This document shows, one piece after another, positions 1-64,000 of a stretch of 64,000 bases of DNA. The stretch lies in assembly GCF_001625445.1 (NCBI RefSeq), contig NZ_LWHG01000011.1:310001-374000 (forward strand). Reading direction: 5' to 3'. The DNA is from Haladaptatus sp. R4 (GTDB lineage Archaea > Halobacteriota > Halobacteria > Halobacteriales > Haladaptataceae). Numbering within the stretch: the stretch's first letter is position 1; every line of letters begins with the position of its first letter. The translations under genes were made by a program, and so were the position numbers. The notes under the pieces are model-generated. The model searched no databases and was not told the origin of the DNA. It saw only the letters and a list, made by a program, of their open reading frames with translations.

Positions 1-279
1 CTCCAGTTCGTCGGCGAGTTCCGGTGTCGGATAGACGCCGTAGCCGAGCAAGTCGAGATGCTGGCCATCGGGTGCGCTCACCCGCAGTTCGATGCCGTGA
101 ACGACCGTAACACCATCCACGACGCTGACCGGCGTCGGTAGTTCCGGATGCAGTCGGTCGTGGTCCGTGATGGCGACGACGGACACGTCCGCCGACCGCG
201 CGGCCGCCGGAACGTCGGACAGTTCCATCGATCCGTCGGAGTTAGTGGTGTGGACGTGCAGATCCGCAAAAACGCTCAT
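1..279 (-). CDS. PHP-domain metal-dependent phosphoesterase (3' part off window)
   Basis: Only the N-terminal 93 residues are inside the window; the gene runs off the left edge. The start is the ATG at 279, giving MSVFADLHVHTTNSDGSM. The D-L-H-V-H motif at residues 6-10 and the T-D-H-D motif near residue 39 are the metal-binding signatures of the PHP (polymerase and histidinol phosphatase) fold found in TrpH/YciV-like phosphoesterases. The likely role is hydrolysis of a phosphoester (nucleotide, oligonucleotide or histidinol phosphate type); the substrate cannot be told from this fragment. It is divergent from the DUF5789 gene at 447, so the roughly 165 nt between them should carry both promoters. 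Confidence 0.85.
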   Translation of the reverse strand, partial: MSVFADLHVHTTNSDGSMELSDVPAAARSADVSVVAITDHDRLHPELPTPVSVVDGVTVVHGIELRVSAPDGQHLDLLGYGVYPTPELADELE

Positions 280-413
280 GTCCTTCCTCCGGTAGCTCGA
301 ACGAAGGTGTTTGTGGTTCGACCGGCGATTTTTGCGGGACGGAGCGGCGACGATGCATCGTATCTATACCGATTGTACATCCTTATATTCTCCGTACCCC
401 CTTGGCGGAAATG

Positions 414-420
414 TTTATAA
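414..420 (+). promoter_or_regulatory. TATA-like box for the DUF5789 gene
   Basis: TTTATAA lies 27-33 nt before the ATG at 447. That spacing predicts a leaderless or nearly leaderless transcript and supports 447 over the upstream in-frame TTG at 402, which would lie before the expected transcription start. Confidence 0.5.
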
Positions 421-446
421 TGGTCTTTGGTTTAGAACTGTTCGTA

Positions 447-731
447 ATGACGCTCAAGAACGCAAGCCAACTGCTCGATGACCATCAGTATCCGACCGAC
501 ACGGAACGGTTGATCGCGTCCCACGGCGACTACGTCATCGACCTCCCCAACGGGACTGAAACCCTCGAAGAGGTGTTCAGCCGTACCGGAGATGAAACGT
601 ACGAGTCGTCACAGCAGGCCCAAGAAGCGATGTACAACGCCATCAGCCACAAGGCCATCGGTCGCCGGTACTACAGCGACCGCGACCCGACGACGATGGG
701 AACGTCCGGTCCCGACCAAGTCTCGTTCTAG
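447..731 (+). CDS. DUF5789 family small protein
   Basis: A 94-residue soluble acidic protein with no signal peptide or membrane segment. It shows the pattern I associate with the haloarchaeal DUF5789 family (DUF2795-like): a central LPNGTETLEEVFSR segment and a C-terminal IGRRYYSDRDPTTMG segment. I know no demonstrated function; the compact helical pattern suggests a small binding or regulatory protein. The start at 447 is chosen because a TATA-like box sits about 30 nt upstream. The gene converges with the DUF5784 gene, and the two stop codons overlap by 4 nt (728-731). Confidence 0.8.
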   Translation: MTLKNASQLLDDHQYPTDTERLIASHGDYVIDLPNGTETLEEVFSRTGDETYESSQQAQEAMYNAISHKAIGRRYYSDRDPTTMGTSGPDQVSF

Positions 732-1738
732 ACCCAGTCGAGCGCACGGTTCAGCGACAGCGGCACCGACCCTTTTTCGTACGCTTCGATCTGTCCGGAC
801 GGCCGAGCGCGGAAGACGACCGCGGGTCGATGACGGACGCCCGGTTGCTCGCCGACGACGGCGGCCCACTCGTCGTCCCGGAATCCGGTGCAGTCCACGA
901 ACAACACCGCGCCGCCACCGTGCTCGCTCAGTTGCCCATTCGTCTTCGTTTCCGCGGTCTCGCGCACCGCCGCGACGGGCGTATCCGCGGCCCGCCGAGT
1001 CGGCGGACGCGGACGGGTCACTTCGACCAGCGTTGACTGGTTGCCGTCGGCGGGGTCGGCACGGAAATCGAGCGAATGGCCGGTCGTCACCTCGATTTCG
1101 GGTTCGACGGCGTACTCGGCGTCGGTCAGTATCTTCGCGACGGTGAACTCGCTCATCGTCGAACTCATGCGGTTCTCGTCGAAGTACTCGCTCGTCCCGA
1201 GTTTCGACGCCATCGTGTATCGGTAATCGTCCAGCGCACCCGTGCTGAGAAATCGCTCGTAAAACGAGAGCGCCTGGTCGCGCGTCGCGTCGGGGAATCC
1301 GGCGGCGTACTTACGGAAAAACGCTCGCGAGGTTTCGCGGCCGTCCTTCGAGAAGAAGACGGGAAGGAAGAACCACGAGAGGTAGTCGTACTCGGCCAGC
1401 CACGGCGATTCGACGGCGAGATCCGCGAGGAGTTCGCGTTGACTCCACCGCGCGATCGGATACGGAATCTCGTCGAAGGTGTACTTGTTCGTGCGCCAGA
1501 GTGCGGGCGGCGTCTCGGTGTTCCCGAGCCAGTAGGCGAGGTCGTCGTTCCAGACGAACAGCGCCACGTCGCCGTTATCCATCTCGAAACGCCGCGCCTC
1601 GAAGCCGTTCGGTTCCACGTAGTGTGGTGTCGTCGAACGCGCCCCGAGGTTCGAGTCGAGGTGCGAATACAACTCCGTCGTTATGCGGTCGTCGTCCCAC
1701 CGCTCCGTAGAGCGGCGAAAGCGGAGCGGGCTTGCCAC
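728..1738 (-). CDS. DUF5784 family protein
   Basis: A 336-residue soluble protein matching the haloarchaeal DUF5784 family as I remember it: an N-terminal SPLRFRRS, a mid-protein run around FFLPVFFSKDGRE, and a C-terminal region containing IEVTTGHSLDFRAD. The E-V-T-T-G-H-S-L-D-F-R-A pattern followed later by LVEVTRPRPPTRR resembles a PD-(D/E)xK-like nuclease core (D then E-V), so a nuclease-like fold is possible; this is inference and no activity is known to me. The GTG at 1738 is preferred to the ATG at 1783 because family homology seems to begin there. The gene converges with the DUF5789 gene. Confidence 0.75.
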   Translation of the reverse strand: MASPLRFRRSTERWDDDRITTELYSHLDSNLGARSTTPHYVEPNGFEARRFEMDNGDVALFVWNDDLAYWLGNTETPPALWRTNKYTFDEIPYPIARWSQRELLADLAVESPWLAEYDYLSWFFLPVFFSKDGRETSRAFFRKYAAGFPDATRDQALSFYERFLSTGALDDYRYTMASKLGTSEYFDENRMSSTMSEFTVAKILTDAEYAVEPEIEVTTGHSLDFRADPADGNQSTLVEVTRPRPPTRRAADTPVAAVRETAETKTNGQLSEHGGGAVLFVDCTGFRDDEWAAVVGEQPGVRHRPAVVFRARPSGQIEAYEKGSVPLSLNRALDWV

Positions 1739-1953
1739 GGGATGACCTAGTAACCGAGAATGTTTACGTGTTATGCACCACACCGGTCGTCACGACTACA
1801 TCTCTCCTCTCAGTTCCGTCGTCTTTTCCATCGGTTCGTCCGCTCCGTTTCTTCGAGTACCTCCTTCCGTCTGACGATAGTCCATCGTGAACGTATGATG
1901 TGATTATCCGTTACATTAATAACTGCCCCTCGCCAAGTATGGGTGTGGTTGTC

Positions 1954-2127
1954 ATGTCAATGGGTGCCTATGACGAAGAAGAACACGAACGCCGTGAGCG
2001 GAAGAACAGTAGCGTCGATACGACCGCCGATGATGTACGATCGGAGTATCACGGGACTGTCGAATACGACTCCGGCGATTCAGCCGAAGATCTGCTCAAA
2101 CAGTTCCAGAAGATGAAATCCGAGTAG
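1954..2127 (+). CDS. DUF5786 family small protein
   Basis: A 57-residue highly charged protein. It starts with the MSMGAYDEEEHERRE pattern and ends with a helical segment containing EDLLKQFQKMKSE. This matches my memory of the DUF5786 family, a short protein conserved in haloarchaea with unknown function. Upstream in-frame codons (from 1900) lie in AT-rich promoter-like sequence (ATTAATAA near 1915), so the ATG at 1954 is chosen. The protein is too acidic and short for an enzyme; a regulatory or accessory role is a guess. Confidence 0.75.
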   Translation: MSMGAYDEEEHERRERKNSSVDTTADDVRSEYHGTVEYDSGDSAEDLLKQFQKMKSE

Positions 2128-2149
2128 AACGGCTCTTCTTCGCAGTTGT

Positions 2150-3004
2150 TTACCAACCGGGAGTGGACGGTGCGCCGCGCTCCGCTTCGACCCGCTCCGC
2201 GACCGACGGGTCCGGTTCGTCGGAGTTCTCGGCCATCGCTTCCCACTCCCGAATGGAGCGGCCGACCCACGAGTCGGCCGCTCGCGCTTGTTCCAGTACG
2301 GTTTCGTACACCGCCCGATTGTGTTCCGTCGTTCCGGGACCGCTTGCGGCGGCGCTCGCAACGAAGTGGGCACGGTCCTCGTCGGTCAACTCGTCCGCGA
2401 GCATGCGGTCGACGACGGGGGATAACTCGTCGGGTTCCGGATAGACGAACACCTTTTCGCCGATTGCCTGCGGACCGAGAAGGAGTCCGGAGAGCGCCTC
2501 CGGCGGTTCCGAATCCAGCAATCGCTCCCCGCCGAACGCCTCCTCGACCCGCTCACATTCGGTTTGCTGTCCCAGCTTGCAGTTGTGGCCGGGGTACTCC
2601 GCACACTCCATCGGATACAGGTCGGTCCCGTGAATCCGACACTGCAGCGTCTCCGGGTCGAGGAAAGTGCAGGTCGGCAGCCACTCCGATTCCCCGATTT
2701 CGAACGGCTCGACGGGTTTCGGCGGCTTGCGAAGTCCGAGAAAGAACGCGGGTTTCCCCCCGATCGCCGCCAGTCGTTCGCCGCCGATTTCGATCCCGGA
2801 GTCGTCGTGCCAGAGGCGCGGGGTCATGGCGTCGCCGAGTCCGGCCTCCACGAACGCTTCCACTTCCTCGCGCATGAGGGGGACGAGATTGTAGGCGTCG
2901 TCCAACGGTCGGCGCGGTCCACGCCGCTCGTGGTCCGAGGAAGTCGGCGCGATGGCTCGCCAGTCGATACAGCATCCAGCACATCCCTCGCAGTTCACCT
3001 CCAT
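2150..3004 (-). CDS. YkgJ family cysteine-cluster protein
   Basis: A 284-residue soluble protein. The N-terminal C-E-G-C-A-G-C-C cluster (residues 5-12) together with later cysteines in WLPTCTFL, LQCRIHG, ECAEYPGHNC and QTEC forms the YkgJ/Fe-S oxidoreductase-like pattern (CxxCxxCC with a distal C and CxxYPxxC). Members of this family probably bind a zinc or iron-sulfur centre; the substrate is unknown. The ATG at 3004 puts the cluster at the very N-terminus as in relatives; the upstream ATG at 3013 is less likely. The gene is divergent from the 93-residue gene at 3078. Confidence 0.8.
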   Translation of the reverse strand: MEVNCEGCAGCCIDWRAIAPTSSDHERRGPRRPLDDAYNLVPLMREEVEAFVEAGLGDAMTPRLWHDDSGIEIGGERLAAIGGKPAFFLGLRKPPKPVEPFEIGESEWLPTCTFLDPETLQCRIHGTDLYPMECAEYPGHNCKLGQQTECERVEEAFGGERLLDSEPPEALSGLLLGPQAIGEKVFVYPEPDELSPVVDRMLADELTDEDRAHFVASAAASGPGTTEHNRAVYETVLEQARAADSWVGRSIREWEAMAENSDEPDPSVAERVEAERGAPSTPGW

Positions 3005-3077
3005 ACCGACCACAGTACGGTAGTTAGTACCATAAACCGTCGGGTGGAACTATTTCCTTCCGGAACCGATAGAAGAT

Positions 3078-3359
3078 ATGGATACCAGCGACGACGTGCG
3101 CGTGTGGCTCGTGGAGCGGACGTATTCGGACGACGAGCAGAACCTGATCATCCTCGTGTACGCGACGCCGGACGGAAAACGCTACTTCCGCAAGGAGCGT
3201 GCGCTCACGAGCTTCACCGGTGCTGCGCGCGAAACCACGGCCGCACTCGACGTGTCCCCCGATCAGTTGGGAACGGTCGAAGACGAGGAAACACGTGAGC
3301 GCTACGCCACCGAAGCGAGCCGAATGATGGACGAATACGCTCCGGACGATGCCGTATAG
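3078..3359 (+). CDS. conserved hypothetical small protein
   Basis: A 93-residue acidic soluble protein whose first half (VRVWLVERTY, LIILVYATPDGKRYFRKE) looks like a small alternating beta-strand fold and whose second half is helical (ETRERYATEASRMMDEY). I recognise it as resembling conserved haloarchaeal hypotheticals but cannot name a family or function. Codon use is the high-GC pattern of its neighbours. The start ATG at 3078 sits about 75 nt from the divergent YkgJ gene start. Confidence 0.7.
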   Translation: MDTSDDVRVWLVERTYSDDEQNLIILVYATPDGKRYFRKERALTSFTGAARETTAALDVSPDQLGTVEDEETRERYATEASRMMDEYAPDDAV

Positions 3360-3478
3360 AACCGTGTGAAACGTAGGGATACGTTGTGCACATAGCTGTA
3401 TATATTCTTTCGACAGCAGATTAAAACAAAACACGAAAATGCAATAATTTATGTCTCTGCAATTTTTTCGTTCATTCG

Positions 3479-5899
3479 ATGCGAAGACGAACGTTTATGT
3501 CAGCGCTCGCAGCAGCAACGGCAGCGGGACCAATCGCCGCAACGGGTAGTTCCGAAGTACGGGCCGCTTCGGGCGGGATTCCCGCAATCGAATTCCACTC
3601 GACGTCGAGCCTCCTCGACTCCTCCGGGGGGGAGTTGACCGATAGCTCGATCATCTCCGTCTGGGCGGAGGACACGGCCAGCAACCACGATGCCGACTCG
3701 AACGGCGACGCGACCATCTACAGTAGCGGCACGTCGATTCCGCTGGCAGCCACCGAGTCGAACGTCGTCGCGTTCGGTTCGATGCTCGTCGAGGATGACA
3801 CCGTCTGGCAGCACGGGAACGAGGAGTTCGTCCTGAACGCGTGGGACGCCCAACTCGGCGGTTCCGGCACCGTTCTCTTCGACGAGGGCCACGACCAGTA
3901 CTACGACCTCGCGTCGTTCTCGAAGTTCGAGAGCTACGCCGAGAACAACGGCTACACCGTGACGGCAACGCCGAGTCTCTCGTCCGACCTCGGGAGCGCG
4001 GACGCGGCCGTCATCACGTCGCCTGCCACCGCGTTTTCGTCCTCCGAACTGAGCGCCCTCTCGGACTTCGTCGCGAGCGGCGGCACGCTGTTCGTCCACG
4101 ACCAGTCCGACTACAACGACAACGACACGACCGCGAACCTGAACGCCATCGCGTCCGCGCTCGGCCTCTCGTTCCGGTTCAACGACGACGAAGTCGTCGA
4201 CGCGACCAACAACGGCGGTTCGGATTACCTGCCGCTCACGAGCCAGTTTAACACCGATTTCGACTACTTCACCGACCGCGAGGGACTCGGACTGGACAAG
4301 TCCAAGACCTACACCGTGGACGTCACCAAAGTCTCGGACGGCGACACCGCGACGGTGGAGTTCTCCGACGGCACGACCGAGAGCATCCGTATCCTCGGCA
4401 TCGACACGCCCGAACTCTCCTCGCACAGTTCCGCCGAGCGGATTCAGGAGTGGGAGGGTATCGAGGACCTCAGTTACCTCCAGACGTGGGGTGACAACGC
4501 GAAGACCTTCGGACAGGACGAACTCGGCGGGAAGACCGTCACACTCGCGTTCGACGAGAACGAGCCGATCCGGGACACCTACGACCGCGTTCTCGGCTAC
4601 CTCTACTACGACGCGGACGGCGATGGGAACCGCGACGACCTGTACAACTACCACGCAGTCGAGCAGGGCTACGCCCGCGTTTACGGTTCCGGTCTCTCGA
4701 AGCACGACGAGTTCTGGCGTGCGGAGGACGCCGCACGGTCCGACAGTCTCAACGTGTGGAGCGAAAGCGCACCCGACGAGGCTCCGGAAATCCGCAACCG
4801 TGCGGTGGACGACCTGTTCTTCCCGCAAGCCGCGAGCGTCAAGACGGAATCGGGCGGCGTCGCCGACTCCCGCGTTCCGGTCTCCGCCGAGAGCACCGCC
4901 ACCCAGAGTGGCGGCTACAGCTACAGCGGCGACATCCCGCTCACCGCGGTGGACGAGGACGCCAACGTCGCCATGGTCGGGGGCCCGCTCATCGACGAGA
5001 GTTACGAGAGCTCCGAAGGCTTCGCCGTCGATACCTCCGACTACGAGAACTTCGTCTTCCTCACCAACCTCATCGACTACATCACGGACCGGAGCGGCGA
5101 CGTCCTCATCGACGGTGGACATGGTCAGTTCGACGCCTCCTACGCCCTCTCGAACGACGACGCGGCGTACTACGGCCGCTACCTCGAAGGCGTCGACCTC
5201 TCGTTCGACCAAGTCAACCATCTCGACGCGTTCGACCTCTCGCGTTGGCAGGCGGTCATCGTCACCACGCCCGTCAGCGCGTTCACGAGCGCCGAAATCG
5301 ACGCGCTCACCTCGTTCATCGCGGACGGCGGCGCTGTCGTCCTCGTCGGTGCGGGGACAGCACCGTCCGGCGCTCGTTCCAACCTGAACAGTCTCGCGTC
5401 CTCTCTCGGAACCGACCTGCGCATCAACGGCGACCAAGTCACCGACGGGACGAACAACGTCAATGGCGATTCGGGCATCCCGACGACCACCGTCTTCGAC
5501 ACGTCCTTCCCGCTGTTCGACGCCTACGACGGCTCGACCGGCGGCGGCGATGGCGGCAGCGGCGACGGCGAGATTTCGATCGCCCAAATCCACGAGGACG
5601 CGTCGGGCAACGACAACAACAACCTCGACGACGAGTACGTCGTCTTCGAGAACACGGGAACTGGCTCCATCGACCTCACCGGCTGGACCGTCGAGGACGA
5701 GGCCTCCCACACCTACTCGTTCCCCGACGGCTTCACCTTCGACGCCGGTGCGCAGGTGACGCTCCACACCGGCACCGGGTCGGACACGAGCACCGACCTC
5801 TACTGGGGCAAAACCGGCTCCGCGGTCTGGAACAACGGCGGCGACACGGTGTCCGTCTACGACGACAGCGGCGCACTGTCCACCAGCAAGTCCTACTGA
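3479..5899 (+). CDS. secreted nuclease: Tat signal, DUF4350-like, thermonuclease, DUF4350-like, lamin-tail domains
   Basis: An 806-residue exported protein. Residues 1-29 form a Tat-like leader (MRRRTF followed by an Ala/Gly-rich core). Residues about 130-263 and 540-680 are two related DUF4350-like domains, each beginning with a LFDEGHDQ- or LIDGGHGQ-type motif. Residues about 275-430 form a staphylococcal-nuclease domain: R304, D309, T310, E312 (IRILGIDTPE) and R370 (YDRVLGYLY) line up with the classic catalytic residues R35, D40, T41, E43 and R87. A Gly/Asp linker (about 686-697) leads to a C-terminal lamin-tail domain (about 700-806). It probably degrades extracellular nucleic acids with Ca2+. 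The second domain copy suggests internal duplication. The gene stands alone. The whole reading frame is open on both strands, but the minus-strand ORF is a codon-bias shadow. Confidence 0.85.
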   Translation: MRRRTFMSALAAATAAGPIAATGSSEVRAASGGIPAIEFHSTSSLLDSSGGELTDSSIISVWAEDTASNHDADSNGDATIYSSGTSIPLAATESNVVAFGSMLVEDDTVWQHGNEEFVLNAWDAQLGGSGTVLFDEGHDQYYDLASFSKFESYAENNGYTVTATPSLSSDLGSADAAVITSPATAFSSSELSALSDFVASGGTLFVHDQSDYNDNDTTANLNAIASALGLSFRFNDDEVVDATNNGGSDYLPLTSQFNTDFDYFTDREGLGLDKSKTYTVDVTKVSDGDTATVEFSDGTTESIRILGIDTPELSSHSSAERIQEWEGIEDLSYLQTWGDNAKTFGQDELGGKTVTLAFDENEPIRDTYDRVLGYLYYDADGDGNRDDLYNYHAVEQGYARVYGSGLSKHDEFWRAEDAARSDSLNVWSESAPDEAPEIRNRAVDDLFFPQAASVKTESGGVADSRVPVSAESTATQSGGYSYSGDIPLTAVDEDANVAMVGGPLIDESYESSEGFAVDTSDYENFVFLTNLIDYITDRSGDVLIDGGHGQFDASYALSNDDAAYYGRYLEGVDLSFDQVNHLDAFDLSRWQAVIVTTPVSAFTSAEIDALTSFIADGGAVVLVGAGTAPSGARSNLNSLASSLGTDLRINGDQVTDGTNNVNGDSGIPTTTVFDTSFPLFDAYDGSTGGGDGGSGDGEISIAQIHEDASGNDNNNLDDEYVVFENTGTGSIDLTGWTVEDEASHTYSFPDGFTFDAGAQVTLHTGTGSDTSTDLYWGKTGSAVWNNGGDTVSVYDDSGALSTSKSY

Positions 5900-5975
5900 A
5901 ACGGACGACCCCGCTCTTCGCTGTTTTTCGTACACCGTCCCGAGGACTTCGAAAAATTCGAAGGGAACAGCCGCG

Positions 5976-7310
5976 CTACTCCCCGTCGCCCGATTCCGGC
6001 GTCACGTCGAACGCCGCGGGATTCGCATCCGCGACGGCGGGGAGCCGTCGGAGTCGCGGCCGTACGAGTATGTACAGCCCCGTGAACCCGAAACCGAACG
6101 CGGCCAGTCCCATCGTCGTCGTCGTTCCCAGCACCTCGGCGACGACGCCGCCGACCAGCGAACCGAGCGGTAGCGTGGCACCCGAGGCGGTTCCCTTGAT
6201 GGACGATATCCGAGCGAGTCGGTCGGCCGGAAACACGGTCTGATTCAACGTCGCCGTGAGCACGCCGTTGACGCCCGCGGGTATCCACGCGGCTCCGAAC
6301 AGGACCACCGTGAGCGCCGCCGACGGCGCATAAACGGCGGCGAACCAACAGCACGCTCCCAGCGAATTGCCGACGAGGAGCAACCGTCCGTACGAGACGC
6401 CTTCGAAACGGGGCGCGACTACCGACCCGACGAGTCGGCCGATGCCAAGCGCACCGAGTAGCAGGCCGTAGACCGCGGGACCTCCCAGACCGTCGCCGAA
6501 GGCCGGGAGGATGGCGAGCGTCACGCCGGTCGCCAGGTTGACCACCGCGGTCGTGAGTATCAGTTCGACGAAGACCGTTCCACGGAGGACGTCGGCCCCC
6601 GCTCGCAGGTCGGCGACGTACGAGCCGAGCAGCGGTTCGTCGCCCCCTTCCGATTCGCCGACGGTGTCCACCGCGGTCACGGTGATTCCCGCGAACAGCA
6701 TCCCGGCGACGGCGAACGTGACCGAGTCGAGCAGGAACAGCGTCGTCGCCCCGAAGACGGCGATGAAGGCACCACCGAGGGCGTCGAACACCATGTCGAG
6801 TCCGAGCGTGACGGTCGCGAGCGCCGAGTTCGCCCTCGACAGTCGTCGCTTGGCCACGATACGGGGGACCAGCGTCGCCTGCATCGGCTCCATCAGCAGG
6901 TTCGCCAGCGTCAGTATCGGGACCACCATGAGCAGGACGCCGACGTTCATCCATCCCATCGCCGCGGCAAGCGGAAGTGCGAGGACGACGACGCCCTGTA
7001 CCACTTGTGACCCCACGAGCACGGGTTTGAGCCGTAGTCGGTCCACTATCGGTCCGGCGAACATCTGCAGGAGCCACGGGAGCAACAACAGCGAGTTGGC
7101 GATTCCCGTGAGGACGGTCGAACCGGTGAGGTCGAAGACGAGCCACAGGACCGCGACGGTGTAGAGGCTGTCCCCGGCATTTGTCACAAATTCCCCGGCG
7201 AAGAACCGCCGGAAGTCGTTATTCCGCCACAGCGACGGGTTCGTGGCGTTCACGTCCGCCGACGTTCCGCTCGTGTCGGCTGTATTCCCGTCCGCGTCCG
7301 CCGTGGTCAT
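5976..7310 (-). CDS. MFS transporter (EntS/MFS_3-like exporter)
   Basis: A 444-residue membrane protein with about 12 hydrophobic segments after a 27-residue hydrophilic Thr/Asp/Ala-rich N-terminal tail. FRRFFAGEFVTNAGDSLYTVAV is typical of the first helix of MFS_3 exporters, and the VDRLRLKPVLVGSQ loop carries the conserved charged D-R between helices 2 and 3. Members export siderophores, drugs or unknown small molecules; the substrate is not predictable. It is a paralogue of the frameshifted transporter at 24849-26160 (both share ITNAGDS/VTNAGDS and AGPxVDRxR). No regulator gene is adjacent. Confidence 0.85.
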   Translation of the reverse strand: MTTADADGNTADTSGTSADVNATNPSLWRNNDFRRFFAGEFVTNAGDSLYTVAVLWLVFDLTGSTVLTGIANSLLLLPWLLQMFAGPIVDRLRLKPVLVGSQVVQGVVVLALPLAAAMGWMNVGVLLMVVPILTLANLLMEPMQATLVPRIVAKRRLSRANSALATVTLGLDMVFDALGGAFIAVFGATTLFLLDSVTFAVAGMLFAGITVTAVDTVGESEGGDEPLLGSYVADLRAGADVLRGTVFVELILTTAVVNLATGVTLAILPAFGDGLGGPAVYGLLLGALGIGRLVGSVVAPRFEGVSYGRLLLVGNSLGACCWFAAVYAPSAALTVVLFGAAWIPAGVNGVLTATLNQTVFPADRLARISSIKGTASGATLPLGSLVGGVVAEVLGTTTTMGLAAFGFGFTGLYILVRPRLRRLPAVADANPAAFDVTPESGDGE

Positions 7311-7756
7311 TCGCGACCACCTCCGACGGTCGTCGATTCCGGTTCGAACCGTCCGAGGGACGGTGAGCGATGCGTCTTTCGTTCGAGCGACGATGCGCTG
7401 ACGAGTGAGTCGCGGCGACGTGCCGACGACTCGGTGGATATCGGCATATGCGTGTGTGTTCGGTCGAGAAACTGCGGCTACGAGATGTAGCGGAACGAAA
7501 CCCGAGTGCTGCGGCTATCGGGCCCCGCTCCTCGGCGTGAGCGCGAGCGGTTCGAACACCGGACGACACGCGAACCGATGAGTCATAGAACGCTTCGTGA
7601 AAAGATCGAGTCACATCCGTCATAGTTCTGACGGTACTGTGTCACTTCAACGCACACCGATGACGGCCTCCGGAGTTCCGTTTCTGGTTCCCGCCACCGC
7701 ATCGTCCGAACCGTCCACGCCAAACGCTCTTTGCCCCTGACTCACAACTGGTTCCA
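7311..7756. other. 446-bp intergenic region
   Basis: This stretch lies between the divergent MFS gene and the small zinc-finger gene. A 134-codon open frame on the minus strand overlaps it and the MFS 5' end, but its Ser/Arg-rich translation looks like an out-of-frame shadow. I see no RNA gene, repeat or recognisable small ORF; it presumably holds the two divergent promoters. Confidence 0.5.
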
Positions 7757-7966
7757 ATGAGTACCGACAAGTGCGACGGCTGTGGGGCGGACGTGCCGAT
7801 TGCGGGAGGGATTGGCAACTTCTGGACTGCGAGTCCAAAGACCACCGGCGGAATGACGCTGGAGTTCGAGGACGGCAGCGAGCACTTCCTCTGCTATGCC
7901 TGCATCGAACAGTTGCCGGACTATCCGTCGGCGGAGGACGTGGTGGCGCTCGAACCGTCCGAGTAG
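7757..7966 (+). CDS. small zinc-finger protein (DUF7561-like)
   Basis: A 69-residue protein with two CxxC knuckles: C6-D-G-C near the N-terminus and FLCYAC near residue 51. The spacing fits one zinc-binding site. The GGIGNFWT and GMTLEFEDG-EHFLC segments match, as I recall, a haloarchaeal family (DUF7561); confidence in the family number is moderate. Small zinc proteins of this kind in haloarchaea are often regulatory or stress related, but no function can be assigned. It lies about 100 nt upstream of the decayed site-2 protease gene on the same strand. Confidence 0.75.
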   Translation: MSTDKCDGCGADVPIAGGIGNFWTASPKTTGGMTLEFEDGSEHFLCYACIEQLPDYPSAEDVVALEPSE

Positions 7967-8071
7967 CGTCGTTCGACCGGTTCCAAGTCCTTCCAACCGC
8001 GGATTCGATTCCGTCGGAAACGACGGTACCGGCGCAAAACTGACGCTCGTTCGGGTTCTCTAGGGAATGCT

Positions 8072-9228
8072 ATGAGGTGGGGAAGAATCGGGTCGATATG
8101 GGGGATTCCGATTTTCATCGACATCAGCCTCGTGCTGGCGCTCCCCGTCATCGGATGGTGGATTCAGCGTGGCGTCTCGGTCCGTACGTGGGTGGCGGTG
8201 CTCGCGTCCCTGTCGCCGCACACGGTCCGGTACGCATCGATAGACGTCGGTCTCACGCCGTGGTTGGTCGGCGTGGTGGTGTTCTTCGGCTTCCTGTCGA
8301 GCCTGCTCGTCCACGATTTGGTGCGAACGTGGGTCGCCCGGCGTAACGGCGTCGAAACGAACTACATCATTCTCTGGGTGTTCGGTAGCCTCTCGCAGTT
8401 CGATTACAGCCGTCGCTACTTCGAACGCGAACCCACCATCGCGTTGTCAGGAATACTGACCAGCGCGGCTCTCACCGCCGTCTTCACCGCTCTTCTCTGG
8501 CTCCTCCCCAGTAACCCGCCGGTCGTCGTGGTCGTAGTCGGTCTGCTGGCGATGTTCAACGGCACCGTCTGGATCGCCAATCTCCTCCCCATCTTTCCGT
8601 TCGACGGCGCGCTCCTGCTTCGCTCGCTCTTCGGTCGCGCCACCTCGACCCTGCTGGCGACGCGAATCGTCAGCGTCCTCGGGCAGTTGCTCGCCGTCGC
8701 CATAATCTTCTACGCCGCATTCGTGCTCGAACACATCCTTCTCGGACTCGTCGCCGTGTTCTTCTTCTTCTCGTCCATGGACGAGCGGCAGTTCGTCACG
8801 AACCGACTGTTCCTTGCCGACACGCCCGTCTCGGAGTTCGTCCGAGGGCGTAAATCGTGCGTGCCGTCGAAGACGTTGGCCGACGACTTTCTCGCGGAGA
8901 ACGCCCCGACCTGAGCGACGACGACGCGTTTCCGATCTGCGACGGCGATGGGACTCCGGTCGGTGTTCTGACGACGGACGCACTTCGGTCGTGGCGCGAG
9001 CGGACGAGCGTGTCGGCGACGACGAACGTCGGGAAACTCGTCTCAGAGGATATCGTCTTGGTCGCCCCCGACGAAACCGCCCTCAGCGTTTACCTGTTGT
9101 TCCGAGGCGGAACGGACTACGTCCTTGTCGGTTACTCGAACGATGTCGGAGTGTTGACGCCGTCAGAGTTCTCCCACATGGTGGACGTTCGTCGGCAGAT
9201 CGCAGGCGTTCGACCGAACGCACCGTAG
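8072..9228 (+). pseudogene. site-2 protease (M50)-CBS protein, active site lost and frameshifted
   Basis: The first frame (8072-8914, 280 residues) is a multi-pass membrane protein with the S2P layout (RWGRIGSIWGIPIFID start, later NLLPIFPFDG). The zinc motif HExxH is replaced by H-D-L-V-R in LLVHDLVRTWVARRNG; only the NxxPxxxxDG aspartate remains. After a stop at 8912-8914 the expected CBS pair continues in another frame to 9228 (AFPICDGDGTPVGVLTTDALR, then VLTPSEFSHM). One extra C in the C4 run at 8904-8907 would join them as AENAPDLSDDDAF, giving 385 residues. So there are two lesions: substitutions in the active site, which are not explained by an indel, and a one-base deletion. It could be a real pseudogene, an inactive paralogue with a sequencing error, or both. 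Confidence 0.75.
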
Positions 9229-9328
9229 ACGGTTCGCTCGTCGCCCGCTCACCGTCGAGCGGACAAGGTTATATGCGTCGATGACTCCGGAACTCAGTGC
9301 GAACGGTCTCCCACGGGGGTGGGGAACG

Positions 9329-11638
9329 ATGATAGCGACAGTCACTACCGCCACGAACGTGCTACCACCGCTCAGTGAACACCAACTCCTCTACCTGTTC
9401 TTTCATCTGTTCCTGCTGCTGTTCACCGCGCGCCTCCTCGGAGAACTAGCCAAATTCGCGGGCATGCCGTCCGTGCTGGGTGAACTGCTCGCGGGTATCG
9501 TGTTGGGGCCGTCTATTCTGGGCGCTCTCGCACCGGGCCTGTTCGTCGTCGTCTTCCCACAGGAGGCGCTCCAGTATCACCTGATAGAGGTCGTTTCGTG
9601 GCTCGGACTGACAATGTTGCTCGTCGTCACCGGCTTCGAGACGGATTTGGATCTCATCTCCAGACGGGCCAAACCCGCGACCTACACCGCGGCCGCGGGC
9701 ATCGTCGTCCCGTTCGCGTTGGGGTTCGGAATAGCGTACCTTCTCCCGGCGGAGTTCCTCGCGGCGGACGACCAGCGACTCGTGTTCAGCCTGTTCATCG
9801 CCACGGCGCTCTCCATCTCGGCGATTCCGGTCATCGCGAAGGTGCTCATCGAGATGGGGGTGATAAACCGGGACATCGGGCAGATAACCATCGCGTCCGG
9901 GATGATAAACGACACAGTTGGCTGGCTTCTGCTCGCCGTCGTGGCTAGCCTCGCACGGAGCGGCGGCGGGGAGGCGGCGAGCACCGCCGGGGAAACCATC
10001 GTCTTGCTGGTCGCGTTCCTCGGCGTCGCCTTTACGATCGGTAACCGCGCGGTCAGAGGGACGCTCCGGTGGGTGGACAACACGCTCGGCGGCGACCTCT
10101 CGATGGCGACGACGGTGATGATACTTGCTCTGGGCGTCGGGACGGTCACCCAGTATCTCGGTCTGGAAGCCGTGCTCGGCGCCTTCGTCGTCGGAGTCCT
10201 CGTCGGGCAGGTCAAGCGGTTCGACCGCGCGGCGCGACACACCTTCGAGGTGATCACCCTCAGCATCTTCGCGCCAATCTTCTTCGCCACGGCAGGATTG
10301 CGCGTCGATTTGACGACGCTGCTGGAGCCAACCGCGTTTCTCGCCGGACTCGCGGTCCTCACCGTCGCCATCGTCGGCAAGTTCGCCGGGTCGTTCATCG
10401 GTGCGAAGGCGTCGGGGCTGTCGAACTGGGAGGGAATCGCCATCGGGTCCGGATTGAACGCTCGCGGCGCGCTGGAGATAATCGTCGCCACCATCGGCAT
10501 CAGCGTCGGCGTCCTGACCGGGACGATGTACACCATCATCGTGATGGTCGCCATCATCACCTCGCTGCTCGCACCGCCGCTCCTGCGGAGTTCGTTGGCG
10601 AACATCGAACTGTCCTCGTCGGAGGCGGCGCGATTGGAACGTGAGGAGCTGGATGCGGAGGGATTCCTCGGCAACGTCGTTCGAATCCTCCTCCCGACGC
10701 GCTGTAGCCCGGATTCTCAATTGGCGGCGCGGTTGGTCGGCTACATCGCCCGGAACCGCGAGATGGAGGCGACGACCATGTACGTCTCCATCGGAGCGGA
10801 ATGGGCGACGACCGGCGGATGGCTCTCGCGGCGGGTGAAACGCCTTTTCGGTGGCGGTTCACCGGGCGTCAGAACGGAAAGCGATGGCGGAACGGTCGGA
10901 AACGACGATGGAACTGGCGGCTCGGACGCGCGCGTCGAGACCGATGATTGTCTGGAGACGATGGGGGAACGACTCGACCTCACGTCCGACAAGTGGCGGA
11001 CAGTCGTCAGGACCGTCGAGGGCAGTGCGAGCGAAACGGTCGTCGCCGAGGCGGCCGACGGTTACGACCTGTTGGCGCTCGGTACTGGCCAGCGACGGCC
11101 GAACGCAGGGGGGTTGCTGTTCAGCACGGAAATAGACGACATGCTACGGACGAGTCCGTGCCCCCTCGTCGCCGTGCGCGCTGGGGAGTCGGCGAGGCGG
11201 TCGCCGGACGAGCCGATACGGCGAATCCTCCTCCCGACGGTCGGCACCCAGTACAGCCGCCACGCCGCAGAGATCGCGTTCGCCGTCGCGGCGGAGTGCG
11301 GCGCGCGGGTCGAAGTGTTGCACGTCGTCAACCGCCCGCAGACCGAGGAGTTGTTCGAGGACGCCACGAACCTCTCCGAAGCCGTTCGGATCGGGGACGG
11401 AATCGTCGAACGGGAGGCGGACCTGGGTCGTCGGATGGATGCTCGCGTCTCGACGCGGGTGACCGTCGGCGAACGACCCGAACGGACCATCGTCGAGCGC
11501 GCGATGCTCGACGACATCGACCTCATCGTCCTCGGATCCGAGATTCGTTCCGGTTCCCATCGGGCGTTCCTCGGTCACCGAGTCGAGCACGTCCTGAAGA
11601 ACGCGCCGTGTTCGGTGGCGGTCGTCAGTTCGCTGTAA
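9329..11638 (+). CDS. CPA2-type cation:proton antiporter with tandem UspA-like domains
   Basis: About 769 residues. The first roughly 400 residues hold about 12 membrane helices with the CPA2 pattern (GELLAGIVLGPS, then an internal SISAIPVIAKVL segment). The cytoplasmic C-terminus contains two universal-stress-protein-like units, each beginning with an RILLPT strand: a diverged one (with an inserted Gly/Asp-rich linker) and a better conserved one ending DLIVLGSEIRSGSHRAFLGHRVEHVL-type nucleotide-loop sequence. It probably exchanges Na+ or K+ for H+, gated by nucleotide binding. The ATG at 9329 is preferred to 9281 because a GGTTATATG promoter-like box near 9268 is too close to 9281, and GGGGTGGGG precedes 9329. 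Confidence 0.85.
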   Translation: MIATVTTATNVLPPLSEHQLLYLFFHLFLLLFTARLLGELAKFAGMPSVLGELLAGIVLGPSILGALAPGLFVVVFPQEALQYHLIEVVSWLGLTMLLVVTGFETDLDLISRRAKPATYTAAAGIVVPFALGFGIAYLLPAEFLAADDQRLVFSLFIATALSISAIPVIAKVLIEMGVINRDIGQITIASGMINDTVGWLLLAVVASLARSGGGEAASTAGETIVLLVAFLGVAFTIGNRAVRGTLRWVDNTLGGDLSMATTVMILALGVGTVTQYLGLEAVLGAFVVGVLVGQVKRFDRAARHTFEVITLSIFAPIFFATAGLRVDLTTLLEPTAFLAGLAVLTVAIVGKFAGSFIGAKASGLSNWEGIAIGSGLNARGALEIIVATIGISVGVLTGTMYTIIVMVAIITSLLAPPLLRSSLANIELSSSEAARLEREELDAEGFLGNVVRILLPTRCSPDSQLAARLVGYIARNREMEATTMYVSIGAEWATTGGWLSRRVKRLFGGGSPGVRTESDGGTVGNDDGTGGSDARVETDDCLETMGERLDLTSDKWRTVVRTVEGSASETVVAEAADGYDLLALGTGQRRPNAGGLLFSTEIDDMLRTSPCPLVAVRAGESARRSPDEPIRRILLPTVGTQYSRHAAEIAFAVAAECGARVEVLHVVNRPQTEELFEDATNLSEAVRIGDGIVEREADLGRRMDARVSTRVTVGERPERTIVERAMLDDIDLIVLGSEIRSGSHRAFLGHRVEHVLKNAPCSVAVVSSL

Positions 11639-11710
11639 CTGCGGATCGGCCTGCCCCTTGCCCGCCCGAGACCAGCAGGTTTTACGGCCCTCCTCGTCGT
11701 TCTACTAACA

Positions 11711-13525
11711 GTGAATCCCGAGCGGATTTTAGACGAGTTCCCCGCACCTTCCTTCCGTGGCAACCAGCAGGAGGCGCTATCGGACATTCGGGAAGCGTTC
11801 GAGGGCGAAAACGACGTGGTGTTGGTTCGCGCACCGACGGGGAGCGGCAAGTCCCTGCTCGCTCGGGCGATTGCGGGGTGTGCACGACGGGTCGACGAGG
11901 CTGACCCCACCGATTCGACGGGGGCGTACTACACGACGCCGCAAGTCTCGCAGTTGGACGACGTGGCCGAGGACTCCCTGCTGGACGACCTCAAAATCAT
12001 TCGCGGGAAGCGAAACTACTCCTGTATCCTGCCGGGCGAGCACGACACGCCGGTCAATCGCGCGCCCTGTGCCCGCGAGAAGGGCTACGACTGCTCGGTG
12101 AGACATCGCTGTCCGTACTTCTCCGACCGCGCCATCGCCAGCAACCGGGAAATCGCGGCGATGACGCTGGCGTACTTCATGCGAACTGCTGGTTCGGAGG
12201 TGTTCCGCAAGCGCGACGTGGTGGTCATCGACGAGGCCCACGGACTCGCCGAATGGGCCGAGATGTACGCCGCCATCGATATAAACCCGCGGACGGTGCC
12301 GATCTGGGACGATATGAAGGTCCCCGAAATCACGGGTCTCGACAGGGCGGTGGAGTACGCGGAACGACTCGGCGGCACCCTCAAGCGACGAAAAGACGAC
12401 CTCGTGGCGCAACCGGAACTCACGCCCACGGAGGTCGCCCGCCGCGACCGGTTTCAGGAACTCGTCTCGGAACTGGACTGGTTCGTCGAAGACTACCGCA
12501 ACCCCGACAGCGCGACGGAGTGGGTCGTGGACCAACCGGACGGGAAGGGAACCGCGATCACCATCAAACCGATGAACCCCGAGCGGTACCTCGCCCACAC
12601 CGTCTGGGAACGGGGGAACAAGTTCGCGCTCCTCTCGGCGACGATCCTGAACAAGGAGGCGTTCTGTCGGCAGGTCGGTCTGGACCCGGACCGCGTCGCC
12701 CTCGTGGACGTCGGCCACACCTTCCCGGTGGAAAATCGGCCGCTGTACGACGTGACGCAGGGGAAGATGACGTACGAACACCGCGAGGACACGCTCCCGA
12801 AGATCGCGCGAACCATCGTCCGCGTCATGCAGGAGCATCCCGAAGAAAAGGGAATCGTCCACGCCCACTCCTACCACATCCAGCAGAAACTCGCCGAACA
12901 CCTCGACGCCTTCGGGGTCGGCGGACGGGTGCGCGCCCACGGTCGCGATTCGCGCGACGCCGACCTCGATTCGTGGAAGGCGACGGACGACCCGGACGTG
13001 TTCCTCTCGGTGAAGATGGAGGAGGCGCTCGACTTGAAGGGGGACCTCGCCCGCTGGCAAGTGCTCTGTAAAGCCCCGTTCCTGAACACCGGCGACTCGC
13101 GGGTCGCCCACCGACTCGAACACGGCCAGTGGGCGTGGTACTACCGCGCCGCGCTCCGCACCGTAATTCAGGGCTGCGGGCGCGTGGTCCGCGCCCCGGA
13201 CGACTACGGCGCGACGTATCTGGCCGACTCCAGCCTCCTGCAACTGTTCGACCGCGCCCGGACCGACATGCCCGACTGGTTCGCCGAACAGGTCGATCTG
13301 ATGTCGTACCCGGAACTCCCCGAGTTCGATCCCGGCGACGCGGGTGGCGACGGCAGTATCGGCGGCCTCGGCGGCGGAAGACATCGAACCGAATCGCCGA
13401 GCCAATCGACCGACGATCAGTCGCAGTCGAACTCCCAATCCAGCCAATCCCACCAATCCTCACGCTCGCGGCGTTCCGGCCGCAAAAAGAAGAGTCCGAT
13501 GGCGGACGTGTGGGACACCGAGTAG
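11711..13525 (+). CDS. DinG/XPD-like superfamily 2 DNA helicase with Fe-S cluster
   Basis: A 604-residue helicase. Motif I is APTGSGKS (about residues 41-48) and motif II is VIDEAHG (about 173). Between them four cysteines (CILPGEH, CAREKGYDC, RCPYF) match the Fe-S cluster domain of XPD/DinG enzymes. FALLSATIL is motif III, and VIQGCGRVVRAPDDYG is the nucleic-acid motif VI with its arginine finger. The C-terminal 65 residues are a disordered Ser/Gln-rich tail ending in a basic RRSGRKKK patch. It is a likely 5'-3' DNA helicase in repair. The start is GTG 11711, with a GTTTTAC box about 32 nt upstream. Confidence 0.9.
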   Translation: MNPERILDEFPAPSFRGNQQEALSDIREAFEGENDVVLVRAPTGSGKSLLARAIAGCARRVDEADPTDSTGAYYTTPQVSQLDDVAEDSLLDDLKIIRGKRNYSCILPGEHDTPVNRAPCAREKGYDCSVRHRCPYFSDRAIASNREIAAMTLAYFMRTAGSEVFRKRDVVVIDEAHGLAEWAEMYAAIDINPRTVPIWDDMKVPEITGLDRAVEYAERLGGTLKRRKDDLVAQPELTPTEVARRDRFQELVSELDWFVEDYRNPDSATEWVVDQPDGKGTAITIKPMNPERYLAHTVWERGNKFALLSATILNKEAFCRQVGLDPDRVALVDVGHTFPVENRPLYDVTQGKMTYEHREDTLPKIARTIVRVMQEHPEEKGIVHAHSYHIQQKLAEHLDAFGVGGRVRAHGRDSRDADLDSWKATDDPDVFLSVKMEEALDLKGDLARWQVLCKAPFLNTGDSRVAHRLEHGQWAWYYRAALRTVIQGCGRVVRAPDDYGATYLADSSLLQLFDRARTDMPDWFAEQVDLMSYPELPEFDPGDAGGDGSIGGLGGGRHRTESPSQSTDDQSQSNSQSSQSHQSSRSRRSGRKKKSPMADVWDTE

Positions 13526-13605
13526 ATTTAACCACTCAGTTCGACCGTTGTTCGTTCATGCTAGGTTGATAATTTATCCCACATTGAGGCTGAATCAGAG
13601 TGGAT

Positions 13606-14676
13606 ATGCACGAAACACGACGAACGATTCTCAAGACCATCGGCGGTATTGCGGGTGCTGGCGCGCTCTCCGGACAGGTGACTGCAAATCGAGCGTCTCG
13701 GCTTTCGGCGGCGGCGACGAAACCGGTGGCCGACTGGGCACCGGCGGACGAATCGAACTACAGCGAGGCGAACCGCGAATCCGACCTCGACATCTGGTGG
13801 TTCATCGTTCACGTCGCACAGGGCGACGCTGACGGCACCGTGAACTGGTTTCAGAATCCCAAATCGAACGTGAGCGCCCATTACGTCGCGGATCACCGGA
13901 CTGGCAATCTCACACAGCAGGTGGACGAGTCGGACATCGCGTGGCACGCCGGAAACTGGCCGTACAACCAGCATTCCATCGGTGTGGAACACTCGGGGTG
14001 GGTGGATCAGACGCAGTTTTCGGACGAACTATACGACGTCTCCGCGCGTCTCGTTCGCTGGGAAGCCACGAAATTCGACTTCCCGAAACGGGTTCGCCGC
14101 TACGATATCGCACCCTGCGACGCGATGGACGGTGAGGGCGGTATCATCGGCCACGTACAGGTTCCCGACCCGTACGACTGCTCGCAACCGGGCGGCATCA
14201 GCGGTCACACCGACCCCGGGTCGCTCTGGAACTGGGGCCGCTACGAGGGGTTCGTTCGGCGCTACGATATCGAATCCGGCGAGCACGCGGTGATGCTGTC
14301 CGACGACGCCGTCCATCACGGGGCCGACGGACGTTCGAGCACGCTGGATGTTCTGACAGGTGCGGTCGGCACCGCCACCGGAAACGTCCATGTCCACCAC
14401 GGTGAGCAGTGGTACAAACTCGCCTTCGGTGGGCGTCACGGATGGGTCGCCGCAACCGACCTGCTGTACGCCCGATTCGATTCGGGGTCCACAATCGAAA
14501 CCACGAGCGGGCTGAGCGTCAGGGACGAACCGAGCGATACCCGACTCGCAACCGTTCCGGAAGGTACCGCGGGAACGGTTGTGGACGGTCCGGTCGACAC
14601 CGGCGGCTACCGCTGGTGGAAGGTCGCCTACGAGGGCGGCGAAACCGGTTGGTCCGCCGGGTACTGGCTCAGATGA
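13606..14676 (+). CDS. secreted N-acetylmuramoyl-L-alanine amidase-like protein with SH3b repeats
   Basis: A 356-residue exported protein. ETRRTILKTIGG is a Tat-like leader. Residues about 45-215 are an Amidase_2 fold: H69 (IVHVAQG), H183 (IIGHVQVP) and D203 (GHTDPGSLWNW) fit the three zinc ligands of amidases ending in a DPGxxW motif; the PYNQHSIGVEHSG strand is also typical. Residues about 220-355 hold two SH3b-like units, each ending in GWVAATDLL or GWSAGYWL. The family cleaves the peptide stem from bacterial murein, a polymer archaea lack, so the target is probably bacteria or foreign wall debris. The ATG at 13606 is chosen over GTG 13600 because TTTATC at 13573-13578 gives leaderless spacing. 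Confidence 0.85.
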   Translation: MHETRRTILKTIGGIAGAGALSGQVTANRASRLSAAATKPVADWAPADESNYSEANRESDLDIWWFIVHVAQGDADGTVNWFQNPKSNVSAHYVADHRTGNLTQQVDESDIAWHAGNWPYNQHSIGVEHSGWVDQTQFSDELYDVSARLVRWEATKFDFPKRVRRYDIAPCDAMDGEGGIIGHVQVPDPYDCSQPGGISGHTDPGSLWNWGRYEGFVRRYDIESGEHAVMLSDDAVHHGADGRSSTLDVLTGAVGTATGNVHVHHGEQWYKLAFGGRHGWVAATDLLYARFDSGSTIETTSGLSVRDEPSDTRLATVPEGTAGTVVDGPVDTGGYRWWKVAYEGGETGWSAGYWLR

Positions 14677-14761
14677 GGGTGACCGCGTACGCCACTCCTG
14701 AGCCCAGCATCAGCAGGACGAAGAACAGCGAGATAAGCTTCTGTCGATCCATACCGGCCAT
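14669..14761 (-). CDS. possible 30-residue single-helix membrane protein
   Basis: MAGMDRQKLISLFFVLLM followed by LGSGVAYAVTLI forms one clean transmembrane helix with a basic N-terminal flank, ending just inside the 3' end of the amidase gene (8 nt convergent overlap). An in-frame longer version reaches 14950, but its extra N-terminus shows no coherent features. Short membrane peptides of this form occur in haloarchaea as I recall, but I cannot name a family. Low confidence that it is translated. Confidence 0.4.
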   Translation of the reverse strand: MAGMDRQKLISLFFVLLMLGSGVAYAVTLI

Positions 14762-14940
14762 ATGGTGCTCGATCTGATAAGTGTTGTTGACGATCGGTTT
14801 TGGAGCGGCCTCTTCCCCGTTCCTTTGTTGGCGCTGCAACCCGTTTAGCCGCGTGTTCCCCATCGTCCGAACGGGATTGAGTATTGTTAGCACACAATCG
14901 GTCGATTGAATACGGAACGGCGGAGACCCCCCCTGCATCG

Positions 14941-16016
14941 ATGAACCCACTTGCCGCCGTCGATACGAACGTGATCCTCTCGGGGAGAAGCGATTGGATC
15001 GGAACGGATACCGCGGAAACCCTCTCCGAGTATCCGTTGGAGTCCATCGAAACCGAGTTTCCCCACTTCGTCGGTTCCGTGGACTCCCCGAACGGGGTCG
15101 AACGGCCGAAGGAGCGACATCCGGTGTTTTTCGGCTGTTACGACTGGCACTCGTCGGTACACAGCCACTGGGCGTTGATCCGTCAACTTCGCCTGTTCGA
15201 CGACCATCCCGCGGAGTCCGAGATCAGAGCGCGTATCGGCGCTCGGTTTACGCCCGAGAACATCGAACGGGAGGTCGAATACTTCGAGGCCAACCCGTCC
15301 TTCGAGAAACCGTACGGGTGGGCGTGGCTCCTCCACCTCGCCTCGGAGTTATCTCGGTGGGAAGACGACGACGCGAACGAGTGGCGGTCGGTTCTCGTGC
15401 CGTTGGAACACGAGGTCGTGACCCTCGTCGAATCCGAGTTCCTCCCACAAAAACGCCCGTTCAGGGTTGGAACGCATCAAAACTCCGCGTTCGCTCTCCA
15501 CTGTATCCTCGATTATGCGAGAACGACGGACAACGAGTCGTTGGAAGCGGCCGTTTGCGAGACGGCAACCGAATTCTTCGTCGACGACCGCGACTATCCC
15601 GTCGAGTACGAACCCCTCGCGTGGGATTTTCTCTCCCCCGCGCTGACGGAGGCGGACCTCATGCGACGCGTCTACGGCCGTGACGAGTTGGAGGCGTGGC
15701 TCGACCGTTTCCTTCCGGACGTGACCACCGCCCCCACGAGACGATTCTCGAACCCGTTCACGTGGCGTCTAATCCGGACGAAGGTGTCGCACTGCATTTG
15801 GCCGGGCTCAACGTTTCGAAGGCGTGGTGTCTGGCGGGACTCGCGTCGGCCCTCGACGGACACCGATACGCCGATGTATTCGAGCGGAGTGCCAAGCGGC
15901 ATACTGAACGCGGCTTGAACCAGGCGTTCACCGACGACTACGCCGGGTCGCATTGGCTCTCGTCGTTCGTGCTGTACTTGCTCACCAGAAACGACGGCGG
16001 TATCGCACCGGCGTGA
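14941..16016 (+). pseudogene. DUF2891 family protein, single frameshift in a C5 run
   Basis: The first frame reads as a normal DUF2891 protein (HPVFFGCYDWHSSVHSHWALIRQL, FEKPYGWAWLLHLASEL, FRVGTHQNSAFAL) up to about FLPDVTTAP, then turns into Arg/Ser-rich nonsense to 15918. The correct C-terminus continues in another frame to 16016 (HVASNPDEGVALHLAGLN, SKAWCLAGLASALDGHR). One extra C in the run at 15731-15735 restores A-P-H-E and a 358-residue protein. DUF2891 proteins are soluble, probably alpha/alpha-toroid, and of unknown function. The intact codon bias on both sides suggests a recent event or a sequencing error rather than old decay. The start at 14941 is tentative. Confidence 0.8.
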
Positions 16017-16037
16017 TCGGTGACGAACGTCGCGGAG

Positions 16038-17039
16038 TCACTCGATTCGCGCGTCCACCACGACGTGCCACACGCCTTCGCTGTGACTTTTCACGCGGCG
16101 CGTCTCCAGAATTTTCGCGTCCCGTCCCCGACTCTCCGCGGCCGATTCGAGTCGTGAAACCGGTCGTTCCCATAGTCGGTTTTCTGGCGTCGTCTCGTGC
16201 ATGTGAACGATGCCGCCGGGTTCGAGGGCGTCGAGCGCCGTGTCGAGATACTCGTGGGCGTCGTAGTAGCCCATGACGACGCGTTCGGCGCTCACGTCCG
16301 TCATCTCCCGGCAGTCGGCCCGGTAGGCGTCGATGCGACCCGGAACGTCGTTCAGCATCGCGTTCTCCACGAGGAACTTGAACGACGCCGGATTTCGCTC
16401 GACGGCCGTCACCTGCGCTCCGGCACGGGCCATCGGGAGCGTGAAGTAGCCGATTCCCGCGAACATGTCGAAGACGCGTTCGTCGGGGGAGACGACCTCG
16501 CCCATCCGGGCGCGTTCGCGCTGGTTGCCGGGCGCGAACATCACCTTTCGGAGGTCGAGTCCGTACTTCGTCCCGTGTTCGGTGTGGACGGTTTCGGTGT
16601 CCCCAGTCCCCGCGATAACGGTCACGTCGGGTTCCCGGTGCTCGCCGGAAATTCCGCCGCGGGCGAGGACGGTTTCGGCCTCGCCGTGCAGGTCGAGCAG
16701 TTCCTCGCCGACATCTTCGGGGCGGGGACAGTCGTCCAACTGGACGAGAATCACGCTGCCGATGACGGCCCACGATTTGGGTGCGCGCTGGAGTTCTTCG
16801 TCCGTCCACCCGCGCGCCGAAAGGAGCGCTTCGAGGTCAGTTCCTCGGCGCTCGGGGTCGTCCTGTTCGATGAGTTCCTCGATTTCGATTCCCGTCGGTC
16901 GCTCCGTCACCGGCAGTTCGACCAGTTCTTCGTCGTGTTCGCGGACCTTTCGGGAATCGTCGTAGACGCCTTCGGCTTCCAGTTCGCCGATGGTATCCTC
17001 CGCCTTCGGCTTTCGTACGAGAACGGCGAGGTCACGCAT
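16038..17039 (-). CDS. Trm5/TYW2-family tRNA methyltransferase-fold enzyme, probably Taw2
   Basis: A 333-residue enzyme with an N-terminal RNA-recognition region and a Rossmann SAM-binding core (VFDMFAGIGYFTLPMA; AVERNPASFKFLVENA). The later motif VVMGYYDAHEYLDTAL followed by GGIVHMHE resembles TYW2/Taw2, which transfers the 3-amino-3-carboxypropyl group of SAM to 4-demethylwyosine at position 37 of tRNA-Phe, more than Trm5, which carries an N-L-P motif there. I therefore favour Taw2, but Trm5 (m1G37) is the alternative. The ATG at 17039 overlaps the nmd3 stop by 8 nt, implying translational coupling. Confidence 0.7.
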   Translation of the reverse strand: MRDLAVLVRKPKAEDTIGELEAEGVYDDSRKVREHDEELVELPVTERPTGIEIEELIEQDDPERRGTDLEALLSARGWTDEELQRAPKSWAVIGSVILVQLDDCPRPEDVGEELLDLHGEAETVLARGGISGEHREPDVTVIAGTGDTETVHTEHGTKYGLDLRKVMFAPGNQRERARMGEVVSPDERVFDMFAGIGYFTLPMARAGAQVTAVERNPASFKFLVENAMLNDVPGRIDAYRADCREMTDVSAERVVMGYYDAHEYLDTALDALEPGGIVHMHETTPENRLWERPVSRLESAAESRGRDAKILETRRVKSHSEGVWHVVVDARIE

Positions 17040-18141
17040 CCGGAACCACGTACAGTCCGTCTCGACTCTTGAACACCGGCACCATCTCCGCGTCCTCGTC
17101 CATGTACGACGGTTTGGCAATCGTCTTCGTCTGGTACGTTTCGGGGTCGAGCACCTGCACCGCGTGTTCGTCCGTAACGGCGACCAGCGTCGTCTCCTCG
17201 GCGTCGTCGATGCTCCCCAACTTGCTGGCGTCGGCGGCGTCCTCGTTTCCGAACTTGGCCTCGTACTCCTCGCCGGTGGTAATCCGTCGACCCTTCAGGT
17301 TTCCTTGTACGCTCCTGACGAGAACTGGCCCGTCGTCGTCGGGACTGATGATGTCGCCAGGGGTGAACGGCGGCAGGCGGACGGCGTAGGTCACGCGATA
17401 CACTCCGTTGCCGTCCTCGTCCTCCGTGACGAGGGTTTCCGCATCGGAAAAGCTCCCGCCGAACTCCTCGACCAGTTTGCTCGAAATCTTCTTGCCGATA
17501 TTGGTGGTCGAGACCTTGATGTTCAGTCCGTCGGGCGTTTCGTCCATCTCGGTGACGAAGGCGTTCCGGTCGCCCGTTGCCTCCATGTCCGCGACGATTT
17601 CGTTGGCGATTTCTTTGGCCCGTTTTTCCTCCGTCGGGGTCGGCGTCCTATCGACGCCTCGAACCTGCACGATGCTGGCGTAGTAGTCGCCCGCAATCCG
17701 CCCACAGCGCGTACACGTCTGGCGGGCGATCATGACGGGAACCATGATCTCCTCCTCCATCAGCGTGTCACGGACCATCCCGGAGAAATAACAGTGCATC
17801 CGGATCGTGTTCGGATCGATCTGCTCGGGTTCCACCTGCCACGATACGTCGCGGGCATCGACGTGGACGGCGAGCGCTTCGCTCACTTCCTCGATGGCGA
17901 TGTCGGTGTAGTCGCGTGCGCCGACGTCGACCCATCGACGGCCGCGATAGACGGCACCGCACTGGGCACACACCCGAACCTCGATCCGCTCGGGGGCGTC
18001 CACGAGGTCGAAGCGGTCGAAATAACAGGAATCACAGAGCTTCCGCTCGCGCGGGGATGCGGACGTCGGATACTCCCGGTCCGTGATATCGACCTCGATG
18101 GGGTCGCCACAGTTCGGGCAGAATTCGCGAGAATCGGTCAT
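17032..18141 (-). CDS. NMD3 family ribosome-biogenesis protein
   Basis: A 369-residue protein. The N-terminus has the diagnostic paired zinc knuckles (FCPNCG, LCDSC, VCAQCGAVY, TCTRCGRIAG), followed by a beta-rich eIF5A-like region. Eukaryotic NMD3 is the 60S export adaptor; archaea have no nuclear export, so its archaeal role is probably late 50S maturation or anti-association. It is the first gene of a two-gene unit with the wyosine-type enzyme downstream (8-nt overlap). Confidence 0.9.
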   Translation of the reverse strand: MTDSREFCPNCGDPIEVDITDREYPTSASPRERKLCDSCYFDRFDLVDAPERIEVRVCAQCGAVYRGRRWVDVGARDYTDIAIEEVSEALAVHVDARDVSWQVEPEQIDPNTIRMHCYFSGMVRDTLMEEEIMVPVMIARQTCTRCGRIAGDYYASIVQVRGVDRTPTPTEEKRAKEIANEIVADMEATGDRNAFVTEMDETPDGLNIKVSTTNIGKKISSKLVEEFGGSFSDAETLVTEDEDGNGVYRVTYAVRLPPFTPGDIISPDDDGPVLVRSVQGNLKGRRITTGEEYEAKFGNEDAADASKLGSIDDAEETTLVAVTDEHAVQVLDPETYQTKTIAKPSYMDEDAEMVPVFKSRDGLYVVPDA

Positions 18142-18210
18142 TGTCGGCTCTATGTCGTTCTCGCTTTTAAGCCTGAAGATGACGAAGACGCCGAAGCTAC
18201 TGACGATGGC

Positions 18211-19092
18211 TCACTGAAAGACGAACTCGTCGTCGTCCACCGTATCGCGCCACGAGTGGGTCGGTTCCCACCCGAGCATCGACTGAGCTTTCGCGGTCGA
18301 GAGCGCCGAATCCGTCCCCGAAATCGTACACGAGTCGGGAACGTCGTGGAAGAACTCGGACAGCGCCCGCTCGATGGGTTCGTCGAGGTAGTTGTCTTCC
18401 GCCGAGACGATGAACGGTTCGTGGCCGGAGAAGTCAGCCGAGATGGCTCGCTCGATGGCGGTCGAAACGTCCCGAACGTCCACGTACGACCAGAAGTTCC
18501 CGGCGCCGGTGGCGAGGTTGGTTCGGGCGTCGAGACAGTCGTACTCGTCGGGAAACTGGACCCACGACCCGCGAATCGACGCCACCGGGACGTCGTAGCG
18601 GCGGGCGACCATCGCGCCGATTTGCTCGCCCACGACCTTCGACGTCCCGTACGGGTCCTCGGGCCGGAGCGGATGTTCCTCGTCCAGCGGAAGGTACTCC
18701 GGAAGCGACGGTTTTCCGGCGAGTTGGAAGCCGTAGGCGCTCTCGTTCGACGCCCACGCGATTCGGGCGTTCGCCCTCCCCGCGGCCGTGAGAACGTTGT
18801 ACGCGCCGACGACGTTGTTCTCGAATATCCGCATTCCAGCGTGGCGTTCGGGCGACGGAAGCGAGGCCCAGTGAACGACCGCATCCGGATTTTCGGTCGA
18901 GATGGCTTCCGCCGTCTCGACCTGTTCGGTCAGGTCGGCCGAGCGGAACGAAAGCCCCCGATACCCCCCCAGTTCCCACTCTGAACGGGAGAGACTCATG
19001 CAAGTAACGTCCCACCCTTGCTCGGCGAGGTGCGTGGCGAGCCATCGGCCGGAACGGTCGAGGCTCCCAGCTAAGACGACCGTTCCGGTCAT
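18211..19092 (-). CDS. NAD-dependent epimerase/dehydratase (extended SDR)
   Basis: A 293-residue Rossmann protein. The N-terminal VVLAGSLDRSGRWLATHL is a modified GxxGxxG dinucleotide motif (the central glycine is replaced by Asp/Arg). The active-site YGTSK (Y-x-x-x-K) is present at about residues 148-152, with a preceding Ser in ASNESAYG. YVDVRDVSTAIERAI is typical of the substrate domain of UDP-sugar epimerases and dehydratases. The substrate is unknown and the gene is not in a glycan cluster. It ends 69 nt from the nmd3 start, on the same strand. Confidence 0.85.
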   Translation of the reverse strand: MTGTVVLAGSLDRSGRWLATHLAEQGWDVTCMSLSRSEWELGGYRGLSFRSADLTEQVETAEAISTENPDAVVHWASLPSPERHAGMRIFENNVVGAYNVLTAAGRANARIAWASNESAYGFQLAGKPSLPEYLPLDEEHPLRPEDPYGTSKVVGEQIGAMVARRYDVPVASIRGSWVQFPDEYDCLDARTNLATGAGNFWSYVDVRDVSTAIERAISADFSGHEPFIVSAEDNYLDEPIERALSEFFHDVPDSCTISGTDSALSTAKAQSMLGWEPTHSWRDTVDDDEFVFQ

Positions 19093-19258
19093 CGATGTAC
19101 CCTCGTCGGTTCAAACGAGAACATACACCGTCTAACCCGTCTCTCGGGGTAAGCGTTCCGGCCTTGACAAACGTGATACTTCTATTATTTTGGTACGTAT
19201 TTAACCGTGTATAAAAATCACCCCCTCCTCGTATGCTACTTACCCGCACAACGAATCT

Positions 19259-19300
19259 GTGAACTACCCTGTCCTACTCGCTTCGCGTGCTGAGGACGGG
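19259..19300 (-). repeat. candidate right end of the TnpB element / guide-RNA 3' region
   Basis: Read on the minus strand, the 3' end of tnpB runs directly into GTCCTCAGCACGCGAAGCG, GAGTAGGACAGG and GTAGTTCAC. A C-terminus ending SPVLSTRSE overlapping a GC-rich structured right end is the usual arrangement of IS200/IS605-type TnpB elements, whose right end encodes the omega (re) RNA scaffold. The guide would be the flanking sequence just beyond TTCAC, i.e. positions below 19259 on this strand. The exact boundary is inferred. Confidence 0.5.
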
Positions 19301-20545
19301 ACTTCCTGCTTCCACGACGCGCTTTGCAGACACAACAGTGTCCATAGGGAGCGCAGTCTCCACAGGCGTTGACGAATCGCAGAGCGATTCGTTCGCCAAC
19401 CAGAAATCTTTGATTTCTGGTGACGTTGAATCGGAGTGAACCACTCCTACTTTGTCGATACCGCGAGATAGGATATTCCACGCCGCATTCGCGTCTCTGT
19501 CCGCTTCAAAACCGCAGGTGGGACAGGAGTGTTCACGGACCCACAACGGCTTATCCGTCTTCACACCACAGGACGCACATTCCTTCGTCGTGTTCCGTGG
19601 GTCTACAGCGACGAAGTACGTTCCTTCGCGTTCACACTTGTATTCGAGCATCCGGAGAAACGTACCCCATGCGGCGGCTGCTCGGTTGCGTGAATTTGAA
19701 TCGAACTGCATCATCCCGGCGACGTTCAAGTCTTCGACTGCTACGAGGTCATACTCTTTCGCGTAGTAGTTCGAGAGTTTGTGCAAGAAGTCACGGCGCT
19801 TCCGGCGGAGGTCGGCGTGGCACTCCGCAACGCGACGGCGTTGTTTCTCGTAGTTGTTCGACCCATGTTCCTTCCGCGAGAGCTTCCGTTGTTCGCGTTC
19901 CAGCCGCTCGCGTTCGTCCGAGAGATCGAGGCTCTTGATTGCATGTCCATCCGTGTCGTGAGCATACTTCAAGATACCCACGTCAATCCCGACGCACTTC
20001 TCGGGCGTCCTTGGTTTCTCGGGCGTTTCTTCGTCAACGTCGATAGCGAACGTGGCGAACCACTCACCCGTCGGTTCCCGCTTGACTGTGACCTGTTTAA
20101 TAGTCGCGTTCTCGGGGATATCTCGGTGGAGATGAATCGGTATCTCACCGAGTTTGCTCAACCACAATACTGGCCGACCGCTCGTATTCTTGAGCTTGAA
20201 GCCGGACTGGTTGTAGGTGAGCGAGTGGTAGTCACGAGGTCGCTTCCACTTGAGCATCCCAACGGCCCGTCCGTTCTCTTTCTGCGCTTTCAGCCTTGAC
20301 AGGTTGTCGTAGACGCGTTTGACGACCATCTGTAACACCTTCGAGTGAACGTCTCGGAGGTCGTCCCACCACGATTTGAGGTCAGGGAGTTGCCCCTGTA
20401 GCTCGTATCGGGCAGGTATCTCGTCAGATTCGTTGAACTTGAACAAGCAATGGTTGTACAGTTGCCGACAAATATCGACGTGGTACAGAAGCTCGTCGCG
20501 GATGGCATCTGTCGGTTGGAGTCGATATTTGTAGTTGTACTGCAT
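19274..20545 (-). CDS. tnpB: TnpB RNA-guided nuclease of an IS200/IS605 (IS1341-type) element
   Basis: A 423-residue intact protein. The RuvC triad is D188 (GIDVGI), E271 (AVEDLNV) and D351 (ADRDANAAWN). The zinc ribbon has C323/C326 (CASC) and C341/C344 (CPTC). The N-terminal YNYKYRLQPTDA opening is typical. No tnpA (Y1 transposase) is present on either side, so this is a solo TnpB element that must be moved in trans or be retained as a nuclease. All catalytic and zinc residues are kept, suggesting selection. Base composition is slightly less GC-rich than its neighbours. Confidence 0.92.
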   Translation of the reverse strand: MQYNYKYRLQPTDAIRDELLYHVDICRQLYNHCLFKFNESDEIPARYELQGQLPDLKSWWDDLRDVHSKVLQMVVKRVYDNLSRLKAQKENGRAVGMLKWKRPRDYHSLTYNQSGFKLKNTSGRPVLWLSKLGEIPIHLHRDIPENATIKQVTVKREPTGEWFATFAIDVDEETPEKPRTPEKCVGIDVGILKYAHDTDGHAIKSLDLSDERERLEREQRKLSRKEHGSNNYEKQRRRVAECHADLRRKRRDFLHKLSNYYAKEYDLVAVEDLNVAGMMQFDSNSRNRAAAAWGTFLRMLEYKCEREGTYFVAVDPRNTTKECASCGVKTDKPLWVREHSCPTCGFEADRDANAAWNILSRGIDKVGVVHSDSTSPEIKDFWLANESLCDSSTPVETALPMDTVVSAKRVVEAGSPVLSTRSE

Positions 20546-20664
20546 GGTCTATTCGTTGGAATTGGAGTGAGAGACACGAACGACTTTCACGTCGGCTCCG
20601 CGCCAGCGTTTGGGAACGAGGACGTGGGCGCTGTTTCCGGACGGTTTTGCCGTTCCGTCAAGGA

Positions 20665-20723
20665 TTCATGCCCTTCGATTTCAACCTACCAATTATATTG
20701 TATAGATTATTAATTGGCATGAA
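20665..20723. repeat. nested inverted repeat, candidate left end of the TnpB element
   Basis: TTCATGCC (20665-20672) is the perfect inverse of GGCATGAA (20716-20723). Inside it CCAATTA (20689-20695) pairs with TAATTGG (20711-20717), sharing the GG. The core is AT-rich. Subterminal hairpins are expected at the ends of IS200/IS605 elements, and this lies about 120 bp upstream of the tnpB start, so it is a fair left-end candidate. It could instead be a promoter or operator. Confidence 0.4.
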
Positions 20724-20842
20724 ACTACCGATTGACCTGTGAGACAGCCGGAGTACTGTGTACGAAAGACAACGACGGTATTGTCAGGTTTCACCGAAAT
20801 CTGATTGTAAATAAGGAATCAAATATTTCTGATGGCGATCTT

Positions 20843-20910
20843 GTGAACGCTGTATCCCCCTCCCTACTCGCTCCGCACCGCGCTCGCTCCTTGAGGTAGA
20901 GGACTTAGCG
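20843..20910 (-). mobile_element. orphan IS200/IS605 right-end-like remnant
   Basis: On the minus strand this reads CGCTAAGTCCTCTACCTCAA, then a GC-rich arm, then GGAGCGAGTAGGGAGGGGG and finally GCGTTCAC. It shares with the right end of the neighbouring tnpB the order CCTC, (A/G)AGCGAGTAGG, a purine-rich run, and a terminal TTCAC. No tnpB sequence is attached. It is a probable remnant of a second element, or a solo guide-RNA locus. Confidence 0.45.
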
Positions 20911-20950
20911 TCTGAAAACAGTTAAACGGTCGGAATACCTAGACTGAACC

Positions 20951-21841
20951 ATGGAATGGAAGGCAGATTGGGGACTTCGTGCCAGGATGGGCCTCACGAT
21001 GTTCCTCCTGTTCGCCCTGTATATCGTGTTCGTCGGAGTGATGGAACATTTCTTCTATGGTACTGGCGTCTTCACCATGGTAATCATCGGTACTGTTGTG
21101 TTCGGCATCAGCCAGCTGTTCTTCAGCGACAAACTGGCGCTGTGGAGCATGGGCGCACACGAGGTGAGCGAGGACGAGTATCCGGACCTCCACGCGACCG
21201 TCGGTCGGCTCTGCCAACAGGCCGACCTGCCGAAGCCGAAGGTCGCCGTTGCTGATACGCGTGTTCCAAACGCGTTCGCAACCGGACGCTCCCAGAAGAA
21301 CTCCGCCGTCTGTGTGACGAGCGGACTCCTCCAGACGCTGAATCAGGAGGAACTGGAGGGCGTGCTCGCCCACGAACTCGCGCACGTCAAGAACCGCGAC
21401 GTGATGGTCATGACCATCGCGTCGTTCCTCTCGACCATCGCGTTCATGATCGTCCGCTGGGGTTGGCTGTTCGGCGGCGGCCGCAACAGTCGGGACGGGA
21501 ATCAGGTTCCCGTCTTCGTCGCCATCGCCGCATCGCTCGTCGTGTGGATCATCAGCTACTTCCTCATCCGGGCGCTCTCGCGCTACCGCGAGTTCGCCGC
21601 GGACCGCGGCGGGGCGACGATCACTGGCAAACCGTCGGCGCTCGCCTCGGCCCTGCTGACCATCGACGGTCGGATGGACAAGGTTCCGAAGGAGGACCTC
21701 CGCGAGTCCTCCGAGATGAACGCGTTCTTCATCATCCCCGCAAAAGCAGGCTTCATCAGCAACCTGTTCAGCACGCACCCGAGCACGGAAAAGCGCGTCG
21801 AGCGCCTCCGTGACATGGAGCGCGAGATGGAGTCGTACTAA
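20951..21841 (+). CDS. htpX: HtpX-like membrane metalloprotease (M48)
   Basis: A 296-residue membrane protein with two N-terminal helices and two more around residues 150-200. H141-E-L-A-H145 is the zinc motif, and YREFAADRGGA supplies the downstream Glu ligand. HtpX degrades misfolded membrane proteins. The neighbourhood contains pspAB 650 bp downstream, which fits a membrane-stress function; the two genes are separated by an oppositely oriented lipoprotein gene. Length and motifs are normal for the family. Confidence 0.93.
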   Translation: MEWKADWGLRARMGLTMFLLFALYIVFVGVMEHFFYGTGVFTMVIIGTVVFGISQLFFSDKLALWSMGAHEVSEDEYPDLHATVGRLCQQADLPKPKVAVADTRVPNAFATGRSQKNSAVCVTSGLLQTLNQEELEGVLAHELAHVKNRDVMVMTIASFLSTIAFMIVRWGWLFGGGRNSRDGNQVPVFVAIAASLVVWIISYFLIRALSRYREFAADRGGATITGKPSALASALLTIDGRMDKVPKEDLRESSEMNAFFIIPAKAGFISNLFSTHPSTEKRVERLRDMEREMESY

Positions 21842-21865
21842 CGACTCTCGGCGTCTACTAACGCC

Positions 21866-22402
21866 TTACGGCGTTTTGATGTAGGCGTATCCCTTCTTCG
21901 CCTGCAGTTTGGTGAGTTCGCCGACTCCGGCGGGAACGATTTCGACACCCGAAAGGAGGTCCTTTTTCGTATAATTGAACTTGTTCATGCTGTTGTGGCA
22001 TGCCTTGAACTTCACGCCCTTTTCCACGAGGGAGTTGACTTTGTCGGCCACCGTGGAGTCCTTCGAAACGAGTTTGACGCCGCTGCCGTTGGCGACGAGC
22101 GCGATCGTCTCCGTGTCCGTCGAATCGTCGCTCAGGAGGTTGGCGACGTTCGCCACCGCGTGTCCCTGTTTCTCTTCTCCGCTGCTGTAGTGAAATACCG
22201 TGCTCATTTTGACATTCTGGGAATCTTCGTCGGTCTGGGTCGTTCCCTCTTCAGTCGTGGTTTCAGTCGTCGTATCGGTTTCCGTGGTGGACGTGGAGGC
22301 ACCTTTCGCGTCCTCCGTCGGGCCGCTCGAACACCCCGCGAGCGCGATGGCGGTGCCGGCACCTGCCAGTTCGAGAAACCGGCGTCGGGAATGCGTTCCC
22401 AT
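21866..22402 (-). CDS. Tat-exported DsrE-like lipoprotein
   Basis: A 178-residue protein. HSRRRFLELAGAGTAIALAGC is a Tat leader ending in a lipobox (LAGC), followed by a Thr/Glu-rich linker (about residues 30-65) and then a DsrE/DsrF-like sulfur-relay domain (VFHYSSGEEKQ, SLVEKGVKFKACHNSM). The single Cys in FKACHNSM matches the position of the conserved Cys of the family. Most DsrE proteins are cytoplasmic, so an outside-facing, lipid-anchored version is notable. It sits between htpX and pspAB on the opposite strand; the start ATG at 22402 keeps the twin Arg near the N-terminus. Confidence 0.8.
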   Translation of the reverse strand: MGTHSRRRFLELAGAGTAIALAGCSSGPTEDAKGASTSTTETDTTTETTTEEGTTQTDEDSQNVKMSTVFHYSSGEEKQGHAVANVANLLSDDSTDTETIALVANGSGVKLVSKDSTVADKVNSLVEKGVKFKACHNSMNKFNYTKKDLLSGVEIVPAGVGELTKLQAKKGYAYIKTP

Positions 22403-22489
22403 CGGTTCCACTGACGGGTGCGAGGACCTTTATTAACAGCGACATAAGTATCGCGTCCCTTTTTCCTCCCCGCCTCCGTAGGCCCCGAT

Positions 22490-23095
22490 ATGGGATTACT
22501 CGATGGAATCCGCGAAGTGCTCGGCATCCGCGCCGAGACGGATGCCGGACGGGCGGCCGACCCCGAAGACCTCTTCGGCATGAGCACGGCCTACGTCACG
22601 ATGGAAGCCGACCTCGGCTACGAATCGGTCGGGCAGGCCGCGCTCTGTTTCTCCGAAGTCGATAGCACCGACTTCCAGAACGCGGTGGACGAGGTACACG
22701 CCATCCTCGAAGCCGGAAAGGAAGAGACGGGAACCGAGGCGACCGCACACGTCGATAGCCACGGGTACTCGTGGTTCGTCCTCGAAGACGACGACCCCGA
22801 GGACCTCGTGACGAGCCTCCACTTCGCGGCCGACACGTTCGTCGAGGAGGGCTACGGTTCCCGCCTCCTCGCAGCGATTTTCGGCTTCGAGCGCGACGGC
22901 AACTACGTCTATTGGCTGTACTCGTTCCGCCGTGGTGCCTACTACCCGTTCGCGCCGAAACGCGGCCACGAGCGCGACTCGGCCGCCGAGTTCAAACTCC
23001 AGAGCAACTTGGACGGGGAACTCGAAATCGAGTCGGACGAACAGTACTGGTACCCGCTCTGGCCCGACCGCACCGGAAAACATCCGTGGGAATAA
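22490..23095 (+). CDS. pspAB: PspA-associated protein PspAB
   Basis: A 201-residue soluble protein starting MGLLDGIREVLGIRAE with the DLFGMSTAYVTMEADLGYE segment that I associate with the PspAB family, a partner of PspA-type membrane-stress proteins in actinobacteria and archaea. No pspA is present in the window. Its nearness to htpX agrees with a membrane-maintenance role. It has no signal or membrane segment, so it probably acts on the cytoplasmic membrane face. Confidence 0.8.
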   Translation: MGLLDGIREVLGIRAETDAGRAADPEDLFGMSTAYVTMEADLGYESVGQAALCFSEVDSTDFQNAVDEVHAILEAGKEETGTEATAHVDSHGYSWFVLEDDDPEDLVTSLHFAADTFVEEGYGSRLLAAIFGFERDGNYVYWLYSFRRGAYYPFAPKRGHERDSAAEFKLQSNLDGELEIESDEQYWYPLWPDRTGKHPWE

Positions 23096-23195
23096 ATCCC
23101 ACGACACTCTTTCTTCGTATCTAAAGGCTTTCCTTCCGATTCAAACATCCCGCTTACGCCGTCCATTTTCACTTTCACTCCGGTGTTAACGGGGG

Positions 23196-23201
23196 TTTAT
23201 A
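23196..23201 (+). promoter_or_regulatory. TATA-like box of radA
   Basis: TTTATA at 23196-23201 ends 27 nt before the radA ATG, predicting a leaderless transcript. The upstream GTTAAC could be part of the BRE or a regulatory site, which is speculative. Confidence 0.5.
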
Positions 23202-23228
23202 TGATGAGGGGAACAAGGCAGAAGTACA

Positions 23229-24260
23229 ATGGCAGACGTAGACCTCGAAGCACTTCCCGGCGTTGGACCGGCAACAGCAGAGAAACTCCGAGAAGCGGGA
23301 TTCGACTCCTATCAGAGCCTCGCAGTCGCGAGCCCTGGCGAACTGAGCAACACCGCAGACGTCGGCGAGAGCACGTCCGCCGACATCATTCAGGCCGCAC
23401 GGAAGGAGGCCGACATCGGCGGGTTCGAGACCGGTTCGCAGGTTCTCGAACGACGCGAGCGAATCGGTAAACTCAGCTGGCAGATCGACGAAGTGGACGA
23501 ACTGCTCGGCGGCGGCGTCGAGACCCAGTCCATCACCGAAGTGTACGGCGAGTTCGGTGCGGGGAAATCCCAGATCACCCACCAGCTTTCGGTGAACGTC
23601 CAGTTGCCCGCCGAACAGGGCGGCCTCCACGGCAGCGTCATCTTCATCGACTCCGAAGACACGTTCCGTCCCGAGCGTATCGACGACATGGTTCGCGGCC
23701 TGCCGGAAGAGGCCCTTCAGGCCACGATGGACGACCGCGAAATCGAGGGAACGCCGGACGACGACGAGGCGATGCAGGAACTCATCGACGACATCCTCGA
23801 CAAGATTCACGTTGCCAAGGCGTTCAACTCCAACCACCAGATGCTCCTCGCCGAGAAGGCACAGGAACTCGCTGGCGAACACGAGGACGGCGACTGGCCC
23901 GTCCGACTGGTCTGTATCGACAGCCTCACGGCCCACTTCCGCGCCGAGTACGTCGGCCGTGGTCAGCTCGCGACCCGTCAGCAGAAGCTCAACAAACACC
24001 TGCACGACATCGACAAGGTCGGAAACCTCTACAACACGGCCGTCGTGGTGACGAACCAGGTTTCGTCCAACCCCGACTCGTTCTTCGGCGACCCGACTCA
24101 GCCCATCGGTGGGAACATCCTCGGACACAAATCCACCTTCCGGATGTACCTCCGCAAGTCGAAGGGCGACAAGCGTATCGTCCGCCTCGTGGACGCGCCG
24201 AACCTCGCCGACGGCGAGGCCGTCATGCGCGTGCAGGACGGCGGTCTGAAGCCCGAATAA
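23229..24260 (+). CDS. radA: DNA repair and recombination protein RadA
   Basis: A 343-residue archaeal RecA/Rad51 recombinase. The N-terminal helix-hairpin-helix domain ([18 protein letters not shown]) is followed by the ATPase core with Walker [10 protein letters not shown] and a Walker B strand ([13 protein letters not shown]). It forms filaments on ssDNA and catalyses strand exchange. Length and motifs are complete. A T-rich stretch follows the stop codon. Confidence 0.97.
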
Positions 24261-24287
24261 TCGGGCGGTTCGAAAACGCGTTCTCCC

Positions 24288-24302
24288 CCTTGTTTTTCTT
24301 TC
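24288..24302 (+). terminator. poly-T terminator candidate after radA
   Basis: CTTGTTTTTCTTTCT lies about 30 nt past the radA stop. Archaeal intrinsic termination needs only a T-rich stretch in the non-template strand, so this is a reasonable 3' end, though it is not proven. Confidence 0.4.
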
Positions 24303-24404
24303 TCGATACCCGGATAGCTTCCGCTCACTCGCAAATCGTCACGTCGAACTCGAACGCCCGGCACCGCAAAATCGGAACTCCGTCGATTGTTTCAAATCCG
24401 TCGC

Positions 24405-24821
24405 TTATTCCGTCGTCGTCCGTCCTTCTTCCTGCTCGCCCTCGTAAATCTCCGCCCCGTCCTGTACGATTTTCTCGGCCAGCACGGCGCATTTGACCCG
24501 CATGGGGCTGATATCGACGCCGAGCATGTCGATAACGTCGTCCCGGTCCATCGCCGCAACCTCGTCCAGACTCATGCCGGGAAGCTTCTGGGAGAGCATG
24601 CTGGCGCTGGCTTGACTGATCGCACAGCCGTCGCCGCGGAACGCGACGCGTTCGATGGTTTCACCGTCGTCTTCGAGGGAGACGTCGAATTCGAGTTCGT
24701 CGCCACAGGAGGGGTTGACTCCCTCGTGACTGAACTGGGCGTTTTCGAGTTCCCCGTAGTTTCGCGGGTTCCGGTAATGGTCGAGAATCTGCTGTCGGTA
24801 CATGTCCGAACCCATGCTCAT
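24405..24821 (-). CDS. sufU: SufU/IscU-like iron-sulfur cluster scaffold
   Basis: A 138-residue scaffold with the three cluster-binding cysteines: NPSCGDE, FRGDGCAISQAS and MRVKCAVLAEK. The YRQQILDHYRNPRNYG opening is the standard N-terminus. It receives sulfur from a cysteine desulfurase, probably the SufS encoded at 57454-58698, and assembles [2Fe-2S] or [4Fe-4S] clusters. Starts at 24821, 24815 and 24803 are all possible. Confidence 0.88.
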   Translation of the reverse strand: MSMGSDMYRQQILDHYRNPRNYGELENAQFSHEGVNPSCGDELEFDVSLEDDGETIERVAFRGDGCAISQASASMLSQKLPGMSLDEVAAMDRDDVIDMLGVDISPMRVKCAVLAEKIVQDGAEIYEGEQEEGRTTTE

Positions 24822-24848
24822 AGTTGAATCTGGGTAGGAGAGATTCAC

Positions 24849-26160
24849 CTAAAAGGATTCCGACGGTTCCGCCCCGGCGGCCGTCGAGAGTCCGTACTCC
24901 TCGCCACCCAGGTCGTCGAGGGTTGCGATCGCTCGAAGTCGCGGATTGACCAGCCAGCAGAGGGCGATACAAAGGAAGCCGAATCCGGTGGTCGTCATGA
25001 CGACGGTATTTCCGAGTGCGTCCCCGCCCAGGCCGCCGAGCAGCGACCCGAGGGGCATCGCACCCACGGAGGCACTCGAAAGCACCGACGAGACGCGGCC
25101 CATCAGGTGTTCCGGAACGACGGATTGGATCATCGCCGCGAAGATGACGTTCGTCGCGCCGACCGGAATCCACGCCAGGAAAAACAGTCCGAGCGTCGCC
25201 GGGAACCACCCAGCGGCGACCGCGGCGAGCCACACGACTCCACCGAAGACGAACCCGCCGATGCTCAAGGCGGCGAGTGAAAATCGTTCGAGGGGCGACG
25301 CCGCGAGCGACCCGATGAGCATTCCGCCGACGACTGCGGCGAGGAGAAACCCGTACGCATCCGACCCGCCGTGTGCTTTCGCGTACGCCGGGAGAACCGC
25401 AAGTGTGCTTCCGATAGCCGCGTTGACGACGAGGCTTCCGGCGAGCACCCACACGAGTATCGATCCGCGAACGTAGTCGATGCCGTCACGGAGTTGGGCG
25501 AGATAGTCGTCGAGGGCGGACGTGACGTTCTCGGGGTCGTCGTTTTCGGCTTCCTCTTCCGTTTCTTCACCGTTCGACTGCGATTCCGCGGCCGGTATTT
25601 TCACGCCCAGAAAGACGAGCGTCGCCGCGAGGAACGTCACTGAGTCGACGAGGTAGAGGGCGATTGCACCCATCGCGGCGATGACGATGCCGCCGAGCGC
25701 GGTGAACGCGAAATCGACCCCTTGGTAGGCGAACGAAAAGGCCGAGTTGGCTTCCACGAGTTCGTCTTTGTCCACGAGCGCGGGGGAGGGCGGCCTGCTC
25801 CGCGGGGTAGACGAACTGGTTGAGCAGCGAGAGGATCGGCATCACGACGAGGACGACCCACACCGTCAGCCATCCCATCGCGTAGGCCACCGGGATGGTG
25901 AGGACGAAGATTCCCTGTGCGAGTTGTGTTCCGACGAGAATCCGCCGAATCCGCCAGCGGTCCACCAGCGGTCCGGCGAGAAATTGGAGCGTCTGGGGAA
26001 GCATCGTGAGAAAGCCCGCCAGTCCCGTGTAAAACGACGAGCCGCCGAGTTGGAACGCCAACCACATCGCCGCGACGGCGTACGCACTGTCCCCCGCGTT
26101 CGTGATCAATCGACCGAGGAACAGTCGACTGAAGGTCCGATTTTCGAATAGAGAGCGCAT
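24849..26160 (-). pseudogene. MFS transporter (MFS_3), frameshifted at a G5/C5 run
   Basis: The N-terminal frame (26160 down) reads TFSRLFLGRLITNAGDSAYA through NQFVYPAEQAALP and then turns Arg-rich. The C-terminal frame starts at DKDELVEANSAFSFAYQ and runs to 24849. Removing one G from the run at 25782-25786 gives L-P-A-L-V-D-K-D and a continuous 436-residue 12-helix exporter. This is probably a sequencing error or a recent mutation, since both halves are well conserved. It is a paralogue of the exporter at 5976-7310. A wHTH gene lies 91 nt upstream on the same strand and may control it. Confidence 0.82.
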
Positions 26161-26251
26161 GAAACGAGACTGGAGGGGGAGCGAGATATATGATTCCAGA
26201 AATACAGTTCTGTTGCGGAAATATCCGAAACTGAGTTCTGTATGATGTCTG

Positions 26252-27103
26252 TCAATCTTCGACGTGAACGGCGAGTTCCTCGTCCACGGTTAGCGTGAGT
26301 TCGTCGCCGTCGAGCGTGACGACGCATTCGGCAACGAGCGGGGCCTCCGAGACGAGACGTTCGTTATCCCCGCTGAGCCATTCGAGTTCCCAGACGGTCG
26401 CTTTGGTGAGGTCGATACCGTGGTCGTAGTGGAACGCGACCACCGCCGGATGTCGGAGGAGATACGTTCCGAGATTGCCGGATGCGCGGTCCCCACAGCG
26501 CTCGCAGACGAATTCGATGCCGACCTCTTGGTTGCTGTAGAAGTACTCCGACTCGGTGATGAGCGACCCGATAGTCTTCCCGGAACACCGAAGACAGACG
26601 CCGTCTGCCATGAGCGAAAAGACGTTGAGAAGCCAGCGCTCGAACGTCCGCTGTAACTCCGACTCGTCACGCCCCTCGAACGCTCCTGGTGGTAACCCGA
26701 ACGTCGACCGATCCTCGTCGCACGTTTCACAGCGAATCGTGACACGTTCCTCTTCGTACGTCGCGGTCAGTTCCGTCCCGCAATCCGGGCAGTTGGCGTC
26801 GAGTTCGAACCGCTCCGTTTCGGCACGCTGCGTGTAGGTTCCCGAGAGAATCGCGCCGATGACCTGCGAGCCCGCAAACGTGAGTTCGTACTTCCCGTCC
26901 ACCTGCCGGACGAACAGGCCGACGAGTTTGTTCAGATGGTAGTTGAACTGCCCGCTGTCACGGATTTCGACTCGGTCGTGGAGGTCGGAAAACGACAACG
27001 GCTCGTCCGCCTTCCAGAGGGCCTGAATGATTCCGATGCGGGTGTCGTTTCCGAGCAGCGAGAACGCTTGCTCCGGGGACACCTCTCGCTCGTCCGCGTC
27101 CAT
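26252..27103 (-). CDS. ArsR-like winged-helix regulator with zinc-ribbon effector region
   Basis: A 283-residue protein. Residues about 8-95 are a winged helix (AFSLLGNDTRIGIIQALW; FNYHLNKLVGLFVRQVDGKYELT). The rest carries paired cysteines CPDCG, CETC, CLRC and CERCG forming two zinc-ribbon-like sites, as in a haloarchaeal DUF7351-type effector region (family number from memory). It is a likely transcription factor whose natural target is the MFS exporter directly downstream on the same strand. The effector is unknown. Confidence 0.8.
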   Translation of the reverse strand: MDADEREVSPEQAFSLLGNDTRIGIIQALWKADEPLSFSDLHDRVEIRDSGQFNYHLNKLVGLFVRQVDGKYELTFAGSQVIGAILSGTYTQRAETERFELDANCPDCGTELTATYEEERVTIRCETCDEDRSTFGLPPGAFEGRDESELQRTFERWLLNVFSLMADGVCLRCSGKTIGSLITESEYFYSNQEVGIEFVCERCGDRASGNLGTYLLRHPAVVAFHYDHGIDLTKATVWELEWLSGDNERLVSEAPLVAECVVTLDGDELTLTVDEELAVHVED

Positions 27104-27182
27104 GCCCCGTCATCGGTCTGGGCGCGTGAAATACTTTTCAACACCATCCCGTCCAACCCGCCTCTCACCCACGTACCCGACG

Positions 27183-27631
27183 TTAGGACAACTGCGTCAC
27201 GCTGTCGCCGACCCGAATTTCGCCGGATTCGACGATACTGGCGCGAAGCCCGCCGCGGTGGACGAGCGCGCGAGCGTCCCCTTTTCGGTTAGCGATTCCA
27301 GATGCGAACACGGTTCACAGAGTTCGACGCCCTCGCAAATCGCGTCGCCGACACGGAACCGCTTCCCGACGAGGTGATTCAGCGCGGCGTTGCGCGTCGT
27401 CACGTTGCGACGGTGTTCCCCGGGTTCGAGCGCGATTCCGGCCTCCTCCTCGATGGCCTCGACGGCTTCGGCTTCGATGAGCGTGATGTCGTTGCCCGAA
27501 ACGTCGGGGTCGAAGTGCCGGTCACCGCGCAGGCCCGCCCCCGCCACTGCTTCGACCGTTTCGACTTCGTCCGTCTCCGCCGCCGACTCGTCCGCGATGT
27601 GAATCGCCTCGATTTCGCCGATTCCGTCCAT
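27183..27631 (-). pseudogene. MOSC domain protein, frameshifted near the C-terminus
   Basis: The open frame ends at 27197 with an abnormal tail after LESLTEKGTL. In another frame the expected MOSC ending continues: RALVHRGGLRASIVESG, EIRVGDSVTQLS, stop at 27183-27185. One missing base near 27272-27274 (CTC-CGC read as CTCGC) explains it, and the restored length is 149 residues. The conserved Cys in CEPCSHLESLT is present. MOSC proteins handle the sulfur of molybdenum cofactor or related N-hydroxylated compounds. The break removes the last beta strands, so the present frame is probably non-functional if real. Confidence 0.8.
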
Positions 27632-27695
27632 GCACGCTGATTGCGTGCTGACAGTATAAATTCGTGGTAGACGAGGATGCTCCGGCGAGCGCTCG

Positions 27696-28634
27696 CTACG
27701 GCTTCGTCTCCAAGGAGTCGATAGTCTCGTAGACGTACTCCCGGAAACCGCGGGCGGTCCGAGCCGATTCTTGTCCGGTCTGCTGACGCTGGAGGAAGAG
27801 CGACCGGAAATAGGAGACGGCGTTCACCATCCAGTAGAGTTCCCTCCGTCGGTCGAATCCCGCCGGTAACGAGCGAACCGACTCGTAGCCGATACGAAAG
27901 GCCTCGGCCAGCGCGTCGTTCGTCCCGCTCGGTCCCGTAAAAATCGGAAGCGCCGTCCGCCAGTAGTCGTACTCCCCCGGGGCGACGATAGCGTGTTCGA
28001 AGTCGATGACGCACGTCACCTCGTCACCGTCGGTCCCCACGTGTTCCGGAAGGAAGTTGCCGTGACAGAGGACCGGGTCGCCCGCCCCGTCGAACAGACC
28101 CGGATTCTTCCGGACGAATTCGAGCGCGTCGGTTGCCACGTCGCCGTAGCCGAACGGTTCGACGAACTCGCGCCGGGACGCGAGAAATTCACAGACGGTC
28201 CCGTGCCACGTCTCGTCGGCGTCGAGTGCGAGGTCACCGTCGTCGTTCCGAAGGAACCCCGTCGCCTCGAAGGCCGTTTCGTCGTGGAGCGTCGCCAGTC
28301 CGGCACCCATGGCTCGGGCGCGTTCCTCGTCCACGCTCGTCTCCTCCGGCACTTCGTCGTGCCATTCGGCGATGAAATAGTCACTACCAACTCCCAGAAT
28401 CTCGGGGACCGGAACCGACGTATTCCTTGCGACGTGACGGATGACCTCGGCTTCGACGGCTGGATTACCGTCCGAACTCCGTGCCCGTTTGTAGACCGCT
28501 CGCTTTCCATCCACCCGAACCTCGTGCGTGACGTGCGGCGGTACGTCGTGTAGCTTCCGGACGACTTCGTACTGTTTTGCGTGCGATACAAGTTTCTCAC
28601 GTACATCGCGTACGTCTCGTTCGTCTTCTTGCAT
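27696..28634 (-). CDS. aminoglycoside-phosphotransferase-fold kinase (APH family)
   Basis: A 312-residue kinase-like protein. The catalytic loop is LCHGNFLPEHV (H-G-N-x-x-x-x-x: the usual catalytic Asp of HGDxxxxN is Asn here), and the metal motif is CVIDFEHA (I-D-F-E). The N-lobe Lys is in KRAVYKRA. Haloarchaeal members of this fold are usually sugar or small-molecule kinases rather than antibiotic-resistance enzymes. The HGN substitution in place of HGD is a point of doubt for activity. The ATG at 28634 is chosen over 28742 because the extra N-terminus is unlike the family. Confidence 0.8.
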   Translation of the reverse strand: MQEDERDVRDVREKLVSHAKQYEVVRKLHDVPPHVTHEVRVDGKRAVYKRARSSDGNPAVEAEVIRHVARNTSVPVPEILGVGSDYFIAEWHDEVPEETSVDEERARAMGAGLATLHDETAFEATGFLRNDDGDLALDADETWHGTVCEFLASRREFVEPFGYGDVATDALEFVRKNPGLFDGAGDPVLCHGNFLPEHVGTDGDEVTCVIDFEHAIVAPGEYDYWRTALPIFTGPSGTNDALAEAFRIGYESVRSLPAGFDRRRELYWMVNAVSYFRSLFLQRQQTGQESARTARGFREYVYETIDSLETKP

Positions 28635-28966
28635 GGTGTTCGTCGCGTGACGTGCGACGACCGGTCGGGGCGAGCAGTCCGATTCGCGCGGGGGCGCTGT
28701 CGCTCCGACCGAAAAATGGACAGCCAACTCTTCAGCAACCAACTATTTGAAGTCACCGACAGAGAACAGGTTGCAAGCAATGGAAGTCGAACAGACCGTC
28801 CAGTTCCCAGAATCCAGTCAAACTCAGAACCAGCATCCGCGCGAACACAGTGAGCGCGGTTCACGACGGCGAAACGAAGTGAGCCGTCGGCCTTTTTAGC
28901 GTAGATTTTTGCGAGCGGTTCGACGAGATGCGCGAAGCGCATCGAGGAGGACCGAATAAATTGGTA
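28635..28966. other. 332-bp intergenic region with haloarchaeal repeat-like sequence
   Basis: It contains a 39-codon open frame (28780-28899, MEVEQTVQFPESSQ start) whose second half is in low-complexity GC-rich sequence with ACGAAGTGAGCCGTCGGCC and CTTTTTAGCGTAGATTTTTG. Such GARTGAGYGG...CTTTTTA...ATTTTTGCGAG strings are, as I recall, scattered between genes in many haloarchaea. No convincing gene. Confidence 0.4.
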
Positions 28967-30130
28967 CTACTCGAAGGCGGCGATGCCGGTGAGATCCTGC
29001 CCCAGAACCAGCGTGTGAATGTCGTGGGTGCCCTCGTAGGTGTACACCGTTTCCATGTTCGCCATGTGGCGCATCGGCGGGTAGTCCGTGGTGATGCCGT
29101 TGCCGCCGAGCATCTCGCGGGCGACGCGGGCCTGGTCGCGGGCCATCCGGACGTTGTTTCGCTTCGCCATCGAGACGTGTTGTGGACGGAGGTCGCCGCG
29201 CTCTTTCAACTCGGCGAGGCGGTGAACCAGCAGTTGGCTCGTCGTGATTTGGGTCGCCATCTCGGCCAACTTGTCCTGCTGGAGTTGGAACCGGGCGATG
29301 GGGCCGCCGAACTGGTCGCGTTCGGTGGCGTAGTCGCGGGCCGTCTCGAAGCAGTCGCGGGCCGCGCCGATTGCCCCCCACGCGATGCCGTAGCGGGCCT
29401 GCGTGAGACAGGAGAGCGGTCCCTTCATCCCGGTGACGCCGGGCAGGACGGAATCTTCGGGAATCGTGACGTTCTGGAGGCTGATTTCGCCCGTGATGGA
29501 CGCACGGAGCGAGAGTTTGTCGTCGATCTTGTTCGTCGTTACGCCGTCACGGTCGGTCTCCACGAGGAAGCCGCGAACCGGCGAGTCCTCGGCCGAGCGG
29601 TCACGCGCCCAGACGACCGCAACGTCCGAAATCGGGGAGTTGGTGATCCACGTCTTCGAACCGTTGAGGACGTACTCGTCGCCCTCCTTTTCCGCGTAGG
29701 TTTCCATCGCCGACGGGTTCGACCCGTGTTCGGGTTCCGTCAGGCCGAAACAACCGACCGCTTTCCCCTCGCCGAGGTCGGGGAGCCAACGGTCCTTCTG
29801 GGCCTCGGACCCGTAGGCGTGGATGGGGTACATCACGAGCGCGCCCTGTACGCTCGCCATCGAGCGCAGGCCGGAGTCACAGGCTTCGAGTTCCTGCATC
29901 AGTAGGCCGTAGGCCGTCTCGCTCAGGTTCGGCAGGCCGTAGCCATCGAGGTTCGGCGCGTAGAAGCCCAGTTCACCCATCTCGGGGATGATCTCCTCCG
30001 GAAACGTTCCCGCCTCGAAGTGATCGCCGATGTCCGGTTTGACGTGCTCCTCCACGAACTCGCGGGCGGTGTCCCGAACCATCCGCTCTTCCTGTCCGAG
30101 GTCGGCCTCCAATTCCACGTAATCGAGCAT
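28967..30130 (-). CDS. acyl-CoA dehydrogenase, glutaryl-CoA dehydrogenase type
   Basis: A 387-residue FAD enzyme. The catalytic Glu is in YTYEGTHDIHTLVLGQDLTG, and this YEGTHDIH/LGxDLTG ending is typical of glutaryl-CoA dehydrogenases. CFGLTEPEHGSNPSAME is the FAD/substrate signature, and FGGPIARFQLQQDKLAEM the C-terminal helix. It would oxidise glutaryl-CoA (lysine/tryptophan breakdown) or another short acyl-CoA, passing electrons to ETF. The gene stands alone; the start ATG at 30130 has normal length. Confidence 0.88.
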   Translation of the reverse strand: MLDYVELEADLGQEERMVRDTAREFVEEHVKPDIGDHFEAGTFPEEIIPEMGELGFYAPNLDGYGLPNLSETAYGLLMQELEACDSGLRSMASVQGALVMYPIHAYGSEAQKDRWLPDLGEGKAVGCFGLTEPEHGSNPSAMETYAEKEGDEYVLNGSKTWITNSPISDVAVVWARDRSAEDSPVRGFLVETDRDGVTTNKIDDKLSLRASITGEISLQNVTIPEDSVLPGVTGMKGPLSCLTQARYGIAWGAIGAARDCFETARDYATERDQFGGPIARFQLQQDKLAEMATQITTSQLLVHRLAELKERGDLRPQHVSMAKRNNVRMARDQARVAREMLGGNGITTDYPPMRHMANMETVYTYEGTHDIHTLVLGQDLTGIAAFE

Positions 30131-30247
30131 GCAAAACTCTCCGGAGGGGAGGCTAAAAAGCTCTCCTACTCCGGGGGCAAGCGGATACTCGAAGTGGGGA
30201 ACAGGCGAACATTGATTAGTTTAGCTGACGAATTGTTACACGTACAA

Positions 30248-30472
30248 ATGGCGGCCCACAACCAGCGTGCCACGAGCGATGATGACGAACTCGCAACCGT
30301 CATCGGACTCTATGCCCTCGAAGAGTTGACCCTCGGACAGGCGGCGGACCGTCTCGATATCTCTCGAATGGAGATGCGAACCATTCTCAGCGACTCCGGT
30401 GTCTCTCTGCGGTTAGGACCGAAATCGAAAGACGAAATTCTGAGCGATATCGACGCGCTTTCTGACGAATAG
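30248..30472 (+). CDS. UPF0175 family antitoxin
   Basis: A 74-residue protein matching UPF0175: ATVIGLYALEELTLGQAADRL followed by ISRMEMRTILSDSGVSLRLG, a ribbon or HTH-type DNA-binding pattern. Its stop codon touches the ATG of the PIN-domain gene (TAGATG), the classical arrangement of an antitoxin-toxin pair. The ATG at 30248 is chosen over an upstream frame that crosses the divergent acyl-CoA dehydrogenase start. Antitoxins of this family neutralise the PIN RNase and autorepress the operon. Confidence 0.85.
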   Translation: MAAHNQRATSDDDELATVIGLYALEELTLGQAADRLDISRMEMRTILSDSGVSLRLGPKSKDEILSDIDALSDE

Positions 30473-31054
30473 ATGAGTGGACACTCCCAATTTGTAGTTC
30501 TCGACGCTACTGTGCTCTCTAATTTCGCGCACACGGATTCGATAGACTTTCTCGTGGATGTATTCGACCAATTATATACTGCTCGTCAAGTAGTGGCTGA
30601 GCTAGAACAGGGTGTCGAAGATGGGTACGGATTTTTAGAGCGGGCACTTTCCGAATTGCCGCCTAAAACGGTTTCAAGTGCAGAGATTGGCTGTGAAATT
30701 TCTGCACCACGACTAAATAGTTCTTTCGTAGACATGATGTCTCCACGGCTGAACAGGGAACTGGATACTGGAGAAGCACATGCCCTCGCAGTTGCTCTTG
30801 ATGAGAGTACGTGGAAAAGACATGCTCATATCGGTGGTCATGACGAATATTCGATCATCTTCGCAAGCGACGACGGAGATGCCCGGACGCTAGCACGAGA
30901 CCTCGATGTCCAAGTCACTGGCTCGATTGGAATTTTAGTCCACGGAATTCGGAAAGACATGCTCTCGGTAAAAACCGCTGACGAGTGGCTTCGTGCATGG
31001 GTGGAAGACATCGGATACTATTCACCGGTCGATAGCGTCGAAGAAGTACTCTAA
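30473..31054 (+). CDS. PIN-domain toxin (DUF3368-like RNase)
   Basis: A 193-residue protein. Acidic residues of the PIN site are visible: D11 (VVLDATVLSNF), the D-T-G-E in ELDTGEAHALAVAL, and the D-D-G-D in IIFASDDGDARTLA. PIN toxins cleave RNA with Mg2+. It is the partner of the UPF0175 antitoxin with zero spacing. The pair is visibly richer in A/T (e.g. TTATATACTGCTCGTCAAG) than flanking genes, suggesting recent horizontal arrival. Confidence 0.85.
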   Translation: MSGHSQFVVLDATVLSNFAHTDSIDFLVDVFDQLYTARQVVAELEQGVEDGYGFLERALSELPPKTVSSAEIGCEISAPRLNSSFVDMMSPRLNRELDTGEAHALAVALDESTWKRHAHIGGHDEYSIIFASDDGDARTLARDLDVQVTGSIGILVHGIRKDMLSVKTADEWLRAWVEDIGYYSPVDSVEEVL

Positions 31055-31085
31055 CGACCTCTTCTACATCACCCGCAAAATGGCA

Positions 31086-31508
31086 TTATTCCGGCGTCGG
31101 CACCGCGTCATCCCGCGCGACGGCGATGTCGAGGTAGGCGTCGGCTTGGTCGGCGTGAATCCCCTTGTCGATGAGACTGCGTTCCTCGTCGTACTGGACG
31201 AGTCCGGCCATCGCCAGTTTCGGCAGTTGGGTGTGCTGGAGGGACATGAGGACGTTGCGGCGGTGTTCGTCGGAGACGAGGTCGATGGATTTGTCCATCT
31301 CCCATGCGGCGACGGTGTCGACGATCGTGTCGAGGGTGACCGGCGTGTCCTCCGACCGCAGATTGTGAAGGATGTAGCGACTTCGACGGGACGCGAGGGC
31401 GTCGAAGAGGGCGTCCTGTGAAAGCGGTGGGACGTCCGTACTCGGCCCCGCTGGCGAGGCGGTGGCGCGTGAAGAACCACCGTCATCGTTTGTCGTCTGG
31501 TCTGCCAT
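31086..31508 (-). CDS. DUF7344 winged-helix-like regulator
   Basis: A 140-residue acidic protein with a disordered N-terminus and a helix-turn-helix-like core: LFDALASRRSRYILHNLR, then RRNVLMSLQHTQLPKLA and GLVQYDEERSLI. This is the pattern of the haloarchaeal DUF7344 domain (number from memory), a small wHTH used in regulators. No sensor domain is attached. The ATG at 31508 is preferred to 31520. It converges with the PIN toxin gene. Confidence 0.75.
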   Translation of the reverse strand: MADQTTNDDGGSSRATASPAGPSTDVPPLSQDALFDALASRRSRYILHNLRSEDTPVTLDTIVDTVAAWEMDKSIDLVSDEHRRNVLMSLQHTQLPKLAMAGLVQYDEERSLIDKGIHADQADAYLDIAVARDDAVPTPE

Positions 31509-31587
31509 AAGGACTAGCACTCGTCGGACGAGGGTTACTCTGGTGGTTCAGTATTCAGGCTATTTATCTCCCTATCGATAATGAAGC

Positions 31588-32280
31588 TCAGTCGGCGGCG
31601 GGTTCCTGCACGTCACGAACGTACTCCGTGAAGTTCTCGAAGACGAGTTTCGTCTCGCAGGCTGCCGTGAAGTTTTCCTCGTTGATGCCGTCCAACACTT
31701 TCTGAAGGCGTTCCTCCGCGAGGTCCTTGCCCTGCGTGACCTCCTCGGCGGTGTCGGTGTCGTACTCGGGATGGAACTGGAGTCCGAACACGTCCCCCTT
31801 TCGGAAGCCGTGGTTCGAGTATTCGTTTTCCGCGATGGGCGTCGCACCCGGCGGGAGCTCCGCGACTTCGTCCGAGTGGGTCGTGAACGCGGTAAATTCG
31901 CGGTCGATACCCTCGAACAGCACGGATTCGCCGGTGTGCTCGACGACTCGATAGCCGATTTCGTACTCGCCCATGTCACGAACGTCGCCGCCGAGAACGT
32001 CGGCCAGCAGTTGATGGCCGTAGCAGATGCCGAGCATCGGCATTCCGGTCTCGATGGCGTCGTCCACCCACGATTTGAGGGGTGGAATCCAATCTTCGTC
32101 CCAGTACACCGACGCGCGCGACCCGGAGATGACGGCCGCGTCGAAGTCGAAACTGTCGGGAAGGTGGCGTTCGGTCGCGTCGAACTCGACGAGGTCCGCG
32201 TCGAGTTCGCGACGGAAGTTTCGTCGCGTGTTCGTATCGCCGTGTGCGGCGTTCAAAAATGCGATTCGGAGCCGACTCAT
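31588..32280 (-). CDS. class I glutamine amidotransferase (GuaA/GATase1-like)
   Basis: A 230-residue enzyme with the class I triad: Cys in LGICYGHQLLADVLGG, His in FGLQFHPEYD, and Glu two residues later. It starts MSRLRIAFLNAAHGDT, typical of stand-alone GMP-synthase-like amidotransferases. It probably hydrolyses Gln or a gamma-glutamyl compound; the acceptor partner is unknown. The ATG at 32280 precedes a Rossmann-like strand directly; an upstream ATG at 32364 overlaps the neighbouring synthetase gene and is rejected. Confidence 0.85.
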   Translation of the reverse strand: MSRLRIAFLNAAHGDTNTRRNFRRELDADLVEFDATERHLPDSFDFDAAVISGSRASVYWDEDWIPPLKSWVDDAIETGMPMLGICYGHQLLADVLGGDVRDMGEYEIGYRVVEHTGESVLFEGIDREFTAFTTHSDEVAELPPGATPIAENEYSNHGFRKGDVFGLQFHPEYDTDTAEEVTQGKDLAEERLQKVLDGINEENFTAACETKLVFENFTEYVRDVQEPAAD

Positions 32281-32342
32281 TCGCCTACAGATAGCAACTC
32301 GATCCCTCAAATGCGTTTCGTTAGCGGGGATTTCGCCGCTGT

Positions 32343-33770
32343 CTACCCGCCCTCGGAGTTCCACGTTCCAAACCGTCGGCGTAGCTCACCCCGGTCGAGT
32401 TCGCCGCTCGAATGCCGAGGAAGCGACGGGACCGATTCGATGGACCGTGGCACTTCGTGCGCCGCGAGTCGTTCCTCCGCGAACTCCCTGAGTTCGCCCG
32501 GCGAAACGTCCCCGACGACGAGCGCCTTCGATGCCATCCCTCCGGTCTCCGCGACGGTTTCGACGATGCCCGCAGCGCGCACGTCCGGATGTGATTCGAG
32601 CACCGTCTCGACTGCCCAGGGGTGGATCGGTTCCGCTCCGCTTTCGATGGCTTCGTCGTCGGCGACGAGGACGTAGCCGTTCGACTCGTTCGAATCCTCC
32701 GAGTCCTTCGGTCCACGTCGGAACACGTCGCCCGTCGGCACCCACTCGCCGAACGCCTCGCCGTCGAGGGACCCGCTGGCCGTCGCCGGACCGCTGACGA
32801 ACAGTTCACCGATCTCCTCGTCCGTTTTCGTCCCGTCTCCGATTCGAACCGCATAGCTCGGGAACGGATAGAGCGTTCCCTCCGACCCCGGCGACTCGCG
32901 GAGGACGTTCGGTCCCGTCTCCGGACGGCCGTAGACGCGGAGCAGTGGAACCGGGAACGCTTCGCGCACGTCCGGCGGCACGTGGCCGCGGGCTCGCGCC
33001 CAGTCGAGCGACGAGCGGTTCGTCAGCGACCCCCCTTCGTCGACCAGTTCGCGGAACTCGGTCGACCGCCCTCCATGCAGGTCACGCCGTGGTTCTCGAT
33101 CGCGAACAACGCGTCCGCCGGGTCGAACGACACGCCGGAGCACGACTCGGCCGCCGACCGTGAGGAGCGGAAGCGCGAAGCCGAGCAAACAATCCGGGAG
33201 TGACAGCGGACGTACGGTGAGCGTACAGTCGTTTCTGCCGAGACCCCAGCCAGCGGTGGCCGCGCGACAGTTCCATTCCACTGCCCGGTTCGACAGACTG
33301 ACGACTCGCGTTCCGTCCTCGGTGTGAACCAGTAGGGTGGTGTCTCGACCGTCCCCTTCGTTCTCATCCCACTCGACCGATTGTGCGTCGTTCGGCGTCA
33401 CGCGGTCGAACTCCTCGAACGAACGGGCGTCGAACTGCCGAACGAGATCGCGCTGTGCCGACTCGAACAGCACGAGGTCGGGATCGATTTGCGCCATCGG
33501 TTCCGAGACGGTAGCCGGTGTCAAGTGATGTGAAACTGGTGCGAACACGCCGCCGACGCGGCGGACGGCGAACAGGTAAACCAGGACTTCGACGCGATTT
33601 CTGGAGACGAGGGCTACCCTATCCCCGTGTCCGACTTCGAGCGCAGTGAGTCGGCCCGCTGCCGTCTCGACGCGCGCTGCCAGTTCGGTATAGGAAACCC
33701 GCTCGTCCCCGTCCACGATTGCCGTCCGATCTCCCCAGCGATCGGCGTGTCGCTTCGATGCGAGCGACAT
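32343..33770 (-). CDS. AMP-binding (acyl-CoA synthetase-like) protein with compensated frame excursion
   Basis: A 475-residue member of the acyl-adenylate family, starting ADRWGDRTAIVDGDERVSY and ending in a typical C-terminal lobe (ELREFAEERLAAHEVPRSIE), with PTGDVFRRG as the hinge. The usual P-loop (S-x-T-T-G-x-P-K) is strongly altered (LLVHTEDGTRVVSLSNRA), so activation chemistry may be lost. Between about 33064 and 33134 the frame gives an Arg-rich segment, while the neighbouring frame reads SFDPADALFAIENHGVTC as relatives do. So one extra base near 33130-33134 and one missing near 33065-33068 cancel out. Sequencing error is likely. A ligase role is uncertain. Confidence 0.75.
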   Translation of the reverse strand: MSLASKRHADRWGDRTAIVDGDERVSYTELAARVETAAGRLTALEVGHGDRVALVSRNRVEVLVYLFAVRRVGGVFAPVSHHLTPATVSEPMAQIDPDLVLFESAQRDLVRQFDARSFEEFDRVTPNDAQSVEWDENEGDGRDTTLLVHTEDGTRVVSLSNRAVEWNCRAATAGWGLGRNDCTLTVRPLSLPDCLLGFALPLLTVGGRVVLRRVVRPGGRVVRDREPRRDLHGGRSTEFRELVDEGGSLTNRSSLDWARARGHVPPDVREAFPVPLLRVYGRPETGPNVLRESPGSEGTLYPFPSYAVRIGDGTKTDEEIGELFVSGPATASGSLDGEAFGEWVPTGDVFRRGPKDSEDSNESNGYVLVADDEAIESGAEPIHPWAVETVLESHPDVRAAGIVETVAETGGMASKALVVGDVSPGELREFAEERLAAHEVPRSIESVPSLPRHSSGELDRGELRRRFGTWNSEGG

Positions 33771-33826
33771 ACCTTCTCTGCGACGCGAGACGGGTTAGCA
33801 GTTCGGGGGCGAATCGACGTTTCTCG

Positions 33827-33865
33827 AACCTATCATGTATATGTCAGAACCATATAAAATAGGTT
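33827..33865 (+). promoter_or_regulatory. promoter with inverted repeat upstream of the small zinc protein
   Basis: AACCTAT (33827-33833) and ATAGGTT (33859-33865) form a 7-bp inverted repeat. The right arm overlaps TATAAAA (33853-33859), which lies 24-30 nt before the ATG at 33883. A repressor bound here would block TBP; which protein is unknown. Confidence 0.4.
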
Positions 33866-33882
33866 AATAAGCAAGTCCTACA

Positions 33883-34020
33883 ATGTCATTCACGGACAAA
33901 ATGACACAGGATAGTGAAACCGATACGGAGGACGTCCTCGTCGAGTGTGATGAGTGCGGAAAGCAGGTACTCTCGGTTTATATCGAAGACGGGACGTGCG
34001 ACGAGTGTCGGATCGAATAG
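33883..34020 (+). CDS. 45-residue zinc-ribbon micro-protein
   Basis: The ORF encodes MSFTDKMTQDSE, an acidic stretch, and two CxxC pairs (VECDECGK and TCDECRIE), the arrangement of small single-domain zinc ribbons known to be frequent in haloarchaea. An internal ATG at 33901 would give 39 residues. A TATAAAA box 24-30 nt before 33883 supports the longer form as leaderless. Function unknown; such proteins are often regulatory or bind RNA or partner proteins. Confidence 0.65.
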   Translation: MSFTDKMTQDSETDTEDVLVECDECGKQVLSVYIEDGTCDECRIE

Positions 34021-34061
34021 TTTGGGATCGGTAACAACGGAATCGGTTCGACGCGTAACGG

Positions 34062-34853
34062 TTAGTCGAACGTCTCGTCAACGTGTCGGGCGAGGAAGTC
34101 GAGCAGTGCGTCGTTGACCGCCTTCGAGTGCTCGACGTGAACGAGATGTGGCGCGTCCTCGAACGTCACCAACTCGCCGCGTGGCAGTCCATCGGCCAGT
34201 TCCTTTCCGGCCTCCACGGGGATCACTCGGTCGTCGGTGCCGTGACAAACGATTGCCGGCGTCGTTATTTCGTACAGTTCGTCGCTCACGTCGAACGCCT
34301 CTAGCGCCGCGAATTGGGCACGCTGGGCGGGGAGGGAGGCGTCGTCCGCGAGCCGCCACTCCACCACGTCCTCCAGTCCGGCCGCGAACGCTTCCTCGCT
34401 CACGGCCGGTCGGAGCGACTCGTGAAGCGCGTCGGGTGTCTTTTCGGCCAGCAGGCGGTCCCGAACGTCCGGCGCGAGGGAGGACCCGTCCGCCGCCGTG
34501 CCGATGAGCGTCAGCGTCTTCGCGCGCGAGAACTGCTTCGCGTAGTGGAGCGCGACCATCCCACCCAGTCCGGCACCGACGAGGTGAGCTTTTCTGACCC
34601 CGTGGTCGGCCAGCACCGCATCCAAGTCGCCCGCCATCTCCGCGACCGAGTAGGGTCCGTCCGGCGCGTCGGACTTCCCCGTCCCGCGGTGGTCCCACAC
34701 CAGCGACTCGAACGGCCCGGTGACGGCGGCGTGTTGCCATCCCCACTGCCACGCGCCGTAGGCCGCATCACCCACGAACGCCACCGTATCGTGTTTCGAC
34801 GACCCGTCCGTCTCGTAGTAGATCGAAGTTCCATCGTGTTCCGCGAAAGGCAT
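34062..34853 (-). CDS. alpha/beta hydrolase-fold protein lacking the nucleophile serine
   Basis: A 263-residue alpha/beta hydrolase fold. LVWDHRGTGKSDAPDGPYS is the oxyanion-loop region, the acid is in CHGTDDRVIPVEAG, and the histidine is in DAPHLVHVEH. The nucleophile elbow, normally G-x-S-x-G, is V-G-A-G-L-G-G, so the Ser is Gly. Unless a shifted residue serves, the enzyme cannot form the usual acyl-serine; it may be a non-hydrolytic member or use another chemistry. The ATG at 34853 is chosen by family alignment. Confidence 0.82.
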   Translation of the reverse strand: MPFAEHDGTSIYYETDGSSKHDTVAFVGDAAYGAWQWGWQHAAVTGPFESLVWDHRGTGKSDAPDGPYSVAEMAGDLDAVLADHGVRKAHLVGAGLGGMVALHYAKQFSRAKTLTLIGTAADGSSLAPDVRDRLLAEKTPDALHESLRPAVSEEAFAAGLEDVVEWRLADDASLPAQRAQFAALEAFDVSDELYEITTPAIVCHGTDDRVIPVEAGKELADGLPRGELVTFEDAPHLVHVEHSKAVNDALLDFLARHVDETFD

Positions 34854-35359
34854 CTCTGTCGAGTGTAGGTGGTTCGTGCGTTTCAAATCGTCCGTTTCGA
34901 ACGCGACTAGAGATGGGTGTTGGTTATCTCTAACATCTACTTTTCTTTCTTATTTTCTACGGACATGTGAAGGATGTCTGGTGGTATCGTGTCCGACTTC
35001 GACAGCAACCAAGTTGCTAGGAAGCAGACCTCGGAAGCCTCCGTCCGGTCGCGCGAGCGCTGCGAGCGTGACGTCGTCAGAGCAACGCTCCGACTGAACT
35101 CGCTACGAATCGGTGCGGTTGGGTAGGCTGGCATTTCAGTAACCGAGCCGCATCATACCGCAACCGCAACGCACCACGAACCTCCCCAGCCGATTCCTCG
35201 CTGACGCTCGTCATCCCTCGCGCGCGTTTCTCGCACGCGCCACTCGGCCGGACGAACTAGCCGAGACGGACCAAATCGGAGCAAAAATCCCCTCTCCATC
35301 CTCGTCGTTGTCGAAAAAAACGAGACACTTTATCGCTCCCACAAAAATCTCCACCTCTC
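34854..35359. other. 506-bp intergenic region with repeat-like GC-rich segment
   Basis: No credible gene. From about 35140 to 35290 the sequence CAACCGCAACGCACCACGAA, CCTCCCCAGCCG, TCATCCCTCGCG and GCCACTCGGCCGGACGAACT resembles an interspersed intergenic sequence I have seen in many haloarchaeal genomes. It contains a GCGCGT/ACGCGC hairpin. The last 30 bp hold the promoter of the HD gene (TTTATC at 35329-35334). Confidence 0.45.
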
Positions 35360-36523
35360 ATGCAGGCGATCAAGGATAGCGTTCACGACTACGTGGAACT
35401 CCCGGCGGTCGCGGCGGCGTTGCTGGACACGGCACCCGTCCAGCGCTTGCGACACATCAAGCAGTTGAGTACGGTTCGGCTGGTGTATCCGTCGGCGAAC
35501 CACACGCGATTCGAACACAGCATCGGCGTCACCCACCTAGCGGGACAGGCTGTGGACCGCCTCGGAATCGACGACCGCCGAGCGACGGCGGTGCAAGCCG
35601 CGGCCTTGCTTCACGACGTGGGGCACGGCCCCTACGGCCACCAGACCGAGGGCATCATCGAACGGCGACTGGGCAGACATCACGACGAAGTCGTGGACCT
35701 GCTCGATCACGGGGAACTGGCCGCGGTGCTCGAACGCTACGACCTGAATCCGAAGGAAATCGCCGCACTCGTCGCTGGCGAGGGCGAACTCGGCCAACTC
35801 GTGGCGGGCGAACTCGACGTTGATCGAATGGATTACCTCGTGCGCGACGCCCACCACACCGGCGTCCCCTACGGCACCGTGGATTACGGTCGCCTACTCA
35901 GTGCACTCCGGTTCGCGGACGGCAACCTCGTGCTGGCGGACGGAAACGTCCAGACCGCGGAAAGCCTCCTCGTCGCCCGCGCGTTGATGAACGCCACCGT
36001 CTACCGCCACCACGTCTCCCGAATCGCTGGTGCGATGCTGGAACGGACGAGCGAGCGACTGCTGGATTCGACGGAGATATCGTCCGAGAAATTCCAGCGA
36101 TTCACCGACGCCGAACTGCTCGCGGCGCTCCGAAACTGCGAGGAGACGGCGGCGATTGCGAACCGAATCGCCGAACGAAACCTGTTCAAACGCGCGGTGT
36201 GGGCCGAATGGGGGGCGGTCCCGGACGACGTCGTGACGACGAGCCACGAGTCGGTCCGGGAGTTCGAGCGCGACATCGCCGCGAAGGCAGGGGTCGAACC
36301 CGAACACGTCCTGCTCGACACGCCCGGGGAACCGAGCATGCCCGAATCGTCGAGTCGAGTGGTCGTCAACGGCGAAATCAGGCGGCTGGCCGACCAATCC
36401 CCGCTGGTGCAGGGATTGCAGGAGTCACAGCGAACGCAGTGGCGGTTGGGCGTGTACGCGCCGGAAGCGACGACGGACGACGTTGAACGCGCGGCGAAAT
36501 CGGTTCTCGGACTGGCACGCTGA
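35360..36523 (+). CDS. HD-domain phosphohydrolase (dGTPase/SAMHD1-like)
   Basis: A 387-residue protein. Its H...HD...D motif is seen in HTRFEHSIGVTHLAG, AALLHDVGHGPYGHQTEG and ELDVDRMDYLVRDAHHTG; the last is the typical late signature of the dGTPase/SAMHD1-like archaeal YdhJ group. It probably removes triphosphate from dNTPs or hydrolyses another nucleotide. A TTTATC box ends 26 nt before the ATG (leaderless). It stands alone. Confidence 0.88.
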   Translation: MQAIKDSVHDYVELPAVAAALLDTAPVQRLRHIKQLSTVRLVYPSANHTRFEHSIGVTHLAGQAVDRLGIDDRRATAVQAAALLHDVGHGPYGHQTEGIIERRLGRHHDEVVDLLDHGELAAVLERYDLNPKEIAALVAGEGELGQLVAGELDVDRMDYLVRDAHHTGVPYGTVDYGRLLSALRFADGNLVLADGNVQTAESLLVARALMNATVYRHHVSRIAGAMLERTSERLLDSTEISSEKFQRFTDAELLAALRNCEETAAIANRIAERNLFKRAVWAEWGAVPDDVVTTSHESVREFERDIAAKAGVEPEHVLLDTPGEPSMPESSSRVVVNGEIRRLADQSPLVQGLQESQRTQWRLGVYAPEATTDDVERAAKSVLGLAR

Positions 36524-36691
36524 CGTAGTTGGCGTTTCCAATTACGAGCGAGCGGTTGCTGGATCCGAATTGGCTGCGTTTGCGGTCCGTCTTCGAACGA
36601 CTTGATGGCGTGAAACGCCGTTATCCGCGGATATACGTCGTCTCCATTCGAATGATGGAAAACGAGGTGCTACGCGGCTGCTTCTGAATAA

Positions 36692-36713
36692 ATTCTATGA
36701 CGCTATATAGAAT
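36692..36713. promoter_or_regulatory. inverted repeat upstream of the HxlR-type gene
   Basis: ATTCTAT (36692-36698) and ATAGAAT (36707-36713) form a 7+7 repeat around an 8-bp TATA-like centre (GACGCTAT). It lies 75-96 nt before the chosen start at 36788, where an autoregulatory operator would be expected. The site differs from the ACTACA repeats downstream of the gene. Confidence 0.35.
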
Positions 36714-36787
36714 CTCCTGACGGAGATACCAGCCCGGACGAAACGGGTTCGGGTTCGAGGGAGGTGCGAGAACGCTATGACTACCGA

Positions 36788-37204
36788 ATGCGTAGCGACC
36801 GTATGGACGACGGCATTCCGGACGCGGAGGAGATCATCGAACGCGGACGACGGTATCGGGACGAACTCGATGAGTACGGGGAACCCGAGCAAAAAGAGAC
36901 GGTCGCGGAACTGTTCACGCTGCTCGGGCGTGCCTATGCCCTCCCTGTCCTCCACCTCTTCTCCCTGAACGAGGGACCGCTTCGATTCTCCGACCTCGAA
37001 GACCGACTCGACGTGTCGCCGACGACGCTCTCCAAACGGCTCTCGGAACTCACCGATGCGGGGCTTTTGACCCGTCACTCCTACGACGAGATACCGCCGC
37101 GAGTCGAGTACGAACCGACCGACGCCGCCAACGGTCTCGCGCCGGTTTTCATCCACCTCTACGAGTGGGCGTCGGTCTACGACCTCGACGGCGATGGCGA
37201 TTGA
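36788..37204 (+). CDS. HxlR-family winged-helix regulator
   Basis: A 138-residue protein. AELFTLLGRAYALPVLHLFS, FSDLEDRLDVSPTTLSKRLSE and GLLTRHSYDEIPPRVEYEPT are the typical HxlR wHTH with its late wing. Starts at 36764 (GTG), 36788 (ATG) and 36803 (ATG) are possible; 36788 is a compromise. HxlR proteins are dimeric one-component regulators of redox or drug responses. It is 141 nt upstream of the ABC exporter genes on the same strand and is the likely regulator of that operon. Confidence 0.85.
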   Translation: MRSDRMDDGIPDAEEIIERGRRYRDELDEYGEPEQKETVAELFTLLGRAYALPVLHLFSLNEGPLRFSDLEDRLDVSPTTLSKRLSELTDAGLLTRHSYDEIPPRVEYEPTDAANGLAPVFIHLYEWASVYDLDGDGD

Positions 37205-37222
37205 GTCGCCGAAGGTTCCATT

Positions 37223-37277
37223 ACTACAAATTCTGTAGTCGATACACTACTACTGACTCGATAGTATATGACTACAG
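37223..37277. promoter_or_regulatory. palindromic operator candidate before the ABC exporter operon
   Basis: ACTACA-AATTC-TGTAGT (37223-37239) is a 6+6 palindrome. Its right arm, extended to CTGTAGTC (37233-37240), is the perfect inverse of GACTACAG (37270-37277). A further ACTACTACT lies between, and a TATA-like GTATAT at 37264-37269 sits under the distal arm. The motif A-C-T-A-n5-9-T-A-G-T is compatible with HxlR dimer binding. Confidence 0.5.
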
Positions 37278-37344
37278 AAGCGAAAGCAAAGGGCGTGATG
37301 AAACACATCCTTACACTCCAACCAGAGCGGACGGAGGGTCCGAG

Positions 37345-38328
37345 ATGACCGACGCGATTCGCGCCGAGGACGTTCACGTCGTCTACCCCGACGGTACCGA
37401 GGCCGTCAACGGCGTGGACATGCGCGTTCCGGAGGGCGAGTTCTTCGGCTTCCTCGGTCCGAACGGGGCCGGGAAGACGACGACGATTCGAACGCTCGTC
37501 ACGCTGTTGCGACCGACCGACGGCGCGGTGACGGTGAACGGCTACGACGTGGCCGAGGACCCGAAGAGCGTCCGCCGGTCGGTCGGCTACATGGCACAGG
37601 AGACGAGCATCGACGAGGAGTTGACCGCCCGCGAGAACGTCGAGTACATGGCGGCCGCGTACGGCATCCCAAAGCCCGATCGCGGCGAGCGCGCGGACGA
37701 ACTGCTCGACCTCGCCGACCTGCTGGACGTCGCGGACAAGTCGGCGAAAACCTTCTCCGGTGGGATGAAAAAGCGACTCGACGCTGTCACCGCGCTGGTC
37801 CACCGCCCGCCGGTCGTCTTCCTCGACGAACCGACGACCGGACTCGACCCGAAGGCGCGCAACCGCCTCTGGGACTACTTCCGCGAGATAAACCGCGAGG
37901 GAACCACGGTGTTCCTCACGACGCAGTACTTGGAGGAAGCGGACCAACTGTGCGACCGAATTTCGCTCATCAAGGACGGCGAAATCGACCTGACCGGCTC
38001 CCCGGACGAACTCAAACGCGAGGTCGGCGGCGATATCCTCGAACTCGAACTCGCGCCGTCCGACGCGGACGTGGCGACCCGCATCGCCGAATCGGGTGAC
38101 GTGTTCGACGACGCCGTCGTCACCGAGACGACGAACGGCATCTCGGTCGGGTCCACGAGGATTCGAACGAACACCCCCGACTACTTCGTCGCGCTTCGTG
38201 AGGCGGGCGTGGAAATCGACGGTTTCGACGTTCGCTCGCCGACGCTCGACGACGTGTTCCTCGCGGTGACGGGCGAAGGTGTCGAAGCGGAGGAGGCGGT
38301 CGAATCGAACACGGAGGTGATGTTATGA
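37345..38328 (+). CDS. ABC transporter ATP-binding protein (DrrA-like)
   Basis: A 327-residue ATPase: Walker A GPNGAGKTT, Q-loop in MAQET, signature FSGGMKKRLD, Walker B VVFLDEPTTGLDP, H-loop replaced by TTQYLEEAD, which is the DrrA-type wording. The C-terminal domain (about residues 230-327) matches the DrrA C-terminal extension. With the DrrB-like permease it forms a drug or lipid exporter. ATG 37345 is chosen because homology begins there; an upstream open frame to 37165 crosses the operator. Confidence 0.9.
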   Translation: MTDAIRAEDVHVVYPDGTEAVNGVDMRVPEGEFFGFLGPNGAGKTTTIRTLVTLLRPTDGAVTVNGYDVAEDPKSVRRSVGYMAQETSIDEELTARENVEYMAAAYGIPKPDRGERADELLDLADLLDVADKSAKTFSGGMKKRLDAVTALVHRPPVVFLDEPTTGLDPKARNRLWDYFREINREGTTVFLTTQYLEEADQLCDRISLIKDGEIDLTGSPDELKREVGGDILELELAPSDADVATRIAESGDVFDDAVVTETTNGISVGSTRIRTNTPDYFVALREAGVEIDGFDVRSPTLDDVFLAVTGEGVEAEEAVESNTEVML

Positions 38329-39155
38329 GCACCGATACGGACAACCACCACAAGCTCGCGCCCGGGAACGGCTTCCTCGGCGACACGTGGGTGAACATGC
38401 GGCGGTGGCTGCTCAAATCGGTTCGAAACCCGTTCATCGTCACGTCCTCCATCGTCCAGCCGCTCATCTTCCTCGTCCTGTTCTCGCAGGTGTTCGGACA
38501 GGTCACGGGTGGCGCTATCGGCGGACCCGGTCAGGACATCAAGTACATCAGTTTCCTCCTGCCCGCCATCGTCATTCAGGTGTCGCTCGTCGCCGCCGCG
38601 AGTTCCGGTATCGGGCTGGTCAACGACATCGAGACGGGAATGTTCGCGAAGGCGCTCGTCTCGCCGATGAATCGCGGAGCGGTGTTCCTCGGGAAGACGC
38701 TCGCCGAAGTCGCCCGTATCTGCGTGCAGATCATCATCGTCGTCGTGGTCGGCGTCGCCCTCGGAGCGAACATCGCCACGGGATTCCTCGGCGTGCTCGC
38801 GCTGATGTTCATCGGCATCCTGTTCTCGATTTGGTTCACGGCGCTCTCGAACGTCGTCGGGATTCAGACCGAGGACACTGAATCGACTATCATCGCCGTG
38901 AACTTCCTACAACTCCCGTTGCTGTTCGTCTCCAGCGCGTTCCTGCCGGTCGACCGGCTACCGCAGTGGATTCAGTACATCAGCGCCGTCAATCCCATCA
39001 CTTACGGCGTCGATGCGGCGCGCGCGCTCGTCATCACCGGCTGGGAGTGGGACACCATCCTCCCGTCGATTGCCGTCCTCATCGTCCTCGACCTCATCCT
39101 CGCCGGACTCGCGTTGGTCGTGATTCGACGCGCCACCAGCGCCAGTGCGCGGTGA
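38325..39155 (+). CDS. ABC-2 type permease (DrrB-like)
   Basis: A 276-residue membrane protein with six helices, including VTSSIVQPLIFLVLFSQVFG and the ABC-2 signature region around ISAVNPITYGVDAARALVITG. It overlaps the ATPase stop by 4 nt (ATGA), and a strong GGAGGTGATG Shine-Dalgarno (38313-38322) precedes the ATG; this is unusual in haloarchaea and fits re-initiation on a polycistronic mRNA. Confidence 0.9.
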   Translation: MSTDTDNHHKLAPGNGFLGDTWVNMRRWLLKSVRNPFIVTSSIVQPLIFLVLFSQVFGQVTGGAIGGPGQDIKYISFLLPAIVIQVSLVAAASSGIGLVNDIETGMFAKALVSPMNRGAVFLGKTLAEVARICVQIIIVVVVGVALGANIATGFLGVLALMFIGILFSIWFTALSNVVGIQTEDTESTIIAVNFLQLPLLFVSSAFLPVDRLPQWIQYISAVNPITYGVDAARALVITGWEWDTILPSIAVLIVLDLILAGLALVVIRRATSASAR

Positions 39156-39191
39156 AGAACGGCGGCAACGGCGAGGACGACTCGCCGCGGA

Positions 39192-39827
39192 TCAGAACAA
39201 GTCGTCGAGGATTTTCGACTCCGCTGCCGCGAGGTGTTCGCTGAACGTGGAGGGGTTGATGTCGAGCGCTTCGGCGATTTCCGTCGCGTTCGCCTGTCGC
39301 GGGCGCTCGAAATACCCCATTTCGTACGATTTTCGGAGAATCTGCCGTTGGCGAGCCGTTAGCTTGCCCCGGTCCACGAAGACGAGATCACGAGTCCGTT
39401 CCCCCGCTGGAGAACGAATGAACCGTTTGATGTCCACGTCGGGAAAGCGCTCACGGAGATCAGCGATAACGTCCTGTAGTTGGTCGTAGCCATCGGCGTA
39501 GAAAACCAGTATCAGCGTCCCCTCCCGAATATCGTAGCGGGTGATCGGACAGCCATGTTGCCCCAAGCACTCACACGGGCAGCTTACACCGTCCTCGTGG
39601 ACGAACCGATACCGTCGCGTCGTCCCGTGCGAGAATATCGGCGTGATATCCCCCTCCGGGTCGTACTCCGCGTCCATCGAAAATTCGGTTACGAGTTCCG
39701 TGTCGTCAGAGGGGCGAGCGCTCACGGCGACCGAGTGGATAGTGGTTTCCGCCAACGCCGAGTGTTTGGCGAGCGGACACCCTTCGGGCGTCCGAAACTC
39801 CACGGTTGCTCGGATTCCAGGTAACAT
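39192..39827 (-). CDS. bacterio-opsin-activator-type HTH regulator
   Basis: A 211-residue protein. The C-terminus DRGKLTARQRQILRKSYEMG and ALDINPSTFSEHLAAAE is the HTH_10 (Bat) domain. The N-terminal about 140 residues form a beta-rich sensor region with three close cysteines (SCPCECLGQHGC), possibly a metal or redox site. The gene converges with the ABC permease; the target is unknown. Confidence 0.85.
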   Translation of the reverse strand: MLPGIRATVEFRTPEGCPLAKHSALAETTIHSVAVSARPSDDTELVTEFSMDAEYDPEGDITPIFSHGTTRRYRFVHEDGVSCPCECLGQHGCPITRYDIREGTLILVFYADGYDQLQDVIADLRERFPDVDIKRFIRSPAGERTRDLVFVDRGKLTARQRQILRKSYEMGYFERPRQANATEIAEALDINPSTFSEHLAAAESKILDDLF

Positions 39828-39897
39828 GGCTGTTTGCGGGATGGTTTGCGTTGGCGCTTTTTCGACCTACCGCTCCACTATCTAATCGCTCTCCTAT

Positions 39898-40359
39898 CTA
39901 CTCGACGTCGCTCTCCCGCTCGACTCTCACTCGGCGGCCGCTCAACTCGTCCGGCGTGAGTTGGTAGAGCTGAATATCGAGATTCTGCTTCGATTCGCCC
40001 CAAATCTCGAACAGCGGACGTTTCGCCTCGCCGTACTGTTCGATATGCTCGACGGTCAACTCGTCCCGCGAAATCTCCCGGAGGGTTCCGGTTGCGACGA
40101 CGCTTCGATACAGATTCCCGTTCTCGTCGTACACGACGAGACGGGCTTGTGGCGCGGACGCCAGAAAGCGCCGCTTCTCGCTCTGTGGTGTCGAAACCAA
40201 TCGTAAGTAGAACCGCCGGTTCTCGACGTCGTAGCCGTATGAAATCGGAATGGCGTACGGATCGTTCTCGCGCGCGAGTGAGAGCACGCCGGTTTCGTGA
40301 TCGCCAAGGATTGTATCCGTCTCCTCTGTAGATAGCTCGACCTGCTGATCCAAAGCCAT
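39898..40359 (-). CDS. pyridoxamine-5'-phosphate-oxidase-fold flavoprotein
   Basis: A 153-residue protein with the split-barrel FMN-binding fold: GVLSLARENDPYAIPISYGY, RFYLRLVSTPQSEKRRFLAS and ARLVVYDENGNLYRSVVATG. It probably binds FMN or F420 and acts in redox housekeeping or as a heme/cofactor-binding protein. It lies 70 nt upstream (in its own direction) of the Bat-type gene on the same strand. Normal length for the family. Confidence 0.82.
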   Translation of the reverse strand: MALDQQVELSTEETDTILGDHETGVLSLARENDPYAIPISYGYDVENRRFYLRLVSTPQSEKRRFLASAPQARLVVYDENGNLYRSVVATGTLREISRDELTVEHIEQYGEAKRPLFEIWGESKQNLDIQLYQLTPDELSGRRVRVERESDVE

Positions 40360-40462
40360 ATCTTATATTGCCGAATGGAGAGAGTCCCATTAATAGTTGC
40401 CTGTGATGCTGTCCGTTTCGGACGAAATCACGTCCCTACAAGAAAGAACAGATGCGGCGGTA

Positions 40463-40633
40463 TCACGAGGAGTCCGCAATCGACGCTTCCGTGAACGCGT
40501 CCGCCGTGACGGCACTCCCACAGATGACGCATCCCTTTCCGATAAGGGCGGCCCTCATCGAATCGTTCACGGTCAACGTTTCCCCGCACTCCGGACAGGC
40601 GAAGATGTACTCGTCTATCCCTTCGCTACTCAT
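40463..40633 (-). CDS. DUF7560-type zinc-ribbon small protein
   Basis: A 56-residue protein: ACPECGETLTVNDSMRAALI followed by GCVICGSAVTADAF gives two CxxC pairs of one zinc ribbon. The family number is from memory. The ATG at 40633 is chosen; the in-frame extension to 40798 is not typical. It sits alone between the PNPOx-fold gene and the divergent DoxX gene. Confidence 0.75.
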   Translation of the reverse strand: MSSEGIDEYIFACPECGETLTVNDSMRAALIGKGCVICGSAVTADAFTEASIADSS

Positions 40634-40878
40634 CGTATTCGCTACTACGCTTCCCCGTAATAAATACCATCCTCTCTTTCCGAACGCGAGAGAATCGGGG
40701 GTCTCCGCGTACAACGCGGCCAAAGCGGTGTCTCTCCTGATTCGATGAGAATCACGTGTCTGCCCGCTACTGTGAGCGAATCGAGGTCTTCCCACCAAAC
40801 GATAACTCTTCTCACCGAACGGTAATTAGCGCTACACTTGGTACATCGACGGTCGTTTCTCGAACTGGAGTAAGACAA

Positions 40879-41430
40879 ATGGTAGAAAACGTCAACACAA
40901 GTCTCCTCGGAAGGGAGGTCTCGTTCGACTTCTCGGGTCCGTGGTCGAGTTACGTGATCGTTCTCACGCGCCTCCTCGTCGGCTGGTGGTTCACCGCCGC
41001 GGGTCTCGAAAAGTTCGCAAATCTCTGGTACGCCCCCGCGGAATCGTTCGACGCGAGCGGATGGCTCATCCACGGTACGACCGCTGCACCGGACTGGCTT
41101 CACGGCTTCCTCGTGTGGGCCGGAAACACGGGATGGCTCCTCGCCTTCGCGAACGTCATGATCCCGCTCGGTGAACTGCTGATCGGTCTCGGTGTGCTTT
41201 TCGGCGTTCTCACCCGCCTCGCGTCGTTTTTCGGCGCGTTCCTGTTGTTCTTCTTCTATCTCGGCGGTGCCGACTTCGCCAACGGCTACGTGACCGGCGA
41301 GTTGCTGGGAATTCTCCTCTTCGTGCAGCTTATCGTGTTCGGCGCCGGTCGAATTTGGGGACTCGACGCCATCATCGAGGGAACTGACTTCGTGAACGAC
41401 CACACGTGGATGCGGTACCTGCTCGGCTAA
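40879..41430 (+). CDS. DoxX/DoxD-family membrane protein
   Basis: A 183-residue protein with four to five helices: YVIVLTRLLVGWWFTAAGLE, NTGWLLAFANVMIPLGELLIG and LGVLFGVLTRLASFFGAFLL. It matches the DoxX/TQO small-subunit family (thiosulfate:quinone oxidoreductase DoxD and relatives), which touches quinone-linked sulfur oxidation or thiol redox control. The next gene, a two-helix protein, follows 14 nt later. The ATG at 40879 places the first helix correctly. Confidence 0.85.
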   Translation: MVENVNTSLLGREVSFDFSGPWSSYVIVLTRLLVGWWFTAAGLEKFANLWYAPAESFDASGWLIHGTTAAPDWLHGFLVWAGNTGWLLAFANVMIPLGELLIGLGVLFGVLTRLASFFGAFLLFFFYLGGADFANGYVTGELLGILLFVQLIVFGAGRIWGLDAIIEGTDFVNDHTWMRYLLG

Positions 41431-41444
41431 GGAGGCGACAAGAC

Positions 41445-41759
41445 ATGACAACAACACACTCGGAACTCGGTATCGTTGATAAGATTGCAATGGTCCTCGG
41501 CGGCGGGCTCATCCTGCTCGGAACGGTCGTGTTAGGGTTCATCGATACCTTCCTCGGGGACCCTTCCGCGATTGCGACGACGAACGACGCGGGACAGGTC
41601 GTCACGACCCCCGCGTTCCCAGTTGAGGTTCGCGGAACGATCATCGCCCTCGGACTCGTCGTGTTCATGCTGTACGCGGTTTACAAACTATTCACGGTGA
41701 TCACTTCGCCGGAGGCGAGGCACACGCCCGAACGGAGCGCCTCAACCGGACATCACTGA
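41445..41759 (+). CDS. two-helix membrane protein, partner of DoxX
   Basis: A 104-residue protein with helices at about 16-38 (AMVLGGGLILLGTVVLGFI) and 67-89 (GTIIALGLVVFMLYAVYKLF) and an outside loop between. A GGAGG (41431-41435) 9 nt before the ATG suggests translation coupled to doxX. I cannot name the family. Its place next to DoxX suggests a subunit or assembly partner. Confidence 0.75.
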   Translation: MTTTHSELGIVDKIAMVLGGGLILLGTVVLGFIDTFLGDPSAIATTNDAGQVVTTPAFPVEVRGTIIALGLVVFMLYAVYKLFTVITSPEARHTPERSASTGHH

Positions 41760-41932
41760 TCCCGGTTCGGGAGTTTCAACGACCGCTTCGAAGGATAATC
41801 GTGCTTTTCGTCCGGAGTCGCTTACCATCAGCGTCCCGCTACCGACCACGTCACGTCGAAGCGCCGCGAACGTGCGAGTGGACGCGAAATCGCGCGTCCG
41901 TCGCCCATCGCTGACGGGACGATTCGAACCAG

Positions 41933-41940
41933 TATATAAA
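41933..41940 (+). promoter_or_regulatory. TATA box of the wHTH gene at 41995
   Basis: TATATAAA at 41933-41940 is a strong archaeal TATA box 54-61 nt before the ATG, implying a 5' leader of about 30 nt. That differs from the mostly leaderless genes nearby. A GTTAATTG at 41961-41968 is within the leader and could be regulatory. Confidence 0.45.
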
Positions 41941-41994
41941 GTACCCCGAGTACTGTGGCTGTTAATTGTTCCTCCAAGCACGTGATCGAATAGT

Positions 41995-42411
41995 ATGAGT
42001 CAATCACAGAACGTCGTCGGTGCGGTTGAAACGTTCGAGCAGTCGCCGAAGCGACGGACGGTAGTCGAAAACGAGGACGCCGTTCGAGATCTCCTCACCG
42101 TACTCAACACGTCGGACTGTCAGGACATTCTCGATGCGACCAGCAACGAAGCGCTTTCGGCAAGCGAGATTTCGAACCGATGTGGATTGCCGCTCTCGAC
42201 CACGTACCGCAAACTCAACCTGCTCGCGGACGACGGACTACTCGAAGAACGCGTGCGGATCAGCGGGGCCGGAAAACACGTGAGCGAGTACGTCCGAATC
42301 GTCGATAACGTGGTCATCTCGATGTCTCCCGAGGGGACGTTCGAACTACACATCTCACAGCACGAGGGACCCAAATCACACACCGGCTTTGGGTTCGGGA
42401 TGGAGGACTGA
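41995..42411 (+). CDS. winged-helix transcriptional regulator
   Basis: A 138-residue protein with a wHTH core: LLTVLNTSDCQDILDATSNE, SASEISNRCGLPLSTTYRKL and DDGLLEERVRI, followed by a beta-rich C-terminus (VVISMSPEGTFELHIS). It resembles TrmB/ArsR-like small haloarchaeal regulators; the effector is unknown. The next small ORF starts 5 nt after its stop and the SCO operon follows, so it may regulate the copper/thiol block. Confidence 0.8.
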   Translation: MSQSQNVVGAVETFEQSPKRRTVVENEDAVRDLLTVLNTSDCQDILDATSNEALSASEISNRCGLPLSTTYRKLNLLADDGLLEERVRISGAGKHVSEYVRIVDNVVISMSPEGTFELHISQHEGPKSHTGFGFGMED

Positions 42412-42416
42412 TCGTG

Positions 42417-42617
42417 ATGAACCGAACCGAACGAACCGAGCATTTCGCGTCGCTGTTCGAGTCCATCACCGGAGAACCGACGATTACCGAACCACAGCAG
42501 ACCGATATTCCTATTCGGTTGGACGAGTCCGGGGAGGAGGAAACGATATCCCAGTATCTCGCAACCGCGGGGGCACACGAGTTCGATGACGTCATCAACG
42601 AACCGGATACGTACTGA
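42417..42617 (+). CDS. 66-residue acidic small protein
   Basis: MNRTERTEHFASLFES then ITGEPTITEPQQTDIPIR: a helical N-terminus and an acidic C-terminus (HEFDDVINEPDTY). It is placed 5 nt after the wHTH gene, so probably in one transcript. It has no signal, membrane helix or cysteine. I do not recognise the family; it could be an antagonist or partner of the regulator. A GTG at 42414 is an alternative start. Confidence 0.6.
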   Translation: MNRTERTEHFASLFESITGEPTITEPQQTDIPIRLDESGEEETISQYLATAGAHEFDDVINEPDTY

Positions 42618-42765
42618 ACTCCGATGGCCTGTGCCGACGATCCAGTCGCTCTCATGCGGTTCTACTGCGATACGTGATTTCTCCGGGACGATTCCGAACG
42701 CTCATCGCTCGGCCTTCGATGATTGAACCAGATTGCCTTTCATACTCCGGTTACAAACCTCGGCT

Positions 42766-43437
42766 ATGAACCGACGGGGATATCTCCGTTCACTTTCGGC
42801 GACAGGAATCGCGGTCACGGCGGCCGGTTGTTTGGGGTCGTTCGGCGGTGACTCGCATCCGAACGTCACGATGAGCAAACCCGACGTGAATTACGACGTT
42901 TCGAAGCTTCCGTATCCCGCGTGGAATCAGCAAATCCCCGATTTGACGATTCCGGCACCGCTCGAAGAAAAGAAAATATCGCTCCGTGATGTGAACAAAC
43001 CGAGTCTCATCACGTTCATCTATACGCACTGTAAGACGATCTGTCCGGTGCTCGTCTCGACGCTCAGAAACGTCCAGACACACGCACAGCAGAACGGATA
43101 CGCCTCGGACGTCGCCTTCCTGCCGATTTCGTTCGACCCGCAGCGTGACGATGCCCAACGGTTGAAGAAATATTCGAAACAGATGAACATCGATCAGTCC
43201 ATCGACGACTGGCACTTCCTTCGCCCGCAGTCGAAGAAACGGGCGAAAACTATCGTCACGGACGATTTCGGCGTCCATTTCGAACGAACGAAGCAAAAAT
43301 CCAAGGACAAATACATGTTCACCCACTCGGCGCTCGTCCTACTGGCCAACGAGAAGGGCTACGTCGAGCGCTCGTACCGTGGACAGAGTCCGCCGCAGAA
43401 ACAGATCATCGACGATCTCGAAAAAGTTCGAGGATGA
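42766..43437 (+). CDS. SCO1/SenC copper-binding lipoprotein
   Basis: A 223-residue exported protein. The leader MNRRGYLRSLSATGI ends in a lipobox AAGC. The thioredoxin-like core carries the copper site: C-x-x-x-C in FIYTHCKTICPVL and the His in MFTHSALVLL. SCO delivers copper to the CuA site of cytochrome oxidase and keeps its cysteines reduced. It is the first gene of sco-tlpA-ccdA. The ATG at 42766 keeps the double Arg near the N-terminus; the upstream ATG at 42733 is rejected. Confidence 0.88.
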   Translation: MNRRGYLRSLSATGIAVTAAGCLGSFGGDSHPNVTMSKPDVNYDVSKLPYPAWNQQIPDLTIPAPLEEKKISLRDVNKPSLITFIYTHCKTICPVLVSTLRNVQTHAQQNGYASDVAFLPISFDPQRDDAQRLKKYSKQMNIDQSIDDWHFLRPQSKKRAKTIVTDDFGVHFERTKQKSKDKYMFTHSALVLLANEKGYVERSYRGQSPPQKQIIDDLEKVRG

Positions 43438-43964
43438 ACCGACGTCGTCTCCTCACCGGAATCGCCGGACTCGGCATTACCGGCGGCAGTGCGTGGATCG
43501 CGCTGAACGGCCTTTCGGGTGACGACGGCGGATTGCCGAGGAAGGTCACGACGATGCGTGCACCGGGTTCCGAATCCGGGTCGGTGCGGGTTCCGGTTTC
43601 GGACACCGTCACCGTTATCGACCTCTTTGCGACGTGGTGTTCGCCGTGTGCAAAGCAGATGCGGGCGCTCACGAAAGCACACGACGAGTACGGTGACGAC
43701 GTCCGGTTCGTCTCGATAACGAACGAGCGAATCGGCGGGACGCTGACGAAGGGTGACGTTCGCTCGTGGTGGAAAAAACACGACGGTCAGTGGACGCTCG
43801 GTCTCGACCCGGACAGCGAGATTATGTCCTCGTTGAACGCGGGCGGTCTCCCGTTCCTCGCGGTCGCGGATGCGGACGGCACCATCGTCTGGTCGGATCG
43901 CGGTGTGGCCAGCATCGATACGCTGCGCTCAAAAATCGAGGCGGCAAAGAAACAGAGTAAATAG
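43434..43964 (+). CDS. TlpA/ResA-like membrane-anchored thioredoxin
   Basis: A 176-residue protein with an N-terminal export signal or anchor (MNRRRLLTGIAGLGITGGSA) and a thioredoxin domain with the C-x-x-C in FATWCSPCAKQMRAL and cis-Pro in AGGLPFLAVAD. It reduces disulfides outside the membrane, for example in SCO or apocytochrome c. It overlaps the sco stop by 4 nt (ATGA), so translation is coupled. Confidence 0.9.
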   Translation: MNRRRLLTGIAGLGITGGSAWIALNGLSGDDGGLPRKVTTMRAPGSESGSVRVPVSDTVTVIDLFATWCSPCAKQMRALTKAHDEYGDDVRFVSITNERIGGTLTKGDVRSWWKKHDGQWTLGLDPDSEIMSSLNAGGLPFLAVADADGTIVWSDRGVASIDTLRSKIEAAKKQSK

Positions 43965-43974
43965 GGTAGATGAG

Positions 43975-44640
43975 ATGAGCTCCTCGACACTCCTTCCGAC
44001 GATTGCTTTCGCGGCGAGCGCGGGAATCGCGACGTTTTTCGCCCCGTGCGCGTTTCCCTTGCTTCCCGGCTACATCGGCTACTACCTCCAACACCGCGAC
44101 GAGGAGTCCGTTTCGTCGGTGCTCCTTCCGGCCATGGGTGCCGCGCTCGGGGCGCTCGTCACGCTCGGCGTCGTCGGTATCGCCGTCTTCGCCGCCGGTG
44201 GTGAACTCGTCCGATACCTCCAGTGGTTCGAACCCCTCGCCGGGGTCGTCCTCCTCGTCGTGGGAGTGCTCGTGCTCGTCGGCAAGCAACCGACGATTCG
44301 CGTCCCGCTACCGGAACGACCCGCATCCACCACCGGATTCGTCCTCTTCGGCGGCGGGTACGCTCTCGCCGCCGCCGGTTGCGTGGCACCGGTCTTCCTC
44401 GGCGTCGTCACACAGACGTTGACGCTCCCGCTCACGGGCCGCGTCCTCTCGTTCGGAAGCTACGCTTTGGGCGTCGTCGTCCCGCTGAGCGGCGTGACGC
44501 TGCTGATGGCGGCGGGCGTCGATTGGTGGCGGGAACTGGGGAAGTACTCCTACACCCTCGAACGCGCCGCGGGCGGATTGATGATTCTGGCCGGTCTCGG
44601 CCAACTGTACCTCTCGTTCGTCGTGCTCAACGCGTTTTAA
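43975..44640 (+). CDS. CcdA/DsbD-like thiol electron transporter
   Basis: A 221-residue membrane protein with six helices. The redox cysteines are in FFAPCAFPLLPGY (helix 1) and AAGCVAPVFLG (helix 4), each next to a proline, as in CcdA. It carries electrons from cytoplasmic thioredoxin to the outside TlpA and SCO proteins. It is 10 nt downstream of tlpA, the last gene of the operon. Confidence 0.9.
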   Translation: MSSSTLLPTIAFAASAGIATFFAPCAFPLLPGYIGYYLQHRDEESVSSVLLPAMGAALGALVTLGVVGIAVFAAGGELVRYLQWFEPLAGVVLLVVGVLVLVGKQPTIRVPLPERPASTTGFVLFGGGYALAAAGCVAPVFLGVVTQTLTLPLTGRVLSFGSYALGVVVPLSGVTLLMAAGVDWWRELGKYSYTLERAAGGLMILAGLGQLYLSFVVLNAF

Positions 44641-44699
44641 GCCGGAACGAGGTATCGATCCGTTCGCGTGTGTATCAGGGCCACACCGTTTGACGAGTT

Positions 44700-44990
44700 G
44701 TGGCCACGTCCCCGTCGAAGTGCGGTGCAGAAACATCCGAAGTCGTGCTCGAATTCCCCGTGACTCCGAGTAAACTTTTCCTCAATATAGCAAGAACGGT
44801 GAGCCATGGAAAATTCACCTTACGAGCCGGGCAGTCCGCGGGGGAGACGAGGGACGGCGTAGAGCGGTCCACGAAGGACGAAATCGTCGCGTTCACCGAC
44901 GTATCGACGAAAAACACGTTCATCAACTACTACGAGACCGATCATCACTCACAGGACGTACTAGCACTCGACTACACCTATGACGTGTGA
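44700..44990 (+). CDS. hypothetical protein (weakly supported)
   Basis: A 96-codon frame starting at GTG 44700, with reasonable haloarchaeal codon bias in its second half (KDEIVAFTDVSTKNTFINYY, DVLALDYTYDV). A weaker frame exists on the other strand. I do not recognise any domain. It lies in the gap between ccdA and the nickel permease gene; the rest of that gap shows nothing. Confidence 0.35.
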   Translation: MATSPSKCGAETSEVVLEFPVTPSKLFLNIARTVSHGKFTLRAGQSAGETRDGVERSTKDEIVAFTDVSTKNTFINYYETDHHSQDVLALDYTYDV

Positions 44991-45038
44991 ACGATCCGTG
45001 TCGTCCGACATAAATATCCGATCCTCGATCAACCAGTG

Positions 45039-46082
45039 ATGATGCTATCACGAGTCTCGAACCTCGATTTCTCCGAACGGCTCCGGATCGGCGGGCTGTT
45101 CGGTGTCGTCGCGCTCATGCACCTCGTCGGATGGGGCGTCCTCTTCCTCGTCGCGCCCGACAACCCGACACTCCTCGGAACCGGTGTTCTCGCGTACAGC
45201 CTCGGACTTCGCCACGCGTTCGACGCCGACCACATCGTCGCTATCGACAACACCACGCGTGCCGCGCTACAGGACGGGCGCCGACACGTCGGCGTCGGTT
45301 TCTTCTTCTCGCTCGGCCATTCCACGGTCGTCGCCGCGATGGCGCTCGCGCTCGCCGTCGCAACCGACACCGCTCGGACGGCGCTTCCGTCGCTCGAAAC
45401 CGTCGGTGGGTTCATCGGTACGCTCGTCTCCGGGAGTTTCCTCTATGCTACCGGGCTGCTCAATCTTCTCGTCCTCGTCGACCTCTTCCGGGTCTTCCTC
45501 CGGATGCGCGACGGCGACCACGACCCCGAGGGGCTCGAAGCAAAATTCCGGAAACGTGGCTTCGTCAACCGGTTCGCTGGCCGGTACTTCGATGCCGTGC
45601 GCCGAAGCTGGCACGTCTACCCGCTCGGCGTACTGTTCGGTCTCGGCTTCGACACTGCGTCCGAGGTTGCGCTGCTCGCGATTGCGGCCGGAGCGGCGTC
45701 CGACGGCCTGTCACCGACTGCCATCGCCGTCCTTCCGCTCCTCTTCGCGGCGGGGATGTCGCTCCTCGACACGGCTGACGGTGCGTTCATGCTCTACGCC
45801 TACGACTGGGCGTTCTCCACGCCACTCAGGAAAATCTACTACAATCTCACCGTCACCGGCGTTTCGGTTGCCGTCGCACTCTTCATCGGTACGGTCGAAC
45901 TCCTCCAAGTCCTCGCAAGTGGTCTCGACCTCCGAGGCGGCCTCTGGACTGCTGCCCGGTCCATCGACACCGGAAACGTCGGCTACGCCATCGTCGCTCT
46001 CTTCGTCTTCGCGTGGCTCGCATCCTACCTCTTCTGGCGAATCGGCAACATCGAAGAACGGTGGAGTGCCGAGTCATCGTAG
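45039..46082 (+). CDS. NiCoT-family nickel/cobalt permease
   Basis: A 347-residue membrane protein with eight helices. The metal-recognition motif in helix 2, SLGLRHAFDADHIVAIDN (H-A-x-D-A-D-H), is exact; helix 3 has FFFSLGHSTVV, and later helices have GLGFDTASEVALLAIA and LPLLFAAGMSLLDTADG. It imports Ni2+ or Co2+ using the proton gradient, as for urease, hydrogenase or cobalamin. Starts at 45036 (GTG), 45039 and 45042 are equivalent. Confidence 0.92.
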   Translation: MMLSRVSNLDFSERLRIGGLFGVVALMHLVGWGVLFLVAPDNPTLLGTGVLAYSLGLRHAFDADHIVAIDNTTRAALQDGRRHVGVGFFFSLGHSTVVAAMALALAVATDTARTALPSLETVGGFIGTLVSGSFLYATGLLNLLVLVDLFRVFLRMRDGDHDPEGLEAKFRKRGFVNRFAGRYFDAVRRSWHVYPLGVLFGLGFDTASEVALLAIAAGAASDGLSPTAIAVLPLLFAAGMSLLDTADGAFMLYAYDWAFSTPLRKIYYNLTVTGVSVAVALFIGTVELLQVLASGLDLRGGLWTAARSIDTGNVGYAIVALFVFAWLASYLFWRIGNIEERWSAESS

Positions 46083-46142
46083 CCCTCGACTCGGCGCACT
46101 GACGACCATCCGTTCGACGGGTTCGTAATAATCGACTCGGTT

Positions 46143-46862
46143 CTACAGCACCGAATATCCGTGACCGGGGTCGATCGAATCGAGATACGAGTAGGGCGTT
46201 CCGTCCTCCGACGTTTTCCGCTTCACACCGAACGGGTAGCTCCCGTCCACTTCTATCTCGTCGTAGATTTCCGACGAACTCAGGTACGGAATTTCGATAG
46301 TCGTCTTCCCGAACGCATGCTTCAGTTCGACGTATCTGCTGTCTTCGTCCGGCGAAATCGTCCCAAAGCGCCCGTCCGTGGGTTTCTCCTTTTTCTCCGC
46401 GACCGTTCCGTCGCGGACGACCCGATGAAAACTCCCGATGGAATCGGTGATGGTGGTGGCGAGGATGACGAAGTCGTCTATCTGGACGGTGTTGAACTGG
46501 TCGACCGGAGTCGAATACCACTTCACCGAGCCATCCGCAGGCGCTAACTGTATCCCGTCGTACCCCTCGTGGCGTATCTTCAGATAGTAGCCGATATTCC
46601 CGTATTTTCGCCCCAACTTCCCCCGCAACTCCTCGTCGAGCACGAAACCTGGTCCGATAGAACGTCCGTGAAGGACGGAGCCGACCGATGGACCATCGCC
46701 GTCATCCGTCACACTCAGGAGTGGCGTCTGTCCACCACCGGACTTCCCCACCACTGACCGCTCGATGATCTTCCCTTTCGGCGGTGGGAGGGGATGGCTG
46801 CAACCGGAGACGAGTGAGAGACCCCCCAGCGCGAAGAGACGATTGAATGACCGCCGATTCAT
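46143..46862 (-). CDS. hypothetical exported lipoprotein
   Basis: A 239-residue protein. MNRRSFNRLFALGGLSLVSGC is a leader with a twin Arg and lipobox (VSGC), followed by a beta-rich domain (GNIGYYLKIRHEGYDGIQLA; VQIDDFVILATTITDSIGSF). I cannot identify the fold. A longer upstream frame to 46973 is out of character. The region is slightly AT-richer than average, suggesting acquisition. Confidence 0.7.
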   Translation of the reverse strand: MNRRSFNRLFALGGLSLVSGCSHPLPPPKGKIIERSVVGKSGGGQTPLLSVTDDGDGPSVGSVLHGRSIGPGFVLDEELRGKLGRKYGNIGYYLKIRHEGYDGIQLAPADGSVKWYSTPVDQFNTVQIDDFVILATTITDSIGSFHRVVRDGTVAEKKEKPTDGRFGTISPDEDSRYVELKHAFGKTTIEIPYLSSSEIYDEIEVDGSYPFGVKRKTSEDGTPYSYLDSIDPGHGYSVL

Positions 46863-47225
46863 ACGAAAGTAAAGACCGTTCTCGATGAAGAAAGTAGTGA
46901 TAACTGCAATGGATTTCAACTGTGGGAGTTCGACGCTCGGGATCGAAATTATTCGCGCCGCGCACGATTTCATATAGCAATATGAGATTCACCATCCGTG
47001 ACGTTGGCCGTTCTAACGACAATGAAATACACCACAAACTCCCTTCTAAACCTCTGTAATGGCTGTTCTTGGCAGTGTGGTGATTGTGTGACCATCCCCG
47101 AAGAACGTTGACTCCCGGTTCGCTAATTTCGACTGCCGGAATCGGGTCGGACGAGAACGACTTTTAAACGGGCTTTCAGAGCAGCACCGTGCTCTTGTCG
47201 TCGGGACACCAATCGATATTCAACG
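46863..47225. other. 363-bp intergenic region
   Basis: Between the divergent lipoprotein and alcohol dehydrogenase genes. TTTTAAA at 47162-47168, about 60 nt before the dehydrogenase start, is a promoter candidate. No gene, RNA or repeat is visible. Confidence 0.45.
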
Positions 47226-48269
47226 ATGCAAGCAGCCATCTATCGCGGCCCGAGCGACATCCGAATCGAAGAAATCTCCGACCCCGCTATCGAGAAATCG
47301 ACGGACGCAATCGTCCGCATCACCCACACCGCCATCTGTGGATCGGACCTCTGGTTCTACCGCGGACACCGCGACTACGAGGAGGGCGCTCCCGTCGGGC
47401 ACGAACCGATGGGAATCGTCGAGGCGGTCGGCGACGACGTCCGTTCGGTCGAACCCGGCGACCGCGTGTTCGCGCCGTTCTCGATTAGCTGTGGGGAGTG
47501 TGAGTTCTGTCGGAAAGGACTCCACACGTCGTGTGCCAACGGCGATGGCTGGGGCGGTGACAACGGCGGCGCACAGGGCGAGAAAGTCCGTGCGACCCAC
47601 GCCGACGGGACGCTCGTTCGCGTCCCCGACGAGTACGCCGACGACGAAGCCGTCCTCGAATCCCTCCTGCCGTTGACGGACGTGATGGGAACGGGACACC
47701 ACGCCGCCGTCAGCGCGGGCGTCGAAGCGGGGGAGACCGCGGTCGTCGTCGGCGACGGCGCGGTCGGACTCTGCGGCGTCCTCGCCGCGAGACGCCTCGG
47801 GGCCGAGCGAATCATCGCGATGGGCCACCACGAGGACCGCCTCGAAATCGCCGAGGAGTTCGGCGCGACCGACGTCGTCTCCGCTCGCGGCGAGGAGGCG
47901 GTCGAGGAAGCGCGCGAACTCACCTACGGTGGTGCGAACCACGTCCTCGAATGCGTCGGCGCGGAATCTTCCATGGAGACCGCCGCCGAAGTCGCCCGCC
48001 CCGGCGGGACCATCGGTTACGTCGGCGTGCCGCAGGGCGTCGAGACGACCGGCTTTCTCGGAACGATGTTCGGGAAGAACGTCTCGCTCAAGGGTGGCGT
48101 CGCGCCGGTTCGGAACTACGCCGACGAACTCATGGCCGACGTGCTACAGGGAACCCCCGATCCATCACCGATCTTCACGAAGACCGTCGGTCTCGACGGC
48201 GTTCCCGAGGGCTATCGAGCGATGGACGAGCGCGACGCGGTGAAGGTCATGGTGCGACTCGACGAGTGA
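47226..48269 (+). CDS. zinc-dependent alcohol dehydrogenase (MDR family)
   Basis: A 347-residue enzyme. Catalytic zinc ligands are C in HTAICGSDLWFYRG and H-E in PVGHEPMGIVE; the structural zinc cysteines are in SCGECEFCRKGLHTSC. The NAD(P) loop is VVGDGAVGLCGVLAA (GxGxxG). It oxidises an alcohol or polyol, for example a threonine- or sugar-type substrate; the exact one is unknown. The ATG at 47226 gives normal length. Confidence 0.9.
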   Translation: MQAAIYRGPSDIRIEEISDPAIEKSTDAIVRITHTAICGSDLWFYRGHRDYEEGAPVGHEPMGIVEAVGDDVRSVEPGDRVFAPFSISCGECEFCRKGLHTSCANGDGWGGDNGGAQGEKVRATHADGTLVRVPDEYADDEAVLESLLPLTDVMGTGHHAAVSAGVEAGETAVVVGDGAVGLCGVLAARRLGAERIIAMGHHEDRLEIAEEFGATDVVSARGEEAVEEARELTYGGANHVLECVGAESSMETAAEVARPGGTIGYVGVPQGVETTGFLGTMFGKNVSLKGGVAPVRNYADELMADVLQGTPDPSPIFTKTVGLDGVPEGYRAMDERDAVKVMVRLDE

Positions 48270-48365
48270 CCGGTAACGACACGAACCGGGAGAAATGATT
48301 CGTCCCCAACGGATTGGGATTCGTCTCATCGACGATACCAACCGACGAAAACTGTCCGTCGAATC

Positions 48366-51143
48366 TCAGGCGTTTTCGACTTGCTGGAGCACGTCGGGCG
48401 CGCTCTCCAACGCTTCGTCGAGTTTGTCGGCGTCGGGGCCGCCGCCCTGGGCGAAGTCGGCGGGACCGCCGCCACCACCGCCGACGAGGGAGGCGAGTTC
48501 GCCGACGACTTCTCCGGCCTTCACCGAGACGCCGTCCGGAACCGCGACGACGAACTGCGCACCGTCAGCACCGCTGCCGATGACCGCGATTTTACCGTCC
48601 TCGACCATCGCGTTGGCGGTGGCGCGGAGTTCGTCCATGTCTGTGTCGATGCGCTGGATGACGGCGGTCGTGCCACCGACCTCTATTTCCTCGCCGCCGC
48701 CCGCACCGCTGGCGCGGGCCTCGGCGAGTTGCTCTTTCAGGTCCTCGATCTGTTTGCCGCGGGCCTTCCACTCCTCGAAGAAGCGCTCGGCGGTGTCGGG
48801 TACCTCGGACGGCGAAACCGAGAGCGTGTCGGCGGCCGTTCGGAGGTAGTCCTCGGTCTCCTGTGTCGCCTCGATGGCGGCGTCACCGGCGGCGAACGTG
48901 AGTCGTTCGACCCCGTCCTGCACGCGCTCCGTGTTCAGGAGTTTGATAGCGCCGACGTCGCCGGTTCGGCGGACGTGCGTCCCACCGCAGGCCTGCACGT
49001 CCTCGGCGACGTGGATGAGGCGGATGTTCGTTCCGCCGGGAATTCCACCCTGATAGAGGTCGAACCCGAACTCCTCCTCGGCCTCGTGGCGGTTGGGCCA
49101 CTCCTGCTGGACCGTCGTGTTCTCCATGACGATCTCGTTGGCGAGCAGTTCGATGTGTTTGGCCGTCTCGCGGTCGATGCGCTCGTAGTGGCGCACGTCG
49201 ATGCGCGAACTGTCGGTTCCCTTCTGGGCACCGGCCTGTCGGATGTGGTCGCCGAGTATCTGGCGGGCCGCGTGGACGACGATGTGGGTCGCCGTGTGAT
49301 GACGCATCAACCTGCGACGGCGTTGGGCGTCGATCTTCCCGCGGACGATGGCTCCCTTATCGACGGCTTCGTCGGTTCGATGGAGGACGACGCCGTTCTC
49401 GATCTGCGTGTCCGACACCTGTACCGTCTTCTCGTCGGTCGAAAGCGTACCGTGGTCGCCCGGTTGTCCTCCGCCTTCGGGGTAGAACATCGTCTGGTCG
49501 AGGACGACGTCGTAGCCCTCCTCGCGGTCGAACACGTCGAGGACGACGGCTTCGAAGTCGGTTCGGTACTGGTCCTCGTAGTAGAGGCGTTCGGTCTTCG
49601 GCAGGTCGGTGAAGCGGTCGTCTTCGGACTCCTCCTCCTCGAAGGCTTCCCCGCTGTCGTGGCGTTCGGCGACGAGGCTGTAGAAGTCGTCCGGGACCGC
49701 CACCGACGCGCCGAACTCGTCGGCGATCTCCTCGACCATGTCCGGTTGCAGTCCGTGGGAATCGTACAACTCGACGAGCGTCTCGGTCGGAATCGGCTTG
49801 CCTTCCTCGGCGTGTCGCTTGGCGATGCGGCGAACGCGACGGCCGCCCTGTTCGAGCGTCTCGCGGTACTTTTCGACCTCCGTCCGGACGATGTCGCGGA
49901 TGGTGTCGCGGTTCTGATAGCCCAGACGTTCGGCCTGCATGTCCACGAGTTCGTCCAGCGGTGCATCGACGCCCGCTGTGTCACAGAGACGCTTGGTTCG
50001 CCGGAGTACCATCCGGGCGAGGTAACCGGTCGCGACGTTGCTCGGGACGATGCCGTCACCGAACATGTAGGCGAGCGTCCGGCAGTGGTCGGCAATCGCG
50101 TAGATGGCTTCGAGCGGTTCCAGTAGCTCGACGAGTTCCGTCGTCGAGACGCCGATTTTGTCCGCGATGTTGTCGCGGGCGGCTTCCATGTCCTCGGCTT
50201 CGTCGATGTCCATGTGCCCCGCGAGCTTCGAGGCGCGGTGAACGAGTTCTTCCTCCTCGTCGGTGTGTTCGATTCCCGCGTTCTCCTTGAGGAAATCGAT
50301 CATGTCGGGGTAGACGGCTTCGTACACCGTCGGCGTTCCCTGTGAAACCCACGTCCAGCGTTCGAGGCCGTACCCGGTGTCCACGATGTACGTGTCCATC
50401 GGGCTGTACCGGTTGCCGTCCTTCATCTCGTACTCGCCCTCCGGGTCTTGCTCCATCGACATGAAGACGAGCGTGGCGAGTTCGACGCCCCGGTAGATGA
50501 CTTCGATAGCGGGTCCGGCGTTGCCGCCGCCGACCCACGGGTCCTCGATGTAGATGACTTCATCGAGGTTCGCACCCATCGACTCGAAGAACTCGTCACA
50601 GTACTCGACCGTCTGGTCCTTCCAGTACACCTCTCCCTCGTACGCGTACTGCTCGGGGTCGTCGATGTCCTCCCGGGCGTTGAACGCGTGATGGGCCATC
50701 ATCTCGAAGGCCATCGTGTGTCGCCCCGTCTTCCCGACGTTGTCGATGTCCTGCATCCGGATGCAGGGTTGACTGATGGTCAGCGGGTTGGCCGGTGGTG
50801 GCGTCTCTCCGGAGGTGACCAGCGGCTGAAAGTCCGCGATAGAAGCGATAGTGAGTAGCATGTCGTCCCGCCAGCGGTTCGCCGCCACTGGGTACGGGTC
50901 GATCCGTTGGTGGTCGTTGTCCTCGAAGAACGACAGGAACGCTTCCCGCATTTCCGCCAGCGAGTACGTCTCGTCGAAACTCGGGTTGTCGATGAATCCG
51001 TACTCCTCACACGGTGGTTCTCCGCACGTCTTTCGGTCGTGGTCGCGCGTCCAGAAATGCGCTCCACATTCGGAGCATTCCTTTCGCACAAAGCCGTTTT
51101 CCTCGAAATAATCGAGGCGATACTCCTCCTCAAGTTGGCTCAT
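48366..51143 (-). CDS. alaS: alanine--tRNA ligase
   Basis: A 925-residue archaeal-type enzyme. The N-terminus ([20 protein letters not shown]) and class II catalytic core are followed by the editing domain with H-H-T-A-T-H ([20 protein letters not shown]) and C-G-G-T-H-V, then a C-terminal DHHA1-like region with a Gly-rich segment ([15 protein letters not shown]). It charges tRNA-Ala and removes mischarged Ser and Gly. The start at 51143 is chosen over 51164. Complete. Confidence 0.97.
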
Positions 51144-51260
51144 TGTTGGTAGTTCTTCACCCACCGGGGCGTAAAACAGTTCCGCAACCGTGTGAGACCC
51201 CAGATACGACCGTCATCGTCCGTTCTGGGCCGAGCGATCCGAATCGAAAAGGGGCATCTG

Positions 51261-52961
51261 TCAGGCGTGATCGAACAGGTCGAACAATCCTCGGAGGGCG
51301 GCACTACCGGAATCGTCCCCGTCGAGGACGTACGAGTCGAACCGCCGAACCGAGTAGCGGTAGGCGGCCGGGGGTGCGACGAGACCGAGCACTGCCGCAA
51401 CCGCTCCGGCGACGAGACGAACCCTTCCGGGTGAAATCTCCAGCGCGTAGCCGAGAACTCCGGTGAGGAAGTGAACCATCGAGGCGACGGAGGCGGCCGT
51501 GGATGGTGTGATCGCGATGACGGCACCGCCGTACCCGATCATCAGCACGGCCGAATACGTGACGAACGCCGTCTTGCTCGGGACGACCGCCCGGCGGCTT
51601 TTCGTGACGTTGACCTCGCCGAACCGGGGGAACGTCGATCCGATTCCGATCGCGACGGCGATTCCCGCCAGACCGAGCAGCACGCTCACCCCCATCAACA
51701 GGATCCAGCGCGTCGGTTCGAGCGGACTCAAAAACCCGGTGAGCGCCGTGGCGACGACGATAATCGGGAGTCCGACGATGCTCACCGCGATCATGTGGCC
51801 TTTGACGAACTGTTTGCCCTCGACGGTCGAGATGAGCGTCACGGGCAACATGGCTCCCTCGTCACCGAGCGGATTGAGCGTCGCGCCGCCGAGCGCCCAC
51901 GCCCCGTAAAAGGAGACGAGGACGGGAAGGGACCCCGTGACGTGGCCCGCCTGCACGGCGTCCTGAATCGGACCGGTGAGGAAGAAGATCGGATAAATGA
52001 CGTAGAGGAGTCGAAGCGGCGAGCGTTTCGTCCGCCGCCACACGTTTTCGACCACGGAGCGCGTCGGTCCCGACGCGATCCCGGCGAGGAAATCGGCGTT
52101 CGTCTCGTCGGCGTCGTACTGTTTGTTCTCGGGTTGGACTCGGTCGCCGTACCAGAGTCGCATCGCCAACTGAACGTCGATGACGGTCAGGATCGGAACG
52201 CCGACGACCACGAGGGCAATCGCGCCACCGACCCGAACCAGCGAGGGAGACGTTCCCGGAATGCCGAGCACGAGGAAGTCGCCGAGCCACGCCGTCGGCG
52301 CGTTCTGGAGTATCAGACCGAGCGACGTCATGATGTCACCGAACGCGTTCGTTACGATCGCTCCCATGTAGAGAACGAAGACGATGACCGTGATGATCGA
52401 TTTGTACTGTGCGAGGACCTCCGAGCGCGCGAGTGCGAGTTTGAGCAGGAGACCGACGATGTGCCCGCTGAGCAGCGCCAGAAGTATCAATCCGAGCAGC
52501 GCGAGGACGATGGCGATGAGCGGAAGCGGCGTCCCGAGCGACGCGCTGAGTGCGCCGCTGATCGCCAGAACGGGAATCGCGCCGACGGTGACGAACCGCA
52601 TGAGTTCCCCGCCGAGGAGACCGCCGACCACGTCGCGGGCGGGAACCGTCGTCAGCATGCCCGCCTCGTTGTTGATCCGTCCGGTTTTCCCGATGGAGCG
52701 CGAGGCAACCATCACCGAAAGACCGACCCACGCGACGGCGAACGCACCGCGTGCGCCCATCAGTATCGGTGCCGATGTCGTCCGGAGTTCACCACCCAAC
52801 TTGTACGCGAGATACGCGCCGAGAACGGTCGCTCCGGCGGGTAGCAGGAGGAAAACCCCGAACGCGAGCATCTGCACGGGATTTTTGGCGATGGCGCGGA
52901 TGCTCCGTCGATACTCCATTCGGGCGATACTGGCACTCCGTCGGGGTGTCGGCCAGTTCAT
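51261..52961 (-). CDS. large ABC-2-type permease
   Basis: A 566-residue membrane protein with about 12 helices in two halves, joined by a cytoplasmic loop (YGDRVQPENKQYDADETNAD). There is no binding-protein gene, so an exporter is likely. It overlaps the ATPase gene stop by 4 nt (ATGA at 52958-52961). The substrate is unknown; this large, fused arrangement occurs in haloarchaea. Confidence 0.85.
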   Translation of the reverse strand: MNWPTPRRSASIARMEYRRSIRAIAKNPVQMLAFGVFLLLPAGATVLGAYLAYKLGGELRTTSAPILMGARGAFAVAWVGLSVMVASRSIGKTGRINNEAGMLTTVPARDVVGGLLGGELMRFVTVGAIPVLAISGALSASLGTPLPLIAIVLALLGLILLALLSGHIVGLLLKLALARSEVLAQYKSIITVIVFVLYMGAIVTNAFGDIMTSLGLILQNAPTAWLGDFLVLGIPGTSPSLVRVGGAIALVVVGVPILTVIDVQLAMRLWYGDRVQPENKQYDADETNADFLAGIASGPTRSVVENVWRRTKRSPLRLLYVIYPIFFLTGPIQDAVQAGHVTGSLPVLVSFYGAWALGGATLNPLGDEGAMLPVTLISTVEGKQFVKGHMIAVSIVGLPIIVVATALTGFLSPLEPTRWILLMGVSVLLGLAGIAVAIGIGSTFPRFGEVNVTKSRRAVVPSKTAFVTYSAVLMIGYGGAVIAITPSTAASVASMVHFLTGVLGYALEISPGRVRLVAGAVAAVLGLVAPPAAYRYSVRRFDSYVLDGDDSGSAALRGLFDLFDHA

Positions 52962-53701
52962 TGTTCCACCGACGCCGCGGCGGGGTGTTCGCTCGTCACG
53001 TCGAGGAACACGTCTTCGAGCGTCTGTTCCTCCTCGGCGCGGTGGGTGAGTCGCTCGGGGGAGTCCTCGGCGACGAGCGACCCGTCGTACAGCACGCCGA
53101 CCGTGTCGGCGAGTTCCTCCACGACGGGGAGGATGTGCGTCGAGAGGAAGACGGTCATCCCGTCGTGGGTGAGTTCCGAAATAAGCTCGCGTACCGTCCG
53201 TGCCGCACGTGGGTCGAGGCCCGACGTCGGTTCGTCGAGGAAGACGACGTCGGGTTCGTGAAGGACGGTCTGGATCAGCGCCGTCTTCTGTTTCATCCCC
53301 TTCGAGTACGTCCCGACGCGTTCGTTCGCGTCGTCGAGGAGGTCGAATCGGTCGAGAAGCCGTTCGATTCGGTCGTCAGCGTCCACGCCCCGGAGACCGG
53401 CGATGTACTGCAACTGCTCGTAGGCGGTGAGTTCGTCGTACAGCGGTGGCTCCTCGGGCATGTAACCGATGTGCGAAACGACGGCATCCCGGTCCGTGAT
53501 GGGTTCACCGGCAACGCGGGCAGTGCCGCTCGTCGGCGGCGTCAGCGTCGTCAACATTCGCATGGTCGTCGTCTTCCCCGCGCCGTTCGGACCGAGGAAT
53601 CCGTAGACGGATTCGGACGGAACGGTCAGTTCGAGGTTCGAGACGACCGTCGTATCGTCGAACCGCTTCGTCAACCCGTCCGTTTCGATGGCAGGCATCA
53701 T
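52958..53701 (-). CDS. ABC transporter ATP-binding protein
   Basis: A 247-residue ATPase with Walker A GPNGAGKTT, signature YSKGMKQKTALIQ (S-K-G-M instead of S-G-G-Q), Walker B VVFLDEPTSGLDP and STHILP as the H-loop. It powers the permease encoded immediately downstream. M1 and M2 are both candidate starts (53701 and 53698). Confidence 0.92.
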   Translation of the reverse strand: MMPAIETDGLTKRFDDTTVVSNLELTVPSESVYGFLGPNGAGKTTTMRMLTTLTPPTSGTARVAGEPITDRDAVVSHIGYMPEEPPLYDELTAYEQLQYIAGLRGVDADDRIERLLDRFDLLDDANERVGTYSKGMKQKTALIQTVLHEPDVVFLDEPTSGLDPRAARTVRELISELTHDGMTVFLSTHILPVVEELADTVGVLYDGSLVAEDSPERLTHRAEEEQTLEDVFLDVTSEHPAAASVEQ

Positions 53702-53854
53702 CGTGTCGCCTCCGACCGCACGCGTTCGTCATCGATGTGGAGAGCAACGACAGCGGTGGGGACTGCGCGAACCATATCGGCTCCGTTGTACCGAGAGGTA
53801 AAAAACCCGATTGAAATGGTTGTTCACATTTCCAACCAATTCTGATATGTATTT

Positions 53855-54829
53855 TCAGTTCAGGGACAGTGACGCCAGCATCGCTTCGAGCTGTACGCGC
53901 TCGTTCGCACCCTCGGTGATGCGGAAGTCGGCCTCGCCGACGCGTTCGAGGACGCGAACCGCATCCTCGTCCTCCAACTCGAAGTCCCATATCGAGCGGT
54001 GGAGTTGGTCGATGATGTCCCCGCCCGCCATGCCGCGCTCGGTCAGCAGTTCGTCCAAGATGGAGCGTGCGCGGGTGAAATCCCCGTCGATGGCGTGTCG
54101 AACCATCTCCTTGATGTCCTCGGGGCGGGCCGTGCTGGTGATGACGAAGACGCTCTCCTCGTCCACCTGTTCGCCCATGACCGCGGCGGCTTGCAGGGCG
54201 TTGATGGCTTTGCGCATGTCGCCGTCCGCCGCGTACACGAGGGCGTCGATGCCGTCCTCGGTGGTTTCGATTCCTTCCTCGTCCGCGACGTAGCGGATGT
54301 ACTCCGCCACGGCGTCGTCCGGAATCGGGCCGAACCGGAACACCGCACACCGCGACTGGATGGGGTCGATGATCTTCGAGGAGTAGTTACACGACATGAT
54401 GAACCGCGTTCGCTTCGAGAACTGCTCCATCGTTCGGCGGAGGGCGGCCTGTGCGTCGCTGGTCAGGGAGTCCGCCTCGTCGAGGAAGATGATCTGAAAG
54501 TCAACCGCGCCGGGGTCGTGGCGGGCGAAGTTCTTGATCTGGTCGCGCACGACGTCGATACCGCGCTCGTCGGAGGCGTTCAGTTCGAGAAAGTGGCTCT
54601 GCCAGCTATCGCCGTACAACTCCTTGGCGATAGCGACGGCACAGGTCGTCTTGCCGATACCCGCCTGTCCCGAGAAGAGCAGGTTGGGCAAGTCGTTTTG
54701 CTCGATGTAACTCGCCAGTCGAGCGGTGATGTCGTCGTGACCAGCCACCTCGTCGAGGGTCTGTGGTCGGTACTTCTCGACCCAGATGGTGCCGCGTCCG
54801 GGGACGCTTTCCGCGTCGGCCTCGCTCAT
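53855..54829 (-). CDS. rfcS: replication factor C small subunit
   Basis: A 324-residue AAA+ clamp loader: Walker [10 protein letters not shown], Walker B FLDEADSL, and the arginine-finger S-R-C in [14 protein letters not shown]. It loads PCNA onto primed DNA with RfcL. No intein is present (some archaeal rfcS genes carry one), and length is normal. Confidence 0.96.
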
Positions 54830-55000
54830 GGTCCAGCAAAGGAACCTATCGTTCTTAAAGCCCCCGAGAATCTACGCTGGCGGTTCGGAATTCCGGTGGG
54901 TGACGGCCGTCGGTTAGGCCGCCGATTCCGGCGTGAAAATCCACGATTCTCGTGGATAACGACTCAATTACTATTCTCCCGGAAATCGACACCTTGGACC

Positions 55001-56100
55001 ATGTGCGCACTCGTAACTCGTCGTAGACTCGTTCCGATCATCGTCCTCGTGCTCCTTCTCGCCATCGCACCGGCGACGGCGGCGGCGGAGCAGACGCGGA
55101 CCGGTGGAACCGTCGTCGTCGGACAGGGCCAAACCGTCAGCGGTGGCCTCTCCGCAACCGCCGGGACCGTCGTGATTCGCGGCACGTCGACGGTAATCTC
55201 GACGCGTTTTCGGGTAACGTCCTCGTCGCCCGAACCGGAACCGTCAACGGCGACGTGTCGGCGTTCGCCGGAAACGTCCGTATCGAGGGCACCGTCAACG
55301 GGAACGTGGACGCCCAGACCGGCAACCTCGTCGTCGCCAAAAGCGCGACGGTCGGACAATCACTCGAAGGGGCCTCGGGTTACACCCTGATTGCTGGAAC
55401 GGTCAACGGCGACGCTCAAGTCGCGGGCGATACGCTCACGCTCGCCAACTCGGCGAACGTCGGCGGCAACCTCGTGTACGACGTGAACGAATTCAACCGG
55501 CAAAACGGCGCGACCGTCGGCGGAACCGTCCGGCAGGACGAGTCGTTGACGGACGCCGGTCCCTCGCCGATACCGAAAATTCCAGGCTGGGTCGGCGCGG
55601 TGTACGGTTTCTTCGTGAATCTCCTGCTCGGAATCGTGCTGCTGGCGCTGTTCCCGACGTTCTCCGATAGCGTCGCGGACAACGGCCGAACCAACCCGTT
55701 GTTCTCCATCGGGGTCGGCATCCTCTTTCTCGTCCTCGTCCCCATCGTCCTTCTCGTCTTCGCCATCACCGTGATCGGGATTCCCATCTCGATTCTCGGT
55801 GCCATCGTCTTCGCCATCTTCCTCTGGATCGCGTCCGTCTACGGGTCGCTCACACTCGGTGTCTGGTTGCTCTCGCTCGCCGACTCGGGTGGACACTGGC
55901 TTGGATTGATTCTCGGTCTGTTCGTGGTCGCAATCCTCTCCCGAATCCCGGTCGTCGGTGGAATCTTCACCTTCGTCGTCCTGCTGTTGGGTCTCGGGGC
56001 GCTGGCCGCCGCCCTCTGGTCGCGCTATCGCGGACGGCGGAACACGCCGGAGTACATGGAAGCCCCCACAGGCGGTGACGAGGAGACGCCCGCAGACTAA
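55001..56100 (+). pseudogene. bactofilin-like exported membrane protein, frameshifted by one missing base
   Basis: The first frame encodes a signal sequence (VPIIVLVLLLAIAPATAAAE) and beta-helix repeats up to GTVVIRGTST, then goes wrong. The next frame resumes the repeats (GNLDAFSGNVLVARTGTVNG, then SAFAGNVRIEGTVNGNVDAQ), followed by four helices to 56100. A G missing between 55186 and 55187 (ACGGTCGAC read as ACGTCGAC) would give IRGTVDGNLDAF and a 366-residue protein. Bactofilin-like beta-helices polymerise; this one would be exported and anchored by its C-terminal helices. Both parts are well preserved, so sequencing error is a strong possibility. Confidence 0.78.
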
Positions 56101-56123
56101 CTTTTAGCGCGTCCTACTGATTC

Positions 56124-56762
56124 TCAACACTCTCCATCGACTTCCCGCTCGAACCTGTCGATGAACGTCTCCACGAACGCCCGTCGTTCGTCGGCCACGC
56201 GTCGGCCAGCGTCGGTGTACATCCGCGACGGAAGTCGGAGAATCTTCTTGTGGAAGTGGTTCATCGACGTCGCACCCGCCCGCGTTTCGTCGGCGTCGAG
56301 CGGCATACCGGGGTCGTGCATAGTGTTGCGGTGCTCGCCGCCGTAGCAGAAGACGCGCGCGATACCGACGGCACCGAGCGCGTCGAGGTTGTCCGCGTCG
56401 GACAGCAGTTTCGCCTCCAGCGTCTCGGGTTCCACGTCGTTCGAGAATCGATGGGCGCGAATGCAGTGTTGGACGGCACGGATTTCGTGCTCCGCCGCCC
56501 CGAACTCCGCGAGAATCCCTTTTGCCTCCTCGGCACCCCACTCGGCGTGGTCCTCGATTTCGCCGCGGTCCTCGCGCCCCCGGCCGATGTCGTGCAACCA
56601 CACCGCCGAGAAGAGGATTCGTCCGTCCGGGTCGTACTCCGCGGCGAGCGTTTCGGCGAGATTGGCGACCCGTTGAACGTGATGCCAGTCGTGTGCGGGG
56701 GCGACGTTCTCGAAGTAGGGTTTCACACGGGGTCGGACCGCCTCGGGAAGGGTTTCCGTCAT
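56124..56762 (-). CDS. HD-domain hydrolase
   Basis: A 212-residue protein with the HD motifs: HDWHHVQRVANLAETLA, FSAVWLHDIGRGREDRGE, AVQHCIRAHRF and LLSDADNLDALGAVGIAR. The H-(x)n-HD-(x)n-H-(x)n-D order is complete, so it should be an active metal phosphohydrolase, close to YedJ/YpgQ-type proteins. The substrate is unknown. Confidence 0.85.
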   Translation of the reverse strand: MTETLPEAVRPRVKPYFENVAPAHDWHHVQRVANLAETLAAEYDPDGRILFSAVWLHDIGRGREDRGEIEDHAEWGAEEAKGILAEFGAAEHEIRAVQHCIRAHRFSNDVEPETLEAKLLSDADNLDALGAVGIARVFCYGGEHRNTMHDPGMPLDADETRAGATSMNHFHKKILRLPSRMYTDAGRRVADERRAFVETFIDRFEREVDGEC

Positions 56763-56830
56763 GGTTCGTCTCCCCTATCGATGGTTGTGACGATGCCATG
56801 AAACCTTGTTTTCGATTCACTCGAACGGGA

Positions 56831-57367
56831 TTACATCGCGTCTTCGAGGGCCGCCCGAAGCGGGGTGGCGTCCCACTGCTCGTCGTAGCGTTCCCCGTTG
56901 ATGAAGAACGTCGGCGTTCCGATCACGCCGCTTTGAGCACCCGAAATGATATCTTCGTGAACTCGGTCGCGGTACGCGTGTCGTTCGAGGTCGTCGTCGA
57001 ACCGAGCGAGGTCGAGGTCAAGGGTTGCGGCGGCATCCCGCAATTTTGTCTCCCCTATCTCACCCGGTACCTCGAAGAGCAGGTCGTGCATCTCCCAAAA
57101 CTTCCCCTGTGCCGCCGCCGCTTCCGCCGCTTCCGCCGCCTCCTCCGCGTGCGGATGTAGCTGTGAAAGCGGGAAATGCCGGAAGACGAACCGCACTTGG
57201 TCGTCCATCGTCCGTCTCAGTTCTTTCACCGCCCGCTGTGCACCCCCACAGTACGAGCACTCGTAATCACCGTATTCGACGAGTGTGACGGGTGCATCGT
57301 CGATTCCGTCGATGTGGTCGTTCCGATTAACCGGTACAGCAAGCTGTGAGACGCGTGATTGACTCAT
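56831..57367 (-). CDS. DsbA-like thioredoxin-fold oxidoreductase
   Basis: A 178-residue protein with C-S-Y-C in VEYGDYECSYCGGAQRAVKE and the cis-Pro motif GVIGTPTFFING. FRHFPLSQLHPHAEEAAEA is typical of the DsbA/BdbD group. No signal peptide is visible, so it probably works in the cytoplasm as a disulfide reductase or isomerase, for example in peroxide defence. The ATG at 57367 is chosen over 57403. Confidence 0.85.
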   Translation of the reverse strand: MSQSRVSQLAVPVNRNDHIDGIDDAPVTLVEYGDYECSYCGGAQRAVKELRRTMDDQVRFVFRHFPLSQLHPHAEEAAEAAEAAAAQGKFWEMHDLLFEVPGEIGETKLRDAAATLDLDLARFDDDLERHAYRDRVHEDIISGAQSGVIGTPTFFINGERYDEQWDATPLRAALEDAM

Positions 57368-57453
57368 GGTTCCCCCGTCTACCCTACCGCTAGCATCGGT
57401 CATAGACCTATCTCACGGACGAGAATACGCTCCCGAGAATCGAGATTCGAGGG

Positions 57454-58698
57454 TTATCTCGCGAACAACTGCCGAGCGTCGTCCACGGCCTCGACCAGTT
57501 TATCGACCTCTTCGCGGGTGTTGTAGATGTAGAAGGACGCCCGCGCGGATGCCGCGACGCCGAGTTTGTCGTGAAGCGGTTGGGTGCAGTGGTCACCGGC
57601 GCGGATGGCGACGGCGTGGTCGTTGAGGATGCTGGAGAGGTCGTGGGCGTGAACGCCGTCCACGTTGAACGAGACGAGGCCGCCGCGGTCGTCGCCCGGC
57701 GGGCCGTAAATCTCCACGTCGCCCTCCTCGGTCAGGCGGTCGTAAGCGTACTCGGCGAGTTCCTCCTCGTGGCGCTGGATACGCTCCATGCCGATGTCGT
57801 CGAGGTAGTCGGCGGCAGCGGCCATGGCGATTCCTTGCGCGATGTTCGGCGTTCCGGCCTCGAACTTCCACGGCAGGTCCTCCCACGTCGAATCCTCGTA
57901 GGTGACCTTTCGGATCATCTCGCCGCCGTAGAGGTACGGTTCCATCTCCTCCAGGATGTGCTCCTTGCCGTACAGGCCGCCGATGCCGGTCGGGCCAGCC
58001 ATCTTGTGGCCGGAGAAGGCGTAGAAGTCGGCGTCGATGGCCTCGACGTCCACCGGGCGGTTCGGGACGGCCTGTGCGCCGTCGACGAAGATGAGGGCGT
58101 CGTGGTCGTGTGCGAGGTCCGCGAGTTCGCCGACGGGGTTCGCCGTTCCGAGCGTGTTCGAGACGTGGACGACGCTGACCATCTTCGTGTCGTCGGTGAT
58201 GAGTTCCGCGGCGGCGTCCATGTCGAGATACCCCTGTTCGTTCACGGGGATGTACTTCACGTCCGCGCCGGTCTTCTTGGCGAGTTGCTGCCACGTCACG
58301 AGCGACGCGTGGTGTTCCATCTCGGTGAGGACGACTTCGTCGCCCGGGCCGAGTTCGTTCAGTCCCCACGCGTAGGCGACGAGGTTCTCGGATTCGGTCG
58401 TGTTCTTCGTGAACACCATCTCCTCGCGCCCGCTCGCGCCGATGAACTCGGCCATGCGGTCGTGAGCCTCCTCGTAGGCGATGGAGGCCTCCTGGCTCAA
58501 CTGGTGGATGCCGCGGTGGACGTTCGCGTTGTAGGTCCGGTAGTAGTCGCTGATGGTATCGACGACTTGGTCGGGCGTTTGGGTCGTCGCCGCGTTGTCG
58601 AGATACACCACCTGCTTGCCGTTGAACTCCCGCTGAAGAATCGGGAAGTCCTCCCGGATGCGTTCGACATCCAGTGTGTCCGACTGCTGTGATTCCAT
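57454..58698 (-). CDS. sufS: cysteine desulfurase SufS
   Basis: A 414-residue PLP enzyme. The lysine is in YAFSGHKMAGPTGIGGLYG, the catalytic Cys in VAIRAGDHCTQPLHDKLGV, and the PLP-stacking His in EMEHHASLVTWQQLA. It removes sulfur from cysteine, passing it to SufU (encoded at 24405-24821). The ATG at 58698 is favoured over 58746. SufBCD genes are not in the window. Confidence 0.94.
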   Translation of the reverse strand: MESQQSDTLDVERIREDFPILQREFNGKQVVYLDNAATTQTPDQVVDTISDYYRTYNANVHRGIHQLSQEASIAYEEAHDRMAEFIGASGREEMVFTKNTTESENLVAYAWGLNELGPGDEVVLTEMEHHASLVTWQQLAKKTGADVKYIPVNEQGYLDMDAAAELITDDTKMVSVVHVSNTLGTANPVGELADLAHDHDALIFVDGAQAVPNRPVDVEAIDADFYAFSGHKMAGPTGIGGLYGKEHILEEMEPYLYGGEMIRKVTYEDSTWEDLPWKFEAGTPNIAQGIAMAAAADYLDDIGMERIQRHEEELAEYAYDRLTEEGDVEIYGPPGDDRGGLVSFNVDGVHAHDLSSILNDHAVAIRAGDHCTQPLHDKLGVAASARASFYIYNTREEVDKLVEAVDDARQLFAR

Positions 58699-58817
58699 TA
58701 GGTAATGATTGGAGTTCGAGTGGGAACACTTCTTCGGTCTCCCCAAGCCACACCGCTATCTGGTTCGGGCTTTCGGTTGGCAACGGACGTTAAGACCCTT
58801 CAGTTCATAGGTCCGCT

Positions 58818-58997
58818 ATGGTTTCGAAACGACGCTTGGTCGGCAATCTACTCTTTCTCGCCCTCCTGTTCGTCGGCCTCTTTCACACGTTTCTGACAGT
58901 GGCATTCCACGCTGGCTACCTACCAGTCGCTATCGGAACGGTCGTCGGTTCCCTCCTCTGTCTCATCGCGGTGAACGTCCCGGCGTATCTCGATTAG
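58818..58997 (+). CDS. 59-residue two-helix membrane protein
   Basis: The frame gives MVSKRRLVGNLLFLALLFVG, a second helix (PVAIGTVVGSLLCLIAVNVP) and a short AYLD end. A basic N-terminus and two hydrophobic stretches support a real membrane protein; codon bias is good. I do not know the family. It is divergent from sufS. Confidence 0.6.
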   Translation: MVSKRRLVGNLLFLALLFVGLFHTFLTVAFHAGYLPVAIGTVVGSLLCLIAVNVPAYLD

Positions 58998-59037
58998 TCG
59001 ATCAGTCGAATAGAAATAACAGTCCGCTTTTCGGCGC

Positions 59038-59328
59038 TTACATCCGCAGGAACTGCGCGTGTCGAGTGGAGTCGAGTTCGAGGACGTTCGTCTCGTCCAC
59101 GAACCCGGCGTCCACCGCGAGCGCCACGGCGTCGGTGCCGACGATGTTGGCCACGTTGGCCCGCGTGAGGCTGCTTACGACTTCGTCCTCGTCGGCCTCG
59201 TCGCCGCCGTAGAACTCCTCGCTGACGGTGAACGAGAGGTCGCCGTTTTCGAACGTCTCGCCCAACACGTCGTCGTCACAGACCGCGACCAGCAGCCCTT
59301 CGCCCGTGTCGCGCTCCTTGAGTATCAT
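59038..59328 (-). CDS. DUF424 family protein
   Basis: A 96-residue archaeal protein starting MILKERDTGEGLLVAVCDDD with GETFENGDLSFTVSEEFYGG, typical of DUF424. The function is unknown; a role in translation or RNA handling has been suggested from gene context in archaea, as I recall. It overlaps the TPR gene stop by 4 nt (ATGA), so the two are translated together. Confidence 0.85.
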   Translation of the reverse strand: MILKERDTGEGLLVAVCDDDVLGETFENGDLSFTVSEEFYGGDEADEDEVVSSLTRANVANIVGTDAVALAVDAGFVDETNVLELDSTRHAQFLRM

Positions 59329-60056
59329 TCCTGGATCAACTCTTCCTCGGCCTCCCGTCGCATCTCCTCGGCTTCCTCGGCGAGCTTTTCGGCCTCTTCG
59401 TCCTCACCCAACTCCTCCAGCGCGCGGGCCTTCTCCTCGATGACCTGCGCGTTCCGGAAGCCGAGGCGAATCGCGTTGTCGAAGCAGTTCACCGAATCCT
59501 CGACCAGTCCGCGTTCGAGCAGGAAGAAGCCGCGGTTGAACCACGCTTGCGGGAACCGCTGATCGATCTCGACCGCCCGCTCGGAGTGTTCGAGCGCCTG
59601 CTCCGTTCGGCCGGATTCCCAGAGCGCGTACGCGAGGTTCGTCTCCGCCGTCGCGGCGTGTTCGCTGTCGTCGTCGATGTGCAGCGCTTCGCGGTATGCG
59701 CCGATGGCCTCGTCCCACTCCTCCAGTTCTGCGTGGGCAACGCCTTTGTTCGCCCACGCTTCCTGTGCGTCGAGGGAGTCCTCGTCGGCGAACCGCGCCG
59801 CCCGCTCGAACGTCTCGGTCGCCTGCTCGAAGCGGTTGATCTGCATGTAGCTCAGCCCGACCTCCATGAGGTCGGAAACCGAAACCCTGTCCCGCGGAAT
59901 CGCCTGCTGGTCGAGGAGGTCGGTCACGACTCGGGAGTCCACCGGGTCCACCTCGTCCGGATTCACTTCGAGTTCCGGCGGGTCCAAGTCGAACTCATCG
60001 TACGGGTCGTCGAAGCCTTGTCCCTCGGAGAATTTGTGACTTCGCTCGTCGGTCAT
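59325..60056 (-). CDS. tetratricopeptide-repeat protein
   Basis: A 243-residue protein: an acidic disordered N-terminus (about 1-60) and four or so TPR units (AWANKGVAHAELEEWDEAIG; TNLAYALWESGRTEQALEHS; WFNRGFFLLERGLVEDSVNC), then an E-rich helix. A likely protein-interaction scaffold. The start ATG at 60056 avoids a hydrophobic out-of-character extension. It lies 117 nt downstream of the orc1/cdc6 stop in the same direction. Confidence 0.85.
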   Translation of the reverse strand: MTDERSHKFSEGQGFDDPYDEFDLDPPELEVNPDEVDPVDSRVVTDLLDQQAIPRDRVSVSDLMEVGLSYMQINRFEQATETFERAARFADEDSLDAQEAWANKGVAHAELEEWDEAIGAYREALHIDDDSEHAATAETNLAYALWESGRTEQALEHSERAVEIDQRFPQAWFNRGFFLLERGLVEDSVNCFDNAIRLGFRNAQVIEEKARALEELGEDEEAEKLAEEAEEMRREAEEELIQE

Positions 60057-60172
60057 TACATCCCGCTTGGTGCGGCGCACTGTTAAGGACTGCGCCACGA
60101 GGACGGCGAGAATCGAGATTCTGGGATGGTAGCCACTGAAGGGCGTTCCAATCAAAATCAACCCCCTCCCTT

Positions 60173-61303
60173 TCAGTCGTCCAATCGCGCCAACACGGCT
60201 TCCGGATCGTAGCGCAGCGACAGCGACCGCGACCGCCCGCGGCCATCGACGTTGGTGTAGGTGGCGTCGATGATGCCGAGTTGGTCGAGTTTGTTGATGA
60301 TCTCCGAGTAGCGAGTGTAGCCCAAGTCGGTCTGGTCGTGGAACACGTCGTACACCTCACCCGCCTGCTCGCCGTCGTGTTCGGCGATGACGCGGACGAG
60401 GGTGACCTCGTGATCGCTCAGTGCGTGCAGGCTGTGCGAGAGGTGGACGAACTTGGACTTCTCGTAGGCGTCCTCCACGTCCTGCGAACTCACGGTTCGA
60501 CTGGCGCGCATCTCGGCGTTCAGCCCCGCCCGCCGGAGCAGATCGATGCCGACGCGCAGGTCGCCGCTCTCGGACGTGAGTTCCGCGACGCGCTCCAGCA
60601 CGTCGGGGCCGATGACGCCGTCGTGGAATCCACGCTTGACGCGCTCGCCGAGGATGTCGATTATCTCCTGGCGGTCGTACACCGGGAAGTACACGTCCTC
60701 GGGCCTGAAGACGCTCTGGACGCGGGTGTCCAGTTCCTCGATGACGTCGAGGTTGAGGTCGGACGAGATGACGAGAACGCCGATCTTCGCCCCGCTGTGG
60801 GCCTCGTGAGCGCGGAGGAGCGAATACAGCGTGTCCGACGCCTCTCCCTCGTAGAACAGGTAGTTCACGTCGTCCAGCGCGACGACCAGCACCTCGTCCT
60901 CCTCCACCAGTTTGTCCGTAATTTGTCGGAACAGCTTCTTGAACGAAATGCCGCTGGACGGCGGTTCGTAGTCGAAGATACCCTCGAAGATGCGCGAGAA
61001 AATCGCATAGCGCGTCGAATCGACCTGACAGTTGACGCGAACCGTCCGTACGTCCGTCTGGGCCGATAGTTCGTCGAACAACTTCTGGACGGACGTCGTC
61101 TTGCCAGTCCCCGGCGGCCCGCGTGCCATCACGTTGAGTGGACGCGACCCGCGAACTGCTGGCCGAAGCGCGTATTGGAGGCTCTGTGTTTGGGATTCGC
61201 GGTGTTTGAACGTCTCCGGAATATAATCGATTTCGAAGACGTGCTCCTCGCGGAACACCGACTCGTCCCACGACAACATCCCCTCCTCGGGGTCGTCTGC
61301 CAT
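60173..61303 (-). CDS. Orc1/Cdc6 family replication initiator
   Basis: A 376-residue AAA+ protein: Walker A GPPGTGKTTSVQKLF, Walker B VVALDDVNYLFYEG, sensor 1 VISSDLNL and a C-terminal winged helix (DLGYTRYSEIINKLDQLGI). It binds ORB elements at origins. I found no ORB-like repeat (a TTCCA...GGAAA...GGGG-type motif) in the 100 bp upstream, so this paralogue may not mark an active origin. The ATG at 61303 is chosen. Confidence 0.88.
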   Translation of the reverse strand: MADDPEEGMLSWDESVFREEHVFEIDYIPETFKHRESQTQSLQYALRPAVRGSRPLNVMARGPPGTGKTTSVQKLFDELSAQTDVRTVRVNCQVDSTRYAIFSRIFEGIFDYEPPSSGISFKKLFRQITDKLVEEDEVLVVALDDVNYLFYEGEASDTLYSLLRAHEAHSGAKIGVLVISSDLNLDVIEELDTRVQSVFRPEDVYFPVYDRQEIIDILGERVKRGFHDGVIGPDVLERVAELTSESGDLRVGIDLLRRAGLNAEMRASRTVSSQDVEDAYEKSKFVHLSHSLHALSDHEVTLVRVIAEHDGEQAGEVYDVFHDQTDLGYTRYSEIINKLDQLGIIDATYTNVDGRGRSRSLSLRYDPEAVLARLDD

Positions 61304-61378
61304 CACTTTCACCACGCTCCCGTAGCTACTTAATCCTTCGCCAGCGACAAAAGAGGTCGAACACAGGCGTTTGAGCTA

Positions 61379-61537
61379 TCAGATCTGCTCTATTGCTCCT
61401 TGGACGTCATTTCTGTCCATCGACATACCGTGCTTTTCCTGGGCGTGTTCTTGCACCATATCGATGATTTCTTGCTCGTCGTTCGCCCGTACCATAAAGT
61501 CACAATCCTGTTGCGTACATTCGAATTCTTGTGCCAT
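61379..61537 (-). CDS. DUF1059 small protein
   Basis: A 52-residue protein: MAQEFECTQQDCDFMVRAND then EIIDMVQEHAQEKHGMSM. The C-x4-C pair and the H-A-x-x-x-H helix are the DUF1059 pattern, probably a small zinc site. The ATG at 61537 is chosen over upstream frames. Function unknown. Confidence 0.8.
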   Translation of the reverse strand: MAQEFECTQQDCDFMVRANDEQEIIDMVQEHAQEKHGMSMDRNDVQGAIEQI

Positions 61538-61636
61538 GATGAATCTCCCCCCGTTTCGGGGCACAAACGGGAACGGTATACTGATAGGTAACCGTTCTGG
61601 CTGTCGAAACGAGGAGAAGCGGTCAATCACGCTCGC

Positions 61637-61909
61637 TCACAGGACCTGTAACACGAGGCCAGCAGTGGATAGCACCGCCCCCAGAACGGCACAGTAAGTC
61701 AGTGGGCTTTTGGCGGCGGGTCCCCCCGCCTCGTCCGGCCGAAGCGTACCGTAAATGCCACCGACTATGATTCCGAGGGCGGCGACGCCGGTCACGAGCG
61801 ATACGACGGTGAGGGGTCCCGGAAGCGATTCGGCGACCCACCGTATCGAGACGCTGATTCCGTACACCGCAAGAGCGACCCAAAAAACCCGAGACGAGGA
61901 CATGTACAT
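61637..61909 (-). CDS. three-helix hypothetical membrane protein
   Basis: A 90-residue membrane protein: helix 1 (FWVALAVYGISVSIRWVAE), helix 2 (LTVVSLVTGVAALGIIVGGI) and helix 3 (SPLTYCAVLGAVLSTAGLVL). Start at 61909 or 61903. I cannot identify the family. Confidence 0.65.
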   Translation of the reverse strand: MYMSSSRVFWVALAVYGISVSIRWVAESLPGPLTVVSLVTGVAALGIIVGGIYGTLRPDEAGGPAAKSPLTYCAVLGAVLSTAGLVLQVL

Positions 61910-61972
61910 CTAATTCTCCAGCCAACCGAAAGTATATTCCGGAGGGTCACATCCCGCAGTTGGCGACGACCC

Positions 61973-63946
61973 CTAACCGAACTTCTCCAACAGGCGCTCG
62001 TAAAAGCCGTTTTCGCCTCCGTCGGCCAGTTTCTCCACGATGAGTTCGGGTGTCGAACGAGCGAGGTGGTCCTTGACCGGCGAGCGCTCCACCACGAGTT
62101 CGCCGTCGACCAACCCTTTCGCTTCGATTCCGTCGACCGCGACGTCGTAGTTCGCCACGGCCCGAATCTCGTCGGCGAGGTGTGAGACGAATACGCCGGT
62201 CACGTCGCGCTCGCCGAGTTCCTCCAGAATCCCCGCGATGATCTTCGCGCTCGCGCCCGGTTCGGTGATGCTTTCGAGTTCGTCCACCAGCACGAGTCTA
62301 CCCGTCTCCCCGTCGGCGAGGGCGGCGAACTGTCGGAGCGTGCTCTCGAACGCGCCAGCGTCCAAGGTACCCTGCGTCTTCCCGTGGTAGTGCAGTTCCT
62401 CGAATCGCCGCAGTCGAACCGATTCAGCGGGAACTGGCAGGCCCATGTGGGCGAGGATGACGACGAGCGCCACCAGATCCAGCGTCGACGTCTTCCCGCC
62501 GCTGTTGACGCCCGAGAGCAGTGCCACACCGGAAACGCCGTAATCGACAGGGTCCACGTCCTCGAACGCCACGTCGAGGAGCGGCGAGCGCCCGCCGACG
62601 ATGTCGAAGCCGTCCCCGTCGAAATCGGGCATCGTGCAGTCGAAGTCGCGGGCGAACCGTGCGACGGCCAACTCGACATCCAGTTCGAGCGCGGCGCGAA
62701 CCAGTTCCCTCGCCGCCTCCCGTTCGTCCGCGAGTTCACGCGCGAGTTCGCGCTTGTGTCGCGCCGCGCGGCGTGATTTCTCCGCCGTCAGTTGCTCCCG
62801 AAGCCGCGAAATCACGCCCTCGTCGTGTTCGACGGGAAACGTCGGGTCGTCCGAGAACGCCTGTCGAGCGAGTTCGGATTCGCCCGCGTCCAGCGCCAGC
62901 GTCTCGATCAGATGCTCGCGGGCGGCGTCAACCGCGGCGTCGTACTCGTCGTTCAGTTCGCGCGAGAGGAGCGAATCCACCCCCGCGCCGCGTTCGACCA
63001 GCGAGAGCAGGTCGGAGCCTTCGATGGTCACGTCCTGCTCCCGAATCGCCTCGCGGAGTCGGTCGTTGGCGACGTTTTCGGCCATCGAGACGCCAGCGTC
63101 CAGATCCGAAATCGCGTCGGTCAACCGGGAGAGTTCCTCGTCGCCCGTCACGCCGCCGTCCGCGGTGACGCGGGCCAACGCGGATTCGAGTCCGTCGATG
63201 TCGAGCGGTGCGTCCAATCCCGCGACGCGATGAACCTCGGCGGCCGCGAGCAACGTCTCCCGATTCTCGGCGAAGAAGGCCAGCGGTCGTTCGGGAACGA
63301 GTTCCACCGGGGTGTCCAACGCGTCGGGTTCGACGCGAACGTCGCCGTCGATGGCGACGCCCGTGAACGCCTCGTCCAGCGCGACGACGGTCGAGTAGCC
63401 ACGTGCGAGTTCCGCCAGTTCACGCGTGTCCTCCACGACCTCTATCGGCAGTTCCGGGATCGACTCGCGCGCTTCCGCGTACCGTTCGGCATCTGTCGTC
63501 GCCAGACAGCGGTCGTTGACTCGAACCCCCCGCGGACTCGATAGCGGTTCGACGCCCGCCAGCGCGTCGCGTACGTCGGCCGTCGGCGTTCGGTCCATCG
63601 CCCGACGGGTGAACTCGTGGACCTCCTCGATTCGGGACGCGGTGGAACTCGGGTACAGCGTTTCGAGGCGCTTCTCGGCGTACGTCGTGGCGGCGCGCGT
63701 TTGCACCAAGGAAAGCACGTCGCGGTACAGTTCGCGCGCTCTATCGGTTGCGAGAAAGCCACCGCCGTCGTCGTGTCGAATTCTGATGGCACCGCGCGCG
63801 ATGGCGGCGGCGCGTCCTTCCGTGATGCCCGGCGCTCGCGCGAGCGTGGCGACGTCGCCGGTCTCCAGCGCTCGCTCGGCGTTATCCAGTTCCGCGAGCG
63901 CGTCGGCCGTCTTCGCACCGACGCCGGGTACCGCCTCGAACTCCAT
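61973..63946 (-). CDS. archaeal MutS2-like ATPase
   Basis: A 657-residue protein: an N-terminal helix-hairpin-helix (FEAVPGVGAKTADALAELDN), a long helical clamp/lever region, and a C-terminal MutS ATPase with Walker A LLSGVNSGGKTSTLD, Walker B GRLVLVDELESITEPGASA and the H-loop VFVSHLADEI. It lacks the MutS mismatch domain and the Smr nuclease tail of bacterial MutS2. Its role is probably recombination or stalled-ribosome/DNA-structure processing rather than mismatch repair. The ATG at 63946 is chosen. Confidence 0.85.
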   Translation of the reverse strand: MEFEAVPGVGAKTADALAELDNAERALETGDVATLARAPGITEGRAAAIARGAIRIRHDDGGGFLATDRARELYRDVLSLVQTRAATTYAEKRLETLYPSSTASRIEEVHEFTRRAMDRTPTADVRDALAGVEPLSSPRGVRVNDRCLATTDAERYAEARESIPELPIEVVEDTRELAELARGYSTVVALDEAFTGVAIDGDVRVEPDALDTPVELVPERPLAFFAENRETLLAAAEVHRVAGLDAPLDIDGLESALARVTADGGVTGDEELSRLTDAISDLDAGVSMAENVANDRLREAIREQDVTIEGSDLLSLVERGAGVDSLLSRELNDEYDAAVDAAREHLIETLALDAGESELARQAFSDDPTFPVEHDEGVISRLREQLTAEKSRRAARHKRELARELADEREAARELVRAALELDVELAVARFARDFDCTMPDFDGDGFDIVGGRSPLLDVAFEDVDPVDYGVSGVALLSGVNSGGKTSTLDLVALVVILAHMGLPVPAESVRLRRFEELHYHGKTQGTLDAGAFESTLRQFAALADGETGRLVLVDELESITEPGASAKIIAGILEELGERDVTGVFVSHLADEIRAVANYDVAVDGIEAKGLVDGELVVERSPVKDHLARSTPELIVEKLADGGENGFYERLLEKFG

Positions 63947-64000
63947 TCGCTCCGTGATATTGCGGCATACATAAAAAACGTTCCCGACGCGCATCGATCG

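Follow-up and report, generated by a model that had tools for sequence, protein, structure and literature searches.

Haloarchaea have no bacterial-type cell wall, and a gene for a murein-type amidase in one of them raises the question of what such an enzyme would act on and how its owner would profit. The window analysed here is a stretch of 64,000 nt from Haladaptatus sp. R4 (contig NZ_LWHG01000011.1, positions 310,001 to 374,000), the 4.9-Mb assembly of which is haloarchaeal (class Halobacteria, genus Haladaptatus). It contains such a gene, predicted to encode an amidase with a twin-arginine leader and two SH3b units (Table 1). We examined the product, its chromosomal site and its relatives, together with genes elsewhere in haloarchaeal genomes that bear on its role.

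The amidase and its predicted active site

The open reading frame delimited mechanically begins at GTG 13600; the likely start is ATG 13606, and the peptide MHETRRTILK also opens the orthologues in genomes G002, G004 and G005. Behind the TRRTILK motif follows a hydrophobic stretch with no lipobox Cys, as judged by eye from the sequence, and the leader can be aligned with those of short Tat amidases from haloarchaea and Streptomyces. No match of the window protein to the Pfam TAT_signal model was reported, the twin-arginine motif being seen by eye. Minus its leader, the protein is acidic (pI 4.9), which is expected for a haloarchaeal protein. Pfam searches detected both Amidase_2 (PF01510; E 9.4e-23, 81.4 bits vs. 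a cut-off of 26) and SH3_3 (E 4e-7, two stretches), and together with the twin-arginine motif they bear out the preliminary description, made from the sequence alone, of a putative exported Amidase_2/SH3b enzyme.

Table 1. Features at the amidase locus, with positions in the window
Feature	Position	Strand	Basis
Rad3-like helicase, left flank	11711..13525	+	present at site in all congeners
Tat-leader N-acetylmuramoyl-L-alanine amidase gene (predicted), Amidase_2 and two SH3b units, 356 aa	13606..14676	+	translation, Pfam, model
Twin-arginine leader, residues 1–28, TRRTILK motif	13606..13689	+	sequence; low confidence in model
Amidase_2 domain, residues 63–205	13792..14220	+	Pfam; AmpD fold
H69 codon, first zinc ligand	13810..13812	+	invariant in 26 sequences; aligned with AmpDh2
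E128 codon, catalytic Glu (AmpD E116)	13987..13989	+	invariance; profile alignment
H183 codon, second zinc ligand (AmpD H154)	14152..14154	+	invariance; profile alignment
D203 codon, third zinc ligand (AmpD D164)	14212..14214	+	invariance; profile alignment
First SH3b-like unit, residues about 227–290	14284..14475	+	Pfam, alignment, model
Second SH3b unit, residues about 296–355	14491..14670	+	Pfam, model
Small-protein reading frame, short, conserved, right flank	14669..14746	-	mostly at site, amidase present or not
Trm5-like methyltransferase (named from sequence), right flank	16038..17120	-	conserved at site

The zinc ligands proposed earlier (H69, H183 and D203) were numbered correctly. They and E128 are unchanged in all 26 Haladaptatus sequences compared, and a profile alignment places E128, H183 and D203 on their AmpD (1j3g) counterparts and H69 on the first His of AmpDh2; we take the zinc ligands of AmpD to be H34, H154 and D164. 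A profile search was required for the AmpD alignment, since a single-sequence phmmer search of the PDB gave no match. The position of AmpD K162 is occupied by His (H201), with Lys found only in the PG_binding_1 subfamily among the 26 sequences of the genus. Against the NCBIfam AmpD equivalog model the window protein scored 37.9 bits, below the cut-off of 143. Fold prediction, which had been suggested as a check, gave an AlphaFold model (mean pLDDT 87, pTM 0.85, from a 33-row alignment) that agrees with AmpD: the solved structure closest to the predicted fold is AmpD with its reaction products (Z 18.6, 2.2 Å, 152 residues), followed by phage and bacterial amidases. The C-terminus of the model forms two beta units with the boundaries of the SH3b units in Table 1. 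Short of an assay, the identity of the product as a predicted zinc amidase of the Amidase_2 family is close to certain.

In Halorussus, SH3b units of the same type are also part of GH18 and S15 hydrolases, and SH3b was therefore rejected as a mark of murein-directed enzymes only. The Tat GH18 proteins encoded at L211:1121-2797 and L212:1672-3327 of that genus each have two C-terminal SH3_3 stretches.

Chromosomal site and selection

The gene occupies one chromosomal site in six of the nine Haladaptatus genomes, including that of the window host; the orthologues, present in five of eight congeners and 71–74% identical, all lie between the Rad3-like helicase and the Trm5-like gene. In G006, G007 and G008 the flanks of the site are kept and the amidase is absent. 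Judged by the Nmd3-like flanking gene (92–96% for G006 and G008 vs. about 83% for the amidase carriers), the genomes most closely related are G006 and G008, from which it follows that the amidase gene was probably ancestral at this site and was lost more than once. In the orthologue of H. halobius (G003, L060:4141-5199) the leader region is broken by two stop codons, the rest of the frame being open. Whole-protein dN/dS values were 0.15–0.22 between the window gene and its orthologues and 0.13–0.18 among the other orthologues (0.06–0.21 for the amidase domain); the window gene is thus under purifying selection. The earlier remark that there is no obvious immunity gene holds for the neighbours, which have housekeeping functions (a Rad3-like helicase on the upstream side, Trm5/Nmd3-like genes on the downstream side).

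Two further reading frames were noted in the window. A DUF2891 gene (14884-16016, + strand), split into two frames by a frameshift, lies between the amidase and the Trm5-like gene and was not found at the amidase site in the congeners examined. An ORF at 19274-20545 (- strand) resembles, by eye, an IS200/IS605-type TnpB with a C-terminal zinc-finger motif.

Relatives and origin

Phages and firmicutes, named earlier as sources from which the gene might have been transferred, are not its nearest relatives. The best bacterial relatives are mostly Actinomycetota, many of them with an aligned Tat leader; the single-domain Tat amidases of this phylum, including those of Streptomyces, are about 38–45% identical to the window protein, and many align from residue 4, in the leader, to residue 217. 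Phage endolysins are about 30% identical, and the relatives on viral contigs are few (6) and weak. A quick tree placed the sampled bacterial cellular amidases on one side of a starred branch and several haloarchaeal clades on the other, with the phage endolysin apart on a long branch. As the bacterial rows were the best hits of a scan with the window query and the Streptomyces rows had been thinned, the donor and the number of transfers are not fixed by this tree; a single transfer from Actinomycetota is not demonstrated by bacterial rows that share one side of a branch and are query-biased best hits. A viral or phage origin was rejected in view of the weak relatives and the housekeeping neighbours, neither a viral neighbourhood nor close viral relatives, the marks of a phage endolysin, having been found.

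A set of putative wall enzymes

Haladaptatus carries a set of SH3b-fused wall enzymes, which adds to published work. In different proteins of the genus the SH3b unit is joined to Amidase_2, M23, SLT or Glucosaminidase domains, several of these fusions being called solely from BLAST to the window protein or from a Pfam match below cut-off. M23 with SH3b was found in ten Haladaptatus proteins (the frame at L063 being short), SLT with SH3b at L080 and L059, and Glucosaminidase with SH3b at L046, on contig C29 of the window host's genome. Other amidase subfamilies of the genus have either two PG_binding_1 domains or an amidase domain alone. SLT was above cut-off in eight of the nine Haladaptatus genomes, the exception being that of the window host, and Glucosaminidase was found in six of nine. 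On C29 of the window host (L046:3178-4902), a Tat Glucosaminidase-SH3b gene is directly upstream of a leaderless SH3b-Amidase_2 frame, an arrangement for which fusion, decay and frameshift are all candidate explanations.

In a profile search of 391 haloarchaea, Amidase_2 was present in 51, and amidase relatives counted from the match list occur in 23 of 28 Haladaptataceae genomes. The high-scoring M23 group (24 genomes) shares 19 genomes with Amidase_2 (p 1e-14); this p-value is indicative only, because the cut defining the group (E below about 1e-23) was picked by eye over the 391 haloarchaea after the scores had been seen.

The AnmK-NamZ neighbourhood

AnmK was searched for as a test of nutritional use. 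It was above cut-off in all nine Haladaptatus genomes, as a C-terminal stretch of only 113 residues in G005 and as two pieces in G000. Among the 391 haloarchaea, AnmK was found in 16 and NamZ in 17, including all 16 with AnmK; NamZ lies within the AnmK neighbourhood in 14 of these 16, and on the same contig at a distance in G081 (about 10 kb) and G154 (about 16 kb). In G001, AnmK and a NagZ-like GH3 protein exceed the NCBIfam cut-offs and the N and C domains of NamZ exceed those of Pfam, as do SBP_bac_5, BPD_transp_1 and ABC_tran with oligo_HPY in the transporter genes of the cluster. For MurQ (TIGR00274), only weak partial matches to the SIS region, below cut-off, were obtained in the nine genomes of the genus. 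The NagZ-like and NamZ proteins have no obvious leader at their start. The cluster also encodes c7 (L255:12609-13793 and relatives), a conserved protein about 390 aa long with many invariant His, Cys and Trp residues; it matched no Pfam family above cut-off, and the profile matches, 4s1a at E 5e-5 and Cwp19 at E 0.07, were weak. Tat GH18 genes also flank the cluster in Haladaptatus (e.g. L256:96-1358).

A tblastn comparison, in which 16 cluster proteins were searched against 22 AnmK neighbourhoods, revealed several arrangements: 1) AnmK, NamZ, GH3, PF00144 and c7 occur together in eight Haladaptatus (all except G005) and in G390, G281, G284 and G090, and where the examined stretch extends far enough these 12 neighbourhoods also show genes for a substrate-binding protein, permease or ATPase. 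2) G055, G174 and G173 have AnmK, GH3, NamZ, c7 and transporter genes, with no PF00144 match. 3) G287 has AnmK, GH3, NamZ, c7 and PF00144, with no transporter within the stretch. 4) NamZ and PF00144 are joined by a different substrate-binding protein in G278, G034 and G167, with no GH3 or c7 match near AnmK. 5) In G005, the region holds a 121-residue AnmK match, NamZ, c7, an SDR gene, a creatininase, a fragment of a substrate-binding protein and a HAD hydrolase. 6) AnmK adjoins a transporter in G154, and G081 shows the linkage Tat amidase - SDR - AnmK, plus a HAD hydrolase and a transporter. GH3 near AnmK was found in none of G154, G081, G278, G034, G167 and G005. Given this varying content, the region is a recurring neighbourhood with variants rather than one fixed operon.

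A Tat amidase is also linked to these genes on a plasmid of Halorussus vallis, where genes for the amidase, a serine hydrolase, a hypothetical protein, NamZ (DUF1343) and nagZ follow one another in the same direction, separated, according to the public annotation, by 84, 56, 98 and 7 bp. The array adjoins a gene for anhydro-N-acetylmuramic acid kinase (AnmK), the ABC transporter being encoded on the opposite strand, and its Tat amidase is annotated as a peptidoglycan recognition family protein.

The window gene itself, on contig C11, is not in the AnmK-NamZ cluster of its genome, which is on C3; a short amidase of the same genome (C21) shares a subtree with the cluster-linked amidases. At least six genes of the C3 cluster (L253, C3:68000-86000) are frameshifted in this assembly: ATPase, SBP, AnmK, PF00144, NamZ and GH3 each match in two or more pieces, the identity of which to intact relatives is mostly within the usual range. 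Either recent decay or read errors may have caused the frameshifts, and for the host of the window this fragmented cluster is where the case is weakest.

A brief search of a partial literature collection found no paper linking haloarchaea with AnmK or NamZ. The AnmK match in all nine Haladaptatus genomes, usually with NamZ and often with a NagZ-like GH3 and an oligopeptide importer, is a second addition to published work. For comparison with bacteria, we take ybbC to be NamZ and AmiE to be a PF00144 member.

Co-occurrence among haloarchaea

Four families (Amidase_2, M23, AnmK and NamZ) were run over the 391-genome set, AnmK and NamZ having been chosen to test the feeding idea and NamZ having been added once it was seen in AnmK neighbourhoods. 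Amidase_2 is present in 11 of the 16 AnmK genomes (Fisher p 2e-7, phylogeny and genome size being ignored) and in 12 of the 17 NamZ genomes (p 3e-8). Outside Haladaptataceae the corresponding counts are 5 of 10 (p 0.002) and 6 of 11 (p 3e-4); all these values treat genomes as independent. Forty of the 51 haloarchaea with Amidase_2 are without AnmK.

Possible role

That the substrate is foreign and bacterial, as claimed at the outset, appears likely. Antagonism and scavenging had been offered jointly as its use; scavenging is favoured by the AnmK-NamZ clusters of relatives, most of which also contain NagZ-like and importer genes and one of which, in Halorussus vallis, includes a Tat amidase. 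Three things point to feeding, perhaps by way of lysis: this neighbourhood, the sister Tat amidase linked to it, and co-occurrence across haloarchaea. On balance, we lean towards an exported zinc amidase that serves mainly the nutritional use of bacterial peptidoglycan.

Under this model, the Tat-exported, zinc-dependent N-acetylmuramoyl-L-alanine amidase would act outside the cell, stripping stem peptides off bacterial peptidoglycan while its SH3b units help to keep it on the wall, and the secreted Haladaptatus set (amidases, M23 endopeptidases, SLT transglycosylase and glucosaminidase) would jointly dismantle the sacculus. Fragments could then be imported by the oligopeptide ABC transporter and degraded by the cluster enzymes, i.e. 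the NagZ-like GH3, NamZ (exo-MurNAcase), the PF00144 hydrolase and AnmK. The host may gain access to this food by lysing living bacteria, killing and feeding being compatible. More tentatively, with expectations slightly below even, we extend the proposal to Haladaptataceae and scattered other haloarchaea, which may eat peptidoglycan by means of secreted Tat hydrolases (many with SH3b), an oligopeptide importer and NagZ, NamZ and AnmK, without MurQ, c7 possibly filling the missing step. If true, bacterial walls would be food for an archaeal lineage.

Alternatively, the enzyme could be secreted mainly to lyse rival bacteria, like Woldo and Danwoldo of Halogranum, with nutrients incidental. Killing by two haloarchaeal peptidoglycan hydrolases is documented (PMC12352652), and the absence of the gene from three congeners, its decay in a fourth and the many divergent paralogues are what arms-race gain and loss would lead one to expect. 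However, the same genomes contain the AnmK-NamZ cluster, physically linked to a sister amidase; amidase relatives are nearly universal in Haladaptataceae rather than patchy, and the neighbourhood of the window gene is a housekeeping one. We therefore regard a weapon as unlikely to be the main role, while still a serious candidate; given that the window gene has no link to the cluster and that AnmK is missing from most haloarchaea with Amidase_2, such a role is conceivable for both.

It is improbable that the target is something other than murein, e.g. an archaeal surface glycan or glycopeptide, the enzyme then acting in remodelling or signalling. The SH3b units on Halorussus GH18 and S15 hydrolases and the His in place of AmpD K162 would fit such a target, but no zinc ligand has been lost and the catalytic Glu is likewise retained, AmpD in complex with muropeptide products is the nearest relative of solved structure, the SH3b sister proteins bear M23, SLT and Glucosaminidase domains, for which murein is the common substrate, and NamZ and AnmK are MurNAc-directed families. 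Least of all do we expect a degenerating or viral passenger, an endolysin remnant with no host role, since the broken leader in H. halobius and the three empty sites are outweighed by purifying selection, the putative Tat leader, the lack of viral neighbours and the weakness of phage and viral-contig relatives.

Comparison with known systems

The window protein shares with AmpD and AmpDh2 the zinc ligands, the catalytic Glu and, in the model, the fold, but differs in being archaeal and in having a putative Tat leader, C-terminal SH3b units and His for K162. The single-domain Tat amidases of Actinomycetota are without SH3b units, and their producers, unlike the archaeal host, make peptidoglycan.

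In Bacillus subtilis, AmiE and NagZ of the murQRP-amiE-nagZ-ybbC cluster degrade released muropeptides (PMC5061867). This cluster and the haloarchaeal ones both combine nagZ and namZ with a further hydrolase. The haloarchaeal clusters differ in containing AnmK along with an oligopeptide ABC importer, and in lacking a MurQ match at cut-off. Lytic transglycosylases of the SLT kind yield 1,6-anhydroMurNAc products, the substrate of AnmK (PMC5061867).

Antagonism by protease precursors in haloarchaea was set aside as a different mechanism. Antibacterial murein hydrolases in archaea had been called an emerging idea; the idea stands, and is past emerging, since two haloarchaeal peptidoglycan hydrolases are already reported to kill bacteria (Strock 2025, PMC12352652). 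Woldo and Danwoldo of Halogranum salarium, as described there, are Tat-exported, as is predicted for the window protein, and resemble it in being haloarchaeal and composed of catalytic and wall-binding domains, but they combine M23 or glucosaminidase with PG_binding_1 rather than Amidase_2 with SH3b. The criterion applied in that study, a catalytic and a wall-binding domain in one protein, also describes the window protein (Amidase_2 and SH3_3). Its main text mentions neither Haladaptatus nor the name Amidase_2, and it leaves attack vs. murein scavenging unsettled, scavenging not being ruled out there. With a hydrolase set and AnmK-NamZ genes together in one genus, Haladaptatus makes that question directly testable.
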